Source of the DNA: Synechococcus sp. WH 8020
GTDB taxonomy: Bacteria; Cyanobacteriota; Cyanobacteriia; PCC-6307; Cyanobiaceae
NCBI RefSeq assembly: GCF_001040845.1
Contig: NZ_CP011941.1
Location: 639,744-703,743 of the forward strand
DNA: 64,000 nucleotides
Reading direction: 5' to 3'
Part shown: piece after piece, positions 1 to 64,000 of the stretch
How positions within the stretch are numbered: position 1 is the stretch's first letter
How the letters are laid out: each line of letters begins with the position of its first letter
Position numbers and translations under genes: made by a program
The notes under the pieces: generated by a model
Told to the model about the DNA's origin: nothing
Databases searched by the model: none
The model's input: only the letters and a program-made list of their open reading frames with translations

Positions 1-1587
1 TATTCAATTGAGAATCTAAAGATCAACGGAGGCCAGCCCATAGGCTACACAGGAGCGATAACCCAGGCCAGTGCACAAAGCGTTGAAATCACTATTTCTA
101 AAGCAGGAAACAACGTAGCAGTACTAAATCTGAATTCTGATTCAACAGCAAGTGACTCTCTTGAAATCATAAGTACGAGCCAAGCAGAAAATATTGAGTT
201 TGACTTAAACGTGAAGGATGGCGATCAAGATATTGATTCTATAACCTTCGAGATAAATGCTCAAAACACAATTAGCGATGGCACTCGGCTATATAGTAAT
301 ACATTCGAATCTTCTCAAAGCAATGGCTGGTCAGTAGATAACGGCGACAATGACGAGCTGCAGATCAACGGAGGCCAGCAATCAGTAAAACAATTTAACT
401 TTGGAGTTGAAAATGCTGGCTCAACTGTTGATATCAATTTAGATGTAAGAACGAGCGGTTACGATCCGGGTGATCAGTTTATAATTACAGCGGGCAGCGG
501 CGCCAATTTGCAAACTAAAGGCAGAGGCGATGTTTCTAGTGGCAGCATTAGTTTCAGCGATGTCGTGATTGCAACAGACGGTACAGTAACAGTTACGATC
601 ACAAACAATGCAAATGGAGGAGGGAGCGAGAGAATCAGAGTTGACGATTTTGAAATTACAGCAGCGCAAGAACTCATAGAAACAAGCTTTTTAAACAGTC
701 TTCCCAATGTGAATCCAATCAGCATAGATTTGAACAACGACGGCAAGGTTGACTACCTGACGCGAGACGAGGGTCTAATTTTTGAAGATGCTGAAACGAA
801 TGTAGTGAGCAATCTCGCTTGGGTTGCCCCAAATGATGGATTACTGGTGATTGATGCAGATCAATCTGGCTCGATCAACGAGACACGGGAATTTGCTTTC
901 ACCGAGTGGAGTAATAATGCCGAAACTGATCTTCAAGCTGTAGCAGAAGTTTTTGACACGAATCAAGATGGCATCCTAGATTCTCAGGATGAAAGATTTG
1001 ACGAGTTTGCAGTTTGGCAGGATTTTAACTCTGACGCCATTACGGATGAAGGCGAGCTTTCTTCCTTGTCTGAACTTGGTATTAACAGCATCAACCTGAC
1101 CTATCGCGATGACAGTGAAAGCCGTGTTGAAGCAGGCGGGGACGTGACGGTCTTCGGTCAAGCCACTGTGAGCTATGAAGACGGCAGTACAGCTCTAGCC
1201 GAAGACACATCATTCGCTCGATCCATCGTGTCTGACCAGTCTTCAACAGCCGATCCAATCGCTAGCGACACTGGTGACCAAGCAGCGACAACCCAGCTTG
1301 CTTCTCAAGATCTATCCACTGAAGTTTCAATCGACGCCTTGGTGAATCAGTTCATGGAATCTAATCCTGCTGAAGACGATCTCATTGCTCAGGTGCATCA
1401 AGAGCTGATGGACAATGGGGGGCCCGATTCAAACCCCATGAATCTCGAGACTCTTGATGATGAGTCCTATGGTAATGAAGAGAACGAAAACGATCTAGAC
1501 ATCGATGTAGATTTAGATTTAATGGTAGATGATTCCCTTTGCGAGATTCCACTCGAAATTGCTGACGATTCTCCCGTTTTTGCCTAA
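1..1587 (+). CDS. C-terminal part of a very large EF-hand surface or secreted protein (5' end outside the window)
   Basis: The reading frame is open from base 1, so only the last 528 residues are visible. The first 220 residues are Asn/Ser/Thr-rich beta-type sequence with a recurring INGGQ motif, as in repeat-built surface proteins. Four calcium-loop motifs follow: DLNNDGKVD near local residue 243, DADQSGSI near 285, DTNQDGILDSQDE near 319 and DFNSDAITDEGE near 341. The tail is strongly acidic and ends without a membrane helix. Large secreted proteins of marine Synechococcus (RTX/SwmB-like) have this general build; assignment to one of them is inference. A calcium-stabilised extracellular adhesin or motility-type surface protein is the likeliest role. 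The next gene starts three bases after the stop and shares sequence features with this tail. Confidence 0.75.
   Translation, partial: YSIENLKINGGQPIGYTGAITQASAQSVEITISKAGNNVAVLNLNSDSTASDSLEIISTSQAENIEFDLNVKDGDQDIDSITFEINAQNTISDGTRLYSNTFESSQSNGWSVDNGDNDELQINGGQQSVKQFNFGVENAGSTVDINLDVRTSGYDPGDQFIITAGSGANLQTKGRGDVSSGSISFSDVVIATDGTVTVTITNNANGGGSERIRVDDFEITAAQELIETSFLNSLPNVNPISIDLNNDGKVDYLTRDEGLIFEDAETNVVSNLAWVAPNDGLLVIDADQSGSINETREFAFTEWSNNAETDLQAVAEVFDTNQDGILDSQDERFDEFAVWQDFNSDAITDEGELSSLSELGINSINLTYRDDSESRVEAGGDVTVFGQATVSYEDGSTALAEDTSFARSIVSDQSSTADPIASDTGDQAATTQLASQDLSTEVSIDALVNQFMESNPAEDDLIAQVHQELMDNGGPDSNPMNLETLDDESYGNEENENDLDIDVDLDLMVDDSLCEIPLEIADDSPVFA
20..379 (+). repeat. Direct repeat of 18 bases inside the surface-protein gene
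   Basis: Bases 20-37 and 362-379 are identical (agatcaacggaggccagc) and both encode the KINGGQ/QINGGQ motif. They are 342 bases apart, which is a multiple of three, so they mark two copies of a roughly 114-residue protein repeat unit. The rest of the unit is more diverged at DNA level. More copies probably lie upstream of the window. Confidence 0.6.
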
Positions 1588-1589
1588 CC

Positions 1590-1994
1590 ATGATTGACAT
1601 CACTTCTGCAGGCGCTGAAATTGAAGCATCGATCACTGATGTGGTCAGCCAGTTTTTGGATATGGCGCGTGGTGCTGAGATTGATTCGCCTGGTACGAGC
1701 ACCCGTCAAGCTGGTTTGATGTATGAGCTGGATAGCTTGGTCAGTGATTTTCTTGATCAGAATCAGATTTCTTCCGAAGAATACAATTCTCTCGAACAGC
1801 AGGTTCTCAATTCAGTAGCTGAAGAGCTCATTCTCGACTCCGACGATCATGATTCGCTTGATCTTCGTGCCGATGATCAAGGAAATTACGATGCCGAGTC
1901 GGTTATGGCAGCCATTGATCTAGACCTTAGCGCGGTTGATGACCTCAACCTTCCATCTATGATGTCAGATGGGTTTGACGGCTTCGATGTCTAA
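1590..1994 (+). CDS. Small acidic protein resembling the tail of the upstream surface protein
   Basis: 134 residues, very rich in Asp, Glu and Ser, no signal peptide and no membrane helix. It starts three bases after the surface-protein stop, so it is almost certainly cotranscribed. Two short blocks match the tail of that protein: SITDVVSQFLDM here against SIDALVNQFMES there, and IDLDLSAVDD here against DVDLDLMVDD there. This suggests a duplicated C-terminal module, possibly an export or assembly domain. No family is recognised and the function is unknown; the similarity is judged by eye. Confidence 0.6.
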   Translation: MIDITSAGAEIEASITDVVSQFLDMARGAEIDSPGTSTRQAGLMYELDSLVSDFLDQNQISSEEYNSLEQQVLNSVAEELILDSDDHDSLDLRADDQGNYDAESVMAAIDLDLSAVDDLNLPSMMSDGFDGFDV

Positions 1995-2033
1995 GCTCAT
2001 TCCATTAATGCCAAGAGACCTCGAAGCGACTCA

Positions 2034-2732
2034 ATGCTTAATTCGGATCGGCGAATTCTTTTGTTCTCTGATCAGCCACCATCAACTTCTGTTGTTTTTA
2101 AACATCTAAAGTCTTCTCAGTTCTATATTCTGTTGATTGACGAATTTACAGAAAAAAGGTTATCCTCCAGCCTTGAGGATCGTCCTGATTTAATCCTTTT
2201 CGATAGTGACCGTTTTCAATTTCAAGCCTCGCTTCAGTTGATTCGGTTCATTCGCTCTAAGAAGATATCTGTACCTGTGATTCATTTGGTTAGGGATGAT
2301 CACTATTTGGCACGTGTTCAGTCACTCCAGGCTGGTGCTGATGATGTGCTGTCATTTCCTTTTGCTTACGAAGAGCTTGATGCCCGCTTGGATTCGCTCT
2401 TCCGCCGTGCATCGATGGGGACAAATCATCTCGATGGAGCAGTGCTTCGCCATACAGATCTAGAACTCAATACTGATACGCGAGAAGTCACCCGTGACGG
2501 GATCTCCGCAAAACTTACGGTCAAAGAGTATGACCTCTTAGTTTATTTTCTACAAAATCCAGGAATGGTATTGGCTCGAAAAACAATCATGAACAATGTG
2601 TGGGGTCAAAGCTGGACAGGAGACGATAATCTTCTTGACGTTTACATCCGTTATTTGCGCAAGAAAATTGAGCGACAGAAACTTGAAAAACTGATACACA
2701 CTGTTCGAGGTGTTGGCTATATCTTGAAGTAA
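2034..2732 (+). CDS. OmpR-family response regulator with an atypical receiver domain
   Basis: 232 residues: receiver domain about 6-120, winged-helix DNA-binding domain about 137-232 with the usual LTVKEYDLL and VYIRYLRKKIE motifs and the terminal RGVGY. The phospho-acceptor Asp57 (DLILFD) is present, but the acidic pair is reduced to S12-D13, the switch Thr/Ser is V86, and the conserved Lys is F108 (LSFPF in place of LTKPF). Such receivers often work without normal phosphorylation, as reported for NblR-type regulators. No histidine kinase gene is nearby, so it is an orphan. It lies 39 bases after the acidic-protein gene and may be cotranscribed with it. A DNA-binding role is secure; targets are unknown. 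Confidence 0.85.
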   Translation: MLNSDRRILLFSDQPPSTSVVFKHLKSSQFYILLIDEFTEKRLSSSLEDRPDLILFDSDRFQFQASLQLIRFIRSKKISVPVIHLVRDDHYLARVQSLQAGADDVLSFPFAYEELDARLDSLFRRASMGTNHLDGAVLRHTDLELNTDTREVTRDGISAKLTVKEYDLLVYFLQNPGMVLARKTIMNNVWGQSWTGDDNLLDVYIRYLRKKIERQKLEKLIHTVRGVGYILK

Positions 2733-2800
2733 CGAAGCTACTAGTATCAGTCGGAGGTGATCTGATCTGATTTCATTGCGTCGATTGGAAATCGAGTTGA

Positions 2801-5800
2801 TTATGAGTCTGTAACTCCCTCAATTCGATCCTCAACCTCTTGATAAAGCTCCTGCAGTTGCTGGATGTTTTCATCCGAGGTTTCCCAATACCCACGTCCA
2901 TTGACCTCAAGTAAGGTTCCAACAATCCGCCTGAAACTATGGGGATTAAGCTCCAGCAAGCGTTTGCGCATTTCTGGATCATTGATGAATGTTTCATTGG
3001 CTTCTTCGTACACAAAGTTGTCTACAGAACCGCTTGTAGCACTCCATCCAAGCGTGAAGTTCAACCGCTTTGCGACTTCTCGAACCCCTTCATAACCAGA
3101 ATCGAGCATGCCTTCATACCACTTTGGATTGAGCAGTTTGGTTCGTGAGTCCAGGCGAATCGTTTCACTTAAGGAGCGAACCTGAGCATTTGCCGTCGTT
3201 GTGTCTGCGATGTAGCTTGTTGGCGATTTTCCGTCATCGCGAAGTCCCTGAATCAACTTGGTGGGGTCGCTGTCGAAATAATGGCTCACATCGGTGAGTG
3301 AAATCTCAGCGGAGTCGAGATTTTGGAAGGTTACGTCTGCTGTCTTCATCACTGATTCGAAGACTTCACGCTTTTGATCCATTTCGCCTGGATTATCGGC
3401 ATTAAAGGCAAAAGTTTTGCGAGAGAGGTACATCTCCTGAAGCTCTCCCTCTTCTTCCCAGGTGCTGTTTTCTACAGCCAGGTTCACATTGGAGCTGTAG
3501 CTACCGCTTGCATTGGAAAACACACGGCAAGCAGCATCACGAAGACTTGTGCCTTCTTTCTCGGCTTGTTCAAGAGCATGTTTTCGAATAAAGTTCTGAT
3601 CAATAGATTCCTCCGACTCGGCAGCCATTTTCACGCCTTGATCAATCAGGGCCATCTGATTGATAAACAAGTCTCGGAACACACCCGAACAATTCACCAC
3701 AACATCGATCCTTGGCCGCCCTAGTTCTTCCAGGGGAATGAGTTCTAGTTTGTTGACCCTGCCTAAGGAGTCGGGAACCGGGCGAACTCCGATAAACCAA
3801 AGGATCTGTGCGAGTGATTCTCCGTAGGTTTTGATGTTGTCTGTTCCCCAGAGCACGCAAGCGATCGTTTCAGGCCATTCACCCTGTTCTTCTCTCTGTC
3901 GTTCGATCAGTTTGTCCACCACAACCTTGGCTGCAGCCACTGCTGCTCTGGTAGGAATTGCTTGAGGATCGAGAGCGTGAATGTTTTTGCCACTCGGCAG
4001 TACGCCTGGATTCCTGATTGGGTCTCCTCCGGGGCCAGGCAGAACGTATTCCCCATCGAGAGCTCTTAACAGGCTCTCCATTTCCATATCTGCGCAGATT
4101 TGCTGAAGGCAGAAACGCAAATAGGTAAACAGGCTGTCAAGCGCTGTGCTGTCAACGTTGGTAAAACCACCAGTCGAACAGGCTCTGAACCAAGGTGTTG
4201 GCCGTTTGAATCCAAACCGAGAGATCAGATCAAGGAACCAAGCAAACTTTTCGCGCATATTGACGCGACCGTCGCTCCCTGTCAGAGACCGCACCATGGA
4301 TCCCACAGCAGCACGGGAAACTTCTGTGATTGTGCGATTGAGTTCCACGTCTTCAAGAACGCCATCATCATTGCCTCGATAGATGTCATCGATTTGGCGG
4401 CCAAGGGATTCAGCCAGTAGTCCCGGTAAGGAACGAAGGCCGTCTTCTTCGCGCTCCAAGGCGGCAATACTCACCAGCGTTGCAATCGCTTCTTCTGCCG
4501 TAGGCGGCTTACCGATGGTATGAAGGCCGCAGGGAAGCAGGCGACTTTCAATTTCCATCAACTGGCGGTAGATCGCCCCAACAATCGCGTCGCGATTTTC
4601 GAGAGTTAGATCAGATGAATCATCGTCGGGCAGAGCAACATCTTTATCAAGATTGCACAGGCGTGCGGTTTCTACGATCGCATTAACGATTTGAACTCCC
4701 CGAGCACTTTCTCTCAGTTGTTGATAGGAACCCACCAACTCACCAAGCTCTTTGAGTCCTTTGTAAAGGCCAGCATTTTCGGCTGGTGGTGTGAGGTAAC
4801 TAATCGTGGATGCATAACCTCGACGTTTTGCGATCGTTGCTTCCGATGGATTATTGGCTGCGTAGTAATAGAGGTTGGGTAAGGCTCCGATCAGGGAGTC
4901 TGGGTAACAGGTTTCACTCATGCCCATTTGCTTGCCGGGCATAAATTCAAGTGATCCATGTGTGCCGAAGTGGAGTACGGCATCGGCCCCCCAAATCTTT
5001 TCTAAGTACGTGTAATAGGCTGCAAAACCATGATGAGGACTTGCGCTGCGTGAATAGAGAAGGCGCATAGGATCACCTTCATAACCAAAAGTTGGTTGAA
5101 CCCCTACAAAGATATTTCCAAAATGACGTCCATAGATCAATAAATTTTGTCCGTCGCTATTCAAATTACCTGGTGGTTTCCCCCAGTTTTCTTCTAAACG
5201 TTCTGAATAAGGAGTTAGCCTTTCATACTCTTCAACGCTCATTCGATGCGCGATCGAGAGTTCTGGTGATCCTTGAAGGGCTTCTGGATCGTTAATCACC
5301 GTCTCCATGAGTGCCTTGGCATCCCGTGGCATGTCCTGAACGTCGTATCCCTTGGCCTTCATCTCCTGAAGAACCCTGTGAATCGAATCGAACACATTGA
5401 GATAGGCCGCCGTTCCTACATTTCCCTTGTCTGGGGGAAAGCTAAAAACGGTAATGGCTAGCTTTTTGTCTTTACGTGGTTTCAGGCCTAATGATGACCA
5501 TCGGATTGCTCTTTCAGCAATCGCATCCACGCGATCTTGCAGGGTATGAGCTTTACCCGTGGCGTCATCACGACCAGACAAAACAATGGGTTCGATTGCG
5601 CCGTCTAACTCTGGAATCGCGATTTGCAGTGCTACCTGTACTGGGTGAAGGCCTAAATCACTTTTTTCCCATTCTTGCGTGGTTTGAAAGACCAACGGCA
5701 GGGCAACCATGTATGGCCTATTGAGCTTTTTCAGCGATTCAACGGCCTTGGGATGGTCCTGACGCGCTGGACCTCCAACTAAGGCAAAACCTGTAAGAGA

Positions 5801-6811
5801 AACAATGCTGTCCACTAAAGGCTGCTCTGAATTGAGCGGGTCGTAGAAAAAAGCATTGACAGGTTTTGAGAAATCAAGACCTCCGCAGAAGATCGGAATA
5901 ACGCGTGCACCTCGGAACTCAAGTTCTTGGATGGTTGCCACGTAGTGGGCATCGTCTCCAGTCACGATGTGACTGCGCTGGAGCACGAGACCAATCACTG
6001 GTCCCTTGCGGGCTTTGTCGCTGAGATCTGGGCGACTCGCCATCCAATTCAAATATTCCTTTAAATCCTCAAACATTTGAGGTGCTAGCGGGTGCCAAAT
6101 CCCGAGATCAGGAAAGACTTCTGGATCTGCAACTGCTACTTCAGGACGCCCATCACCATCTGATGCTGGAAATACATATTTATCAGCCAGCATCAACAGA
6201 AAATTTCGGAGATTATCTGGTGTGCCACCCAACCAATATTGGAAACTAAGCATGAAGCTGCGAGCATCTTGCGCTTTCTCGACGGGCAAATACTTGAGCA
6301 CCGTTGGAAGCGTATTCAAGAGCTTGAGCATGGCGTCTTGAAAACCTGCACCTCCAGCTTCTTTTCGCTTTTTCATGAAGCCGGCGATCGCGCTTTTGCT
6401 CTGCCCGAGTTGAGCCATCGAGAAGCTGCCTAACTTGTTGAGGCGCATGACCTCGGGCATCGAGGGGAAGACGACCGCGGCTTTCAGGCGATCGCGGTGA
6501 GGACTGACTGCATCAACAACTTTTTGGGCGAGATCTTCAATGAAAATGAGCGATCCAATAAAGACGTCGGTCTCAGCAACATCTTTTTGAAAATCTGCAT
6601 AATTATGTTCATCACGAAGTTCCTCAATCAGATAGCCGCAGAGTTCAATCCCAATGGGACCATCTTGCGCATTGAGACTGATCGCTGCTTGTGTTAATGC
6701 ACTTTGATATTGCGGTTCAAGAACGACGTAGACGGCCTTCATGACCGATTGATGATTGTTGTTCTCAGCAGGAATAATCCGACGATCAGCGGAACGGACC
6801 TGCGTAAACAT
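2801..6811 (-). CDS. chlH: Magnesium chelatase subunit H
   Basis: 1336 residues, the usual length for cyanobacterial ChlH. It binds protoporphyrin IX and, with the ATPase subunits ChlI and ChlD, inserts Mg2+, the first committed step of chlorophyll synthesis. The N-terminus ([11 protein letters not shown], then [15 protein letters not shown]) is characteristic of cyanobacterial ChlH and fixes the start. The body holds recognisable CobN/magnesium-chelatase blocks such as [15 protein letters not shown] and [13 protein letters not shown]. Neither chlI nor chlD is in the window. It is transcribed alone, divergent from dapB, with 118 bases between the two starts. Many overlapping small ORFs on both strands are shadows of this gene. 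Confidence 0.98.
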
Positions 6812-6929
6812 CAGCTCAATTGAGGAATGTAAAGAAGCTTACGTGTGTCTGTGTCGCTCTGCTCGAGATCTGCATTTCGTGTTACATCCGCGCTTGGCCC
6901 CATAGGCTGAGTCCATCTGCAACACGTTC

Positions 6930-7781
6930 ATGAGCGACATCCAGACCGGTTCGATACCCGTTGTGGTGACCGGTGCGCTGGGTCGAATGGGTGCTGAGGT
7001 GATTCGAGCAGTTCAAATGGCTCCCGATTGCCATCTGGTGGGTGCAGTGGACAACACACCCGGTAAAGAGGGACAGGACGTGGGCGAATTATTGGGGCTT
7101 CAGTCCCTGGAGGTGGCCGTTACTGCGGATCTCGAAGGCTGCTTGTGTTCTGCGAGTCAGGCCGTCCGAGATGCCGGGCCTGGGAAAGGAGCCGTCATGG
7201 TGGATTTCACCCACCCCTCTGTGGTGTATGCCAACACCAGGGCCGCGATCGCCTATGGCGTGCATCCTGTGATCGGGACCACGGGGTTGTCACCCGCCCA
7301 ACTTGATGATCTCCAATCGTTTTCCGACAAGGCATCCATTGGTGGAGCTGTGATTCCTAACTTCTCTGTGGGAATGGTGTTGCTTCAGCAGGCTGCTGCC
7401 GCTGCTGCCCGGTTTTATGACCATGCCGAATTGACTGAGCTCCATCACAACCGCAAGGCTGATGCTCCTAGCGGAACCTGCATCAAAACAGCCGAACTCA
7501 TGGAAGAGCTAGGCAAACTATTTAATGAACCAGAAGTGGATGAGCATGAATCTCTGGCTGGAAGCCGCGGTGGGCAGCGTCCGAGTGGATTGCGGTTGCA
7601 TTCTTTGCGTTTGCCTGGACTAGTGGCTCATCAAGAAGTGATGTTTGGCTCTCCAGGTGAGACCTACACCCTGCGGCACGACACGATTGATCGGGCCGCA
7701 TACATGCCAGGTGTCTTGCTTTGCATCCGTAAAGTGCGACAACTACAGGCGCTGGTTTACGGCCTCGAGCGTCTTCTTTAG
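6930..7781 (+). CDS. dapB: 4-hydroxy-tetrahydrodipicolinate reductase
   Basis: 283 residues. The NAD(P)H-dependent enzyme reduces the product of DapA on the way to diaminopimelate and lysine. The N-terminal nucleotide-binding motif GALGRMG is at residues 15-21, and the catalytic and substrate-binding signature [14 protein letters not shown] lies near residue 170. VDFTHPSVV and IGTTGLSP are also family blocks. It is followed after 11 bases by a membrane-protein gene, with which it is probably cotranscribed. Nothing unusual is seen. Confidence 0.97.
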
Positions 7782-7792
7782 GGGTTGGCAGG

Positions 7793-8467
7793 ATGTTGAT
7801 TCCGCTTCGTCCCGGTGAGTTGCATCGGTTGATACCCGCTGTTGCCACTGGTCAACAATTCAAAGCTGCCCTTGGCAATCCCCGAAAAGTTCTCCAGCGT
7901 GTGTTGATTGCCACGATTGGGGGAGTGATCACTCTGTTAATCAGTCAGAGCCAGTTATCCAGTCGATGGGGCTCGATCTTGTTAATGATCGGCGTTGTGT
8001 TTTTGCTCTATGTCCTTTGGGGGCCGATCTTAGAAGCCGGTCGAAAAAATGCAGTTTTACGCCGCTATCCCTCGGCTGCTCTTTTTGAGGGGGAGATTGT
8101 TAAGGCCTATCGGCAGGAGCGAGTCGAAAATCAACGGGAGCAGGCTGATGCTCGCGGCCAGCTCGAATTGATTGAAAACCGAAGGACGTGGATGGTGTTG
8201 GAGCTCGCCGATGAGGACGGTTATCTCGGAAGAATCTCCTTTCCAATGACGAAACAGCATGCATCGATTCGCTCCGGAGTGTTGATCCGTTGTGTGGTGC
8301 TGAGTGACCGCAACGACTTTTCAAGATTGGGCGCTCTTACGGATGCTTGGCTTCCTGGTCTGCGGATGTGGATCGGTGAGTATCCCTATCTGCTTCGACC
8401 TGCGTTCGAAGACCTCTGCCGCATGCGCTTGCGCAACGTTTCTTCACAAATGGGTTACACTTCTTAA
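7793..8467 (+). CDS. Conserved cyanobacterial membrane protein of unknown function
   Basis: 224 residues. Two closely spaced hydrophobic segments near residues 38-55 and 62-78 form a membrane hairpin; the rest (about 80-224) is a soluble, charged domain. No catalytic motif is recognised. It sits between dapB and an hli gene with short gaps (11 and 17 bases), so it is likely part of that transcript. Similar proteins are sometimes labelled as transporter permeases in picocyanobacterial genomes, but nothing in the sequence supports a permease. A membrane-anchored accessory protein is as far as the evidence goes. Confidence 0.75.
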   Translation: MLIPLRPGELHRLIPAVATGQQFKAALGNPRKVLQRVLIATIGGVITLLISQSQLSSRWGSILLMIGVVFLLYVLWGPILEAGRKNAVLRRYPSAALFEGEIVKAYRQERVENQREQADARGQLELIENRRTWMVLELADEDGYLGRISFPMTKQHASIRSGVLIRCVVLSDRNDFSRLGALTDAWLPGLRMWIGEYPYLLRPAFEDLCRMRLRNVSSQMGYTS

Positions 8468-8484
8468 CGAACGGCAGAACTCCG

Positions 8485-8736
8485 ATGACTCAGGCCTCTA
8501 CAAACGCAGCAACCATCCGCGGTGCAACCGTAACCACAGAAGATGGTGGTCGTCTCAACGCATTTGCCACAGAGCCACGGATGCAGGTTGTGGATGTTGA
8601 GAGCGGTTGGGGCTTTCACGACCGTGCAGAAAAGCTAAACGGCCGCATGGCCATGCTTGGTTTCATTGCTTTGCTTGCAACTGAATTGGCCATGGGTGGT
8701 GAAGCCTTCACCCGTGGACTTCTCGGCATCGGCTGA
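8485..8736 (+). CDS. hli: High-light-inducible protein (single-helix chlorophyll-binding protein)
   Basis: 83 residues with the chlorophyll-binding motif EKLNGRMAMLGF at residues 49-60, followed by a hydrophobic stretch; together they form the single membrane helix of the Hli/SCP family. These proteins bind chlorophyll and carotenoid, associate with photosystems or chlorophyll-synthesis complexes, and protect against excess light. The N-terminal 45 residues are soluble and variable, as in longer Hli proteins. It is followed after eight bases by a UbiH-like monooxygenase gene. Which Hli subgroup it belongs to was not determined. Confidence 0.93.
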   Translation: MTQASTNAATIRGATVTTEDGGRLNAFATEPRMQVVDVESGWGFHDRAEKLNGRMAMLGFIALLATELAMGGEAFTRGLLGIG

Positions 8737-8744
8737 TCTAAGTG

Positions 8745-9914
8745 ATGACCGGCTCCCTAGCTCCGATTCGGATCAATGGAGCCGGTCCAACAGGCAGTTT
8801 GCTTGCCATTGGGCTTGCAAATGTTGGTTATTCCATTCATCTCTTTGATCCCCTGAGCGCAGATCAAATCTGTTCTCGAAGTAGGGCTTATGCTTTAACT
8901 CATTCCTCAAGACGTTTCCTGACGCGATTAGGCCTTTGGAATGAGTTGGCCCCATTTTTGTCACCCTTTAAGACCTTGAGTCTTGAAGATCGTGCTATTA
9001 ACCGAACTGTAGATTTTACAGAATCTGATCTCCATTCCTCGAATAGATCATCCCGTGCTGTTGGATGGATTTTGGATCACACGTCCTTGATGAAGCTCTT
9101 GATGAGCAGACTTGAGAGATCCACCCATGTGAAGCTTTACCTCGGCGAAGCTTCCTCTCAACCACTTCATTCCATTCATGATTTTGGATTGGTGATTGCA
9201 GCCGATGGTCCTCGCTCACCAACAAGATCCCAACTCAAGTTTTCTTGGTGGTCTCACGCCTACTCGCAGGGTTGCTTAACTGCAAAAGTACGTTTTCGCA
9301 ATATTGATTCTGAAACAGCTTTCGAATGCTTTAGGCCCGAAGGCCCTCTGGCCATTTTGCCACTTGGAAATTCAGACTTTCAAGTTGTTTGGAGTGCCCC
9401 TCTTGATCGATGTCGTCAGTTGGCTGCTCTTCAGGCATCGGCCTTTTTAGATGATCTTTCTACGATCCTTCCCCGTGGTCTTGAGCCAGATGCATTGCTC
9501 GATTCACCCGCAGCATTCCCATTAGAGATTAGTTTGGCGCCAAAACTGCATCAAGATAATGTTGTCCTTGTAGGTGAATCTGGACATCGCTGTCACCCTG
9601 TGGGAGGTCAGGGTCTCAATCTTTGTTGGCGCGATGCTGAAACTCTTCTTCGGCTGATGACATCTGCTTCCTCCATTCGGCGGGGTTTAAAAGCAGTTCC
9701 TACTCGTTACACTAGAGGACGCTATCTTGATGTGTTATCTGTTGGTTTTGCGACCGATCTTCTCGTTCGTTTGTTCTCCAACCGTCAGTCAGCACTTCTT
9801 CTTGTTCGTCGTTTTGGGCTCTTCATGCTCAAGCACTCTCCATGGATGCGCCGTGTTTCGCTTCAGGCGATGTCTGATGGACCGTGCACTCTGCTGCATC
9901 ACTTGCCAAAGTGA
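8745..9914 (+). CDS. FAD-dependent monooxygenase, UbiH/COQ6-like
   Basis: 389 residues. The N-terminal FAD-binding Rossmann motif is INGAGPTGSLLAIGLA (residues 10-25 or so) and the second FAD signature VVLVGESGHRCHPVGGQG lies near residue 275. This is the aromatic-ring hydroxylase family used in quinone biosynthesis. In cyanobacteria the natural substrate is unclear; a role in plastoquinone or a related ring hydroxylation is inference. ATG 8745 is preferred, but GTG 8742 directly before it would be equivalent. It lies eight bases after the hli gene and is followed by a small DUF2949 gene. Confidence 0.85.
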   Translation: MTGSLAPIRINGAGPTGSLLAIGLANVGYSIHLFDPLSADQICSRSRAYALTHSSRRFLTRLGLWNELAPFLSPFKTLSLEDRAINRTVDFTESDLHSSNRSSRAVGWILDHTSLMKLLMSRLERSTHVKLYLGEASSQPLHSIHDFGLVIAADGPRSPTRSQLKFSWWSHAYSQGCLTAKVRFRNIDSETAFECFRPEGPLAILPLGNSDFQVVWSAPLDRCRQLAALQASAFLDDLSTILPRGLEPDALLDSPAAFPLEISLAPKLHQDNVVLVGESGHRCHPVGGQGLNLCWRDAETLLRLMTSASSIRRGLKAVPTRYTRGRYLDVLSVGFATDLLVRLFSNRQSALLLVRRFGLFMLKHSPWMRRVSLQAMSDGPCTLLHHLPK

Positions 9915-9933
9915 GAGCAATTGATTGGTTTTG

Positions 9934-10146
9934 ATGGTCATTAGCAGTGACCCACAACCCCAGCCATCGGCGGCATTGCTCTCCTACTTGCAGGGAAAGC
10001 TTGGATTGAGTGCCAGTGCCATCAACCTTGGTCTGCGCCAAGCCGAATTGGAACAGGCCCCCCTACCTGTGGTGCTCTGGAGTTTTGGTCTTCTGAGTTT
10101 GCAGGGATACCAAGACGTTTTGGACTGGCAGCAATCTCAGGAGTAG
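9934..10146 (+). CDS. DUF2949-family small protein
   Basis: 70 residues from ATG 9934; an in-frame TTG at 9925 would add three. The pattern of a short helix ([15 protein letters not shown]), then [16 protein letters not shown] and a terminal YQDVLDWQ fits the cyanobacterial DUF2949 family. The function is unknown. It is soluble, with no motifs that suggest an enzyme. It lies just downstream of the monooxygenase and its last ten bases overlap the 3' end of apt, which runs in the opposite direction. Confidence 0.75.
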
Positions 10147-10664
10147 TGAATTAGAGATTCAACCTGGATGTCGTCGGGAAGGCGTCCTCGTCCTTTTAAA
10201 TCTGTGAGTTCCACGATGAAGGCGCAACCAACGAGTTGACCGCCAGCCTGTTTGACCAAGTCTGCCGTGGCTGCGGCAGTCCCTCCTGTTGCTAAGAGAT
10301 CATCAACCACCAAAATCCTTGGCTGGTCTCTCATGGCGTCGGCATGAATTTCGAGACGATCAGTTCCGTATTCAAGGGCGTAATCAATTCCATACACCTT
10401 GCCGGGTAGTTTCCCTGGTTTGCGAACTGGAACGAACCCAAGTTTCTTATGCGTTGCCAAGCCCATTCCCACGATGAAACCCCTGGCTTCAATTCCCACA
10501 ATCAGGTCTGGCTTCAACGAATCGCACAGCACACCTAGGCGATCCATCACCTCGGCCCAGCCCAGGGGATCACGCAACATCGGGGAGATGTCTCGGAAGA
10601 GAATTCCTGGTTTTGGAAAGTCCGGAATCTCTCTAACCCACTGCTGCAACTGCGGTTTAGTCAT
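10137..10664 (-). CDS. apt: Adenine phosphoribosyltransferase
   Basis: 175 residues from the chosen start; an in-frame GTG at 10700 would add 12, but the shorter form matches the family length. It converts adenine and PRPP to AMP (purine salvage). The PRPP-binding loop [11 protein letters not shown] is clear (residues 119-129 from this start), as are FRDISP and VGIEARGF. It is monocistronic, convergent with the DUF2949 gene with a ten-base 3' overlap. Nothing unusual is seen. Confidence 0.96.
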
Positions 10665-10864
10665 GTGCTCAAAAATGCTCGAAAATTGTCTAGTGACCAC
10701 TCATTCCAAAAATTGAATTTCGAGGTCGTCAACGCCAATTATCCACCAACATAGAATGGCAGATCATGGAAAGTGAGAAGACATTGGTATCTTCAGCTGT
10801 GACTTGCTCTTCAAATCAAACAAATGTTAAAGTTTCGCATGAAAAGTTGGAAGTTTTGTAGATA

Positions 10865-12841
10865 GTGAAAAGTCGTTATCGTCCCGAGATTGATGGCCTA
10901 CGAGCTTTTGCTGTAGTTGCGGTCATTATCAATCATTTCAATAAGGATATCTTGCCAGGAGGATACCTAGGTGTAGACATTTTCTTCGTGATTTCTGGAT
11001 ATGTTATCACCTCATCTTTGTTTGGACGACCTAGTCATGGTTTTAAGGACTTCATAAGTGGATTTTATGAACGCAGGATTAAGAGATTGGTTCCAGCCCT
11101 TTCAGTTTTTGTACTGATCACAAGCATTATTATTTGTTTGTTCAATCCAGAGCCTCAGGACTCTCTTCAAACTGGACTAGCCTCACTATTTGGTTGGTCA
11201 AATTTTAGTCTCTTTTTTCAATCAACTGATTACTTTGCGTATTCAACCGAACTCAATGTCTTTACTCATACGTGGTCACTCGGTGTTGAAGAGCAGTTTT
11301 ACATCTTGTTTCCATTTTTGATTTGGTTTTCAGGCTTTGGGCGACAAACACAACATGGTTCTCGCAATTTATTTCTGTTAGTGGGATCATTGTCGATTGC
11401 GTCAGTGATTGGGTTTCTTTATTTATATTCCACTAATCAACCAGCGGCATATTTTTTGATGCCATCAAGATTCTGGGAGATGGCAGCAGGTTGTCTGATC
11501 TTTCTTGGATTCCAAAAACGGGCAGCCATCGAACGATTTCTTGAGAACGTGCCACCGTTTCTTGTGCTGGCATTGATTTTGGGTGTGATGTATTTACCGA
11601 TGTCATGGTCAGCAGGTTCAACTATCGCAGTAGTTGCACTTTCGTCAATTCTCCTTGCTTCCTTGAAGAAGCAGACAGCAGCATTCAAGGTCTTCACTCA
11701 TTCCAAGGTTGTATACATAGGTTTAATCTCATATTCTCTTTATCTGTGGCACTGGGGTGTGCTTTCCGTCAGTCGTTGGACAATTGGTATCCACTGGTGG
11801 TCAGTGCCAATCCAGGTCTCGCTGATGTTTGGTTTAGCGGTTGCTTCATATCGATGGGTTGAAACACCATTTCGTAATGCCAAATGGTTTGGTAATCGTT
11901 TGTACACGATACTGTCTGGTGGAGCAATTCTTTTGGCTTCATCACTGGTAATCTTGTCTGTGAAAAACTCAATATTCTCTTATTTGTATTTGAAGTCTGA
12001 GGATTTTGAACGTTTGCAATCTCAAGATAAAGAAGTTCATGTTTCCCTTGGTAAATGTATTGCTCATAAGGGGTTAAGTGCTGATGATGTGAATTTGATC
12101 TTTGAAAGTTGCAAGAGTTCAAGCTTTCGTGAATTTCCTGATCAAGCAACATTAGCTTTTGTGGGCGACAGTCATGCGTTGAATTTATTTAAGGGCAGTA
12201 ATATATTTCCTTCTAATGGCTTTCGTCTGATTAGCTATTTTCATGCAGGATGCCCATTTCCTTATCCAAGGTATGGTATAAAAAATTCACGTTGTGGTGA
12301 TTTTCTTGAAAATGCACAGCGCTCTCTTATGTTTGATTTGGGTTCTGGTGATTATATTGTTGTTTTCAATTATCATTTAAGTCATCTAGGTGGGAATCAG
12401 TTTGGGGATGTAAGGCATAATTTGTTTGACGACAAAAATAACCTTACGGATTCATTTGAGGCTAAGTTTCAAATTTTCTCCACTTCGCTCAAGGAATTTG
12501 CTGCTATTGCCGCGTCCAAGGGAATTACTATTTTTCTTGTGGGAAGCCCTCACAGGCTGATTGGGTATGATCCGAGGATCTCAAAGCAGCAGCTTGGAAT
12601 TAATTTTGGATCTGTGGCAAATATAAAAGTTCAAGAACTATATGCAAAAAAGTTGAATAAAAAATTCAAATCATTCACTGGTACTGTCGATAATATTGTT
12701 TTTGTTGATCCATTGGAGCCTTTGAGCAATTGCTCTTCTTCGCTTGCTAGCTTCTCTCTGTGCTACATGGACTCCGACCATTTGTCTTATTCGAGTGCTG
12801 CTAAGATTAATAATGTTATTTACGATCAAATTGCTAAATAG
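10865..12841 (+). CDS. Acyltransferase 3 / SGNH fusion protein (O-acetylation of surface polysaccharide)
   Basis: 658 residues. The N-terminal half is an acyltransferase-3 membrane domain with the start motif YRPEIDGLRAFAV, VDIFFVISG and about ten hydrophobic helices. The C-terminal half is a soluble SGNH domain with GDSH at residues 434-437 and the distal catalytic DSDH at 636-639. This OafA/YrhL-type build transfers acyl groups, usually acetyl, to lipopolysaccharide or other glycans at the outer surface. It starts at GTG 10865. The gene is clearly more AT-rich than its neighbours, has no operon partner, and is followed by 1.1 kb without a gene, which together suggest horizontal acquisition. 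Confidence 0.92.
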   Translation: MKSRYRPEIDGLRAFAVVAVIINHFNKDILPGGYLGVDIFFVISGYVITSSLFGRPSHGFKDFISGFYERRIKRLVPALSVFVLITSIIICLFNPEPQDSLQTGLASLFGWSNFSLFFQSTDYFAYSTELNVFTHTWSLGVEEQFYILFPFLIWFSGFGRQTQHGSRNLFLLVGSLSIASVIGFLYLYSTNQPAAYFLMPSRFWEMAAGCLIFLGFQKRAAIERFLENVPPFLVLALILGVMYLPMSWSAGSTIAVVALSSILLASLKKQTAAFKVFTHSKVVYIGLISYSLYLWHWGVLSVSRWTIGIHWWSVPIQVSLMFGLAVASYRWVETPFRNAKWFGNRLYTILSGGAILLASSLVILSVKNSIFSYLYLKSEDFERLQSQDKEVHVSLGKCIAHKGLSADDVNLIFESCKSSSFREFPDQATLAFVGDSHALNLFKGSNIFPSNGFRLISYFHAGCPFPYPRYGIKNSRCGDFLENAQRSLMFDLGSGDYIVVFNYHLSHLGGNQFGDVRHNLFDDKNNLTDSFEAKFQIFSTSLKEFAAIAASKGITIFLVGSPHRLIGYDPRISKQQLGINFGSVANIKVQELYAKKLNKKFKSFTGTVDNIVFVDPLEPLSNCSSSLASFSLCYMDSDHLSYSSAAKINNVIYDQIAK

Positions 12842-13950
12842 TATTAAAATCGTTGCTGCTTTGAAGGCCTGTTTCTTTTTTGATGGTTATCTTTTTCTTT
12901 TTGGATTCTGTTTCGTGGGTAATCTGTAGATGATTTCTATTTCGCTTCTTGGTTATGTGAAATTCCCGTGTGTTCTATGCTCTTTCAGTTTATTTGTTTT
13001 GTCTAGAAGCGTGACTTTTTGACCTATTCGATTTTTGGCCTCTCCTTGGAGTGAGTTTCTGGCGGAGGTTTTCTCAGTCTTGAATATTGATTATTGCTGT
13101 TGGTTGTATTTGAATGCTTTAGGTGCGCCTTCTGACGTCTTTTGCTTGTTGAGGTTTTCGTATCAGCCTCAGCTTGTTGGCTTTTGATTGTTGTTAAATC
13201 GCATTGTAGAGTTTTACGAAACGCTTTGAATATTTTCCTGTCAACGAATTGTTCAAAAATCCTGTTCAATTTTTTGGCTAAGCCTAGTGTTTGAGTTTTT
13301 CCAGGCTGTGCCTAAAGTTCCGTTCTGCTAAGGATTTTGCATCCTCAGATTCACTCTAACGTCACAATGAAGATCCGTGGACGCATGCCTGTAAGACTTG
13401 AACCTCATCATCGCAGATATGGCTAGGGATCCTCTTGAGTTGTGTTGCCCCCTCCGCAGCGTGTGGTTGCTGATCCGCTCTGATTCATTCCTCAGACTCA
13501 TGAAACGATTTGAATTCGAGTTTAGATCTAAGTTTTTTAGCTTCTCTAAACCATCTTTTGGCTCGACTGTCAGTGGAAAGTTTGTTGGCATGGTTTGCCT
13601 ATGACATTCATTTTTTTCTGATTGATGGGTGGTGATATTCCACGTTTTTAATTGTTTATCTGTGCCTCAATCCGGCAATGCGTGCTTCGTCTTATGCGTC
13701 ACAATCCCCTGCTGTTGTCTCCCTCAGTTCTTGCTTGGCCCAGATCTTGTGTCAATTTCAGCTGTAGCCACCTTTCCCTTGAAAGAATTGTTTAAAGCCT
13801 TAGGGTTAGTTGTCTAGATAAGGTCAATCATTGTTGGTTGCTAACGAGCAGGCTGCTTTCCGCCTTCCATGCTCGTGTGTTAGCACTGCAGCCATCCTTG
13901 TTTTGATTGAAGTCGAAGCGGTATGACTCGAGTCGGTACGCCACCAAGCC
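12842..13950. other. Long AT-rich intergenic region, no supported gene
   Basis: 1.1 kb of T-rich sequence on the + strand, similar in composition to the acyltransferase gene before it. Only short ORFs without recognisable motifs occur on either strand. No tRNA, no clear rho-independent terminator and no repeat were found. It may be decayed DNA belonging to the transferred acyltransferase segment. Confidence 0.5.
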
Positions 13951-14508
13951 ATGACTGAAGCAACGGTCACTCCTCCCCAAGACGCGTCTTTGCCAACTGT
14001 TGTGTTGGGTCGTCGTGGGATGGAGCGCCTCGATCTCCTTTTGCTCACTGTGGAGTCCTTGGATTTCAATGGTGGTGAGGCGATGCTTTGGGCTACCCAA
14101 CAACTCGGCTTCGAAACTCTTTTCCCTAATCGAGTGGAGCTTTGGAAGCGTCGATGCCATAACCCGCTTCGACGCTCCACCCGTCGTGGAAGACTTGGAT
14201 CGGCAGAAACAGAGGCTCTAATCAGGCTGCTCTGCGCTATGGCTGATCGGCTTTATCCGATGCTTCACCAACTTCTGTCGAGTCGTGAACCCGCTGACCT
14301 CAGTAAACAGCGCTGGGCCTTGGTTGACCAACGCTTGAGTGAGTTGATTGCTGAGCGTTTCAATCTTCGGAGGGGTGCAGTGCAACGCTTGCTCAGTACT
14401 GATCATTCTGCGTCGATACAACGGCAACTTGTTTTGACCCTGGCTCTGGCTGCAGGTCCCGGTGGGGTTGATCGCCTTCGCGCCAGTCTTCTCGACCCAA
14501 CACCCTGA
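13951..14508 (+). CDS. DUF3038-family protein
   Basis: 185 residues, soluble, mostly helical, with conserved-looking blocks VVLGRRGMERLDLLLLTVE and IAERFNLRRGAVQRLL. The family is found in cyanobacteria and is habitually encoded next to a DUF4335 gene, as here: the TGATG overlap of stop and start at 14506-14510 indicates translational coupling. The function is unknown. The pairing supports a joint role, perhaps as subunits of one complex, which is inference. Confidence 0.85.
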   Translation: MTEATVTPPQDASLPTVVLGRRGMERLDLLLLTVESLDFNGGEAMLWATQQLGFETLFPNRVELWKRRCHNPLRRSTRRGRLGSAETEALIRLLCAMADRLYPMLHQLLSSREPADLSKQRWALVDQRLSELIAERFNLRRGAVQRLLSTDHSASIQRQLVLTLALAAGPGGVDRLRASLLDPTP

Positions 14509-15152
14509 TGACTTCGATGCTCAAACTCTCCTATCGCTACGACCAAACGGCGGCCAGATTAGAGGTGGATGGACTTCCTGACTTTTCGTCTGGGCATGGC
14601 GAAGGCGTGATTGGGATTCTGTCTGCTTGGCGTCTTCAATTGGTCGGTGCTCCTGAACTTGAGGGGAAACGCGATCACCTCGAAGCCTTGATGGCTGTTG
14701 TGTTCCCCTATTCACGTCATCAAATCTCAGGGGTTTCGAGGCCCGAAGGCTGGTCTCACCACCCAGTGAGCATTCGTCCTGTGGATGGTAGGCATCAGTT
14801 GGAACTGACGAGCAGTCAGCCCGACGTTCCACCTTTGACAATCCAATTGGATGATGCTGATCTCGCCGATCTTTTGCGCTGCCTCGATGCCCTTCGTTCC
14901 GACAATCGCGTCTCCATCTCCTGGCCTGAGATCATCAATCACCCCTTGAGTCGTCGTGAATTGGTCGAGCGGGTTCCCTTGGTTCATCGTTTAGCTGCGC
15001 CTGTGTTTGGTGGTGTTGCACTGGTCGTGGTGGGACTCATGGCCATGGTGGTTCCATTGCCTACCCAGGAGACCAAGGCTCCGATTGATTCCGTAGAGGC
15101 CCCTAGCCCAGACCCGGTTAGCGATTCTTCACAAGCTGATCCATCCCGTTGA
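14508..15152 (+). CDS. DUF4335-family protein with C-terminal membrane helix
   Basis: 214 residues. A soluble N-terminal region (about 1-155) begins with LKLSYRYDQTAARLEVDG, followed by one membrane helix near residues 164-183 (FGGVALVVVGLMAMVV) and a Pro/Ser-rich tail. This build is typical of the DUF4335 family of cyanobacteria. Its start overlaps the DUF3038 stop by one base, so the two are translated together. The function is unknown; a membrane anchor for the DUF3038 partner is a reasonable guess. Confidence 0.83.
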   Translation: MTSMLKLSYRYDQTAARLEVDGLPDFSSGHGEGVIGILSAWRLQLVGAPELEGKRDHLEALMAVVFPYSRHQISGVSRPEGWSHHPVSIRPVDGRHQLELTSSQPDVPPLTIQLDDADLADLLRCLDALRSDNRVSISWPEIINHPLSRRELVERVPLVHRLAAPVFGGVALVVVGLMAMVVPLPTQETKAPIDSVEAPSPDPVSDSSQADPSR

Positions 15153-15200
15153 GCTTCTCGCGGTTGTCGCCCATATATTGGCTTCGATTGCCTGACTTCA

Positions 15201-15446
15201 ATGACCTCTAGTTGGTCCGATCTGAGACGTCGTGTCGCAAGGATTGGAGCCTCCTTGGATGTTGTTGTACGCAGTGATCCAGAGGTTTGTGGCTTGAGTG
15301 GCTCTGATTATCAACTCACTCTTCATCACAGCGGTTATGGAGATTGCACGGTTGGCGATCTCAGTTTGATCGACTGCCCCAATGAGCTGGTTCTGATTGA
15401 ATTTGAACGCTGGATGCGTCGCGCGAATCTTTCGTTAGTGACATGA
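15201..15446 (+). CDS. Small hypothetical protein in the DUF3038/DUF4335 operon
   Basis: 81 residues, soluble, with no recognised domain. The middle is acidic with three cysteines (VCGLSG, GDCTVGD, DCPNEL). It lies 48 bases after the DUF4335 gene and its stop overlaps the next start as ATGA (15443-15446), so it is embedded in the operon, which supports it being real. No function can be assigned. Confidence 0.65.
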   Translation: MTSSWSDLRRRVARIGASLDVVVRSDPEVCGLSGSDYQLTLHHSGYGDCTVGDLSLIDCPNELVLIEFERWMRRANLSLVT

Positions 15447-15892
15447 CTTCGAAAAACATTCCCCGTTTGCCTCGTACTCAGAGAGAACGTCGCGTGTTTA
15501 GCCAACGCAAACGACCGTCGAAGCGTTTGCCCGTTTGGAGGATGTTGCTTGAGTCAGTCCTTCTGTTACTGCTTGGGAGCGGCCTGCTCGCTGGCTTGAG
15601 TTGGTTACCGACACAGGTCGATGCACTCGTTGTTGTGAGTGAAGCGATTGCTGATTTAATTCGCGGCCTCAGTCAATTATTGGAAGCGTTTCTTGGTTTG
15701 TCGGCAGTGATCCTGATTGCGGCACTACTGCTTTTGGGTCTGCTGGCGTTGATTTCAGGGTTGATTCGATTCGTAAGAACGCTTGTTGTCGTTTTCAAAT
15801 CATCAGCCCGTCGACAAGCGCTTCAATCGCCCAATGCTCCGACACGAAGCTCTCGTTCGGCTCGCCGCCGCCGGCTGAGAAGATCCCGCTAA
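15443..15892 (+). CDS. Small two-helix membrane protein
   Basis: 149 residues. A basic N-terminus (RTQRERRVFSQRKRPSKR) is followed by two hydrophobic segments near residues 33-52 and 82-112 and a strongly basic tail (SARRRRLRRSR). The start overlaps the previous stop by four bases (ATGA), showing translational coupling. Basic ends with two helices suggest a membrane protein with both termini in the cytoplasm. No family is recognised. Confidence 0.7.
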   Translation: MTSKNIPRLPRTQRERRVFSQRKRPSKRLPVWRMLLESVLLLLLGSGLLAGLSWLPTQVDALVVVSEAIADLIRGLSQLLEAFLGLSAVILIAALLLLGLLALISGLIRFVRTLVVVFKSSARRQALQSPNAPTRSSRSARRRRLRRSR

Positions 15893-15904
15893 TTCAGGCG
15901 TTGT

Positions 15905-16363
15905 TCAACGTGATCTTGTTCGTGGAGCGAGTGAACGCTGCATCATCCAAAGTTCATTCAAGGTCAGGCCGCCGTCCCCATTGCGGTCCAAGCTTTCGAA
16001 ATTGCGCTGAAGCCAAGGAAGGGATCCCACCTCTTTGCGATCTAATCGGCCATCCACATTCCGATCGGCTTGTTGAAAGCGTTTTTGTAATCGCAGCCCG
16101 CTTGGGTGGGTTGCTGACGGTCTGATGTCTTCGATTAACAAATAGGTTCGGGTTGGATGGCGTTGCAGTCGTCGTTTGAGGTAAGGCTGGTCACTAACTT
16201 CTTTGATCTCTAAACGTCCATCACGATTGGAATCCATCCGAACAAATAACGCTTCCATCCTGGTGCCGTAATGGCGCACAGGATTCGCTTGCACACTTTG
16301 GTCTGGCAGCAGGAGACCAGCTCCCAGTGCAATGAGTGTGAAAGTGACCCATTTCTCCATCAC
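15905..16363 (-). CDS. Secreted EF-hand calcium-binding protein
   Basis: 152 residues. The N-terminus is a signal peptide (WVTFTLIALGAGLLL, cleavage likely after SVQA near residue 26). Three canonical EF-hand loops follow: DSNRDGRLEIKE near residue 44, DRNVDGRLDRKE near 100 and DRNGDGGLTLNE near 126. It is therefore probably a periplasmic calcium-binding or calcium-sensing protein; partners are unknown. It is convergent with the upstream operon, 12 bases between the ends, and transcribed alone. Start ATG 16363 or the adjacent ATG 16360. Confidence 0.85.
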   Translation of the reverse strand: MMEKWVTFTLIALGAGLLLPDQSVQANPVRHYGTRMEALFVRMDSNRDGRLEIKEVSDQPYLKRRLQRHPTRTYLLIEDIRPSATHPSGLRLQKRFQQADRNVDGRLDRKEVGSLPWLQRNFESLDRNGDGGLTLNELWMMQRSLAPRTRSR

Positions 16364-16532
16364 AGAAGACTATGGAGTGTGATCGGTCAAGAGATGTCTG
16401 AGTGATGACAGATCGTCAATTAACTGTGACATGGTCCGCCTCAGCGAGACAGTTGGCTGGATGCTCCATACGATCGGAGCATTCAACTGATGTGGCGACA
16501 GTGGTGATCAGTTCTCTGATGATTTGGTTGGT

Positions 16533-17300
16533 ATGGCGATGACCCAGCCTTCCTCCACGGCTTCGACCTCCCCCGCAAAAAAAGTCTCGATGATTTGGGT
16601 CGTGGACGACGACCCGGAGCTCCGTCAAATGGTGGGCACCTACTTGATTGATCAGGGGTATGACGTTCGTTGTCTGAGTGATGTCAAGCAGCTTGAGGCA
16701 AGGCTTGAATTTCAACGCCCCGACTTGATCGTGCTCGACCTGATGATGCCTGGCGATGATGGTTTAACAGCCTTACGGCGCTTGCGAGATGCCGGAGATG
16801 ATCTACCCGTGGTCATGTTGACGGCTAGAGGAGATGGAGTTGACCGGATTATTGGCTTAGAGCAAGGAGCGGATGACTATCTCGCGAAGCCGTTTCTTCC
16901 CCGAGAGTTGTCAGCACGCATCGAAGCAGTGCTGAGAAGACGTAGCTCGATTCCTGCGGGCACTCCCCTTGCTGAAGGGGGTGATGTGACTTTTGGAGAG
17001 AATCAATTCGATCTGTCTGCCAGAACTCTGTTTCGCAACGGGACGCCTGTTGTTATTACGAGTGGTGAGTTCAGCTTGTTAGCAGCCTTCGTGCAGCACC
17101 CCCATCGGCCTCTATCAAGAGAAAGACTCATCGAGCTGGCTCGTGGACCAGGGTCTGATACGGACAGTCGCAGCATGGACGTGCAAGTTTCGCGGGTGCG
17201 CAAACTGGTCGAACCGGATCCTGCGCGTCCTCGCTACATCCAAACGGTCTGGGGATATGGCTATGTCTTTGTTCCTGATGGACAACCTCGTTCGCGTTGA
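16533..17300 (+). CDS. OmpR-family response regulator, partner of the downstream kinase
   Basis: 255 residues from ATG 16533; a TTG at 16524 is also in frame. The receiver is canonical: VVDDDPE acidic cluster near 24-28, phospho-acceptor Asp69 (IVLDLMMPG), LTAR, and Lys119 in YLAKPF. The C-terminal winged helix ends in VWGYGYVF. It is followed after nine bases by a histidine kinase gene, so the two form a two-component system of the OmpR/EnvZ type. The regulated genes and the signal are not evident; the following ppk2 gene is a possible target or partner. Confidence 0.94.
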   Translation: MAMTQPSSTASTSPAKKVSMIWVVDDDPELRQMVGTYLIDQGYDVRCLSDVKQLEARLEFQRPDLIVLDLMMPGDDGLTALRRLRDAGDDLPVVMLTARGDGVDRIIGLEQGADDYLAKPFLPRELSARIEAVLRRRSSIPAGTPLAEGGDVTFGENQFDLSARTLFRNGTPVVITSGEFSLLAAFVQHPHRPLSRERLIELARGPGSDTDSRSMDVQVSRVRKLVEPDPARPRYIQTVWGYGYVFVPDGQPRSR

Positions 17301-17309
17301 GGGTCTGGA

Positions 17310-18653
17310 ATGACCCCAAGGGTGTGGCAAGTTCGACTGAGATCCCTATTCGGTTGGAGTGGCCTTGCTCTTGGCAGTTGGGCGTTTTGCTTACTGGTTT
17401 TACAGGTCTTGTTTGGACAGCAGCTCGAGCAATTACAGACGGTGCAGCTCGGCCGTGATCTGGCGCTCAATGTCAGGCTCACGGAGTTGGCGCTAGAGCG
17501 CTACCCCCCCCATCTCGTCACTGAACTCACCGGTCTAGATCTCACTGTTGCGATTCACCCCAAGCAAGATCAAAAGGGTCCTTCAGCAGGATTTCAACGC
17601 CAGGCGAACGCCCTTCAGACCCAGCTTTGTGAACGGCTCTCCCATTGTCCGATGGTGGTAGCGGATCGCGATCAGGAGGGCGAACGCGGAATTTGGATTG
17701 AGCTGATTTCGCCGCTAGAACCGATTTGGTTGCGCGTAAATGTTCGTGCACCGATGAGCTGGCCGCCCGAACCCACCCTGTTGGGGTTATCCCTGGTGGG
17801 GGCGGGCATGATTTGTGGCGGCCTGTTTCTGCTTGTGGAGGTTGAGGCCCCTTTACGTGGATTGGAAAAAGCCTTGTCCAGGGTTGGGGATGGAATCGAT
17901 CCTGACGCTGTTCCTGCTCGTGGTGCTCCGGAGGTTCAGCGCCTGACACGCCGTTTCAATGCCATGGTGCAACGTTTGGCGGCCAATCGGAACGAGAGAG
18001 CCACCATGCTCGCTGGAATCGCCCATGACTTACGGGCACCTATCACGCGGCTGCAGTTTCGTTTGTCCATGCCTCAACTCAGCGCAAAAGAACGCGAGCG
18101 TTGCGCCAATGATTTGCAGTCTCTGGAACGCATCACAGGTCAGTTTTTGCTGTTCGCCGGTGGTGGTGATGAAGAACTCTCTGTGCCCGTGCCCTTGGAT
18201 CAGTTGCTGGCTGAGGTGGCGAGCAGTCATCCAGCTGATCAATTGCAGCTTGAGTTGGACAACGTTGAGGTCATGGTGAAGCCCGTTGCCCTGAGTCGTG
18301 CTGTTGCCAACTTGATTGACAACGCGTTCACCTATGGACAGGCCCCTGTGGTGTTGCGTTTGCTGCGCACTGCCGATCAATGTTCGATAGAAGTTTGGGA
18401 TCAGGGTGAAGGCATGCCCCAGCGTCAGTGGGAGCAGGCTCTGCAACCGTTTCACCGCCTCGACTCATCGCGAGGAGGAGAGGGCCACTGTGGATTGGGA
18501 TTGGCCATTGTGGTGCATGTGGCGCGTCTCCACGGTGGCCATCTCAATTGCTGTTATGCCGAGGGTTTGAGTGATCTGAAGGGTCCAGGTCGCTTTGCTA
18601 TTCGGTTGTCATTGCCGATGGAGCTCTTGGTGGAGAACGTTGCGAAAAGCTGA
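17310..18653 (+). CDS. Sensor histidine kinase, EnvZ-like
   Basis: 447 residues. Membrane helix 1 is about residues 18-37 and helix 2 about 157-177, enclosing a periplasmic region of about 120 residues with little similarity to known sensors. A HAMP-like segment leads to the phospho-acceptor H239 in GIAHDLRAPITRL. The ATPase domain has the N box ANLIDNAFTYG, G1 DQGEGMP and G2 GHCGLGLAI. It is encoded directly after its response regulator, and its stop overlaps an ATG of the ppk2 frame (TGATG). Neighbouring ppk2 makes a phosphate or stress signal conceivable, but that is only context. Confidence 0.93.
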   Translation: MTPRVWQVRLRSLFGWSGLALGSWAFCLLVLQVLFGQQLEQLQTVQLGRDLALNVRLTELALERYPPHLVTELTGLDLTVAIHPKQDQKGPSAGFQRQANALQTQLCERLSHCPMVVADRDQEGERGIWIELISPLEPIWLRVNVRAPMSWPPEPTLLGLSLVGAGMICGGLFLLVEVEAPLRGLEKALSRVGDGIDPDAVPARGAPEVQRLTRRFNAMVQRLAANRNERATMLAGIAHDLRAPITRLQFRLSMPQLSAKERERCANDLQSLERITGQFLLFAGGGDEELSVPVPLDQLLAEVASSHPADQLQLELDNVEVMVKPVALSRAVANLIDNAFTYGQAPVVLRLLRTADQCSIEVWDQGEGMPQRQWEQALQPFHRLDSSRGGEGHCGLGLAIVVHVARLHGGHLNCCYAEGLSDLKGPGRFAIRLSLPMELLVENVAKS

Positions 18654-18712
18654 TGTTCTGCCCTTTTTTTGGATTTGCGAGGCACCAATGGAATGTTGCT
18701 GATCCCTTTGTC

Positions 18713-19678
18713 ATGGGCCACAAGGAGAACAAAAAATCAAAACACAGCGGCAAAAGCAAAGAATCAGACCTACCCACTTCGTCGAAACCCGTACCTGATG
18801 CACTGATGCATGAGCTTGATGGCAGCCATCCCAACAGCGTGGCCTGGGCTGAACAGGATGGGGATGGACTTGAGCGGCCAAGTCACCATGGTGAACGACT
18901 CAAGAAAAAGATCTATGAGTCAGAACTGGAAAAGCTCCAGTCTCAACTCGTCAAAATGCAGTATTGGATCAAAGAAACGGGCTTTCGCATGATCATCCTG
19001 TTTGAGGGACGGGATGCAGCTGGCAAAGGTGGCACGATTAAACGCTTGACGGAGCCTTTAAATCCTCGCGGGGCAAGAGTTGTTGCTTTGGGGACCCCTT
19101 CTGATCGTCAAAAAACGCAGTGGTATTTCCAGCGTTATGTGGAACATTTCCCTGCTGCAGGCGAAATTGTTGTATTTGACCGTAGCTGGTATAACCGTGC
19201 TGGTGTGGAGAGAGTGATGGGGTTTTGTACCCCTCATGAGGTTGAGTCTTTCCTCGAGGATTGCCCTCAGTTCGAGCGAATGTTGGTTCGTAGTGGCGTG
19301 TTGTTATTGAAGTATTGGTTCTCAGTTAGTGATACAGAACAAGAAACCCGTTTTCAATCACGCATCGATGACCCCACCCGCCGCTGGAAGCTCAGTCCAA
19401 TGGATCTTGAAGCACGCAATCGTTGGGTTGAGTTTTCTGAGGCAAAGGATGTGATGTTCGCAAGCACGAATATTCCTGAAGCACCATGGTTCTCGGTAGA
19501 AGCCGATGATAAGAGGCGAGCTCGTCTTAATTGTTTAAGGCATGTACTCAGCAAAGTGCCATGGGAAGATATGACTCCTCCAGCCATTGACCTACCACCT
19601 AGGCCAAAACAGGGCTCTTACAAGAGGCCCCCCATGAATGAACAGTTTTTTGTTCCCAATCACTATCCATACGAATAA
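18713..19678 (+). CDS. ppk2: Polyphosphate kinase 2 family protein
   Basis: 321 residues from ATG 18713; ATG 18653, which overlaps the kinase stop, would add 20 residues unlike the family. After a Lys/Ser-rich N-terminal extension (about 60 residues) comes a single PPK2 domain: Walker A EGRDAAGKGGT near residue 98, the lid region GTPSDRQKTQWYFQRY, and Walker B with FDRSWYNRAGVE. Such one-domain enzymes use polyphosphate to phosphorylate nucleoside diphosphates or monophosphates. The C-terminal LPPRPKQGSYKRPP is typical. It follows a two-component system closely and may share its transcript. Confidence 0.93.
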   Translation: MGHKENKKSKHSGKSKESDLPTSSKPVPDALMHELDGSHPNSVAWAEQDGDGLERPSHHGERLKKKIYESELEKLQSQLVKMQYWIKETGFRMIILFEGRDAAGKGGTIKRLTEPLNPRGARVVALGTPSDRQKTQWYFQRYVEHFPAAGEIVVFDRSWYNRAGVERVMGFCTPHEVESFLEDCPQFERMLVRSGVLLLKYWFSVSDTEQETRFQSRIDDPTRRWKLSPMDLEARNRWVEFSEAKDVMFASTNIPEAPWFSVEADDKRRARLNCLRHVLSKVPWEDMTPPAIDLPPRPKQGSYKRPPMNEQFFVPNHYPYE

Positions 19679-19708
19679 TCAACTGACGCTATTGTTTTAG
19701 TTCTCATA

Positions 19709-19737
19709 AGTCCTGACGACTCTCCCTCGCTAGGACT
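19709..19737. repeat. Strong hairpin downstream of ppk2
   Basis: Bases 19709-19719 (agtcctgacga) pair with 19727-19737 (tcgctaggact), eleven positions with one G-T pair and one mismatch, around a seven-base loop. It lies 31 bases after the ppk2 stop but is not followed by a T run on either strand, so it may be a transcript-stabilising or rho-dependent end structure rather than a simple terminator. Apart from this and the heptamer pair at 19976 nothing was seen in the 334-base gap. Confidence 0.45.
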
Positions 19738-19975
19738 CCTTGAGTTCGTGATGGTTTCTCTTTTGAAAGGCCCTCTGTAAGACCTGACTATTCTTTTATA
19801 CGTGGGAGGAACGATCTCCTTCTGACTCCTTCGCACGTCTCCTGGTAGCCATCAGCGCACGACCCGGAAGGCACTTTTGAGCAGGATTAGCTGATTACGA
19901 TCTCATTTCTAATGCCATCTGTGTTCAGCACCAAACGATGACAATCCGCAGCATTGGCTCCACTGACTATAAAAA

Positions 19976-19995
19976 TGAGAATATGCTGAGAATCA
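19976..19995 (+). promoter_or_regulatory. Candidate metal-regulator operator: repeated TGAGAAT upstream of the ZIP-like gene
   Basis: TGAGAAT occurs twice (19976-19982 and 19987-19993) eleven bases apart, that is on the same helix face, ending 20 bases before the transporter start. The heptamer resembles half-sites of Fur/Zur boxes, but the arrangement is tandem and not the usual inverted one. Given a metal-transporter-like gene downstream, a Zur or Fur site is plausible but weakly supported. Confidence 0.25.
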
Positions 19996-20012
19996 ATTAA
20001 TACAAGCATGCT

Positions 20013-20717
20013 TTGCTTTTGCTACTCCCGGCGATCACGATGGCCCTCGGCGGCATTTTGGGGAGCCGCTTTCGACCTGGCCTACGTCTACGGGGTTTGA
20101 TTGCCCACCTAGTTGGAGGTCTGGTGTTTGGCATGGCCGCAGCAGATCTGATGCCAGCAGCAAGTAGTGATAATCATCCTTTGGGATTAGTCATAGGCTT
20201 CTGTCTCGGCTTTTCATTGTTAATTGTAGTCAATAATGTTTTAGATGATCCTCACGAAATTGCTGAAAAAAATATATCTCGTCCAATAATTCCATTGTTA
20301 ATCCCTTTCTTAGTTGATAGCCTCATTGATGGACTAGTGGTAGGTATTAGCCCCGATGTTGGTTCACAGGGATGGGTGATTCCCCTTGCTGTTGCCCTAG
20401 AAATGGGCCTTGCATCGCTTGGCCTTGCGACTCTGTTGCGCCGAGGGGGTCAGCGCTGGCGAAGCAGCCTTGGTGGTGGACTGATGGCATTGACCTACCT
20501 AGTTGGTCTCATCAGCAGCACAATCTTGGCTAAATATCTAACAGGCCCTTACTTAACAGGATTGCTGGCCTTCGGGACTGCTGCTTTGATCTACTTGGTT
20601 GTCGAAGAAGTGATGAAGGAAGCCCATGCCATGGGAGAAGATGATTCAAGTTGGGTCAATTTGGCTTTCTTTTTTGGAATACTTATGGTTTGGTTGAGGG
20701 TCATTCTCTCGACATGA
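20013..20717 (+). CDS. ZIP-like membrane transporter
   Basis: 234 residues, about seven to eight hydrophobic helices covering almost the whole length. The fourth-helix region reads PFLVDSLIDGLVVGIS and the fifth VALEMGLASLG, similar in layout to helices IV and V of ZIP metal permeases, but the classical HNxPEG motif is replaced by D/E-containing versions. Divalent metal transport is therefore likely but not certain. The start is TTG 20013; ATG 20040 is an alternative. An upstream ATG at 20008 is out of frame. The middle section is more AT-rich than the ends. Confidence 0.7.
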   Translation: MLLLLPAITMALGGILGSRFRPGLRLRGLIAHLVGGLVFGMAAADLMPAASSDNHPLGLVIGFCLGFSLLIVVNNVLDDPHEIAEKNISRPIIPLLIPFLVDSLIDGLVVGISPDVGSQGWVIPLAVALEMGLASLGLATLLRRGGQRWRSSLGGGLMALTYLVGLISSTILAKYLTGPYLTGLLAFGTAALIYLVVEEVMKEAHAMGEDDSSWVNLAFFFGILMVWLRVILST

Positions 20718-20787
20718 TTAAATGCATGCTTATCTATATTGAAGATTTATTGGCCTCTTAAGGGAAGCCCAATTTGAGCTCTCTTCA

Positions 20788-20895
20788 ATGCAATATCCTG
20801 CTCTGTGGCTAGGATACATTGCTTGTTTTCATATATCACTGTCGATTGTGATTATTTGTTCCATGTGCCTCGTTATTTTATATAAAATTCAATGA
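20788..20895 (+). CDS. Possible 35-residue membrane peptide
   Basis: ATG 20788 to TGA 20895 encodes a peptide with one hydrophobic stretch (from WLGYIACF to CLVILYKIQ), a credible single membrane helix with a lysine near its C-terminus. It lies in an AT-rich gap followed by two further small ORFs. There is no clear ribosome-binding site. A chance ORF in AT-rich DNA cannot be excluded. Confidence 0.25.
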   Translation: MQYPALWLGYIACFHISLSIVIICSMCLVILYKIQ

Positions 20896-20914
20896 TTAAA
20901 TCTAAGATGAATAA

Positions 20915-21070
20915 ATGGATCTTCGTCTTGTTGAATTACTTGGTAAGTACCAGGAAGAAGAGCTTGAAGCGATTGAGCGATGGTTTAATCATACGCAGCC
21001 TTTGGCCCTGGAAATGATGGGAAGCATGAAAATTGCAAGAGGAACCATCAAAAGGGAGGAAAAATATTGA
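20915..21070 (+). CDS. Small soluble hypothetical protein
   Basis: 51 residues, charged and probably helical (YQEEELEAIERWF, then ARGTIKREEKY). The amino-acid composition is that of a real soluble protein and unlike a random AT-rich frame. It starts 19 bases after the preceding small ORF. No family is recognised. Confidence 0.45.
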   Translation: MDLRLVELLGKYQEEELEAIERWFNHTQPLALEMMGSMKIARGTIKREEKY

Positions 21071-21319
21071 GTGTTATTGTATTGCTATAGTATAATCATC
21101 GTATTTTCGTCAGTTGTTTTTGATACCTGTTATTGCTTTTGAATTTCCCTCAGCTTGGCTTCTTATTGTTGTGACAGAGTCTTAGTGTATTTGAGTTCTT
21201 TATTGTATATTGATGAATTTGACTTTTTCTTTAGCTATTTGATGCACCATCTTTGGTTCATTGATTACTTCCCTTGTTCGGATAGTAATCTATAAATGGG
21301 TTGATCTTGAGTAACCAGT

Positions 21320-21493
21320 ATGAACAGCTACGTATTAATAGCTATCTTCTTTATTTTGTTGCCTTGTGGCTTTTTAAGTGCGTCATTGGCAGAATCGAAA
21401 AAACAGAAATATTGGATATGGTTGATTGCAGGGTTAGTTTTTGGTCCTATTGGGTTAATTGGCTCTTCTTGCCTTAAGGACAAAAGTTCCTGA
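21320..21493 (+). CDS. Small two-helix membrane protein
   Basis: 57 residues with a helix at about 3-23 (VLIAIFFILLPCGFLSASLA), a short charged linker (ESKKQKYW) and a second helix at about 33-50 (LIAGLVFGPIGLIG), ending LKDKSS. Gly-rich FGPIGL and the hairpin layout are typical of small membrane proteins. It ends 39 bases from the 3' end of the convergent CpcL-like gene. The function is unknown. Confidence 0.5.
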   Translation: MNSYVLIAIFFILLPCGFLSASLAESKKQKYWIWLIAGLVFGPIGLIGSSCLKDKSS

Positions 21494-21532
21494 TCAAACC
21501 TCAATTAATCAATTCCCGAATAGAGTTCGCTT

Positions 21533-22264
21533 TTAATTGATGGTGAATGTAGATCTAAATATTGCTAATATGATCCAGATCGCAATGCCTGTTGTTGTAG
21601 CGAGTGCAAGTATCCATAATTTTAAAGTCCTTCCGGTTGGCTTTTCATACAGTAGCTTTTCTAATGATGTCTTATTGCTGTAAAGTAAATGATCATTGAT
21701 TGACATCATGAATCGATTTGATATCAGATTTTTCTGCCAATCAATCCCATATCTTGGATATTGTTGATATAGAGGTACTGAGCCTTTTGCTTGCCCCGGC
21801 AGAACACGAGACACTTCGCTAGGTGGAATATCGTAACCAAACCTTTCCATGTACTCGTTACTATCTAGTACATAGTCTATAAAATAGTTAAATCCTTTTT
21901 CTGCAATTATTATTGATAGTGATTGCTTTTCTTCTGCATTATATACTTTTCTTCCAAGCGCTCTTGCAACGACTTGTTCTGCTAATCGATAGTTGTTGTT
22001 GCATTCGACATAGCCTCTACGAAACCGCTCAGACAAAAAAAGTCCTCTCATAAAGTCGCGTACGGTGATTGAATTGTTCCGTAATTGTGATTCGAGATAT
22101 GATTCCCTGTCATTCTCTAAGAGGTGAAAAAATACTTGTTGATAGCAATTCTTGATTGGTTTTTCTTTTTCGTTGTCTGCATTTGTTTCTATGTTTTGAT
22201 TGCTGACTGCTTCAACCCTTGAGTTTTGGGTTGAAACTGTGAAACTTTTTGGAGGAATTGCCAT
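21533..22264 (-). CDS. Phycobilisome rod linker with C-terminal membrane helix (CpcG/CpcL-like)
   Basis: 243 residues. The N-terminus (MAIPPKSFTVSTQNSRV) and the linker domain, about residues 38-165, follow the CpcG pattern: CYQQVFF, YLESQLRNNSITVRDFMRGL, FRRGYVECNNNYR, ARALGRKVYN, and ILP-like RVLPGQAKG. After residue 180 the CpcG core-binding tail is absent; a charged segment leads to a hydrophobic helix at about 214-236 and a short end. This is the architecture of CpcL (CpcG2), which in other cyanobacteria anchors rod-only phycobilisomes in the thylakoid membrane and serves photosystem I. The length (CpcL is about 250) agrees. It is a single gene, away from any phycobilisome cluster in this window. 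Its role here is inference. Confidence 0.85.
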   Translation of the reverse strand: MAIPPKSFTVSTQNSRVEAVSNQNIETNADNEKEKPIKNCYQQVFFHLLENDRESYLESQLRNNSITVRDFMRGLFLSERFRRGYVECNNNYRLAEQVVARALGRKVYNAEEKQSLSIIIAEKGFNYFIDYVLDSNEYMERFGYDIPPSEVSRVLPGQAKGSVPLYQQYPRYGIDWQKNLISNRFMMSINDHLLYSNKTSLEKLLYEKPTGRTLKLWILALATTTGIAIWIILAIFRSTFTIN

Positions 22265-22788
22265 ATTGTTTTAATAATAGTTTCATGCTATGCATTGGCC
22301 TCTCTCTCAAGCTTTTTATTGGTTACAACTCTGCGTATCAATAGAGGCTTTGTGTTGCCTCCGCTTTATCCGGCTTATGGATTATGTAATACTCAATGCT
22401 TTTGTTGATGTGATAGCTATCTGTTAATAGAGACTTTTGTTTTCTGAATAGAATGTTAGATATTCCAATTGATTTGATTGGTTTTGCTTTGCAATAATCT
22501 CATGAATTGTTCTTGGCGTTTTCTTCTGATGATTATATTCAGGCTTGATTGCGCTAATGATTTTAATAACTCATCACGTGAAGGCCGAAGTGTCGGCTTC
22601 ATCCATGCAGTTGCTCAAACCAAAAGCCGGCCAGTTGCCACGAGCTCCACAGAAAAATCGCAAGAAATAACCAGTTCATCCAGGCGGGGCGATCGCGATT
22701 TTCAAACATGAAGTGAGTGATGCAACCCTTTAATTGTGGCGGATCAATCGCTGTAAATCATGAATTCTTTTGAATGCTTGCTGTTGCG
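22265..22788. other. Intergenic region upstream of the CpcL-like gene
   Basis: 524 AT-rich bases that must hold the promoter of the leftward linker gene. The only ORF, 22478-22711 on the + strand, has a mixed composition and no family resemblance, and was not accepted. No terminator or repeat was recognised. Confidence 0.4.
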
Positions 22789-23016
22789 TTACGACTGAAC
22801 GGTTGCCGACGCCCAATCCGCAGTCTGAAGCGACACCTGAGATCCACCTGCCCTTTTGAGATCGTGCATTCCTTCTAGCTGTCGATACACCGCTTTCAAT
22901 TGTCTTTGGATGTGATCGGTGTGTGGCATCGCATCTAAGGTCAACAACGCTTCCTCGAGATGGTGTTTGGCATCAATCAAGAGTCGGCAATCAGTACTTC
23001 CAGGTTCGTAGCTCAT
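22789..23016 (-). CDS. Small hypothetical protein, helical
   Basis: 75 residues, soluble, two predicted helices (LLIDAKHHLEEALLTLDAM and IQRQLKAVYRQLEGMHDL) in a coiled-coil-like layout. The composition is that of a true protein and the gene lies 79 bases downstream of a nuclease-fold gene on the same strand, so it may be the last gene of the glnN transcript. No family is recognised. Confidence 0.6.
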   Translation of the reverse strand: MSYEPGSTDCRLLIDAKHHLEEALLTLDAMPHTDHIQRQLKAVYRQLEGMHDLKRAGGSQVSLQTADWASATVQS

Positions 23017-23095
23017 GAAATCTTTTCAAGGATCAAACCATTCAGCTTGATTGCGACGCCCAAGTTTGTGGCCATTTTTACAAAGTGGCAAAGAT

Positions 23096-23632
23096 CTAGG
23101 GTTCTTCTTGTTTTCCACTTGCTTCGATTAAGTCCCATGGTCTTGCAATTCCTCCTTCTACGGACCATATGCCTTCTTTCCGGCTTTGAGCTGCACGCTC
23201 CAACGCTTGATAGTTCAAGTCGTCGCATCGTCCCAGGTAACCGTCATAGGCAAACACTTGCCCTTTGCTGACGAGCGGGGCAGCAATGTCAATTTTCTCG
23301 TTCAGCAGTCTGGCTACAACACGCCCATACACGTCTCGAGCCCGTAGTTCCATTTGGACAACGGACCCCTGAGGTAGTGCTTTGCTCAATGTTGTTTTCG
23401 CTTGCTGCGACCAGGGTTGTTGCTGGCGTAACGGAGCTTGTATGCAGGCCAGTCGAACCGCCCTTCCCTCTCCATTGATGTCGACTAGCACCTCCTGACC
23501 ATTGTTGACCTTGAGTACGGTCACGATCTGGGTGGGGTGGGTTTGTTCAGCGGCCACCACGTTGGGTAAGGCTGTACCTGCCAGTAGGCCAACAAGAAAG
23601 CTCAGACTTACTGCCTTCGTGGTTGATGCCAT
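23096..23632 (-). CDS. Exported staphylococcal-nuclease-fold protein lacking catalytic residues
   Basis: 178 residues. ATG 23632 is chosen because an AAGGAG ribosome-binding site stands eight bases before it; a longer frame to 23689 would overlap glnN. A signal peptide (about 1-28, ending VVAA) is followed by a thermonuclease fold. The fold motifs VRLACIQAP and RDVYGRVVARLL are present, but the metal-binding DGDT is NNGQ (residues 43-46), Asp40-equivalent is Gln65 and the catalytic Glu43-equivalent is Leu68; the Arg of VYGR remains. It is thus probably not a nuclease and may bind a ligand in the periplasm. It starts 14 bases after glnN. Confidence 0.85.
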   Translation of the reverse strand: MASTTKAVSLSFLVGLLAGTALPNVVAAEQTHPTQIVTVLKVNNGQEVLVDINGEGRAVRLACIQAPLRQQQPWSQQAKTTLSKALPQGSVVQMELRARDVYGRVVARLLNEKIDIAAPLVSKGQVFAYDGYLGRCDDLNYQALERAAQSRKEGIWSVEGGIARPWDLIEASGKQEEP

Positions 23633-23646
23633 GAGAGTCTCCTTGC

Positions 23647-25818
23647 TCAACTGACGAACAGCATCTCTCGATAAGAAGGAAGCGGCCAACGGTCGTCATC
23701 CACCAGGCCTTCTAAGTCATCTACAACATCTCGCAGCTGAAGAAGTCGTGGAAGGAGAACGTTGGCTGCATGGTTCATCGATGTTGTGGTGTCGCCATGA
23801 TGAAGCTGATGCAATTCATCGTCGAGAGCATTGATTTGATCCTGCATCCTTTGATGTAGCTCTGCTTCATAGTGCAGAGTTCGTTGGTCAGGATTCAGGC
23901 CTACGGCTTGTTGTTGGCTGATGCTTCGTGCCAGGGAGCCGAGATGTTTCTGAACAGCTGGGCTGATTTGAGTCCGAACAATCGAGAGTGCAACCTTGGC
24001 TTCTACTTCCACTGCCAGCGTGTATTGCTCGCTGTAAACCTCGTAGCGGCTCTCCAATTCCACAGATGAGATCACAGCCTGACGCTGGAACAGCGTCTTC
24101 ACTTCCTCTCGTCGCAGGACTGGCAGGGCGTTTGCGGTGTTGTGTAGGTTTTCTAATCCCCTTTGTTCGGTGGCCTCTTGATGCCACGCATCGGAATACC
24201 CATCACCCCCAAACACGGCTGCACCGTGTTGGTCCATCACTTGTTTTAAGACGTCTGCTGCACCCTGCTCCAAGGATTGGCCCGAGGCCAAATGGGCCTC
24301 GATTTGATCGTTAATCCACTCGAGTGAATCTGCGAGAACGGTGTTCATCGCCACCAGTGGACCAGCCACTGACTGGCCCGAACCCACGGCTCTGAATTCG
24401 AATCTGTTGCCCGTGAACGCAAACGGTGATGTGCGGTTGCGATCACCAGCGTCCTTTTTGAACTCAGGGAGACTGTCAACACCCAGGCGCATGACATCGC
24501 CTGTGCTGCTTCCGGTGACTTCGCCACGCTGGAATTGCTGGAAAACTTCCTCTAGCTGTCTACCCAGATACACGGAGATGATCGCGGGTGGAGCTTCATT
24601 GGCTCCAAGGCGATGGTCATTTCCCGCTGTCGCCACCACTGCTCGTAAAAGGGCACCGAATCGATGCACTCCTCGGATCACAGCGGCGCAGAACAGTAGA
24701 AATTGCAGATTGTCGTGAGGCGTTGAACCTGGGTCCAGAAGATTGCCTTGCGTGCTGTTACCCACAGACCAGTTCACATGCTTGCCAGACCCATTGATTC
24801 CAGCAAAGGGCTTTTCATGCATAAGGCATGTGAATCCATGCCGTTTTGCCGTGCTACGAAGCACAGTCATGATCATTTGTTGATGATCTGTTGCCACGTT
24901 GGCGGCTTCATGAACAGGTGCGATTTCGAACTGCCCAGGCGCCACCTCGTTGTGTCGAGTTTTTGCAGGAATTCCGAGCCTATATAGCTGGTGTTCAACG
25001 TCCTGCATGTAAACCTGAACCCGTTCAGGAATGGCACCGAAGTAATGATCGTCAAATTGTTGCCCTTTAGGAGAGGGAGCTCCGAATAGGGTTCTTCCTG
25101 CAAGCTGTAGGTCGGGGCGAAGCGTTGCAAATTGACTGTCAATTAAAAAATATTCCTGTTCAGCTCCGCAGGAACTATTCACTGCCGTAACGTCCTTGTT
25201 GCCAAGCAAGCGAAGCAAGCGTTGCGCTTGGCGATTCATGGCTGCGTTCGAGCGCAGGAGTGGGGTCTTTTTATCGAGAGCTTCGCCGGTCCAGCTCACG
25301 AACACGGTTGGGATGCATAGGGTGACGCCATTGGGCGTACGCATTAAATAAGCAGGGCTGGTGATGTCCCAGGCTGTATATCCACGGGCCTCGAATGTTG
25401 AGCGGATGCCGCCATTGGGGAACGAGCTGCCATCTGGCTCTCCCTGAATCAGGAGTTTGCCTGAAAATTCATGGATGGCTTGGCCATCCTTTAGCGGACT
25501 GATAAAACCGTCGTGCTTTTCTGCCGTTGAGTTTGTGAGGGGATAGAAGACGTGCGCGTAATAATGTGCTCCGTTGCTGACGGCCCAATCCATCATTGCC
25601 TGAGCAACCGCGTCAGCCACCTCTAAATTTAATTTGCCTCCGTCCCGGATCACGCGACGAACAACCTTGAATGCTTCCTTCGGCAGAGCATTTTTCATGC
25701 GCGCCAGGGTGAAGACATCACTGGCCCATATCTCCTCCAAGGACCCACTTTTGTCGCAAGCCACTGGTTTGCGCTGTTGAATGGCTTGTAGGGCAGCCAG
25801 ACGAGATGGATGGGGCAT
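23647..25818 (-). CDS. glnN: Glutamine synthetase type III
   Basis: 723 residues, the length of the large GSIII family and well above the 470 of GlnA. It makes glutamine from glutamate, ammonia and ATP. Family blocks seen include [42 protein letters not shown] and [15 protein letters not shown]. In cyanobacteria that have it, GlnN is typically a nitrogen-starvation enzyme under NtcA control, either alone or with GlnA. No convincing NtcA box was found in the 465-base upstream gap. It is followed after 14 bases by a nuclease-fold gene with its own strong ribosome-binding site, so the two form an operon. Confidence 0.97.
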
Positions 25819-26283
25819 CGTTTATGGGCCTCAGGTGCGTATTTTTCCAACCAAACTAGGCCCTCATACGTGTTTCAACCCCTTGCTGCTTGAGTTCCAT
25901 GACATCTGCTTTTGATGTGCCATGTGTCGTTACGGAATTTTGGAATGGTAGGAACCCTCTTTTTAGATCTTTTTGATTTCAATCCTTAGAGCTCAGCCGA
26001 TGTGATCCATGCTTCGTTGCAACCCATTTCAATTTCAATCACTCTGTTTAGTGAACTGATAAACAACAGTTTTCCCGGTGATGGCTGACTCCGTGGTTGT
26101 CACTGATGCTGCGCTATGTAGTGAATGTTAAAGACTCAAATTAATATTCGATCCATGACTGGCTTTGTTGTGTTAATTGCGCGTGATGAAAGGTTAAAAT
26201 CGAATAACTGTTTTGCTTTAGTATCTTTTTCTCTGCTTAAGCTGACCATTAATTGCTTATTGAAATGATTTGCGTGCTTAAGG
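25819..26283. other. Intergenic region between glnN and the DUF938 gene (divergent promoters)
   Basis: 465 bases holding the start regions of two divergent genes. GTA-N8-TAA at 26118-26131 differs by one base from an NtcA box (GTA-N8-TAC) but lies 300 bases from the glnN start and is weak evidence. No ORF, terminator or RNA gene was recognised. Confidence 0.4.
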
Positions 26284-26919
26284 ATGTATCCACCTTCTAA
26301 TCAAGATCGTCTCTACTTCCCGGCAACAGTGCGCAATCGTGCTCCCATCGCAGCTGCTCTTTCAGAGCTGCTGCCTGACCAAGGTGCTGTCCTTGAAATT
26401 GCCAGTGGAAGTGGTGAACACGCTGTGACCTTTCAGCGCCAGTTTCCTGGAGTGGTATGGCAGGCCAGTGACCCTGATCCGAGCCATTGCAAAAGTATCA
26501 ATGCTTGGATTGCCTATGAGTGTCTAAGTGATGTTATGCCGCCAGCATTACAACTTGATGTTCTCGACCGGCCTTGGCTCATTCCTAAAAGAACTTGTGT
26601 TGAATTAAAAGTTGTTGTTGCGATCAATTTGATTCACATTGCTCCTTGGAGCTGTTGCCAATCATTAGTAGAGCAGGCATCTGAGCACCTTCCGATTGGA
26701 GGTCGTTTCATTCTTTATGGACCTTTTCGTCGAAACGGACTTCATACGAGTTTAAGCAATGAAGCTTTTGATCAGTCGCTGCGGGAGCGCAATCCCTCCT
26801 GGGGAGTACGTGATCTTGAATCTGTGGAGACACTCTGCAGCAAGGTAGGATTCAATAACATGCAGTTCATAGAATTGCCTGCGAATAATCTTATTTTTAC
26901 CGCCTTGAAAACTGTATAA
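26284..26919 (+). CDS. DUF938 family SAM-dependent methyltransferase-like protein
   Basis: 211 residues. The DUF938 signature is visible: N-terminal SNQDRLYFPATVRNRAPI, the SAM-binding glycine motif VLEIASGSGEHAVTF, a DPDPSHCKSI segment after the second strand, and the central NLIHIAPW followed by LYGPFRRNG. The fold is a class I methyltransferase, but the substrate is unknown. It is transcribed alone at the left edge of a sparsely coding region. Confidence 0.88.
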   Translation: MYPPSNQDRLYFPATVRNRAPIAAALSELLPDQGAVLEIASGSGEHAVTFQRQFPGVVWQASDPDPSHCKSINAWIAYECLSDVMPPALQLDVLDRPWLIPKRTCVELKVVVAINLIHIAPWSCCQSLVEQASEHLPIGGRFILYGPFRRNGLHTSLSNEAFDQSLRERNPSWGVRDLESVETLCSKVGFNNMQFIELPANNLIFTALKTV

Positions 26920-27236
26920 TTTTATTCGTTGAGTACATTTTTGCCCTAAAATTTTATCAAGATTCGACTAAATAACACGGTTGCTGTGGCATGTGCAAAG
27001 GTGATTTGTGTGAATGAGGCCTTGCAGGGGTATTATTATTTCACTCTAATCGCAATTAAGAGAGGTTGATTCCCTATTGGAAAGTTAGTGATAGGAATGA
27101 AGTTTATGGTTGATTTTCTAAAAGTTGTGGTGAGCTTGTGGCTTCCTAATAATTGAGCTCCATTCTCTGCCTGTTTTTATTGCGAGTCCTTTGTCTATTA
27201 ACCACAGAGGTCGATGGCACCGCTGCAGCACGACTA

Positions 27237-27262
27237 TAAAAAATCCCCTCGCTTTCGGGGGA
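27237..27262 (-). terminator. Rho-independent terminator, leftward
   Basis: On the minus strand TCCCC and GGGGA flank an eight- to nine-base loop and are followed directly by TTTTTTAT. The nearest minus-strand gene ends more than 560 bases upstream (27824), so the terminator probably ends a separate short transcript that starts between about 27270 and 27800. Confidence 0.65.
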
Positions 27263-27488
27263 ATGTTCACTGGAATGATCCCCATCACCCAGCCCATTGA
27301 AGGATAGGTCGATACCAAGGGTGTAGATCAGCCGTTCTCCACGAATTTCAGCTAGCGCTCCACAGATTGCCTAAACCTACCGGCGTTTTCCCCACATGCT
27401 GTGGAGAATGATGGTGACAGGGTTCTGAATAGCTGATTTTGTGGAAAAAGAGCCAAAGTGTGTCATGCTTGTAGTTCCCCATCACCCG

Positions 27489-27519
27489 CCCCGCCTAGCT
27501 CAGCTAAGCGGGGATTTTT
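27489..27519 (+). terminator. Rho-independent terminator, rightward
   Basis: CCCCGC and GCGGGG enclose a second paired block TAGCT/AGCTA, giving a stem of eleven pairs with one opposed C-A, followed by ATTTTTG. The nearest plus-strand gene ends about 570 bases upstream (26919), so the terminator more probably ends a small RNA within about 27300-27519. Confidence 0.7.
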
Positions 27520-27631
27520 GTTGTGAGTCATGCAAAAATGCAGCCAAGTTACTAGTGCGCATGACCTACTGGTACTGTAATGGGGCTGCTTTTAGCAACT
27601 GGTTTTATCGAAATAAAGAATAAAGGAAGTT

Positions 27632-27718
27632 ATGATGCCAATATTCTTTCCTTTTGCGATTACATTTTTAGTCATATGGCTCTTAAAGTTATTGATGTTG
27701 ACCAGTAAAGGTTTTTGA
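27632..27718 (+). CDS. Possible 28-residue membrane peptide with strong ribosome-binding site
   Basis: ATG 27632 (a second ATG follows directly) to TGA 27718. AAAGGAAG precedes the ATG by two to four bases. The peptide is almost entirely one hydrophobic helix (FFPFAITFLVIWLLKLL) with a short polar end TSKGF, similar in build to the tiny subunits of photosynthetic complexes, although it matches none that is recognised. The ribosome-binding site is what raises it above chance. Confidence 0.4.
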   Translation: MMPIFFPFAITFLVIWLLKLLMLTSKGF

Positions 27719-27823
27719 GATCGTTTATTTGAGCATTCAAGAGAATCGTTGATTCGATGGAGTTGGCAGGTAGATTGATCTCGATCATTTTATTGGCTGA
27801 GTACAATTAATTCAATTGATTGA

Positions 27824-28033
27824 TTACTCTTTTGCCCACCTCTGGCTACAGCGACTGCTGCATTGCATCTCTCCATCTGGATAGTCAAATCCAGCTTTTT
27901 TTGCATTTTTCTCAACTTCTCCTGGATTCGATCCACTGAAGCTGCGGGTGGACTTGGCTAGTGCTGGGTTGATGGAATGCAATCCAAGCGTGCATGCCAG
28001 AAAAATCAGAGTTACAAGTTGAGTTCTTTGCAT
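27824..28033 (-). CDS. Small secreted cysteine-containing protein
   Basis: 69 residues from ATG 28033 (an upstream ATG at 28054 would add seven). A clear signal peptide (TLIFLACTLGLHSINPALA) ends near residue 25. The mature part of about 44 residues is polar, with SGSNPGEVEKNAKKAGFD and two cysteines close together (CSSRC) near the end. It is likely a small periplasmic protein; no family is recognised. Confidence 0.55.
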   Translation of the reverse strand: MQRTQLVTLIFLACTLGLHSINPALAKSTRSFSGSNPGEVEKNAKKAGFDYPDGEMQCSSRCSQRWAKE

Positions 28034-28305
28034 GCCAGATAGGGATAAATCCAACTTAGCTTACCTGCCCATATGAACAATGGCCGCTTAGTTGATACTT
28101 TGGAATAATTCAGTCTTAAGCTAATTAAACAGAGAAATAATCTTTCTATTGATGATGAAATTTGAGAGTTGGTGGTTTACTTTGCGCGTTCTCTTGAGAG
28201 CTTTCTGTCTGGTCTTGTTGTGTCAAACGTGTCATTTGAATCTCTTCTCAGTTGCTGTTTGATCCACCAACAGATTGCCTTCGTGAGATTTTTGAGCAGT
28301 TGTCA

Positions 28306-28539
28306 TCATACCGAGACGATTTTCTCAAATTCGGTTTCTCCCATCACTTCTGAGTTGGCATTGATCCAGATTATGCCCTGCTGCCGCACTAGACAGACCA
28401 ATTCGTCGTTGAGAAGAATCCTGTATGTGGAAGGTTCTTCCATGCAAAGCTCTTCCGCGTAGTTGATTGCTGCGTGAATATCTGCCTGACTGGCAATTGG
28501 CTTCCATCCATCTGGAGTGAGCCGTTCAACGTCAAGCAT
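28306..28539 (-). CDS. Small hypothetical protein
   Basis: 77 residues, soluble, with a normal composition and mixed helix and strand pattern (LTPDGWKPIASQADIH, AINYAEELCME, RILLNDELVCLV). The layout suggests a small single-domain protein. It is transcribed leftward alone. No family or function can be given. Confidence 0.5.
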   Translation of the reverse strand: MLDVERLTPDGWKPIASQADIHAAINYAEELCMEEPSTYRILLNDELVCLVRQQGIIWINANSEVMGETEFEKIVSV

Positions 28540-28869
28540 GAGTAAATTTACTTATTAAGCGTAGCTTCTCGCATTGTGGTTCCGATTGGCAAGCAAAGTG
28601 TTCACATCAAAACCGATTGGTGAGCAATGATGAAGGATGTTTCTATCCAGTGTTTTGAGTTGTTCTCTCAATATGAGTCTGAATCTGCTTTTGTAATTCA
28701 TTTTTCTGATACAACTGTCTTCTCTTGACTCCCTAGCTGTAATCGGATTTTGATCCGAGTTTGTTCTCTGTCTTTTTCCCTCGATGAAGGGTTTTTGGTT
28801 GGATTCTGGTGAAATACTCAGGATGGAGAGTTTTTCTGGATGCTTGTTGAAAACCTTTCAGCCTATTGT
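28540..28869. other. Intergenic region, possible 32-residue ORF
   Basis: 330 bases. The only item of note is an ORF on the + strand from ATG 28630 to TGA 28728 (32 residues, beginning MKDVSIQCFELFSQY) of protein-like composition but without other support. No terminator was seen. Confidence 0.3.
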
Positions 28870-29055
28870 TTAGTCAGCTCCATGGATACTTTCGATGGTA
28901 CGGATGGGGCCTGTTCTGATCACTCTTCCATTTTGAACAAGATCCACATCTTTTCTTCGCGTAACACCCTTTAAAGTCAAGATTTTGCCAATGAAGGCCT
29001 TTACTTCAATGAAGTAAGTAATACATGACTCACAGGGTTCTTCATGCTCAATCAC
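28870..29055 (-). CDS. Small hypothetical protein
   Basis: 61 residues, soluble, with a CESC pair near residue 8 and an alternating strand-like body (VDLVQNGRVIRTGPIRTIES). It starts two bases after the stop of the preceding leftward gene, so the two form a small operon. The CxxC could bind a metal or be redox active, but one pair alone is little evidence. No family is recognised. Confidence 0.5.
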   Translation of the reverse strand: MIEHEEPCESCITYFIEVKAFIGKILTLKGVTRRKDVDLVQNGRVIRTGPIRTIESIHGAD

Positions 29056-29057
29056 TT

Positions 29058-29264
29058 TTATTCAAGATCCGTGGCAATGTAGCAGCGTCTACGCAGCTGA
29101 TCAACAAAAGCCCTGGCTTCTGTACTTCTGTATTTTTCTTTGAGCTGATCAACGATTCCGCCTTGATCAAGGCTCTTGCCGTAAGCATCAACCACTAGAT
29201 CTAGTGCAAAGTCAATCAGTTCAGCCTCCTCTGTGCTGAGTCGTACATCCACAAATTTTTCCAT
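29058..29264 (-). CDS. Small helical hypothetical protein
   Basis: 68 residues from ATG 29264, chosen because AAGGA lies eleven bases upstream; an ATG-like start at 29309 would add 15. The sequence is charged and helical (LSTEEAELIDFALDLVVDA, VDQLKEKYRSTEARAFVDQLRRR). It precedes the CxxC protein gene with a two-base gap. The function is unknown. Confidence 0.5.
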   Translation of the reverse strand: MEKFVDVRLSTEEAELIDFALDLVVDAYGKSLDQGGIVDQLKEKYRSTEARAFVDQLRRRCYIATDLE

Positions 29265-29338
29265 TTGATCCAGGTTCCTTCTAGTGGTTTCTAGAGAATT
29301 CTGGAGCACAGCCCCTCGTTTATGCGTTTGGTGTGAAG

Positions 29339-29530
29339 TTATTCCCTGTTGGCTTGTCGTTTTGTTCTTCTAGGATCTCCAGCTAAGAATCGAAGCATCT
29401 TTGTTGGATTGATTGAGCAGGCCCTTGGATTGTCTAGATTCTTAATGTCAGATTTGTTGGTGTCATCGAAAATGTAGTGCTTCCTGTCTTTTTTGGGGAT
29501 CAATCTATCCTTCTTGGCTGATGCACTCAA
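29339..29530 (-). CDS. Doubtful small basic protein
   Basis: 63 residues, highly basic and polar (SASAKKDRLIPKKDRKH, AGDPRRTKRQANRE), without hydrophobic core. It is on the same strand as the two small genes to its left, 75 bases upstream. The composition is possible for a small nucleic-acid-binding protein but also for a chance ORF. Confidence 0.3.
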   Translation of the reverse strand: MSASAKKDRLIPKKDRKHYIFDDTNKSDIKNLDNPRACSINPTKMLRFLAGDPRRTKRQANRE

Positions 29531-29954
29531 AGATTATGGTTCGGAAGTGAAGCATTCAGTCATGTTTTTAATCATTTGAAAATTTGCTTGCCCCCTATGG
29601 CTCCCTTTCGAATCTTATAAATTTCTAATGCCTGCTCGTTTGTGTCAATGAATACATGTGTACGTCAATCGTCATAGCTAACAATGAATTAGTGAAAATC
29701 CAAACCTTGCTATGGCTGTCCTTTTTGCACTTCCTAAAACGCAATCAATTTACCGTCGATACTGGGCTTCAACTGCTAAGTAGATCCCAGCGAGATTTCT
29801 GTAACCCTTGATGCTCAGTCACCCTGTCATGCAATGGTGTCTGCACAGAGACCCCAGCATCAAGTTTCGGGACTTCCGTTGCATCGCTGCGCGCAAGGCA
29901 GATGTTTTCCCAAGACTATGGGGTGAAGCCAATGTTCTTGGCGAGAATCATGGC
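29531..29954. other. Intergenic region upstream of the second nuclease-fold gene
   Basis: 424 bases. The nuclease frame is open back to 29808, but that upstream part is rich in Arg, Cys and Trp and looks non-coding, so it is counted here. No terminator, RNA gene or repeat was recognised. Confidence 0.35.
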
Positions 29955-30398
29955 ATGGGCAACTTCCTTCCTTTCGTCACCGTTCTGTTCTCGCTTCAGG
30001 TCAGCGCTAGCGCTGCTACACCTATTGGCCAAAACCTGCCACTTGTTCGTTTTCAGGGCTGTTACGACGGGAACACGTGTACGACCACTGATGGTGAAAC
30101 AGTCAGGTTGGCTTGTATTGATGCTCCCGAAATCAAAAAACCTCCTCGCTTTAGGTCCACCAGGATGCGTCCCACTGCTTATGACAACAGCTCCTCCGAA
30201 CAATCCGCCGATGCTTTGAGAACTTTGGTTTTAGGTCGATCAGTTGGTATTCGCCGCATCACGACTGATCGCTATGGACGCACGATTGCAGAGCTTTTCA
30301 TTGACAACAGGAACGTTGGTCAGCAGCAGGTTCGCAACGGGCATGCCGTGATTTCTCATAGATCCGCTTCGCAATGCCCTTGGGCTAAGCGTTTCTGA
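29955..30398 (+). CDS. Exported thermonuclease-family protein
   Basis: 147 residues from ATG 29955, which gives a clean signal peptide (NFLPFVTVLFSLQVSASA). The staphylococcal nuclease residues are largely present: DGNTC near 38-42 (the second Asp of DGDT is Asn), Arg51 and Glu59 in VRLACIDAPE, and Arg109 in TDRYGRTIAEL. It ends early, at QCPWAKRF, without the last helix of the classical enzyme; short ends of this kind are known in small cyanobacterial homologues as far as recalled. It is probably an active or nearly active periplasmic or secreted nuclease, in contrast to the degenerate copy behind glnN. Confidence 0.75.
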   Translation: MGNFLPFVTVLFSLQVSASAATPIGQNLPLVRFQGCYDGNTCTTTDGETVRLACIDAPEIKKPPRFRSTRMRPTAYDNSSSEQSADALRTLVLGRSVGIRRITTDRYGRTIAELFIDNRNVGQQQVRNGHAVISHRSASQCPWAKRF

Positions 30399-30863
30399 CG
30401 AATCACCCTGCCTTGATTCAAGCGGAACAAACCGTTCTTGCTTGCAGGTCGTCGATTCTTGATTTGGATTCTGCTTGCCATCCGTGATTCAACAAATCTT
30501 GTGCCAGTCAGCCAAGTGTTGACGATCTCTGGCACGCTTCGATTGAACAACCATAATTCAGAAGTGAGGAAGACTTCTTCACGGAGTGGAAACTAGGCAA
30601 CACGCCCTAAAAAGAAGTCAAGAAACCCCGCCTTTGGCGGGTTTTCTTTTGTTTGAGCGTATATGCCTCTTCATCGAACTCCCTCGTCCGTTGCAGAGCT
30701 ATAGCTTTTTTTTGGGGGGTGTGGGCGTAAAGACAGCCACGCAGAGACGGGATAGTGTCGCTTTGACTCTCTATTCACTGTTTGGAAGCATGTTGGTCAC
30801 TCACCTGATTTGGGTTAGACATCAGCCGTGTGGTGATAATGGTCGTAACCGAACCATCGACCC
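30399..30863. other. Intergenic region with a terminator, possible small RNA
   Basis: 465 bases. A terminator lies at 30621-30651. Before it, gtgaggaag/cttcttcac near 30565-30583 forms another inverted repeat with almost no loop. ORFs 30356-30550 (-) and 30586-30885 (+) cross these structures or the nuclease end and were not accepted. Confidence 0.35.
30621..30651 (+). terminator. Rho-independent terminator, rightward
   Basis: CCCGCC (30627-30632) and GGCGGG (30636-30641) with a TTT loop, followed by TTTTCTTTTG. The nuclease-fold gene ends 222 bases upstream, so it may close that transcript or a separate small RNA. Confidence 0.7.
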
Positions 30864-31136
30864 ATGTCCCAAGCGCGCGAGATGATTAACGCTCATTTGT
30901 TTCCTGTTTTGGCTGTTGTTGCAACTGTGAGCTCAGTTTCAGTTGCGATTTCACTTCGACCCATCGCTCAGCATTCGGAACGTTGGAACACGTGTTATAC
31001 AGATAGCATTGCCTGGTATAAAGCCAACAAACCCGACTGGACGATTCAAGACAAAGAAGTTTTTGCTTCTAACTTCTGCAATGGTGGTACTCCTGTTTCT
31101 CCAGGTCCTGGCTTTAAACCTGCCACCGGATCCTGA
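30864..31136 (+). CDS. Small membrane-anchored or secreted hypothetical protein
   Basis: 90 residues from ATG 30864; ATG 30882 would remove six. One hydrophobic segment near residues 11-31 (LFPVLAVVATVSSVSVAI) serves as anchor or signal, followed by a polar domain of about 55 residues with two cysteines (WNTCYTDS, ASNFCNGG) that could form a disulfide outside the cytoplasm. It ends in a Pro/Gly-rich tail. No family is recognised. Confidence 0.55.
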   Translation: MSQAREMINAHLFPVLAVVATVSSVSVAISLRPIAQHSERWNTCYTDSIAWYKANKPDWTIQDKEVFASNFCNGGTPVSPGPGFKPATGS

Positions 31137-31354
31137 ACAGCTAATTTTAGTTTTATCCAGAGATTTTGATCAGTTTTAAGGGTTAGAGCAGAAACCATAC
31201 AATTTTCTTGGGTTTGATCAACGCCACGGACGACCCAGGGTACGGACGCGGAGGCATTAAAAACAGGGCTAAACGCCTTCTTCGCTGGGTCCAAGGAGAC
31301 AAACCTTGTGAGGAATTGGCCAATTCAATGATGAACATCGTTCTGCAGATCCAT

Positions 31355-31710
31355 CTAGGCACTGATCTGCACGCTTTTGTTGGTGAAACGAGTCATCACG
31401 GCCAACCCATAGCGGAGACACTTGCCTTTGGTGGTGCTTTCTTCTGTTTGCTCCCTTTTTTGCTGGTGCGAAGGCTGACCTCTCTGCTTCGTTGAACTGG
31501 TATGAATGACGTCCTTGCCGTCTTGATCTCGAACCTTCAGACTTTTGATGTGATCCGCCAGACCCAGTCGCTGAACTCCGATCGAATTGATATCAATGCC
31601 GGTATCGATCTGACCTGCGTTTTCGTATCCAAGCTCGCGGCAATACTCGTCTGCATGGGCAAAACTCAAAGCGAACCAATGGACGGTCTAGTTCTTTTCA
31701 TTAGATGTTT
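31355..31710 (-). pseudogene. Candidate broken small exported-protein gene
   Basis: A minus-strand frame from TTG 31669 to 31355 encodes about 104 residues; the start looks like the end of a signal peptide (ALSFAHA, then DEYCRELG) and the next 60 residues look protein-like (INSIGVQRLGLADHIKSL). A stop lies just upstream in frame, while an ATG with a basic start (MKRTRP) lies at about 31701 in another frame. One lost or gained base could have separated the two. It overlaps the sigma factor start region by a few bases. A + strand ORF 31208-31495 overlaps and is less convincing. Confidence 0.3.
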
Positions 31711-32553
31711 TTCCCTGATAACGGCAACATCGATCAGTTCTTGGATGAGATGGGCCGAACTCCATTGCTCACAGCCGCCGAGGAGATCACGCTTGGAATT
31801 GCTGTGAAGACAAGCCAATCACCAGCAGCAACGCCTGGCGAAAAAAGAGCTGGCAAACGAGCCAAAGACCGAATGATCAAGGCTAATCTGCGATTAGTTG
31901 TCACCGTTAGCCGCAAGTACCTCCATCGTCAGCTGGGGCAATTGGAGTTTGGCGATCTGGTTCAAGAGGGTTGCATTGGCTTGAACCGTGCCGTTGAGAA
32001 GTTTGATCCCGAGTTGGGATACAAATTCAGCACCTATGCGTATTGGTGGATCCGTCAATCAATCAGTAGGGCAATTGATCAGACAGCCACAACGATCAGG
32101 GTGCCAACTTCTATGAATCTTGCTCTAACAAAGCTGAATCAACTTCCGTCGGGATTAAACGATGAGCAGATTTGCAGGCTACTAGAGGTCAGCGATACTC
32201 AGCTAAAGAACCTTCGCCACGCTTTTGCTGCCAAAAGCACTGCATCGCTAGATATGAACCTTGGCAGCGATAGGGATAGTTCAACCCTCTCTGATATTCT
32301 TTGCGATGAGCAATCAATACCTAATTTCGATAAGTTCCAATGGGATGAAGTGAAGAAATGTCTTCGAGACCATGCAAAATTAGCCATGAATAATGACCAA
32401 GAGTTACTACGTCGCAATGTTGTTGAAGAGCAGAGTCTTCAATCAATTGCTACTGAAATTGGAATCAGCCGCGAACGAGTCCGTCAGAAGGTAGATCGAG
32501 CCAAAAGATACTTAGCTGCCGTATTGATCGAGCATCGTGATCTCGTGGCATAA
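31705..32553 (+). CDS. Group 2 sigma-70 family RNA polymerase sigma factor
   Basis: 282 residues. Region 1.2 is short (DNGNIDQFLDEMGRTPLL), region 2 is intact (MIKANLRLVVTVSRKY, DLVQEGCIGLNRAVEKFD, FSTYAYWWIRQSISRAI), followed by region 3 and region 4 with the helix-turn-helix ending ISRERVRQKVDRAKRYL. The absence of region 1.1 makes it a non-essential group 2 factor, of which marine Synechococcus have several, used in stress or light responses. It is transcribed alone within the accessory region, without an obvious anti-sigma partner. Which SigB-SigE type it corresponds to was not resolved. Confidence 0.93.
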   Translation: MFFPDNGNIDQFLDEMGRTPLLTAAEEITLGIAVKTSQSPAATPGEKRAGKRAKDRMIKANLRLVVTVSRKYLHRQLGQLEFGDLVQEGCIGLNRAVEKFDPELGYKFSTYAYWWIRQSISRAIDQTATTIRVPTSMNLALTKLNQLPSGLNDEQICRLLEVSDTQLKNLRHAFAAKSTASLDMNLGSDRDSSTLSDILCDEQSIPNFDKFQWDEVKKCLRDHAKLAMNNDQELLRRNVVEEQSLQSIATEIGISRERVRQKVDRAKRYLAAVLIEHRDLVA

Positions 32554-32642
32554 CATCTCCTGCAGTTCATCGGGATGGCTAGGGATACAAGCAGATCAGA
32601 TTCCCATTCTCTGAGGGGTGTCTCACTGGTTGATGTTGTCCA

Positions 32643-33190
32643 TTAATAAGCAGCACTGTCAAAGGATTCAGCTGCCCACAGCGGCTCATTGGCTGGCCTT
32701 GAGATATTTGCAGCTAGAATTGCCTGCTGTCCTTTAAAACCATTCAACGGCGAAACTTTTAACCGAACAGGTTGTTTTACCCGAGTTACTTTGGTTTGTG
32801 AATCCACCTTTATGTCGGCCAAAATCAAACCTTGAAGGCTTTCATTAATTGTATCGGTGATACTCTTCGTGTTAATCAGTATATCTTTGCCATTACACTT
32901 TATGAGATTGATACTGTTTTGTCTAGTGATGCCATACCGGTTTTAGCTTCTTCTTTGATGGATACAACGCTTGCGATCGCTACAGTTGCAATAAAGAAGC
33001 TGAGAAATATTTTCGTATAGTTTTTGCAGCTGTGTCTATGTTGAATGATTTGTCGCCGTTGACTTTTCTCCAGCTGATGCCACGGCGTATGTGCTTTTTC
33101 CTTGTTTGAATGCGTAAACTCAGAGATTTGTTGGTGTATGGTTGCGTGCTCTTTCCAGATTGATTTGTTCATCAGTTCAATCAAAGTCAA
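32643..33190 (-). pseudogene. Candidate frameshifted gene for a membrane-anchored protein
   Basis: Two minus-strand frames join into one plausible protein. Frame A (33190-32900) holds a basic segment and a membrane helix (IFLSFFIATVAIASVV near 32960-33010), then KEEAKTGMASLDKTVSI and a stop. Frame B is open from about 32945 to 32643 without a good start and continues as NLIKCNGKDILINTKSIT, then LILADIKVDSQTKVTRV and a normal C-terminus. A one-base shift near 32905 would fuse them into an anchor plus periplasmic domain. Either a recently broken gene or a sequence error is possible. The family is not recognised. Confidence 0.4.
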
Positions 33191-33627
33191 ATAAGAAGAA
33201 AAAAGTGAATTCCGGGATTTGGACTTTTGCCTTCAAGGTCTAATTCCCATCCTATTCACTTTGTTGGCAATGCGCCACAAAACCTCAAGAGTCTCAGCAC
33301 GCATTGCGTTTCTTTTCTTGCCTAGGCTCCGTCAGTCCTAGGCATAGGTAGTCCACTATCGTTCTCTATTGCTTCTGAACACTGCTTAATTTGCTCTCGC
33401 CCAGAGGCTCGGTTGGCTTGATGCTGTAGATCCGCTCCTACTGATGCACGCACGAAACTTTAAACTGTTTTTTAAAAAGAACTTTAATGGATCATATATC
33501 CAGTTTTCATAGATTAATGCCTCTATTAGTATTCACAATTCATCATGATTCCCAGAGCTTTGGATTTATTTGTTTGATTCTGGCTATGATTAATTAACAA
33601 CAGATTAAGGACTTTAGTTGTTTGCTC
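33191..33627. other. Intergenic region upstream of the LCAT-like gene
   Basis: 437 AT-rich bases without an ORF of any note, terminator or RNA gene. It must contain the promoter of the lipase-like gene; AAGGA at 33607-33611 lies 16 bases before the proposed GTG, too far for an ideal ribosome-binding site. Confidence 0.35.
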
Positions 33628-35039
33628 GTGAATCTTCTGAAAAAAAACTGTTTTCATTACTCTGTTAGCAGCCCTTGTATCTTCCTGCACCAGAAGCAGT
33701 GTCATTTATGGACCGACGCACGGGCCATTCATGGACGTAGTTATGGATCGCTCTAAAGACGCAAATCCAATCATTTTAATTCCAGGGCTCGGAGGAACCA
33801 AGTTGGTCGATGCCAGAAATGGAAAAACTGCATGGGGATCATATGGCCATAGTAGTTACTGGCCATCTACGGATAAGGATAATCAATTACTTGCTTTGCC
33901 ATTAACGAATCGGCAGGCTTTCGTTAATGGCAAAGCAAAATAACGTCAAAGCTGTATCTGTAGTTGAAACTTTGAAGATAAGCCTTCTTCCATTTTCATC
34001 TTTTAATCTGGCAATCTACGCAACTATCATGAAGTCGCTGAAGAAGGCAGGTTATCAGCCTAATCCTCAGGACAAGCCGATCCCTAATAACGACTCAGGC
34101 ATGGCCACTCCTGTGTTTGAATTTGCTTATGATTGGCGTCAATCTAATGCTGATAGTGCAATTCAGCTCAATAACTTTATAGACGAAAAATCAAAATATT
34201 ATAAAACTAACAAGAGATCTAAAAAGGGACAAAAATTTGATATTATTTGCCATTCGATGGGATGTCTAGTAGCAAGATACTATTTGCGATATGGAGATCA
34301 AGGATTAGGGACTAGTGAATCAACTCCTGAGCTTGACTGGAGAGGTGGCGATCAAATTGAAAACATCATCATGGTTGCTCCACCGAATAAAGGGTCGATT
34401 GAAGCGTTAAGTAATCTTCTTAATGGTTATGAGTTTAATCACATTAAATGGCTTAAATATCCTGCTGCAGTTCTTGGTACCATGCCATCAATGTATGAAT
34501 TTCTTCCGCGTCCTGATATATCTCTAGCTGTTGATCAAACTGGTCAAGACATAGATCTGATGGATCCTAAATTATGGCAGTCAATGAATTGGGGGATACT
34601 CAATCCAAATCAGGCTAACATTCTTGCTCAAATTGCCCCTTCTGGCAGTGCAAATCAGGAGGCTAATTCCCTCGCTGTGGAAATTCAGGAGACATTATTG
34701 CGTAAAGCAAAATTATTTCATTCCAGATTGGATCAAAAAAGCAAATCACCTGAGCATCTTAGATTTTATTTGTTTGCAGGCGTTGGAACACCGACCGAAT
34801 CAAATGTTCGCGTTAATCGAAATGAAAAATCAATTTCATTCTTGAATGCTAATTCTGGAGATGGTAAAGTCTTAAGAGCTAGTGCGTATGCGATTGAAGA
34901 TGCAATGATGCCTGATATGGGTCCGATTGTTGAATGGAATAATGCAACTTTCTTCCTCTCGCATCATTTGAATCTTGTGAAGAATCATGATTTCTTCGTG
35001 AATTTGTACGATATTCTCATGTGGAGAGAGCTGCTTTAA
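33628..35039 (+). pseudogene. LCAT-like alpha/beta-hydrolase lipoprotein, interrupted by two frameshifts
   Basis: Three frames read in series as one protein. GTG 33628 encodes MNLLKK up to a run of eight A (33640-33647); removing one A continues into TVFITLLAALVSSC, a lipoprotein signal with lipobox, then PIILIPGLGGTKLVD, the first LCAT/phospholipase block. That frame stops at 33943; a second +1 shift near 33933-33943 leads to the frame 33927-35039 (370 residues). There the nucleophile motif ICHSMGC is at about 34246, the acid probably in SGDGKV near 34855 and the histidine in SHHLNLVKNHDFF near 34965. All catalytic blocks are intact, so decay is recent, or slippage restores expression. The gene is AT-rich and alone. 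Confidence 0.75.
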
Positions 35040-35593
35040 TTTAAAGGCTAATCCTTGATAATGAGTCCTCATTTCGATTCGCTGCGGACTTCTAATTAAA
35101 ACCGAAGGTGTACAAATATTTTTAATCTACAAATAATTTCCGATGTCTTCTTCTCGCTTGGTCGGATTTTGCTGTTTCTCTTGGCTTGAACGGTTCACTC
35201 CTTGTCAACATACAGAGTTATCGCTATCAAGGAAACCAGCAATAACCAACTTCCTGCCGATCCTTTTTGCTATTTCGTCTTGAGTGTGAATTGATGTCAA
35301 TTGTCGCCAATACGTTGCGCTATCAACATCGAGGACAAAGGACTTTGCAGCGAAGATCAGCATCGGCCCATTTTGGGCTTTCGATCTTGTCAGGCTCAGG
35401 CAGGACCTAGTGATCAGCGGCCACCCGAACCATCCCCTCGTTCATGTCGATCCATTTTGTCTCGGTATTGAAGGCCAGCCACTTCGCCCTGATGTTGTCG
35501 GTCGGATCAGGCAAGCTGCCTCCGATCACTCGTGGTCAAGATCTTCGATGATCGTGCCAAGAGAAGCGCCAAGGCCCGCCTGATTTCAGTCAT
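35040..35593. other. Intergenic region with apparent gene remnants, between the lipase and tRNA-Ser
   Basis: 554 bases. The left half is AT-rich and featureless. The right half (about 35270-35590) has protein-like stretches in several minus-strand frames, see the remnant at 35407-35529, and looks like decayed coding sequence next to the tRNA. The string ggtcggatt from the tRNA T-arm also occurs at about 35159, a nine-base match that may be chance. Confidence 0.4.
35407..35529 (-). pseudogene. Possible decayed gene fragment
   Basis: A 40-residue open stretch from GTG 35529 with very protein-like content (SLPDPTDNIRAKWLAFNTE, then TKWIDMNEGMVRVAADH). Further protein-like sequence lies on both sides in other frames: GLGASLGTIIEDLDHE before it and LPEPDKIESPKWADADL after it. 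The pattern is that of a longer gene broken by indels. The family is not recognised. Confidence 0.3.
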
Positions 35594-35617
35594 TAAAAAA
35601 CCCAGTCAGTGACTGGG
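35594..35617 (-). terminator. Rho-independent terminator of tRNA-Ser
   Basis: CCCAGTC and GACTGGG (seven perfect pairs, three-base loop) followed on the minus strand by TTTTTT. It begins 19 bases after the tRNA 3' end, the expected position. On the plus strand the hairpin is followed by CTTTTC, so it could act in both directions. Confidence 0.85.
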
Positions 35618-35635
35618 CTTTTCGGTAATAGAGAA

Positions 35636-35722
35636 CGGAGAGGGTCGGATTCGAACCGACGGTGCCCTTGCAGACACGCTGGTTTTCAAGACCAGAGCCA
35701 TAAACCACTCGACCACCTCTCC
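35636..35722 (-). tRNA. trnS-UGA: tRNA-Ser (anticodon UGA)
   Basis: 87 bases, a class II tRNA with a long variable arm. Acceptor strands GGAGAGG (from 35722) and CCTCTCC pair fully, discriminator G at 35636; the D-arm is GTCGAGTGGTTTATGGC-like; the anticodon loop CTTGAAA is closed by CTGGT/ACCAG and gives anticodon TGA; the T-loop GGTTCGAATCC is canonical. CCA is not encoded. A terminator follows at once. It borders the gene-poor accessory region, which lies on its 3' side, as is usual where DNA has integrated at tRNA genes. Confidence 0.97.
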
Positions 35723-35915
35723 AAGAGGTCTTCATAGCTTATCATCCCACCAGGTTTAAGGCCTCTGTCGCAACTTTATCTCTAAGGGTACTTTAAAAGT
35801 ATTTTCTTCCTGCGGAGGGATCACTTTTTGACTTGTATTTAAAGTTTAATATATGTCTGATTTGTATTGTTTTCGGTTAAGGGCTTAATCGCATGACTTA
35901 AGCCCTGCTGGATTT

Positions 35916-38258
35916 TTAGCTATTAGGTTTTGCTAAAGGTAAGAGGCACTTATCTGAATCGCAACCAGCTGGACCTGCTTCCGTTAGCTCTCCACTGTCA
36001 TATTTTTGCAATGCGTCGAAAAAGTCATTATTGACTCGTCGTTCAATGACTTCTTTCTGCAAGCGCGCATAGGTTTGTGCATCGATTGGTTCGAATGGCA
36101 AGCGTGGGAAGGTTGCATTCGCATCGAATCGAGCGAGAAGAGCTGCAGAAATGTATCCGCCGCCCTGTTCGATGGTCTGGTGAAGAGCATCGGTTAACGG
36201 TTCAATCTCATGCTCACGAAATTCGATCGTTGCCGATGTGTTGTGGGCGGTGTAGTGCAATTGAACTTGCATGTAAAAGTCAAATTGTGCCAATGCCGAG
36301 AATGCATTGATATCCACAGTGTCTGCACCAGGCAGATTGGCCCAACTGACCTCGGTTGGAATTTCTACTAACCATTCCGTGCAGCGTGAATCGAATGGAT
36401 CGTTCAAAAGACGACCTTCATCATCCTTATCGGACTGGGAAGGAACCACTGTGTAGCCATAATCCATGCAGGCCATCGCCACAGGATCGTTTTTGCGGAA
36501 AGTAATCCTGCGGATAAAGCGCTGAGCTTTGGGCGGATGCCAACCAGGTGCAGCACCTGTAAGCAAGCTTTTTGTTCCAGCGGGCTGAACTGTGGTGCAG
36601 CGGTTTGGACGCCTCAGTCCATGACGATCGCAATAATCCCAAACGGTTTCATTCACGATCGATTTCCACCGCTTCAAGTAATCAGCTTCTTGTTTTTTGT
36701 AATTCAGACCTTCTTCGGTTTCAGGCCGTCCTGCTTCCCACCACTGCAGCCATGGTGTACCAAAAGCATGAACGAAGAAATCAAATAACCCAGTAAAGCT
36801 CACACCTACGATTGGATCCCAGGCTCGACTCTGGCGGTACCTCTCGACTTCGAATTTGTGATTGAGCAGACAGGCAACGGAGAGTGCACCGGCTCGGAAG
36901 GCGTCGCGTTGCGATTCTTCATCTTTGGGGTCAATTTGGTTGAGATGTACCTCGGCAAGGTTGCAATGAAAATCTGCACCGAGGATTTCACCGCACGGAT
37001 TTAATCCGTAGCGACTCAGCCGATGCTCAAGTTCTTCTTTTGAAATTGCACCATGATTTTGTTCGAGCCAGCGCCCTGCTTCTTCACGGCCTTGGTCGCA
37101 ATAAATCTCGATAAATTCACTTCTTAATTCCTTGGTGGTTAGTAAATCGGCGTTCGAGCGAGCGAGCGCTTCAGGAGCGAATTGAATGGCGCCTTCACCA
37201 CTGTGGAATTGACGTGTGACTGCTTCTAGCAGCACTTCCCTGCTTGGTCGGGTGTGATAAACACGGGTGTGATTCGCCATCCTCAGCGCATCGCGCTCAG
37301 GATCAATTCTCCAGTTGCCTTCAGAATCCTGTTGCCACAAATTTTCCTTGGCACCAGCAGCTGACATGTCGTCGGAAGCGAATTGACGCATACCGGCACT
37401 ACGCCGGATATTACCCGCCACAATCGTGACGGCTGCTTCATCAATAAGGAGACAGCATTCGATGGATGTGAGCTGTCTACCGATCGCTTTGCCCAGCAAT
37501 TTTGCGACGCGACCGTAGAGATCTTTCAGTTTGACGGGGTTCGCCATACCACCGAAACCCTTGAGGGTTTCGCCGACAGGACGCACATCAGAAAGGTCAA
37601 TATCGACCTCAACTTTTCGGCCTTCGAAGCGAGGATCACTACTCAATTCTAAGAGCAGTTGGTAGCTATCAACCCAACCACGTCTGGTGTCCCCCACCTT
37701 GATTGAAACATTGTGATCGCTGATGTTGAAGGACGTGGTTTCCTGGCGGTTGTCTGCCGGTGTAATGCCGATGTTTGAAACGCTTCGTACTTCAATCGGA
37801 TTAATGACAACTGGAAGCTGATCAATGAAGTGGGGCTCGATGATTGCGCCTGTTCCACACCCCATCATCGCTAAATCCATCATCAGACCGAACGCTTCCC
37901 AATCCACAAGATTTGTGGAGGTGCAGTTGTAGGCCCCTGAGAAATTTTCCGGCTTCTCGATCCATGGAGTGCCACCAATCCATTGCCAGCGTCCGGATGG
38001 CAGTGCTTTTTTCTCAGACTGCATCCTGGCCAGTAGGTCCATTTCCTCTGCATTGAGGGAACCAAGCTTGAGAAGTCCTGATCGGTTACGTTCGCCTACT
38101 TCACTCCAACTTTCTCTTCCTTTAGGCAATCGTCGACTGTAGGTGCGATAAAACACCGGGTTGGCTGCGGGCGCAGTTGCTGGGAAATCGCCGTTGATAG
38201 ATCCAAGCTCAGTGGTTTGTGTCTCTGGCTTTTCTGTGCGGCTTGGTGTCAGAGTCAC
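35916..38258 (-). CDS. nrdJ: Class II (adenosylcobalamin-dependent) ribonucleotide reductase
   Basis: 780 residues, the size of the monomeric ribonucleoside-triphosphate reductases. It reduces ribonucleotides to deoxyribonucleotides using vitamin B12 as radical source. Visible blocks include YNCTSTNLVDWEAFG and MGCGTGAIIEP in the N-terminal half, GLNPCGEI with the active-site cysteine, the strand CTTVQPAGTKSLLTG, and the C-terminal cysteine pair CDSDKC that regenerates the active site. Marine Synechococcus make a B12 form and rely on this enzyme. It is transcribed alone. No cobalamin riboswitch was recognised upstream. Confidence 0.95.
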   Translation of the reverse strand: MTLTPSRTEKPETQTTELGSINGDFPATAPAANPVFYRTYSRRLPKGRESWSEVGERNRSGLLKLGSLNAEEMDLLARMQSEKKALPSGRWQWIGGTPWIEKPENFSGAYNCTSTNLVDWEAFGLMMDLAMMGCGTGAIIEPHFIDQLPVVINPIEVRSVSNIGITPADNRQETTSFNISDHNVSIKVGDTRRGWVDSYQLLLELSSDPRFEGRKVEVDIDLSDVRPVGETLKGFGGMANPVKLKDLYGRVAKLLGKAIGRQLTSIECCLLIDEAAVTIVAGNIRRSAGMRQFASDDMSAAGAKENLWQQDSEGNWRIDPERDALRMANHTRVYHTRPSREVLLEAVTRQFHSGEGAIQFAPEALARSNADLLTTKELRSEFIEIYCDQGREEAGRWLEQNHGAISKEELEHRLSRYGLNPCGEILGADFHCNLAEVHLNQIDPKDEESQRDAFRAGALSVACLLNHKFEVERYRQSRAWDPIVGVSFTGLFDFFVHAFGTPWLQWWEAGRPETEEGLNYKKQEADYLKRWKSIVNETVWDYCDRHGLRRPNRCTTVQPAGTKSLLTGAAPGWHPPKAQRFIRRITFRKNDPVAMACMDYGYTVVPSQSDKDDEGRLLNDPFDSRCTEWLVEIPTEVSWANLPGADTVDINAFSALAQFDFYMQVQLHYTAHNTSATIEFREHEIEPLTDALHQTIEQGGGYISAALLARFDANATFPRLPFEPIDAQTYARLQKEVIERRVNNDFFDALQKYDSGELTEAGPAGCDSDKCLLPLAKPNS

Positions 38259-38832
38259 TTGCTGTTCTCGGCTTGTCCTTCGGGTATCCTAACGCCACCA
38301 ATGGGGTTTGCACGTCTTTCTAAGCACTATCAGCGGTGTTTTGCCTCTGGTCGAGGCCTGATCGTTCTCTGAGCTTCGCCTCACTGGCAAGAGATCGAAC
38401 TCCCTGACCACCGATCAAAGGTCATTGTTAAGTACCGTCAGCTCATGCATCCATGGACAAGGAGTGCTTTGGTTTTCGTGGTTTCCAGTGCGGCTTGAGG
38501 AACTGCTTGCAAAGTTTGATAGGGATGAAACGACGTTTGGTGTCTGTTCCCCCGCAACCTCAGGGCCACTGGCGAGTGTTCCAGATTTGCTCAGTTTTGC
38601 TGTGAATGCCGATCCCCATCTCCATTGGGTTGCTTGTCGGATGCTGAAGATCTTCGCCTTTGGTGATGATGATGTGTTGCTTAAATCTTTTTCGAATCGT
38701 ACGCGGAACGGTTTTTGTGGTTAGTGTTCCAGAGGCTTGGTCGGCGCTTCATTAAAGTGATTGGAGAGAACAAGATTGATATCATCTATCCTTCTCAAAC
38801 ACTTTTGTTGAGTCTCTTTATTCCGAAGGCTG
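38259..38832. other. Intergenic region between nrdJ and a methyltransferase gene
   Basis: 574 bases holding the nrdJ promoter. One + strand ORF, 38425-38724 (99 residues), has a partly protein-like centre (LEELLAKFDRDETTFGV, VPDLLSFAVNADPHL) but an odd start and end and no family resemblance; it might be a degraded gene. No terminator, riboswitch or RNA gene was recognised. Confidence 0.35.
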
Positions 38833-39522
38833 ATGCAACGTTGTCCCGAACCAGAGTTGATGAATGCGCCTCATCAGGTTGTTGCCTATGCAGAGGCGGA
38901 CTTTAGTTCCGGTGATCATTCAGTCATCGAACGTTTGTCGGAGCTGATTGATCATTCTCGCACTGTTCTCCCCGCAGCTCATTTGATCCTGGATCTAGGT
39001 TGTGGTCCGGGGAATATTTCCGAACGGCTTGCTGCTCGCTGGCCCCTATCGGAAGTGATTGGTCTTGATGGGGCTCCTTCCATGATCGCGATTGCCAATC
39101 AAAGACTTTCCTGTTTAAGTCCTGCTATTCATAATTTAACCTATTTACTCTTTGATTTAAGCCATTCCTGTCTTGATGATATTCCTCAAATAAAAGGTGC
39201 TTCTGTGATTGTTAGTAATAGTCTGTTGCATCATCTCCATAATCCTCAAAGGCTATGGGCGTCAATGAAGCAGCTTGCTGTGCCTAATGCATTCATGTTG
39301 CATCGTGATCTTCGTCGCCCCTCGAATGAGCAGGAGGTTGATGCGCTTTGCGATCGGTATGTGAGCAATTCCCCTTCCGTGTTGCAACGCGACTTTCGAG
39401 CATCCTTGATCGCTGCCTTCACTGTAGATGAAGTCCGCGAACAACTTGACGAGGCTGGAATGGGTCAGTTCACCGTGATGGAGCTCGACGACCGATACCT
39501 TGAAGTTTCGGGGCAGTGGTGA
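38833..39522 (+). CDS. Class I SAM-dependent methyltransferase
   Basis: 229 residues; ATG 38860 is an alternative start that would remove nine. Motif I is [16 protein letters not shown], motif post-[12 protein letters not shown], and the fourth strand region [14 protein letters not shown] carries the usual dipole of small-molecule methyltransferases. The substrate is unknown. It is directly followed by prfC, whose start lies 55 bases after this stop; the frames may share a transcript. Confidence 0.85.
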
Positions 39523-39577
39523 TTTTGATGCTGCATCGACCATTGACTGTCAGGCTGGTGGTGTCAACAGCGAGATC

Positions 39578-41242
39578 ATGAGCACGCGTTTGGGTACCGA
39601 TAGCAGCGAGTCGTTGGACGTCTTAAGCGGTGAGGACGGTCTCGCTGAAGCCGTGGCTCGACGTCGCAATTTTGCGATTATTTCCCATCCCGATGCAGGA
39701 AAAACCACACTCACCGAGAAGCTTTTGCTGTATGGAGGTGCGATTCAACAAGCTGGTGCTGTGAAGGCTCGAGGTGAGCAACGCAAGGTCACGTCCGATT
39801 GGATGGAGCTGGAAAAACAGCGCGGTATTTCGATTACGTCGACCGTTCTGCAATTCGACTACTCAGGCAGCACGATTAATTTGCTGGATACGCCTGGTCA
39901 CCAGGATTTTTCTGAGGATACTTATCGCACTCTCGCTGCCGCTGATAACGCGGTGATGCTTGAGGATGCTGCGAAGGGTCTGGAACCTCAAACACGCAAG
40001 CTGTTTGAGGTTTGCAGGATGCGTGAAATTCCTATTTTTACGTTCATCAACAAGATGGACCGTCCAGGAAGAGAGCCTTTAGCTCTTCTGGATGAAATCG
40101 AGGCTGAATTAGGTCTCACTCCCTGGGCGGTGAATTGGCCGATTGGCAGCGGTGAACTCTTTCGCGGAGTCATCGATCGCCGCACGCGTCAGGTTGTCCT
40201 GTTCAGCCGTGCTGAACGCGGTCGCCAATCTGAAGAAAAGCTCTTGGATTTGGATGATCCAGAATTAAAAGATTTAGTGGAGCCAGAGTTGCTTGCTCAG
40301 GCCGTTGAAGATCTTGATCTTTTGGAAGCAGCCGGCGCAGAGCTGGACCTTGAATTGGTTCATGCTGGGGAACTTACCCCGGTCTTTTTTGGTTCGGCTA
40401 TGACTAATTTCGGGGTACGTCCGTTCCTTGATGCGTTCATGGATATGGCACAAAAGCCTGTTGCAAGAGTTGGTACGGACGGCCCTGTTGATCCCTTACG
40501 TCCTGATTTCAGCGGGTTTGTGTTCAAGCTTCAAGCCAATATGGATCCACGTCATCGAGATCGTGTTGCTTTTGTTCGTGTTTGTAGTGGCCGTTTTGAA
40601 AAAGATATGTCTGTGCGTCATGCCCGCACTGGCCGCACCATTCGTCTTTCGCGTCCTCAGAAATTATTTGGGCAAGATAGGGCTGTTGTTGAAGATGCTT
40701 ATCCCGGTGATGTGATTGGCTTGAATAATCCTGGAATGTTCTCTATTGGAGATACTCTTTACACTGGTACAAAGGTCGAATACGAGGGTATTCCTTGCTT
40801 TAGTCCCGAAATCTTTAGTTGGTTGCGCAATCCCAATCCTTCTGTATTCAAAAACTTTCGCAAAGGAGTGAACGAGCTTCGTGAGGAGGGTGCAGTTCAA
40901 ATTCTCTATGACACAGACGAAAGTAAGCGTGATCCCATCCTTGCCGCGGTTGGACAGTTGCAGTTGGAAGTTGTGCAGCACCGCTTAGAAAATGAGTATG
41001 GCGTTGATACGCGTCTGGAGCCCCTTGGTTTTCAGGTCGCACGCTGGGTGACTGGTGGTTGGTCTGCCCTGGAAGATGTGGGTCGTATTTTTAATTGCAA
41101 GACAGTGCGCGATGCATGGAATCGCCCCGTTTTGTTGTTCAAAAACGAATGGAATTTGAACCAACTGATGGAGGAGCATCCTGCGCTTGTTCTCAGTAAC
41201 GTCGCGCCTGTTGTGAGCGGTGTGGAGCCGATCAGTCTTTGA
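39578..41242 (+). CDS. prfC: Peptide chain release factor 3
   Basis: 554 residues from ATG 39578; an in-frame ATG at 39500 would overlap the methyltransferase gene. RF3 is a translational GTPase that recycles RF1 and RF2 from the ribosome. G1 SHPDAGKTT, the switch block [10 protein letters not shown]3 [14 protein letters not shown] and G4 NKMDRPGR are all present. The C-terminal region has the RF3-specific HRLENEYGV block. Length and motifs are normal. Confidence 0.97.
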
Positions 41243-41302
41243 GTTGCGATTGCAACCCTTCGTTCACTCGCAACATTGCTTCACGTTCGCCAGACTGGAT
41301 CC

Positions 41303-41539
41303 ATGGATCTGTTTGCGCTGAGTCACGTCTGGCTGTTACGTCCATGTTCGGACGGCGGCACGGAGTATGTGTGCTTTCGTCCCGCTCAAGATCGTGTTGA
41401 GGTGGTTGAGGGATACCACCTTCCGCCCCAAATGCCTTTGATCAAACGCAGAAAATGGCTTCACAGCGCTGAAGTGCCCCATTGCAAACGGCAACTTGAA
41501 AAGCTTCAAGGCTTTAAGCACGGGCAACCTCTGTTTTGA
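41303..41539 (+). CDS. Small hypothetical protein
   Basis: 78 residues from ATG 41303, with an in-frame upstream start at 41276 adding nine. Soluble; the content is mixed strand and helix (HVWLLRPC, TEYVCFRPAQDRVEVVEGY, then KWLHSAEVPHCKRQLEKL). The Trp/Arg-rich small-domain style is common among short picocyanobacterial proteins. It lies 60 bases after prfC. No family assigned. Confidence 0.5.
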   Translation: MDLFALSHVWLLRPCSDGGTEYVCFRPAQDRVEVVEGYHLPPQMPLIKRRKWLHSAEVPHCKRQLEKLQGFKHGQPLF

Positions 41540-41603
41540 TTCAATTCAGCTCACCCGATTGTGCGCTCAGCTCGATACGCTCAATACAGATTGAACTGAA
41601 TGA

Positions 41604-42293
41604 ATGGCGTCAGGGGTTGATCTCGGCTCGAGCTCAGAGTCCCAGGATCCTTATGAAATGCTTGGAATTTCTGCTGATGCAGGGTTTGAGGAGGTTCAAC
41701 AGGCGCGTGAAACCTCTCTGAAGGCAGCTGGCGACGATCCAATGGCGAGGGCTCGCATCGAAACTGCCTATGACGCAGTGCTGATGGGACGCTTGCGAGA
41801 ACGGCAGTCAGGAACCATTAGTTCTGCTGCCGTGACCGCTTCCCGCCTTGAAAGCCAAAGTGCATCAACGTCTTCAGGTACTCCTGCCAATACGTCTGCT
41901 CTTTTAACCAGAATTCGCAACCTCTCTCTTCCCAGTCCCAGGTTGAGCTCTGCCGGTTTTCTTCCAAGTCTGAGTTTGGTGGAAGGCCAGGGATTGCTGG
42001 TGAGACTGATCGCTGGAGGCATTGGTCTGTTGCTGCTTCTTGCGGCTCCAACAGCGGTCGATTTAGTGCTGGCTCTCTCCACAATTGGCTTGTTCATCTC
42101 TCAGGTCAAACGGGGTCGAAGACCATTGGGTGCCTTGGGCTGGAGTTTGGCTCTCGTCGCCTTAGGGCTGGTTCTGGGCGCGGTGATCGGTGCCTTGGTC
42201 TCGACCCAAGCAGGATTGTCTGTGAATCCGATTCTCTTTGAAGCATTGCCAGCCTATTTAGTTCTGGTTGCTGGCATATTGCTTCTGCTCTGA
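41604..42293 (+). CDS. CPP1-like (DUF3353) chaperone-like membrane protein
   Basis: 229 residues. The N-terminal 65 residues form a J-like domain (DPYEMLGISADAGFEEVQQA, RARIETAYDAVLMGRL) without the HPD of true DnaJ. After a Ser-rich linker come four hydrophobic helices between about 130 and 229. This layout matches CPP1, the chaperone-like protein of protochlorophyllide oxidoreductase in plants and cyanobacteria, which stabilises POR and acts in chlorophyll synthesis. The role is thus by family; POR itself is not in the window. Confidence 0.85.
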   Translation: MASGVDLGSSSESQDPYEMLGISADAGFEEVQQARETSLKAAGDDPMARARIETAYDAVLMGRLRERQSGTISSAAVTASRLESQSASTSSGTPANTSALLTRIRNLSLPSPRLSSAGFLPSLSLVEGQGLLVRLIAGGIGLLLLLAAPTAVDLVLALSTIGLFISQVKRGRRPLGALGWSLALVALGLVLGAVIGALVSTQAGLSVNPILFEALPAYLVLVAGILLLL

Positions 42294-42302
42294 GTGATGG
42301 AT

Positions 42303-43220
<918 letters not shown>

Positions 43221-43862
43221 TCACAGCGGCAATGGTGACAGAGCGTGGAGACGTCCCTCTCTCAGGTTCCAATGGTGTCCGCTCCACCCCTCAAAGAGAT
43301 CCGGTTCATGGGTTACAACAATGAGCAGTCGATCCTTGGAGAGATCTTGAAGCAGTTCGAGCACTTCGGAGCGAACGGACCAATCAAGACCAGCGGTTGG
43401 TTCATCCAATAGCAGCACTTCAGGGCGGCGCAATAGCTGCACGGCTAGAGCAAGGCGTCGTTGTTGTCCTCCGCTTAAACGTTCTGGTGCCTGTCGCAGA
43501 TCCACATCACCGAGGCCGACTCGCCTAAGCACAGTGCTTCGCTGCTCACTCGTGAGCCTTTTGTGGCCAAGTTTTAACTCCTGAGATACGTTCAATCCCA
43601 GAAAATGACGTTCAGGAAACTGAAACACCACGCCACATAGCCATCGCCTTTGACGTCTCGTGAGTGCTTCTTGATTCCAGAGAATCGAGCCTTTCTGTTC
43701 TCCTGCTAAGCCACTGATCACTTCAAGCAGGCTTGTTTTTCCACTGCCGCTATTGCCTGAGATCAGCACCGGTATGCCTGGCGAGGCTTTGAGGTTGATC
43801 TCGTCCAGGACCACGCGTTCTGACGTCGCCGGCCGGAATCGAATGTTGTTGAGTTCCAGCAT
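43221..43862 (-). CDS. ABC transporter ATP-binding protein
   Basis: 213 residues, one complete nucleotide-binding domain: Walker A GNSGSGKTS near residue 36, Q-loop FQFPERHF near 79, signature LSGGQQRR near 118, Walker B LLLDEPTAGLD near 140 and the H-loop THEP near 174. The FQFPE Q-loop and short length resemble energy-coupling-factor (CbiO/EcfA) ATPases and the plant/cyanobacterial single-ATPase group. No permease gene is adjacent. It is followed by hslO after 12 bases. The substrate is unknown. Confidence 0.88.
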   Translation of the reverse strand: MLELNNIRFRPATSERVVLDEINLKASPGIPVLISGNSGSGKTSLLEVISGLAGEQKGSILWNQEALTRRQRRWLCGVVFQFPERHFLGLNVSQELKLGHKRLTSEQRSTVLRRVGLGDVDLRQAPERLSGGQQRRLALAVQLLRRPEVLLLDEPTAGLDWSVRSEVLELLQDLSKDRLLIVVTHEPDLFEGWSGHHWNLREGRLHALSPLPL

Positions 43863-43969
43863 GCGACTCAGTTGCTTCTGTTGATGGCAGTGGTGTGATC
43901 AGCATGATTGATCATGATCGTGGCCGATCTCTTTTGAGATAGCGATGATGCGAGGGTCTCCAATAGGCC

Positions 43970-44419
43970 ATGCACGTTCGTTTCCGAGAGGTTGATCCGT
44001 TTAATTGCTGGGTGTGGCTTCGATTTAGTGAAATTCCCAGTCAAGGGGAGCGAAATTACGTGGATGGCATCTTTGACAGCTGGTATGTCATTGGTCGGCT
44101 CGGTGGCTTCAATGCCGAGAACCTTCAGGTGCATGAAGAAGCAGAGGACCTGAGCTTCATGAATTACGACAATGACGAGGCCTCCTCATCGATGCCGGCC
44201 TTGATGCACAACATGGGGCAGCTCGAATATCACGAGGAGTGGGCCCGTTGCTGGTTGGACTTGGGCACCAGTGATGGGATTGGTCTCGACGTCTTAATTA
44301 ATGCTTTGAAGCAACTCAACTCTGATGTTGTGAAGCTGGATCAATTGCTGATCGGTGGAGTCAATGAGGACTGGCCCGTTGAGGATCATCCCGATCGCGT
44401 GTTCCCAAACATGAACTGA
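43970..44419 (+). CDS. DUF3531 family protein
   Basis: 149 residues, acidic and soluble. The DUF3531 pattern is visible: VRFREVDPFNCWVWLRF at the N-terminus, YVDGIFDSWYVIGRLGGFNA, then YHEEWARCWLDLGTSD. The family is confined to cyanobacteria and plastids and has no established function. It is divergent from the ABC ATPase gene and precedes rpsB by 134 bases. A role in plastid-type physiology is all the family suggests. Confidence 0.85.
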   Translation: MHVRFREVDPFNCWVWLRFSEIPSQGERNYVDGIFDSWYVIGRLGGFNAENLQVHEEAEDLSFMNYDNDEASSSMPALMHNMGQLEYHEEWARCWLDLGTSDGIGLDVLINALKQLNSDVVKLDQLLIGGVNEDWPVEDHPDRVFPNMN

Positions 44420-44455
44420 CTCTTTGTTAAATTAAGGCGTCCTACTCATTCCGCA

Positions 44456-44526
44456 CACCTGTCCGTTTCGGGTGCTGGACGTTGTGCTCTGAGTTCTCGC
44501 TCATCACACGCCATACCTGACAGGTG
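44456..44526 (+). promoter_or_regulatory. Candidate structured rpsB leader
   Basis: Bases 44456-44463 (cacctgtc) are the exact complement of 44519-44526 (gacaggtg), closing a 55-base loop that ends 27 bases before the rpsB start. The enclosed part can fold further (cgggtgctgg region). Autogenous leaders binding S2 are known for rpsB in other bacteria; this may be a cyanobacterial version, which is inference from one long-range helix. Confidence 0.35.
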
Positions 44527-44553
44527 GAGGCGAACCCGAAACCCTCAACAATC

Positions 44554-45264
44554 ATGGCTGTCGTCACTCTCGCCGAGATGATGGAGGCTGGTGCCCACTT
44601 TGGCCACCAGACCCGTCGTTGGAACCCCAAGATGTCGCGCTACATCTATTGCGCGCGCAACGGAGTTCACATTATTGATTTGGTGCAGACAGCTGTCTGC
44701 ATGAATAACGCCTACAAGTGGGTGCGTTCAGCTGCTAGGAGCGGCAAGCGTTTCCTCTTCGTTGGCACCAAAAAGCAAGCGTCTGAGGTTGTGGCTCAAG
44801 AAGCCCTTCGCTGCGGATCGTCTTACGTGAACCAGCGCTGGCTTGGCGGAATGCTGACCAACTGGACCACGATGAAAGCCAGGATTGATCGTCTTAAAGA
44901 TCTTGAGAGGATGGAATCGAGTGGCGCTATTGCCATGCGTCCCAAGAAGGAAGGTGCTGTTTTACGTCGTGAACTCGAGCGTTTACAGAAGTACTTAGGT
45001 GGTCTCAAGAACATGCGTCGTATTCCCGACGTCGTGGTGCTTGTGGATCAGCGTCGTGAAACCAATGCCGTGCTGGAGGCTCGCAAGCTTGACATCTCTT
45101 TGGTGTCGATGTTGGACACCAATTGCGATCCTGACCTTTGTGAGGTTCCTATCCCTTGCAACGATGACGCGGTCCGTTCGATTCAGTTGGTTTTGAGTCG
45201 TTTGGCTGATGCGATTAACGAAGGTCGTCACGGCGGCCAGGATGGGCGTGGTGATGATGGCTAG
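44554..45264 (+). CDS. rpsB: 30S ribosomal protein S2
   Basis: 236 residues from ATG 44554; an in-frame ATG at 44524 would add ten non-conserved residues and run through the leader helix. S2 joins the small subunit late and is needed for S1 binding. Family blocks are clear: [45 protein letters not shown] and LDTNCDPDL. The C-terminus is Gly/Asp-rich. It is followed by tsf 98 bases on, the conserved rpsB-tsf pair. Confidence 0.98.
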
Positions 45265-45303
45265 GGCTGATCATCAGCTTTTGCTTTTGCACGCTTAGTT
45301 TTC

Positions 45304-45331
45304 GCCGCTGCGTCCTCCTTGCCGTAGCGGC
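45304..45331 (+). promoter_or_regulatory. Hairpin between rpsB and tsf, possible attenuator
   Basis: GCCGCT (45304-45309) pairs with AGCGGC (45326-45331) around a 16-base loop, in the middle of the 98-base gap. No T run follows. In several bacteria an attenuator between rpsB and tsf lowers tsf expression; the hairpin here could do the same or act as an RNA-processing site. Confidence 0.3.
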
Positions 45332-45362
45332 ATTCCCATAGACCCCCCACTTAATTCACCTC

Positions 45363-46019
45363 ATGGCGGCCGTATCAGCCAAGCTAGTTAAAGAACTGCG
45401 CGACAAAACTGGCGCAGGGATGATGGATTGCAAGAAAGCCCTGGCAGAAACCAGTGGTGATACAACGAAAGCCGTGGAATGGCTTCGTCAGAAAGGCATT
45501 GCTAGTGCCGAAAAGAAATCAAGTCGTGCCGCTGCAGAAGGTGCGATTGGTAGTTACATCCACACCGGTGCGCGCGTGGGAGTGTTGCTAGAGCTCAACT
45601 GTGAGACTGATTTCGTCGCCCGTGGAGATCTGTTCCAAGGATTGCTTCGCGACGTGTCGATGCAAGTTGCAGCTTGCCCCAACGTGGAATACGTGAGCAC
45701 GGACGACATTCCTCAAGACATCATCGATCGTGAGAAGTCAATCGAGATGGGTCGCGATGATCTGGATGGCAAACCAGATCAGATGAAGGTCAAGATTGTC
45801 GAAGGACGAATTGGCAAACGTTTGAAGGAAATGTCCTTGCTGGACCAACCCTTTATTCGTGACAGCTCCATGTCCGTGGCTGATTTGGTCAAGGAGGTTG
45901 CAGGAAAGATCGGTGAAAACGTCAAGGTTCGCCGCTTCACCCGTTACACCCTTGGTGAAGGGATTGAAATTGAGCAGGTCGACTTTGCAACGGAAGTTGC
46001 ATCGATGACTAACAGCTGA
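45363..46019 (+). CDS. tsf: Elongation factor Ts
   Basis: 218 residues, the short cyanobacterial form. EF-Ts exchanges GDP for GTP on EF-Tu. The N-terminal UBA-like domain with [21 protein letters not shown] and the TDFVAR contact motif ([11 protein letters not shown]) are present, and the C-terminal part keeps the core subdomain ([24 protein letters not shown]). It follows rpsB as usual, and a hypothetical gene begins two bases after its stop. Confidence 0.98.
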
Positions 46020-46021
46020 TT

Positions 46022-47194
46022 TTGACGGCTGAGACGCACTCCACGAGCGGTTACGACCCTAAGGAACAGCTGCGCCGGCTTCAACAACGAAGCCGGCGTC
46101 TTGCACCATTGCTGTATCGAGAGCAAGCGCTTTATTTGCAACTTCTGCGCAACCTCTTGTTGCCGAGCGTCCGCACTGCCGTGGGACATCTCTTGTGTGA
46201 ACGGGGTCAACGACTGTCGCGACTATCCGCGGAGCAACAGTCTGAACTTCAGCAGACCTTTGATGGACTAGTCCAACGCTGCTCCAGTCTGCTGACTGTT
46301 GAGCAGCTCATGGATCTGTCCAGGCGCCTTCAGAAAGAAGCATTGGAGTATCGCCAACAGGCCCAGCTCGAGGTGAGCCAGTCTCTTCAGGCTGATGTTG
46401 AGAGTGCCCAACCAGAGACCAGCCATAGCGGGATTGAGTTAAGCCTTAGCCCACCCATTGAGCATCCTGATCTTCTGGAGGGATTGCTTCCTCGCTTGGA
46501 AGGGGACGTTGATCCGCCATCCACTGAGCCTATTGATGAACTCCAGCAGCCTGTTCAGGATCCGATCGATTCTGAGGCTGCTGCTGAAGGCACGTCGGCT
46601 GACTTTGATCTCTTGCGCTCCCTGTTTTTGATGGCTGGTGAGGCGATACAGCAGGCTGACCCGGCTGGCGAGCCAGCCCGTCTTGAATCCGATGCTTCTG
46701 CCTTGGGTGCCTCCGTTGTGCCAGAGGATCAGTCTGATGCTGAATTTCTCCCCTCGATGCCAGTGGAGTTGGTGAACTGGTTCGATGGACAGGAGGCCGC
46801 CTTGAGCCGCAGGATTCGAAATTTGTCCCACGCTCTCAATGTTGAGCTGTTGCGAGCAGGTCTGGTTAGCAGCCTGCTCCCCACCACGCTTCTTGATGCT
46901 GCGATCGCTGGACAGTTGCAGGCGCTTCCCTCTCCCTCGAATCTTTTGCGGCTGAAGCTTCCGTTGCCTCTTCCCTCTCAAGACCAGCCGTTGGAAATCC
47001 TCAGCATTTTGGTGAGGCCTGCTGATCTTGAATACGACAACGGTTCACTGCGGCATAGCCGGTACCGATTGCGCCAACATCGCAGCAATTTGCTCACAAT
47101 GGTGCAGCAGCAGCGGCATTGGCAGAGCCGTCTTACCAGTGAGGAGGTGCACAGTCAGTGGTGGCCCAATCCGCCGATGACAGGTCAGGACTGA
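46022..47194 (+). CDS. Conserved hypothetical protein between tsf and recG
   Basis: 390 residues, TTG start two bases after tsf. The N-terminal third is Gln/Arg/Leu-rich and probably helical (EQLRRLQQRSRRLAPLLYREQALYL), the centre is acidic and Pro/Ser-rich, probably disordered (about 130-260), and the C-terminal 130 residues look folded (NWFDGQEAALSRRIRNLSH, then LPLPLPSQDQPLEILSILVRP). No enzyme motif is seen. The last 37 bases overlap recG, which indicates translational coupling to it. The function is unknown. Confidence 0.75.
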   Translation: MTAETHSTSGYDPKEQLRRLQQRSRRLAPLLYREQALYLQLLRNLLLPSVRTAVGHLLCERGQRLSRLSAEQQSELQQTFDGLVQRCSSLLTVEQLMDLSRRLQKEALEYRQQAQLEVSQSLQADVESAQPETSHSGIELSLSPPIEHPDLLEGLLPRLEGDVDPPSTEPIDELQQPVQDPIDSEAAAEGTSADFDLLRSLFLMAGEAIQQADPAGEPARLESDASALGASVVPEDQSDAEFLPSMPVELVNWFDGQEAALSRRIRNLSHALNVELLRAGLVSSLLPTTLLDAAIAGQLQALPSPSNLLRLKLPLPLPSQDQPLEILSILVRPADLEYDNGSLRHSRYRLRQHRSNLLTMVQQQRHWQSRLTSEEVHSQWWPNPPMTGQD

Positions 47195-49692
47195 CCCCGG
47201 CACTGGATCGTCAGGGCTTGGAGTGTTTTCTTGCCTGGCTTCGCCCGTTGCAGCAGTCCCTCTCCTTAGAGGCTGATAGGGGATTTCTCGATCTTCAAGG
47301 TCGCCATGAACGTTTTCATGCCTTTTTGAGCCGCCAATTGGCAACGCCGCCCCCGGTGACTTTGCCGAAGGACAGCTTGGTCCGTCTTCAGTCTTTAGCC
47401 ACTGATTTTGCTTCGTATCCCGAACTTGGTGATGCTGGTCGACGTCGTCTCGTCACTGGCACCCGGCAGTGGCTCCATGGTTTACGCGCTCGCCTGGAAC
47501 CATCGGCACCAATCGCGCCACCACGGATCAAGGTGTCGTCGTCGCATGGCACTCCCGGTCGGTCAGGTTCCTCAGCTTTAACGTTCGATTTGGAGTCACC
47601 GCTTGCCAGGGTTCGCGGCATTGGTCCCAAGTTGGCAGAACGTCTGGCAAGCCTGGGTTTGCTTGTCGTTCGGGATCTGATCCAGCACTATCCGAGGGAC
47701 TACGTCGACTACTCCGCCTTACGCAGAATTGAAGCCTTGGAGGCTGGAGAAACCGCAACGATTGTGGCCACTGTGCGTCGATCTCATGGTTTTACCAGTC
47801 CTCGAAACCCCAATCTTTCGATTATTGAATTGCAGCTGCAAGACCCCACCGGTCGCATCAAGGTGACTCGCTTTTTAGCAGGAAAACGATTTAGCAATCC
47901 TTCCTACCTCCATGGTCAGACCCGTCAGTATCCCGTGGGTGCCACCGTGGCTGTGAGTGGTTTGGTCAAAAGCGGGCCCTATGGCGTCAGCTTTCAAGAT
48001 CCCTTGATTGAGGTGATGGAGAGCGCCAATGCCCCCTTACGTTCTCGCCAAATTGGCCGGTTGTTGCCGGTGTACCCCCTCACCGAAGGACTCACGGCCG
48101 ATCGTTTTCGAAGCTTGGTAGAAACGGTTTTGCCTGCTGTTCGTTTTTGGCCTGACCCCCTGCCTCCGCCTCGCCGGGACGCGCGTGGCTTGTTGTCGCG
48201 CGATCAAGCGCTGGTTGCGATTCATCGACCGGACACTAGTGAGCAACTGCAGCAAGCGCGTCATCGCTTGGTGTTTGACGAATTCCTGCTTTTGCAGCTC
48301 AGTTTGATGCAACGTAGAGCTGCCTTACGTCAGCGTTCAGCACCCGTGCTCCTTAGGGGGGTGGAGCGTGAAGGATTGGTCGGTCGTTTTCTGTCTCTTC
48401 TTCCGTTTGAACTCACGGGTGCTCAGAAGCGGGTGTTGTCTGAGATTGAACAGGATCTCGAGCGCCCTGAACCGATGGCGCGGCTCGTGCAAGGGGATGT
48501 GGGAAGCGGCAAAACCGTTGTGGCAATTGCCGCACTGCTGAAGGCCGTGGAAGCTGGTTGGCAAGGAGCCTTGATGGCGCCAACAGAGGTTTTGGCGGCG
48601 CAGCACTATCGCAGTCTCTGTTGTTGGTTGCCTCCACTGAACGTCAACGTAGAACTGCTCACTGGGTCAACTCCGCGTCGCAGCCGACGGCAAATCTTGA
48701 GTGATCTCTCTGGTGGTACTTTGCGCATTCTTGTGGGAACACACGCCCTCTTGGAGGATCCAGTCGCGTTTGATCGTCTGGGCCTCGTGGTGGTCGATGA
48801 GCAACATCGTTTTGGAGTGCGTCAACGCAACCGTCTTCTCGACAAAGGCTTGCAACCCCATTTGCTCACGATGACGGCCACTCCGATTCCCCGAACCTTG
48901 GCCCTTTCGCTCCATGGTGATTTGGATGTCAGTCAAATCGATGAGCTGCCTCCGGGGCGCACTCCGATTCGTACGAGGGTTGTGAAGAGCTCTGAGCGTG
49001 AGGAGGCCTATGAACTTATCCGTGAACAGGTGCTTCAGGGGCAGCGCAGTTATGTGGTGCTTCCCCTGGTGGAGGAATCAGAAAAAGTCGACCTGCGTTC
49101 GGCGGTTGATGTGCATCGTCAGCTCTCGGAGGAGGTGTTTCCAGAGTTCAGCGTGGGCCTGCTCCATGGCCGATTAGCTAGTCCTGAGAAGCAGGCCGTG
49201 ATTGCTGATTTTGCCGGCGGAGCCACTCAGATTTTGGTGTCTACAACCGTGGTGGAAGTTGGGGTGGATGTTCCTGAAGCCAGTGTGATGGTGATTGATC
49301 ATGCCGATCGTTTTGGTTTGGCTCAGTTGCACCAGTTACGGGGAAGGGTGGGCCGAGGAGCCGCCGCTTCTTACTGCTTACTTGTGAATGACAGCCGTAA
49401 TCCCTTAGCCAGACAACGCCTTGAAGTTTTAGTCCGATCCAATGATGGATTTGAGATTGCTGAGATGGACCTTCGCTTTCGAGGTCCTGGTCAGGTCCTT
49501 GGTACCCGGCAATCGGGTTTGCCCGATTTGGCACTCGCCAGCCTGGCGGACGATGGCTCTGTTTTGGAGGAAGCCCGTGATGAAGCGGCGAGCATCCTGA
49601 AGGAGGATCCCGACCTCAAGTCTTTCGAGCACATTCGTGTGTTGTTGGAACAGCAACGCAAGCGGGCTGCCGCAGCTGTGCAACTCAATTAG
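47158..49692 (+). CDS. recG: ATP-dependent DNA helicase RecG
   Basis: 844 residues; a double GTG at 47158/47161 is the start. RecG remodels stalled replication forks and Holliday junctions. An N-terminal extension of about 130 residues precedes the wedge (OB) domain; RGIGPKLAERLASLG begins the conserved part. Helicase motif I GDVGSGKT, Ia MAPTEVLAAQHY, II DEQHRFG, III MTATPIPRT, V TTVVEVGVDVPEA and VI QLRGRVGRG are all intact. The gene overlaps the upstream hypothetical gene by 37 bases. The N-terminal extension is common in cyanobacterial RecG. Confidence 0.97.
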   Translation: MVAQSADDRSGLTPALDRQGLECFLAWLRPLQQSLSLEADRGFLDLQGRHERFHAFLSRQLATPPPVTLPKDSLVRLQSLATDFASYPELGDAGRRRLVTGTRQWLHGLRARLEPSAPIAPPRIKVSSSHGTPGRSGSSALTFDLESPLARVRGIGPKLAERLASLGLLVVRDLIQHYPRDYVDYSALRRIEALEAGETATIVATVRRSHGFTSPRNPNLSIIELQLQDPTGRIKVTRFLAGKRFSNPSYLHGQTRQYPVGATVAVSGLVKSGPYGVSFQDPLIEVMESANAPLRSRQIGRLLPVYPLTEGLTADRFRSLVETVLPAVRFWPDPLPPPRRDARGLLSRDQALVAIHRPDTSEQLQQARHRLVFDEFLLLQLSLMQRRAALRQRSAPVLLRGVEREGLVGRFLSLLPFELTGAQKRVLSEIEQDLERPEPMARLVQGDVGSGKTVVAIAALLKAVEAGWQGALMAPTEVLAAQHYRSLCCWLPPLNVNVELLTGSTPRRSRRQILSDLSGGTLRILVGTHALLEDPVAFDRLGLVVVDEQHRFGVRQRNRLLDKGLQPHLLTMTATPIPRTLALSLHGDLDVSQIDELPPGRTPIRTRVVKSSEREEAYELIREQVLQGQRSYVVLPLVEESEKVDLRSAVDVHRQLSEEVFPEFSVGLLHGRLASPEKQAVIADFAGGATQILVSTTVVEVGVDVPEASVMVIDHADRFGLAQLHQLRGRVGRGAAASYCLLVNDSRNPLARQRLEVLVRSNDGFEIAEMDLRFRGPGQVLGTRQSGLPDLALASLADDGSVLEEARDEAASILKEDPDLKSFEHIRVLLEQQRKRAAAAVQLN

Positions 49693-49779
49693 CCATTCAA
49701 CGCATTGACATCGCATCTGGGATGCGTCGTTCCCTAGAAACTGGCAATCTGCTGTCAGCGTTTTCACTGTTGTTTCAGC

Positions 49780-50523
49780 ATGCAGCGTCCATGGCATTCC
49801 GTCACGATTGACGATTGCGGGGAATCTTTGCGACCGCTGCGTTCCCTTTTGACCTGCATGGAGCCGCACCCCTATGTGTCCTTAGGTGCTCCTTACGGAA
49901 ACGGAGCAGACCCCTTTTGTCTTCGCCAAGGAGTGAGGAGCCGTTTGCTCGCTGCTCAAGTTCATCTCCAGGGCCTCTCGACGGAGGCTGGACTTCAACC
50001 ACTTCGGCTAGGCATTTTCGATGCCTGGCGCCCAGTGACTGTTCAAGCGTTCATGGTGAACCACGCCATTGAGCAGGAGTGTGCTCGCCAAGGCATTGAT
50101 GCTGATGATTCAGACCAGCTGCATCGCTTGGAAAATATTCGCTCAGAGGTGGCTCGTTTTTGGGCTCCACCCAGTACTGATTTGTTAAAACCGCCGCCCC
50201 ACAGCACTGGTGCTGCTGTGGATCTCACTCTCATTGATGCACAGGGGAGGCCCTTGGATATGGGGGGGGAGATCGATGCGATTGGACCCGAGTCTCTCCC
50301 GCTTCACCATGCTGATGCAGCGGTGGATGATCCTGATGGGCCTGCTGCTTTATTTCATAGCCGTCGATGTTTGCTGCATCGTGTGATGACTCAAGCGGGA
50401 TTTGTCCGTCACCCGAATGAGTGGTGGCACTTCAGTTTTGGCGATCAGCTTTGGGCTTGGACCGTTCATCAGGATCGTGCCATTTATGGGCGTGATCCAA
50501 ATGTATTCAGCTTGGAACCTTGA
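49780..50523 (+). CDS. D-alanyl-D-alanine dipeptidase, VanX/DdpX family
   Basis: 247 residues. The zinc-site motifs of peptidase family M15D are clear: HSTGAAVDLTL (SxHxxGxAxD type) near residue 146 and EWWHFSF near 213, with FDAWRPV supplying the catalytic Arg near 85. It hydrolyses D-Ala-D-Ala, probably for cell-wall recycling; no vancomycin-resistance genes lie nearby. No signal peptide is seen, so it acts in the cytoplasm. Its 3' end overlaps that of the convergent sulfite reductase gene by 17 bases. Confidence 0.9.
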   Translation: MQRPWHSVTIDDCGESLRPLRSLLTCMEPHPYVSLGAPYGNGADPFCLRQGVRSRLLAAQVHLQGLSTEAGLQPLRLGIFDAWRPVTVQAFMVNHAIEQECARQGIDADDSDQLHRLENIRSEVARFWAPPSTDLLKPPPHSTGAAVDLTLIDAQGRPLDMGGEIDAIGPESLPLHHADAAVDDPDGPAALFHSRRCLLHRVMTQAGFVRHPNEWWHFSFGDQLWAWTVHQDRAIYGRDPNVFSLEP

Positions 50524-52372
50524 GCATCTCTTGAACGGTGGCATCACCAAGTTTGGTGATGTGTTCGCCAAAGCCACGCCGGCCTCCAGCATCTTTCCAG
50601 CTCAGAAGTAAGGGTTCGAGGGTTGTTTCAAGGTCTTCCAGAGGCATTTTCTGTAGGAACGGACGAGCAAGTCGCTGCAAATTGGCGCTGCCCCCAAGCC
50701 AGAGCTGATATTGGTTGACTCCGCTTCCGACAAGACCAAGCTCGGCCATGTAAGGACGAGCGCAACCATTCGGACATCCCGTCATACGGACCAAGATGGA
50801 TTTCTTGATCTCTAAATGATTGAGCTGGGAATTAAGTCTTTCAAGAACATCTGGAAGCACGCGTTCCGATTCGGTAACGGCCAGTCCGCAGGTGGGTAAG
50901 GCTGGGCAAGCGAGGGCATGACGGGCAAGAGGATCAACCTCTGCTGGGAGTTCAAAACCTAATTCGGCAAGCTCCCTTTTGATAGATGATTTTTGACTGG
51001 AGCCGATGTTGCAAAGCAGTAAATCTTGATTTGGAGTGAGTCGAATTTCTAATTGGTATCTTTCAACAATGGAGCGAATTCCTGCTTTCACAGATCCTTC
51101 GAGTCGGCCACACATGAAAGGGAGGCCCACAAACCATAGGCCTGGCTTTTGACGATTCCATCCCAGGTAGTCCATTAATTTAGTAGGTGATTCTTTGATC
51201 AAGCTTTTAATATCTCTTTTGAAGTAATCCTTGATCAAGGTTTCGCGAAACCACTGAATTCCACGATTATGAAGCAGGTATTTCATGCGAGCATGCTTTC
51301 TAACCTCACGGTCCCCATGGTCTCGCTGTAGGGCCATTATTGATTGCAGGAGGTCGAAAATATTTTCAGCGTCGACATAACCTAAAGGATCAGCGATACG
51401 TGCAAAAGTATCGTCTTGGTTATGTGTTCTTCCTAAGCCCCCGCCAACGTAAACATTGCATCCACGCATGGCTCCATTTTTGTTTGTGAATAGAACGAGT
51501 CCTATGTCTTGTGTCAGAAGGTCAACTGAGTTGTCTCCAGGAACTGTGACGGCGACTTTAAATTTTCTTGGGAGGTACGTATCGCCATAAATCGGTTCAT
51601 CCTGGCTTCCGGAAAAGACCCCTTGCTCAAACTGTCGTTCGCGAGCTTGCTTGACAGGTTTCGCAGGTTTAAATCGATAACTAAGGTCACCGTCAACCCA
51701 CATGTCTAAGTAAGATCCTTCAGCTGCTTTTGGGCTTAGTAAGTCAGCTATTTTGTCAGCAAGTTGTCTGGCAGCCGGGTATCCATTGTTTTCAAAGGGT
51801 GCAGCTGGTGCCATCACATTCCTATTGATATCGCCACAGGCAGCTAATGTAGATCCAAGGTTTTTTATGATTGTTCCAATAACTGTTTTAAGGTCTGCTT
51901 TCGGAATGCCATGCATTTGAAAGGCTTGGCGTGTTGTGATGCGTAGGGTGCCGTTTCCGTATTGGTTGGAAAGGTCGTCGAGAGCCGCAAAAAGTTGTGC
52001 AGGAACTCGTCCTCCTGGATTGCGCAGACGAAGCATCATCTGCCAGCACTTAATCTTGTCGGTTTTTCTTAATTCTCTATGATTCTGTTGATAGCTCCCA
52101 TGAAACTTCAGTAACTGAACTGCGTCCTCACTAAAGCGAATTTCTTCGTTGTTGAGCTCTGTTAATAAAGGTTCTCTAAGATGACCGCTATAGAGCTTTC
52201 GCTTTTCAGCCTTCGACAGAGCTGTGTCAATCGATTCTGTAGGTGTAGAAGGGCCATCAAGCGTCCGATCGAGACCTGCATCTTGCGTCCCTGAGGTCGT
52301 CGTCAAACCTTCGTTCACGGATTCAAGGGATAGGTCTTTTGAAACTAGCGAAGCGGCTTCCAATACAGTCAA
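50507..52372 (-). CDS. sir: Ferredoxin-dependent sulfite reductase
   Basis: 621 residues. It reduces sulfite to sulfide with six electrons from ferredoxin, using siroheme and a 4Fe-4S cluster. The cluster cysteines are in ACPALPTCGL and TGCPNGCARP near residues 500-550, and the substrate block RITTRQAFQMHGI near 143 is present. About 50 extra N-terminal residues precede the usual SKAEKRKLYSGHLREPL start, so a later start is possible. It is divergent from glyS with only 20 bases between the two starts, and 3'-overlaps the vanX-like gene. Confidence 0.95.
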   Translation of the reverse strand: MTVLEAASLVSKDLSLESVNEGLTTTSGTQDAGLDRTLDGPSTPTESIDTALSKAEKRKLYSGHLREPLLTELNNEEIRFSEDAVQLLKFHGSYQQNHRELRKTDKIKCWQMMLRLRNPGGRVPAQLFAALDDLSNQYGNGTLRITTRQAFQMHGIPKADLKTVIGTIIKNLGSTLAACGDINRNVMAPAAPFENNGYPAARQLADKIADLLSPKAAEGSYLDMWVDGDLSYRFKPAKPVKQARERQFEQGVFSGSQDEPIYGDTYLPRKFKVAVTVPGDNSVDLLTQDIGLVLFTNKNGAMRGCNVYVGGGLGRTHNQDDTFARIADPLGYVDAENIFDLLQSIMALQRDHGDREVRKHARMKYLLHNRGIQWFRETLIKDYFKRDIKSLIKESPTKLMDYLGWNRQKPGLWFVGLPFMCGRLEGSVKAGIRSIVERYQLEIRLTPNQDLLLCNIGSSQKSSIKRELAELGFELPAEVDPLARHALACPALPTCGLAVTESERVLPDVLERLNSQLNHLEIKKSILVRMTGCPNGCARPYMAELGLVGSGVNQYQLWLGGSANLQRLARPFLQKMPLEDLETTLEPLLLSWKDAGGRRGFGEHITKLGDATVQEMLKVPS

Positions 52373-52392
52373 TTCCTACATATCCAAACGGC

Positions 52393-54552
52393 GTGTCCTC
52401 AACATTCCTCCTTGAAATCGGTACCGAGGAACTGCCAGCAGAGTTTGTGCTCTCGGCGCTGAAGCAGCTTGAGCAAATGGTGGTGTCCGATCTGAAGGAC
52501 CTTCGTTTAAGTCATGGCCAAGTCAGGGTGTCGGGGACGCCTAGACGTCTTGCTGTGGTGGTGGAGTCGTTGATTGAACGACAGCCAGATTTAGAAGAAG
52601 AACGCAAGGGACCTCCCGTGAAGCAGGCTCTGGTGGATGGCAAGCCCGGTCCCGCTGCTTTGGGTTTTGCTAAACGATGCGGAGTGGATCCTGCTGAACT
52701 CCAATCGCGTGACACTCCAAAGGGGGCTTGTTTGTTCGCCAGGGTTTGCACCCCAGGTGACGCCACCACAACCCTTTTGATTGAGCGCATTCCTGCCTGG
52801 ATCAATGGGTTGCAAGGCAGGCGATTCATGCGCTGGGGCGATGGTGATCAGCGTTTCAGTCGTCCTGTGCGTTGGCTGGTTTCGCTGTATGGGTCTGAGC
52901 TCATTCCAGTGACTCTTTCAGCTGCGAAACCACAGGTTCAAAGCGGTCGTTTGAGTCGATCCCATCGTCTCCGCGACAGCACAGTGGAAATCCAGCATGC
53001 AGATGATTATTGCGATGCCTTAGCGAAGGCTGGTGTGATGGTGGATCGATCCCAGCGTGAGCACTTGATTCGCTCAGCTTTGGACTCCGAGGCTCAGGCT
53101 TGTTCTGCCTCTGTTGATTGTCCTGAAGCTCTCTTCGAAGAATTGGTTGATCTTGTGGAAGCCCCCAGGGTTCTGAGTGGGGAGATTGCCGATTGTTATC
53201 TCGAGTTGCCACCAGAAGTGATTATCACTGTGATGCAGTCCCACCAGCGTTATGTCCCGTTGAAACGGGAGAACGCACACCACGATCCCTTGGCCCTTCA
53301 GGCTCGCGACGGACTGCTCTCAAAATTCTTGCTGGTGAGCAATGGCCTCGATCGTGCGGATGCAACCATCGTGCGTGGCAACGAACGGGTGTTAGGGGCC
53401 CGCCTTGCTGATGCTGAATTTTTTCTGAATGTCGATCGAAAAAGTGCGAGCGAAGCACGCCGAGAGTCCCTAGATCGCGTCACTTTCGCGAAGGGGCTCG
53501 GCAGCCTGCGTGATCGCTGCGAGCGGATGTCTTGGATGACGGAGCGTTTGATCGAATCGCTTTCCATCACTTCAGAGATTGCGATCCATGCCAAGCGAGC
53601 CGCTCACCTCTGCAAACATGATTTGGTGAGCCAGATGGTGGGCGAGTTCCCTGAGCTGCAGGGCTTGATCGGCGGCAAATACTTGTTAGAGGAGGGTGAA
53701 GATCGCCAGGTTGCCCTGGCAGTGGCTGAGCACTATCAACCTCGTGGTGCTGGAGATGCTCTTCCTTCCAGTGATGCAGGAGCACTTTTGGCCCTTGCGG
53801 AACGCTTGGAATTGCTATTAAGCATCTACGCCAAGGGCGATCGCCCCAGTGGCTCATCCGATCCGTATGCCTTGCGACGGGCTGGAAATGGCATTGTTCA
53901 GATCCTTTGGGATCGTGGTTGGCGTCTTTCTTTGCCAAGCCTGTTGTTGAAAGCAGCACGGTATTGGGCAGAACTCTTTCCCTCTTTTGCAGTGAAACCG
54001 GAGGCCTTAGTGGCAGATCTGTCGCTTTTACTGCGACAGCGAATGGTGTCTCAGTTTGAGGAGGATGGTTTCCCCGCCGATTTGGTTCAAGCCGTGGCTG
54101 GCGAGGCCGTTGGCGATGCGCGTCTGCTCGGTGATCCAGTGGATGCTCGGGAACGTCTTGCCTTGCTCCAACAGCTGCGTCGCGATCAACGCCTACAGGC
54201 AGTGCAAGCCGTCGTTCAACGTGCAGCCAAACTGGCCGAAAAGGGAGACCTCGGAAGCGATCAGCTCACAGCTTCGGGGGTTGTTCAACCCGATTTATTT
54301 GAATCAGCGAGTGAAGCCTCGCTGTTGCAATCTCTGGACGACCTGTCGCCTCTCGCACAATCAGGCAATTACATCCAGCTTGCAGAAGGTTTACAGGGTG
54401 CTGCTAAGGCTCTTGAGGCCTTTTTTGATGGCCCGGACAGCGTGATGGTGATGGCGGACAACCTCGATGTCCGCCGTAATCGCCTTAATCTTCTTGGTGT
54501 TTTGAAAAATCAGGCATCAGTACTGGCGCAATTTGATTGCATTCAGTCCTGA
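52393..54552 (+). CDS. glyS: Glycyl-tRNA synthetase beta subunit
   Basis: 719 residues from GTG 52393, which gives the conserved beginning VSSTFLLEIGTEELPAEF; an upstream in-frame ATG at 52339 would lie inside sir and is unlikely. The beta subunit contributes tRNA binding in the alpha2-beta2 enzyme. Family blocks RFMRWGDGDQRFSRPVRWLV, QSHQRYVPL and GLGSLRDRCERM are seen, with the C-terminal DALR domain (MVMADNLDVRRNRLNLL). glyQ is not in the window. Convergent with chlP, 21 bases between the stops. Confidence 0.97.
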   Translation: MSSTFLLEIGTEELPAEFVLSALKQLEQMVVSDLKDLRLSHGQVRVSGTPRRLAVVVESLIERQPDLEEERKGPPVKQALVDGKPGPAALGFAKRCGVDPAELQSRDTPKGACLFARVCTPGDATTTLLIERIPAWINGLQGRRFMRWGDGDQRFSRPVRWLVSLYGSELIPVTLSAAKPQVQSGRLSRSHRLRDSTVEIQHADDYCDALAKAGVMVDRSQREHLIRSALDSEAQACSASVDCPEALFEELVDLVEAPRVLSGEIADCYLELPPEVIITVMQSHQRYVPLKRENAHHDPLALQARDGLLSKFLLVSNGLDRADATIVRGNERVLGARLADAEFFLNVDRKSASEARRESLDRVTFAKGLGSLRDRCERMSWMTERLIESLSITSEIAIHAKRAAHLCKHDLVSQMVGEFPELQGLIGGKYLLEEGEDRQVALAVAEHYQPRGAGDALPSSDAGALLALAERLELLLSIYAKGDRPSGSSDPYALRRAGNGIVQILWDRGWRLSLPSLLLKAARYWAELFPSFAVKPEALVADLSLLLRQRMVSQFEEDGFPADLVQAVAGEAVGDARLLGDPVDARERLALLQQLRRDQRLQAVQAVVQRAAKLAEKGDLGSDQLTASGVVQPDLFESASEASLLQSLDDLSPLAQSGNYIQLAEGLQGAAKALEAFFDGPDSVMVMADNLDVRRNRLNLLGVLKNQASVLAQFDCIQS

Positions 54553-54573
54553 TGCCTCGTAGAGAGGCTTGCT

Positions 54574-55962
54574 TCAGCCTGCAGTGACCTTGGAACGCTC
54601 TTCCTCGATCTCCGCCTCACTTTTTTTGGGAGCATGGCTTGAGCTCTGCGCTTTGATCGCTTGGGCGGCTTCGTCCGCTAGGAAGTCTCCATCCGATCGT
54701 CCTACGGCTGAGGGAACGGAGTGGTACGACGAGGGGGCTAGGGCTTGACCACGCAGAAGACTGGCAAGAGTGCGAGCGGTGAGCTTCACCTGTTGCCAGG
54801 GATTCATCATCACCACCTTTTTGTACAGATAGCTGTCGAAGGTGAGCTTCTGGACGTCTTGGTCATCGCACATTTCAACGAACGCTTCTCGAGCTGCATC
54901 GGTGCGATAGAAGATGCGTTGAAGAATATCGAGCACGATGTACGTTGCTCCGTACTTACGATCCCAACGTTTCAAGTAAGTGTTCTTGATCTCTTTTTCA
55001 GTGGGCATCTGGGTGCCATTTTTGGAGATTTCAACGATCGCTTCTGCACACATCCGACCGCTTTTTGCGGCGAAGTAGATCCCTTCTCCAGAACTTTTGG
55101 TGACGTATCCAGCGGCATCTCCCACAAGCGCCATACGGCCTACCACTCTGCGAGGGCGAGGATGTTCGGGAATTGGGTGAGCTTCAACTTTGATCACTTC
55201 GCCCTTGAACAAGCGTTTACGGGCGCGTTCGCGGATTCCTCTCTGAAGACCCTTAATTAGGGATTGATTTTGTTGCATGGTTCCAGTCCCCACGGCAACG
55301 TGGTCGTACTTAGGAAAGACCCAGGCATAGAAGTCGGGTGAGACATCTGTTCCTACGTACATCTCGGCGAGATCTTCGTAGTACACCATCTCTTCTGCTG
55401 GCAGCTTGATGCGCTCTTGGAACGCGATCGCCACCTTGTAGTCACCAGCGTCCATCGCTTTGGCGACGCGGGAGTTGGCCCCATCGGCGCCGATGATGAG
55501 ATCCACTTCCAGGCTTTTCATTTCGCCAGTAGGACCGCCTGCGCTGTAATCGGCGTAATGGAGGGTGTAAGGACCTTGGCGTTTGTCGCCGGTGTCGATC
55601 TTTTGCACCAACCCATTAATCAGAGTGGTGCCTAAATCTGCAGCTCGGTTGCGAAGGAAGGAGTCGAACACCTCGCGCCGACACATGCCGATGTAGGCGT
55701 TGTCGTCGTAACCGAGGGGATCCAACTTGATATCCACCTCCCGATTGGAGGGTGAAATCATCTTCATGTTCCGAACTTTTCGGTCGATGATCGAATCGGG
55801 AAGATCGAATTCCTCAACCATGCAAAGCGGAATCGCTCCCCCGCAAGGCTTGGCGTTATCAAGTTTTCTCTCGAATAACCAAGTCTTGATGCCGGCCCGT
55901 GCAAGCACTTCTGCGGCACAGGATCCGCTCGGTCCACCACCGACAACGGCAACTCTCAGCAT
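54574..55962 (-). CDS. chlP: Geranylgeranyl reductase
   Basis: 462 residues. ChlP saturates the geranylgeranyl chain to phytyl for chlorophyll a and tocopherol. The N-terminal FAD motif VAVVGGGPSGSCAAEVL, the KPCGGAIPLCM block and the second FAD-binding motif ALVGDAAGYVTKSSGEGI are diagnostic. The C-terminal tail is polar and charged. It is transcribed alone and convergent with glyS. With chlH and the CPP1-like gene it is one of three chlorophyll-synthesis genes in the window. Confidence 0.96.
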   Translation of the reverse strand: MLRVAVVGGGPSGSCAAEVLARAGIKTWLFERKLDNAKPCGGAIPLCMVEEFDLPDSIIDRKVRNMKMISPSNREVDIKLDPLGYDDNAYIGMCRREVFDSFLRNRAADLGTTLINGLVQKIDTGDKRQGPYTLHYADYSAGGPTGEMKSLEVDLIIGADGANSRVAKAMDAGDYKVAIAFQERIKLPAEEMVYYEDLAEMYVGTDVSPDFYAWVFPKYDHVAVGTGTMQQNQSLIKGLQRGIRERARKRLFKGEVIKVEAHPIPEHPRPRRVVGRMALVGDAAGYVTKSSGEGIYFAAKSGRMCAEAIVEISKNGTQMPTEKEIKNTYLKRWDRKYGATYIVLDILQRIFYRTDAAREAFVEMCDDQDVQKLTFDSYLYKKVVMMNPWQQVKLTARTLASLLRGQALAPSSYHSVPSAVGRSDGDFLADEAAQAIKAQSSSHAPKKSEAEIEEERSKVTAG

Positions 55963-56062
55963 CTCAGCAAACTCCGCCGGGTCTTTGATTTCAAACTAAT
56001 CACGCATCCAGAAAAGTGGTAGTGGGCCCTGGCGGACCCCTTTACGATTGAAACAACACTGC

Positions 56063-56830
56063 ATGAATCCTCTGGGAAGGGCCGTCGCCACTCGCCGAAG
56101 CACCCGGGATGACATTCCTGTCGCCCGTCGCTCGAAGCCTGCTTCTCGTCAGCGCCCCAGCGGGTTTGGTGTTTTTTTGGCGTGTCTTCTTGTTGGTGGA
56201 GGCAGTTTGGCTGCTGTTTGGCTAGGCCCCGGTTTGCTGGCAGGTCGTTCCTTTTTGTTTTCCTCGGATCCGATTCCAGTGGTGGAAGGGATTGAAGCGC
56301 CGCCGGATCAAGACGGTCGTCTGCTTGGACATTTCCCTTATGACGAAGCGATTGCCAACCAACTTGTGCCTGTTGAGGCTGGAATTGAGTTGCATCAGGA
56401 TGCAGCACTTGCGTTGGATTCAATGCGTCGTGCTGCTGCCTCCGATGGAATCGATCTCAGGTTGATCAGTGGCTATCGCTCTCATGATTTGCAGCAGGGG
56501 ATTTTCTTTGATGTGAAATCAGAACGCAATCAAACCGCCGAAGAACGGGCAAAGGTTTCGGCTCCACCGGGTTATTCCGAACACAGCACTGGCTATGCGA
56601 TTGACCTTGGTGATGGCAGCCGACCCGATACGAATCTTTCGGTTTCGTTTGAGACGACTCCTGCATTTCGTTGGTTGCAGGATTACGCCGCTAGTTATCA
56701 CTTCACGCTGTCCTTTCCCAAGCTGAATCCTCAGGGTGTGAGTTATGAGCCTTGGCATTGGCGTTTTGAGGGGTCTGCCGAGGCTTTGCGTCAATTTGAA
56801 CCTGCACGTCAGCTGGCTCTTGGGCGTTGA
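56063..56830 (+). CDS. VanY-family D-alanyl-D-alanine carboxypeptidase, membrane anchored
   Basis: 255 residues from ATG 56063; a TTG at 56048 is also in frame. A basic N-terminus is followed by one membrane helix near residues 31-55 (GVFLACLLVGGGSLAAVWL), then the periplasmic M15B domain with LRLISGYRSHDLQQ, the zinc motif SEHSTGYAIDLGD near 175 and EPWHWRF near 230. It trims terminal D-Ala from peptidoglycan stem peptides. Its stop overlaps the TTG start of the next gene (TTGA). Confidence 0.92.
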   Translation: MNPLGRAVATRRSTRDDIPVARRSKPASRQRPSGFGVFLACLLVGGGSLAAVWLGPGLLAGRSFLFSSDPIPVVEGIEAPPDQDGRLLGHFPYDEAIANQLVPVEAGIELHQDAALALDSMRRAAASDGIDLRLISGYRSHDLQQGIFFDVKSERNQTAEERAKVSAPPGYSEHSTGYAIDLGDGSRPDTNLSVSFETTPAFRWLQDYAASYHFTLSFPKLNPQGVSYEPWHWRFEGSAEALRQFEPARQLALGR

Positions 56831-59394
56831 ACACAGCATCTTTCCCAGAATTGCTTTCCCCAGCTGGGGATTGGAAGGCCTTGATAGCTGCTGTCTCCAA
56901 CGGTGCTGATGCTGTTTATTTCGGCGTGGAGGCCTTTAATGCTCGACTTCGCGCAGACAATTTTCAGCTTGTTGAGCTGCCCGAGATCATGGCTTGGCTT
57001 CACGCCCGTGGAGTGAAGGGATTTCTCACAGTGAATGTTCTGATCTTTGCTGATGAGTTAGATCAGGCTTCCCAGCTGCTTTTGGCTGCAGACCAGGCTG
57101 GTGTTGATGCTCTGATCGTGCAGGACTTAGGGCTTTGCCTTCTCGCGAAAGCTCTTGTGCCCTCTTTATCCCTGCATGCATCCACTCAGATGTCGATTAC
57201 GAGTGCCGCTGGTGTGGCACAGGCAGCGGCTGCGGGTTGTGAGCGGGTTGTGCTGGCGAGGGAATTAGCCCTACGCGACCTTGAGCGTCTGCAAAATCAA
57301 CTGCGGGAGAGATCCCTTTCCATGCCCCTAGAGGTGTTTGTGCATGGAGCCTTATGCGTGGCCTATTCCGGTCAGTGCCTTACTAGTGAATCCCTGGGCC
57401 AGCGCAGTGCCAATCGTGGTGAATGTGCACAGGCTTGTCGTCTTCCCTATGAATTGTTGGTGGATGGTGAATCCCTCGATCTCGGGGATCAAAGGTATTT
57501 ACTGTCTCCCCAGGATCTCTCCGCGTGGCCGCTCCTGGCTGATTTGGTGAAGCTCGGAATCAGTAGTTTCAAGATCGAAGGACGGCTCAAGGACCCCACC
57601 TACGTGGCGTCGGTAACGGATGCCTATCGCCGCAGTCTCGATGGCTTGGATTGTGATGCTGTGGAGATTCAACGCCAGCTTGAGCTTGGTTTCTCCAGGG
57701 GGTTGTCCACAGGTTGGCTCCAGGGAATTGATCACCGTTCTCTCGTGCATGGTCGCTGGAGCAAGAAGCGTGGACCGGTGATTGGTGCTCTGGTTCGAGT
57801 GGAGCCCAAAGGTTGGTTGGTGTTGCGTTGCACAGAAAGCCTGCGCAATGGTCAGGGTTTGGTTCTTGAAGCGAACGATCGTGAGCACGACCCTCTGGCC
57901 CCTCCTCGTGAGATCGGAGGACGGGTGATGGAGGTTCAGACGATGCCGAAGGGACTCATACGCTTGCGGCTTGGTCCGGGCCGTGTTGAGGTGTCGGGCT
58001 TGCGATCAGGCTCTCCGGTTTGGCTCACCAGTGATCCGCAATGGCAAAGCACCTGGCAGCGTCGATCGGAACGCGTGATGTCTCCGCTTGAACGAGGTCT
58101 TCGGGTTCGTGTGACCGGGCAGGAGGGGCAACCCCTGGTTCTTGAGCTGGTTGCCCCTGTTTTGCCGAATGGAGTGTGCTGCAGCGTGACCAGTCAGGCC
58201 GTTTTGGAGAAAGCCCGTGATCACGGTTTGGATCGTGAGCGTTTGCTCGCTCAGCTTGGGCGTTTGGGAGGCACGGGCTGGCGTCTTGAGCATCTGGAAA
58301 CCGACCTCGGCTCAGCCTTATTTCTTCCCGTTGCTGAGCTGAACAGGATGCGACGCTCGCTGTTGCAACAGATGGCCGATGGAGGACTAACCGCGGTCTC
58401 CCAACCGCCTGCAATGCATTCGGTTTTAGAACCATTGGAGTCTCAGCCCATCGTTGCGGCCACCCTTGAGCGCTTGGCTGATTGGCGGGACTCAGCAGTG
58501 CAGCAATCCGATTCGCCATCGTTGGTTGTGCTTGTTCGGAGCCTCGAGCAGTTGCGTGCTCTTCAGGACATTGGCGAGGGACCGATTACCTCGGTTGTTG
58601 CCGATTTAGAGCATCCGAAGGAGCTCAAGGAAGCTGTGGCCATAGGCCGGGGCTGCTGGCCAGAGGGGATTTGGTTGGCAGGGCCTCGTATCACCAGACC
58701 TGGAGAACGCTGGATGTTGGAACCACTTCTCAAAGCGAAAGCGGATGGTTATCTCGTGCGAAACGCAGATCAGCTGGAATTACTGACTGGCCAGGCCCCC
58801 TGCGCTGGCGACTTCACCTTGAATGTTGCCAACCCCCTCAGTTTGCTTTGGTTCCTTGAGACCTGGGGGCTGAATCGGGTCACAGCCAGTTGTGATTTGA
58901 ACCTCAGCCAATTGCTTGATTTAGTCCAGGCTTCTGCGCCGGAACGGATGGAAGTGGTCCTGCATCAACACATGCCGCTCTTCCACATGGAGCACTGTTT
59001 GTTTTGTTCGTTTCTTTCGGAAGGCCACGATCACACCGATTGCGGAAGGCCCTGTGAGCATCACACCGTGATGCTGAGAGATCGAAGTGGGGTGGAGCAT
59101 CCACTGAAAGCGGATCTTGGCTGTCGCAATACCCTCTTTAATGGCAAGCCTCAGACAGGGGTCGAGGCCCTAGACGAGCTGCGTCAAGCAGGTATTCGAC
59201 GTTATCGCTTGGATCTCCTTGATGAAGAGGCCGAGGCAACACGTCGGCGGGTTCAGCTCTACAGCGATGCACTTTTGGGACGCACGTTGTCAGCCGACGT
59301 TTGGAAGCGAGAGCAAATCGATCACAGACTCGGAGTGACGCGTGGCAGTTTGCGCATCGGGCGCGAAAATCAATCGTTACCAGTCTCACTTTGA
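56827..59394 (+). CDS. Peptidase U32 family protein
   Basis: 855 residues, TTG start overlapping the previous stop by four bases. The N-terminal half is the U32 domain: FPELLSPAGDWKALIAAVSN, GADAVYFGVEAFNAR, and the cysteine block VFVHGALCVAYSGQC with RGECAQACRLPY. The C-terminal half (about 380-855) is the longer, cyanobacterial-type extension, with a second cysteine cluster HCLFCSFLSEG and CGRPCEHH near residue 720. Several U32 proteins are now known to be tRNA or rRNA hydroxylases rather than proteases, and the cysteines suggest an iron-sulfur cluster; which activity applies here is unknown. Confidence 0.9.
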   Translation: MNTASFPELLSPAGDWKALIAAVSNGADAVYFGVEAFNARLRADNFQLVELPEIMAWLHARGVKGFLTVNVLIFADELDQASQLLLAADQAGVDALIVQDLGLCLLAKALVPSLSLHASTQMSITSAAGVAQAAAAGCERVVLARELALRDLERLQNQLRERSLSMPLEVFVHGALCVAYSGQCLTSESLGQRSANRGECAQACRLPYELLVDGESLDLGDQRYLLSPQDLSAWPLLADLVKLGISSFKIEGRLKDPTYVASVTDAYRRSLDGLDCDAVEIQRQLELGFSRGLSTGWLQGIDHRSLVHGRWSKKRGPVIGALVRVEPKGWLVLRCTESLRNGQGLVLEANDREHDPLAPPREIGGRVMEVQTMPKGLIRLRLGPGRVEVSGLRSGSPVWLTSDPQWQSTWQRRSERVMSPLERGLRVRVTGQEGQPLVLELVAPVLPNGVCCSVTSQAVLEKARDHGLDRERLLAQLGRLGGTGWRLEHLETDLGSALFLPVAELNRMRRSLLQQMADGGLTAVSQPPAMHSVLEPLESQPIVAATLERLADWRDSAVQQSDSPSLVVLVRSLEQLRALQDIGEGPITSVVADLEHPKELKEAVAIGRGCWPEGIWLAGPRITRPGERWMLEPLLKAKADGYLVRNADQLELLTGQAPCAGDFTLNVANPLSLLWFLETWGLNRVTASCDLNLSQLLDLVQASAPERMEVVLHQHMPLFHMEHCLFCSFLSEGHDHTDCGRPCEHHTVMLRDRSGVEHPLKADLGCRNTLFNGKPQTGVEALDELRQAGIRRYRLDLLDEEAEATRRRVQLYSDALLGRTLSADVWKREQIDHRLGVTRGSLRIGRENQSLPVSL

Positions 59395-59458
59395 GATAGC
59401 ATGTCGCGGCTGCGCCTGCGGGCGTTCCCAAGTTTCCCTTAATAACGTTACGGACCTC

Positions 59459-61261
59459 ATGAGCGCCTCGAATAAGGCGATTCGCAATATTGCGATCATC
59501 GCCCACGTGGATCACGGCAAAACCACTCTTGTGGATGCCCTGCTCAGCCAGTCCGGAATCTTTCGCGACAACGAGGCCGTCCCAACATGCGTCCTTGACT
59601 CCAATGATTTGGAGCGTGAGCGCGGAATTACCATTCTTTCGAAGAACACTGCAGTTACCTATAACGACACGAGAATCAATATTGTTGACACCCCTGGGCA
59701 CGCTGATTTCGGTGGTGAAGTTGAGCGTGTGCTTGGCATGGTCGATGGATGTTTGCTCATCGTTGATGCCAATGAGGGGCCCATGCCCCAAACCCGTTTT
59801 GTGCTCAAAAAAGCCCTCGAACAGGGTTTGAGACCGATTGTTTTTGTTAACAAAATTGACCGTGCGCGCGTTGATCCAGAAACCGCTGTCGATAAGGTAC
59901 TTGACCTTTTTCTAGAGTTAGGTGCTGATGACGATCAGTGTGATTTTCCCTATTTATTTGGCAGTGGATTAGGAGGCTTCGCAAAGCCCGACATGAAAAC
60001 AGAGAGCGACAACATGCGTCCTCTCTTTGATGCCATCTTGCGTCATGTACCACCTCCAGTTGGTGATCCTGAGAAGCCACTACAGCTTCAAATTACTACC
60101 CTCGATTATTCAGACTTCCTCGGTCGAATTATTATTGGACGGGTCCATAATGGTGTTATTAGACAGGGGCAAAGAGCGACACTCATTAAGGATGATGGAA
60201 GTGAAAAGAAAGGTCGTATAAGCAAGCTTTTAGGCTTTGAAGGCTTACAAAGAGTAGATATTGCAGAAGCGTCTGCCGGAGACCTTATTGCTGTTGCTGG
60301 TTTCGACGATGTCAACATTGGCGAGACGATTGCCTGCCCTGACGAACCAAAAGCGTTACCCCTTATCAAGGTTGATGAGCCCACGCTTCAAATGACCTTT
60401 GTGGTCAATGATTCTCCTTTTGCAGGAAAAGAGGGCAAGTTTGTAACGAGCCGCCAGCTGCGAGATCGTTTGCAACGTGAACTGCTCACGAATGTTGCCT
60501 TACGCGTTGAAGATACCGATTCTCCGGATCGTTTCTCTGTTTGTGGTCGCGGTGAGCTTCATCTCGGCATCTTGATCGAAACGATGCGGCGTGAAGGCTT
60601 TGAATTTCAGGTCTCTCAACCACAGGTGATTTTCCGCACGATCGACGGCACGCCTTGTGAGCCTGTTGAAACACTGGTGATGGATGTTCCTGAAGCAGCA
60701 GTTGGTAGCTGCATTGAAAAGCTTGGAACTCGAAAAGGGGAAATGCAAAATATGGAAACCGGCGCTGACAACCGCACGCAACTTGAATTCGTTGTTCCTT
60801 CCAGGGGACTGATTGGTTTCCGTGGTGAATTCATTCGCGCCACTCGCGGAGAAGGAATTATGAGCCATTCGTTTTTTGAATATCGTCCGATGGTGGGGGA
60901 TTTTGAGACTCGAAGGAATGGCGTTTTGATTGCATTTGAAGAAGGCACAGCTACTTTCTATGCTCTAAAGGGAGCAGAGGATCGTGGACAATTCTTTATC
61001 ACTCCGGGCACTAAAGTCTATAAAGGAATGATTATTGGTGAGAATACTCGTCAACAAGATATGGAAATTAATATCTGTAAGGCTAAGCAGGTCACTAACA
61101 TTCGTTCCGCTGGCGCAGATGTTTTGGATACGCTCCAGTCTCCGATTCAGATGACGTTAGAGCGTGCCTTGGAATATATCGGACCTGATGAAATGCTTGA
61201 AGTCACACCTGAATCCATGCGGTTGAGAAAATTACCAGCTAAAAAAATGGCTAAGCGTTGA
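59459..61261 (+). CDS. typA: Ribosome-associated GTPase TypA/BipA
   Basis: 600 residues from ATG 59459; an in-frame ATG upstream at 59342 lies within the U32 gene and is not conserved-looking. It is a translational GTPase involved in ribosome assembly and stress adaptation. G1 [10 protein letters not shown], switch ERGITI, G3 [14 protein letters not shown] and G4 VNKIDRAR are intact, and the C-terminal BipA-specific region ends with a Lys-rich tail. Its stop overlaps the TTG start of the DUF309 gene. Confidence 0.97.
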
Positions 61262-61617
61262 GCGTTCAAGTCGATCCCCGATTCCAGCAGGCCGTCGATC
61301 TATTCAATCGACGTGCCTGGTATGAAGCCCATGATGCGTTTGAGGAGATCTGGCATGAAACGGCCGGTCCCGAACGTCGATTACTTCAAGGAATTCTGCA
61401 AATTGCAGTTGCTCATGTTCACTTAGAACGGGGCAATCTCAGAGGCGCAACAATTTTATTAGGTGAAGGTGTAGGACGCCTTTCCTCGGCTATTCCAGGA
61501 GATCTTGGTCTCGATCTGCCTTTGGTTCGAGATCAGGCCCGTTTGATATTGGAAGCACTTCAACAGGAGACCGATCCTGTCGCACTTCCAGTTCCTGAGT
61601 TGCGTGACCACTCTTAG
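61258..61617 (+). CDS. DUF309 family protein
   Basis: 119 residues, TTG start within the typA stop (TTGA). The DUF309 core FNRRAWYEAHDAFEEIWHE near residue 16 and LLQGILQIAVAHVHLERGN near 42 are clear; the family is all-helical with conserved His and Glu (EAHDxxE, W-H-E) that could bind a metal. The function is unknown in cyanobacteria and plants, where it is common. It probably is cotranslated with typA. Confidence 0.9.
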   Translation: MSVQVDPRFQQAVDLFNRRAWYEAHDAFEEIWHETAGPERRLLQGILQIAVAHVHLERGNLRGATILLGEGVGRLSSAIPGDLGLDLPLVRDQARLILEALQQETDPVALPVPELRDHS

Positions 61618-61656
61618 GTTCTTCTGTACATTGGCTGGGATCATGAGGGTGTCCTG

Positions 61657-62109
61657 ATGTTTTTTCCTTCCCTCACCCCTGTAATGACCACTTGGACTGC
61701 CAAACTCTCATCACTCGCTGCCTTGTTGGTTTTTTCTGGTGCTGTTCTTCCTGTGAGTGCGCAGACAGCAGCAGGTGAAGACAGCTTGATCACGATCGAA
61801 TCGGATACACAAAGTGCTGACAACATCACGGGTGTCGTCACCGCTGTTGGCAATGTTCGGATCGTTTATCCCTCTCGTGGGATGGTGGCAACCTCCCGTC
61901 AGGCGCAGTACTTCAGCAGGGAATCGATGCTTGTATTAAGCGGAGATGTGGATGTGGTTCAGGACGATGGAAACAGTATTCGTGCTGAACGGGTCACCTA
62001 CAACCTTGATGATGAACGTGCTCTGGCGAAGCCCATCCCAGGTCAGCAAGTTCAGTCGACCCTGCTGTTAAAGCAGAGCCCTGACTCGCAGACTCCCCTA
62101 ACGCCATGA
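61657..62109 (+). CDS. lptA: LptA/OstA-like periplasmic lipopolysaccharide transport protein
   Basis: 150 residues from ATG 61657, preceded by GAGG at eight bases; ATG 61684 is an alternative. A signal peptide (LSSLAALLVFSGAVLPVSA) precedes the beta-jellyroll OstA domain with ITIESDTQSADN, VGNVRIVYP and LSGDVDVVQDDGNSIRAERVTYN. In the Lpt bridge it carries lipopolysaccharide from the inner to the outer membrane. The stop overlaps the lptB start by four bases (ATGA). Confidence 0.88.
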   Translation: MFFPSLTPVMTTWTAKLSSLAALLVFSGAVLPVSAQTAAGEDSLITIESDTQSADNITGVVTAVGNVRIVYPSRGMVATSRQAQYFSRESMLVLSGDVDVVQDDGNSIRAERVTYNLDDERALAKPIPGQQVQSTLLLKQSPDSQTPLTP

Positions 62110-62834
62110 GTTTGAGTCTCGATCAGGTCACATTGACTCTTGGTGGCCGGACATTGGTTCGCTCTCTTTCACTCACCTTGAAGCCTGGTGAGGTGATTGG
62201 CCTGCTTGGGCCTAATGGGGCAGGCAAAACCACCAGCTTCAATTTAGTGATTGGGCTGTTGCGTCCTGATCGTGGTCAAGTTCTGCTGGACGGACATCCC
62301 GTTGCGGATCTTTCGATGCCCCAAAGGGCTCGTCTTGGAATTGGCTACTTGCCTCAGGAACCCAGTGTGTTTCGCCAATTGACCGTTCAAGAAAATCTTG
62401 AATTGGTGTTGGCTCAAAGCGGACTTTCCAAAGTTGATAGTCATCATCGACTCCAACAATTAATCGAGGATTTTCATCTCGAACCGTTCATCCACCGTTG
62501 CGGCTATCAGCTTTCAGGTGGTGAACGAAGGCGCTGCGAAGTGGCCCGTGCCCTCGCTGTTGGTTTGGAGGGTCCTCGCTATTTACTCCTTGATGAACCC
62601 TTCGCTGGGGTTGATCCGTTGGCGGTGGCGGATCTTCAGCAAATGATCCATGGATTACGCCAGCGAGGAATGGGCATTCTCATCACTGACCATAACGTCC
62701 GCGAAACCCTTGCAATTACTGATCGGGCCTACATTTTGACGGATGGCAGCATCCTCGCTTCAGGTCGTTCCGATGAAGTCGCCCATGACCCACTGGTACG
62801 TCGTCACTATCTCGGGGAGGGTTTTCAGCTTTGA
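62106..62834 (+). CDS. lptB: Lipopolysaccharide export ATP-binding protein
   Basis: 242 residues. All motifs of LptB are present: Walker A GPNGAGKTT near residue 39, Q-loop LPQEPSVFRQLTVQENL near 82, signature LSGGERRR near 137, Walker B YLLLDEPFAGVDP near 160, H-loop ITDHNVRETL near 195. It energises the LptFG permease. ATGA overlap with lptA and TTGA overlap with the following permease gene show a tightly coupled operon. Confidence 0.97.
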   Translation: MSLSLDQVTLTLGGRTLVRSLSLTLKPGEVIGLLGPNGAGKTTSFNLVIGLLRPDRGQVLLDGHPVADLSMPQRARLGIGYLPQEPSVFRQLTVQENLELVLAQSGLSKVDSHHRLQQLIEDFHLEPFIHRCGYQLSGGERRRCEVARALAVGLEGPRYLLLDEPFAGVDPLAVADLQQMIHGLRQRGMGILITDHNVRETLAITDRAYILTDGSILASGRSDEVAHDPLVRRHYLGEGFQL

Positions 62835-64000
62835 ACCATGATCTTTGGATTTCAGCTCAACGTCAGCTCCGCAGGCTTGTTCATCGAATTCCTTTAATTG
62901 ATCGTTGGCTCCTTGGAGAATTAATCGGGCCCTTGTTGTTTGCTCTTACAGCATTCACGGTGGTGTCTCTCTCCGTCGGGGTGATGTTTGACCTGGTTCG
63001 CAAGATTGTTGAATCGAACCTCCCTTGGACGATCGCTGTTCAAGTGCTGTTGCTGAAATTGCCAAGCTTTTTGGTGATTTCCTTCCCAATGGCCACGTTG
63101 ATGGCATCCCTGCTTGCTTATAGCCGTCTTTCTGCCAATAGCGAGCTGACTGCTCTTCGAAGCGTTGGTGTAACAGCAAGTCGAATGGTTGCTCCTGCAA
63201 TCGCCTTGGCTCTTTTGATGACAAGCCTGTCATTTCTTTTCAATGATGTGATCGTGCCACGAACAAACCGGTCTGCTGAATTCACATTACAACGAGCCCT
63301 TGGTAAAGCCATTGCTGCTGAGAAGGGTGATAATATTGTTTATTCTCGGTTTGGGCGAGTCGCTAAATCTGATGGTGAATCTAGTAAGGGTTTAACACAA
63401 TTATTCTATGCAAGAGAATTCGAAGACGGAACAATGATTGGTGTTACCGTCTTGGATTTTTCTCGATTTGGTTTCACTCAGATGCTTGTCGCAGATAAGG
63501 CCAACTGGAATGAATCTCAGGCTAAGTGGGAATTTAATGATGGAAAAATTCTTACCCTCACTCCATCAGGAAGCACTACATCAGCTGATTTTGATCGATA
63601 CCTCTACCCACTAAGTCCTGCGCCACTACGGATCGCGAAATTGCCAAAAGACGCTAACAACATGACTGTATCCGAAGCTGTAGAGGCTGAACAACTTCTG
63701 TCTGATGCTGGGGACCGAAAAGAAGCTCGCAGGCTCAGAGTTCGAATCCAAGAGAAATTCACCGTCCCAATGGCTTGTTTGGTATTTGGTTTGATCGGTT
63801 CGAGTCTTGGTGCAAAGCCCAACAGCAGAACGAGTCGGAGTCAAGGTTTTGGGATCAGTGTGGTCCTAATTTTTGTTTACTATGTTTTGAGCTTTAGTTT
63901 TAGTTCACTCGGCGTCAAAGGGACATTGGCTCCCTTTCTGGCCGCTTGGGGGCCAGTATTGATTTCTCTTGCAGCTGGCGGAGTGTTGTTGCGCCAGGCA
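62831..64000 (+). CDS. LptF/LptG family permease (3' end outside the window)
   Basis: 390 residues visible, open to the window edge. The TTG start overlaps the lptB stop. The YjgP/YjgQ pattern is seen: a membrane helix near residues 26-50, then LVRKIVESNLPW, helices near 58-90 (VLLLKLPSFLVISFPMAT), LLAYSRLSANSELTALRSVG, a periplasmic domain of about 150 residues, and returning helices from about 310. Cyanobacteria usually carry a single such gene serving as both subunits, so LptF or LptG cannot be told apart. Confidence 0.93.
   Translation, partial: MNHDLWISAQRQLRRLVHRIPLIDRWLLGELIGPLLFALTAFTVVSLSVGVMFDLVRKIVESNLPWTIAVQVLLLKLPSFLVISFPMATLMASLLAYSRLSANSELTALRSVGVTASRMVAPAIALALLMTSLSFLFNDVIVPRTNRSAEFTLQRALGKAIAAEKGDNIVYSRFGRVAKSDGESSKGLTQLFYAREFEDGTMIGVTVLDFSRFGFTQMLVADKANWNESQAKWEFNDGKILTLTPSGSTTSADFDRYLYPLSPAPLRIAKLPKDANNMTVSEAVEAEQLLSDAGDRKEARRLRVRIQEKFTVPMACLVFGLIGSSLGAKPNSRTSRSQGFGISVVLIFVYYVLSFSFSSLGVKGTLAPFLAAWGPVLISLAAGGVLLRQA

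Follow-up and report, generated by a model that had tools for sequence, protein, structure and literature searches.

The closest described systems to the gene considered here are the CpcL linkers of Synechocystis PCC 6803 and Anabaena PCC 7120, and the additional cpcG copies of marine Synechococcus. Synechocystis CpcL is reported as an antenna of photosystem I (PMC10322944), and Anabaena CpcL is reported to be bound with photosystem I (PMC11165356). In the cryo-EM study of the CpcL rod the transmembrane part of CpcL is not resolved (PMC10322944), so that even there the mode of docking is not seen, and a study in Synechocystis calls direct transfer from phycobilisome to photosystem I not well documented (PMC10702739). 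A cpcL gene has been named in a Cyanobium strain (PMC13342260), and CpcL in picocyanobacteria is therefore already in print.

For marine Synechococcus, Six et al. 2007 (PMC2246261) describe cpcGI in all 11 strains compared, cpcGII in the rod cluster, and a third copy, cpcGIII, unlinked to other phycobilisome genes, in CC9311, CC9902, BL107 and CC9605, all four of which are of a phycoerythrin-II pigment type. By mass spectrometry, CpcGII was not detected in the phycobilisome fractions that they examined, no cpcGIII strain being among these, and the extra phycoerythrin-II linkers of RS9916 and of RCC307 were likewise undetected, for which the authors suggest either no expression or an inherent biochemical property; they also cite an earlier detection of CpcGII in a phycobilisome fraction of WH8102. 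In BL107, two cpcG genes drop with other phycobilisome genes on filtration (PMC5063861); the passage in question gives no third cpcG of this strain and is thus uninformative on the expression of cpcGIII.

The window analysed here is the whole stretch of 64,000 nucleotides from Synechococcus sp. WH 8020, to which the positions in Table 1 refer. A reading of it from the sequence alone had claimed a protein of CpcL-type build, with a CpcG-like N-terminus and linker domain, a hydrophobic helix at about residues 214–236 and no core-binding tail, encoded by a solitary gene in a marine Synechococcus-like genome, and had proposed a pfam00427 profile search and a CpcG/CpcL phylogeny as checks. The gene is an intact open reading frame with an ATG start, its stop codon being 21533–21535. 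The profile search gives a clear match, of 114.6 bits for the 243-residue protein against a cut-off of 28.7, which bears out the N-terminal half of the claim. Of the NCBIfam models, those of CpcG1–3 align from residue 1 and that of CpcG4 from residue 6, with scores far under their cut-offs.

Table 1. Features at and around the cpcGIII-like gene (positions in the window)
Feature	Positions	Strand	Basis or remark
cpcGIII-like gene, 243 aa	21533..22264	-	CpcG-type N-terminus, then PF00427 domain and a hydrophobic C-terminal helix
PF00427 linker domain, residues 30-148	21821..22177	-	E 3.9e-33
Predicted membrane helix, residues 216-236	21557..21619	-	hydrophobicity; profile match to CpcGII tails
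Small hydrophobic protein of 57 aa, convergent with the gene	21320..21493	+	conserved; hydrophobic by eye
51-aa small protein, conserved neighbour	20915..21070	+	dN/dS 0.02-0.06 in four comparisons
Conserved upstream block TTGATAC-N6-TTGTAACCAATA	22317..22343	-	53 to 79 bases before ATG

Profile searching of the single-contig genome (2.66 Mb) finds 14 PF00427 domains. The remaining 13 lie at 1.54–1.73 and 2.62–2.64 Mb, and the nearest is at least 0.88 Mb from the window gene on the contig, or about 0.69 Mb if the contig is circular; the gene is indeed solitary. Among them are a four-domain ApcE at 1.59 Mb (L009, L010, L013, L014), as Six et al. give for CC9311 and RS9916, and a group of linkers at 2.62–2.64 Mb, taken to be the rod cluster, which includes CpcGII. 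Three linkers stand apart from both, namely a CpcGI-like linker (L008), an MpeF-like linker (L002) and the window gene. The marine Synechococcus-like character of the genome is supported. As to pigment type, judged by linkers, an MpeD-like linker of 560 aa is present together with the MpeF-like one, but an mpeD homologue is found also in a strain lacking phycoerythrin II (PMC2246261). The names CpcGI, CpcGII, CpcGIII, MpeF and MpeG were assigned according to where each gene lies, its tail and how well it fits what PMC2246261 describes. On this basis the window gene, being a third cpcG gene and lying apart from the rod cluster, the core genes and cpcGI, fits cpcGIII of Six et al., being matched by pattern through those descriptions. 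Since a third unlinked copy is already catalogued there, the gene is of a known kind.

The C-terminal segment of the protein is where the build departs from that of CpcGI. The top Kyte–Doolittle 19-mer, residues 218–236, reaches 2.37, whereas the best one ending before residue 205 reaches 0.96, and only 10 of 2000 composition-preserving shuffles of the protein attain 2.37 anywhere. A simple additive insertion sum, using approximate scale values, is negative across residues 216–236. The membrane helix was called from hydrophobicity together with tail profile comparison. Synechocystis-type CpcL rows L095 and L096 have comparable tails (2.33 and 2.24), and the claimed CpcL-type build is supported. 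Over the sequences compared there is a clear gap, from 1.55–3.12 in tailed rows to −0.58 to 0.94 in untailed CpcG and CpcGI rows (maximum 0.94 in 34 CpcG rows and 0.69 in 25 CpcGI rows, one gene appearing twice among the latter as L008 and L182). In the rows fetched, the tail is present in 30/30 CpcGII, 22/22 CpcGIII and 0/25 CpcGI. No core-binding tail was found in CpcGIII, its tail profile matching that of CpcGI at an hhalign probability of 0.07, again as claimed. The word ‘hydrophobic’ is absent from the main text of PMC2246261, which does not discuss the tail of cpcGIII.

Taken together, CpcGIII is probably a rod–membrane linker, which would tether rods to the thylakoid without a core through a predicted insertion of its C-terminus. 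The PF00427 domain is expected in the base hexamer of the rod, which it would fill in the manner of CpcL in the solved structure of its rod. The C-terminal helix would insert into the thylakoid and thus hold the rod without an allophycocyanin core, and energy would then pass to chlorophyll, to photosystem I by analogy with CpcL, which is the least certain step. In other words, we infer membrane insertion, a rod on top and energy delivery to photosystem I from the build of the protein. In this regard, the lack of CpcGII in phycobilisome fractions (PMC2246261) is as expected of a membrane-held linker; against this, its single sighting in such a fraction of WH8102 indicates that CpcGII is not strictly in the membrane.

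The same genome contains CpcGII, 44% identical to the window protein and of the same build. Hydrophobic tails occur in just three of its nine non-ApcE linker genes, CpcGII (1.85), CpcGIII (2.37) and the MpeF-like linker (1.61), the other six lying between −0.09 and 0.53. The suggestion that the window gene by itself gives the organism its membrane-bound antenna is therefore not supported, for CpcGII already has such a tail; cpcGIII is an extra copy and not the only anchor, and its product is best seen as an accessory protein related to CpcGII, which is more widespread.

Nineteen residues of Synechocystis CpcL were taken from PMC10322944 for comparison, all of which are matched (19/19) by the Synechocystis-type rows L095 and L096. 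The window protein keeps R16, S70, Q71, R112, I129, F139, R181 and Y182, and does not keep N55, Q57, Q58, K73 (R here), W127, L136, P137, R163, R169 or R178. Most of the kept residues are equally conserved in untailed CpcG and thus indicate a rod-base linker and not CpcL; R16, R112, R181 and Y182 in particular are near-invariant in every group and so do not discriminate CpcL from CpcG. The bilin contacts N55, Q57 and Q58 are replaced by F, a gap and H, as in the CpcGIII rows generally (F 22/22, gap 22/22, H 21/22), the exact position of the gap at 57 depending on the alignment. F at 55 and the gap at 57 are common to CpcGI (one row), CpcGII and CpcGIII. Among the other tailed rows, position 57 is Q in 32/33, the exception being L039 of the protein’s own family, and position 55 is N (25) or H (7) in tailed rows outside the picocyanobacterial group; untailed CpcG rows have S55 and H57 in 34/34. 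Outside picocyanobacteria, positions 55 and 57 thus give a nearly perfect separation of CpcG-type linkers with a tail from those without one, for the rows used. The distance from the Y-x-Q motif to LESQ is 11 residues in all picocyanobacterial rows that could be parsed (CpcGI 19/25, CpcGII 26/30, CpcGIII 22/22) and 13 in 60/67 other rows, tailed or untailed, six being unparsed and L039 having 11.

The two-residue-shorter loop, common to CpcGIII and CpcGI, would suit a different reading, in which CpcGIII is a rod-core linker with its hydrophobic helix packed into the allophycocyanin core and not inserted into a membrane. The detection of CpcGII in the WH8102 fraction could also be taken in that sense. 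This reading nevertheless appears improbable, since the genome already encodes CpcGI, a tail-less rod-core linker with a conserved hydrophilic end, and since the CpcGIII tail equals known CpcL tails in hydrophobicity and has no match to the CpcGI tail.

The descent of the protein was examined in trees built on the linker domain alone (residues 6–180). The first tree omits other linkers (L001–L007, L009, L010, L013, L014), L012 (the same gene as L015), the close copies L021, L022, L048–L050, L052, L057 and L128, the truncated L023 and L046, L040 (in a wrong frame) and the repeats L077–L081. In the second, which has 13 CpcGI rows, 24 rows close to retained ones and the long-branched L131 are left out, and L182 replaces L008 (same gene). 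A single branch sets the 22 CpcGIII rows of the first tree apart from all others (95/77; recovered in 100% of 200 bootstrap trees), and likewise the 15 CpcGIII rows of the second (98/90; 97%). Anabaena CpcL (PDB 9wd5) and the Synechocystis-type CpcL rows L095 and L096 fall in clades other than that of CpcGIII. Placing all 65 tailed rows in a single clade costs 161 log units and is rejected (AU p 3.2e-5). Orthology to Synechocystis or Anabaena CpcL is rejected by the trees, the AU test and the tail profiles; descent from freshwater CpcL does not hold for the proteins compared, the one-clade arrangement being rejected, the tail profiles mismatched and N55, Q57 and Q58 absent. The Anabaena and Synechocystis types of CpcL do not themselves share a clade, so that CpcL is not defined by descent, and CpcGIII is CpcL-like by build through a separate lineage. 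On whether CpcGII and CpcGIII form one clade apart from CpcGI the two trees differ. A branch of the first (one CpcGI row), with support 100/94, unites CpcGII, CpcGIII and L039; in the second CpcGII and CpcGIII do not group, and forcing them together is not rejected (p 0.13). The phylogeny that had been proposed puts CpcGIII in a lineage close to CpcGII and apart from both CpcL types compared.

The tails tell a related story when compared as profiles (hhalign, tails only). Those of CpcGIII and CpcGII match with a probability of 82.6 (E 1e-5) over 38 columns in register, CpcGII and MpeF at 98.4% (E 7e-15), CpcGII and MpeG at 95.9% (E 5e-9), and MpeF and MpeG at 83.5%. Directly, the CpcGIII tail matches that of MpeF or MpeG at less than 2%, such that its link to both runs through CpcGII. 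Picocyanobacterial tails match that of Anabaena CpcL at 0.2–3% and those of Synechocystis-type CpcL at 0.5–7%, with the exception of MpeF at 62%, which may be a hint of a wider relation; for CpcGIII the value is 3% against each. The MpeF tail is present in 15/15 rows, this genome’s own included (hydrophobicity 1.59–2.16), and is weaker in the three MpeG-like matches that were read (1.25, 1.46 and 1.54), two of which lie below the line of 1.5 used elsewhere. In small genomes, called Prochlorococcus-like from their size and single linker, 15/15 of these single linkers have no tail. It thus appears that the picocyanobacterial group evolved a membrane tail of its own and set it on several linkers, and what looks like the new element here is this tail as a picocyanobacterial module on CpcGII, CpcGIII and phycoerythrin-II-type linkers.

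In the present genome the MpeF-like phycoerythrin-II-type linker (L002, 1282–2184; genome 1543746–1544648, + strand) has a hydrophobic C-terminal tail, which is homologous to the CpcGII tail. Upstream of it lies a gene for cytochrome c-550 (psbV-like, by Pfam). The tables of PMC2246261 give mpeF or mpeG for five of the 11 strains, and mpeZ for exactly these five. No chromatic-acclimation island was recognised beside the MpeF-like gene among the listed reading frames, Pfam having been applied to the upstream neighbour only.

A match to cpcGIII of at least 231 bits occurs in 24 of 300 genomes of the family (this one included), the next best being 210 bits, and the 24 belong to two genera (11 in g1, 13 in g5); these and the following counts are raw and ignore kinship among genomes. 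All 24 are within the 50 genomes in which the MpeF-like protein has a match of E ≤ 1e-60, a set that also takes in MpeD-like linkers and is therefore only a rough sign of phycoerythrin II. MpeF-type linkers (>300 bits) are found in 15/300, 14 of which have cpcGIII (exception G034). A second or third CpcG-type match is present in 24/24 CpcGI-bearing genomes, tails having been read for the fetched ones only. No relatives were found in viral contigs. A separate observation is a tandem array in G181 (533386–543502; L231, L235, L239), where five identically scoring rod-linker matches follow one another every 2437 bases, a pattern suggestive of the amplification of a phycocyanin operon.

The patchy presence of cpcGIII, together with its low GC content (0.366, GC3 0.32, against 0.492 for the window), might be thought to indicate a decaying duplicate with no present function. 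Nine other measured CpcGIII genes have GC contents of 0.32–0.45, and CpcGII of this genome has 0.437. Against decay, the gene is under purifying selection: whole-gene dN/dS is 0.127 against the orthologue in G213 (83% identity), 0.131 against G101 and 0.117 against Synechococcus sp. AG-686-F08 (L045). The tail is conserved likewise (residues 211–243: 0.10, 0.11 and 0.13, respectively), with noisier values between relatives, namely 0.20 in two pairs, 0.54–0.68 in three pairs with the distant L018, and 0.87 on seven changes for L017–L045; the comparison of the window protein with L018 is saturated in the tail. Moreover, none of the 24 cpcGIII matches has an internal stop (one runs off a contig end), and the block upstream of the gene is conserved. 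Decay is accordingly very improbable, and the gene is real and apparently functional. An AlphaFold model from a two-row alignment was too poor for use (mean pLDDT 43.8).

The upstream block can be made out in five of the six upstream regions aligned, more weakly in L174, and has one match in the genome at up to three mismatches, as against none for a reversed-pattern control; in seven distant orthologues, the 330 bases examined contain no related pattern. The block is probably a promoter or regulator site. The ‘very small membrane ORFs’ reported around the gene are correct in part: the 57-aa frame is hydrophobic by eye and conserved (dN/dS 0.11–0.19 in three comparisons, saturated in a fourth), whereas the 51-aa frame is conserved but not membrane-like by eye; it has no Pfam match, and G101 has two copies. 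The 57-aa frame scores above 60 bits in eight of 31 genus genomes, six of which have cpcGIII (G693 being outside the family search); G123 has it without cpcGIII and G101 has cpcGIII without it, and a link between the two is no more than suggestive. It lies beside cpcGIII in several genomes, on the opposite side in G156. A 75-aa frame at 22792–23016 (−), also without a Pfam match, is conserved in three relatives at 64 to 68 of 75 residues. Shared neighbours otherwise vary. The 75-aa frame and a nuclease are found in G213, L046 and G295, with glutamine synthetase III in addition in the first two; L045 shares PPK2 and the genes preceding it, and G101, besides cpcGIII, only the 51-aa frame. Seven distant orthologues have no window neighbours in common, except for the 57-aa match in G156.

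If CpcGIII is a tethered rod linker, it could still dock elsewhere than on photosystem I, to photosystem II, another thylakoid complex or lipid only. The CpcGIII tail is unrelated by profile to CpcL tails and the lineages are separate, such that the identity of the partner is not transferable and may differ. Yet the two known CpcL tails also mismatch each other (5%) and both groups are reported with photosystem I, which means that docking on photosystem I need not conserve tail sequence, and we regard a different partner as unlikely. A rod–membrane linker, perhaps serving photosystem I, remains the preferred reading. As a tentative extension, for which the odds are somewhat against, a portable picocyanobacterial membrane-anchor module may have been fused to at least four linkers (CpcGII, CpcGIII, MpeF and MpeG), such that phycoerythrin-II Synechococcus would possess a complete second antenna made of tethered rods, among them phycoerythrin-II rods or hexamers held on the thylakoid without a phycocyanin base, and the linkers missed by Six et al. 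(CpcGII, and MpeF/MpeG in the two strains tested) would be those that stay in the membrane. A limited search of the literature gave no account of cpcGIII, MpeF or MpeG as membrane-anchored, although one may exist, and no biochemical work on membrane-bound CpcGII or CpcGIII. If true, phycoerythrin-II linkers with a membrane tail would represent an antenna attachment not described in the literature so searched. Linkers with their own membrane tail are, moreover, named gene candidates for phycobilisome to photosystem I transfer in marine Synechococcus.

Compared with known systems, CpcGIII shares with Synechocystis PCC 6803 CpcL (CpcG2; PDB 8hfq; PMC10322944) the PF00427 domain, the hydrophobic helix, the absent core-binding tail and some bilin contacts, and differs from it in a loop two residues shorter, in several contact residues that are absent (N55, Q57, Q58, R163, R169, R178 and others), in lineage and in tail profile. 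Anabaena PCC 7120 CpcL (CpcG3; PDB 9wd5; PMC11165356) has the same build, but is nested among CpcG of its own kind and has a tail profile that does not match. Picocyanobacterial CpcGII has a close lineage and a homologous tail, though it sits in the rod cluster in this genome and is more widely spread. A further likeness is to cpcGIII of marine Synechococcus, the genome having cpcGI-like and cpcGII-like genes and a third, unlinked copy; PMC2246261 treats cpcG products as rod-core linkers, whereas here the tail is read as a membrane helix.
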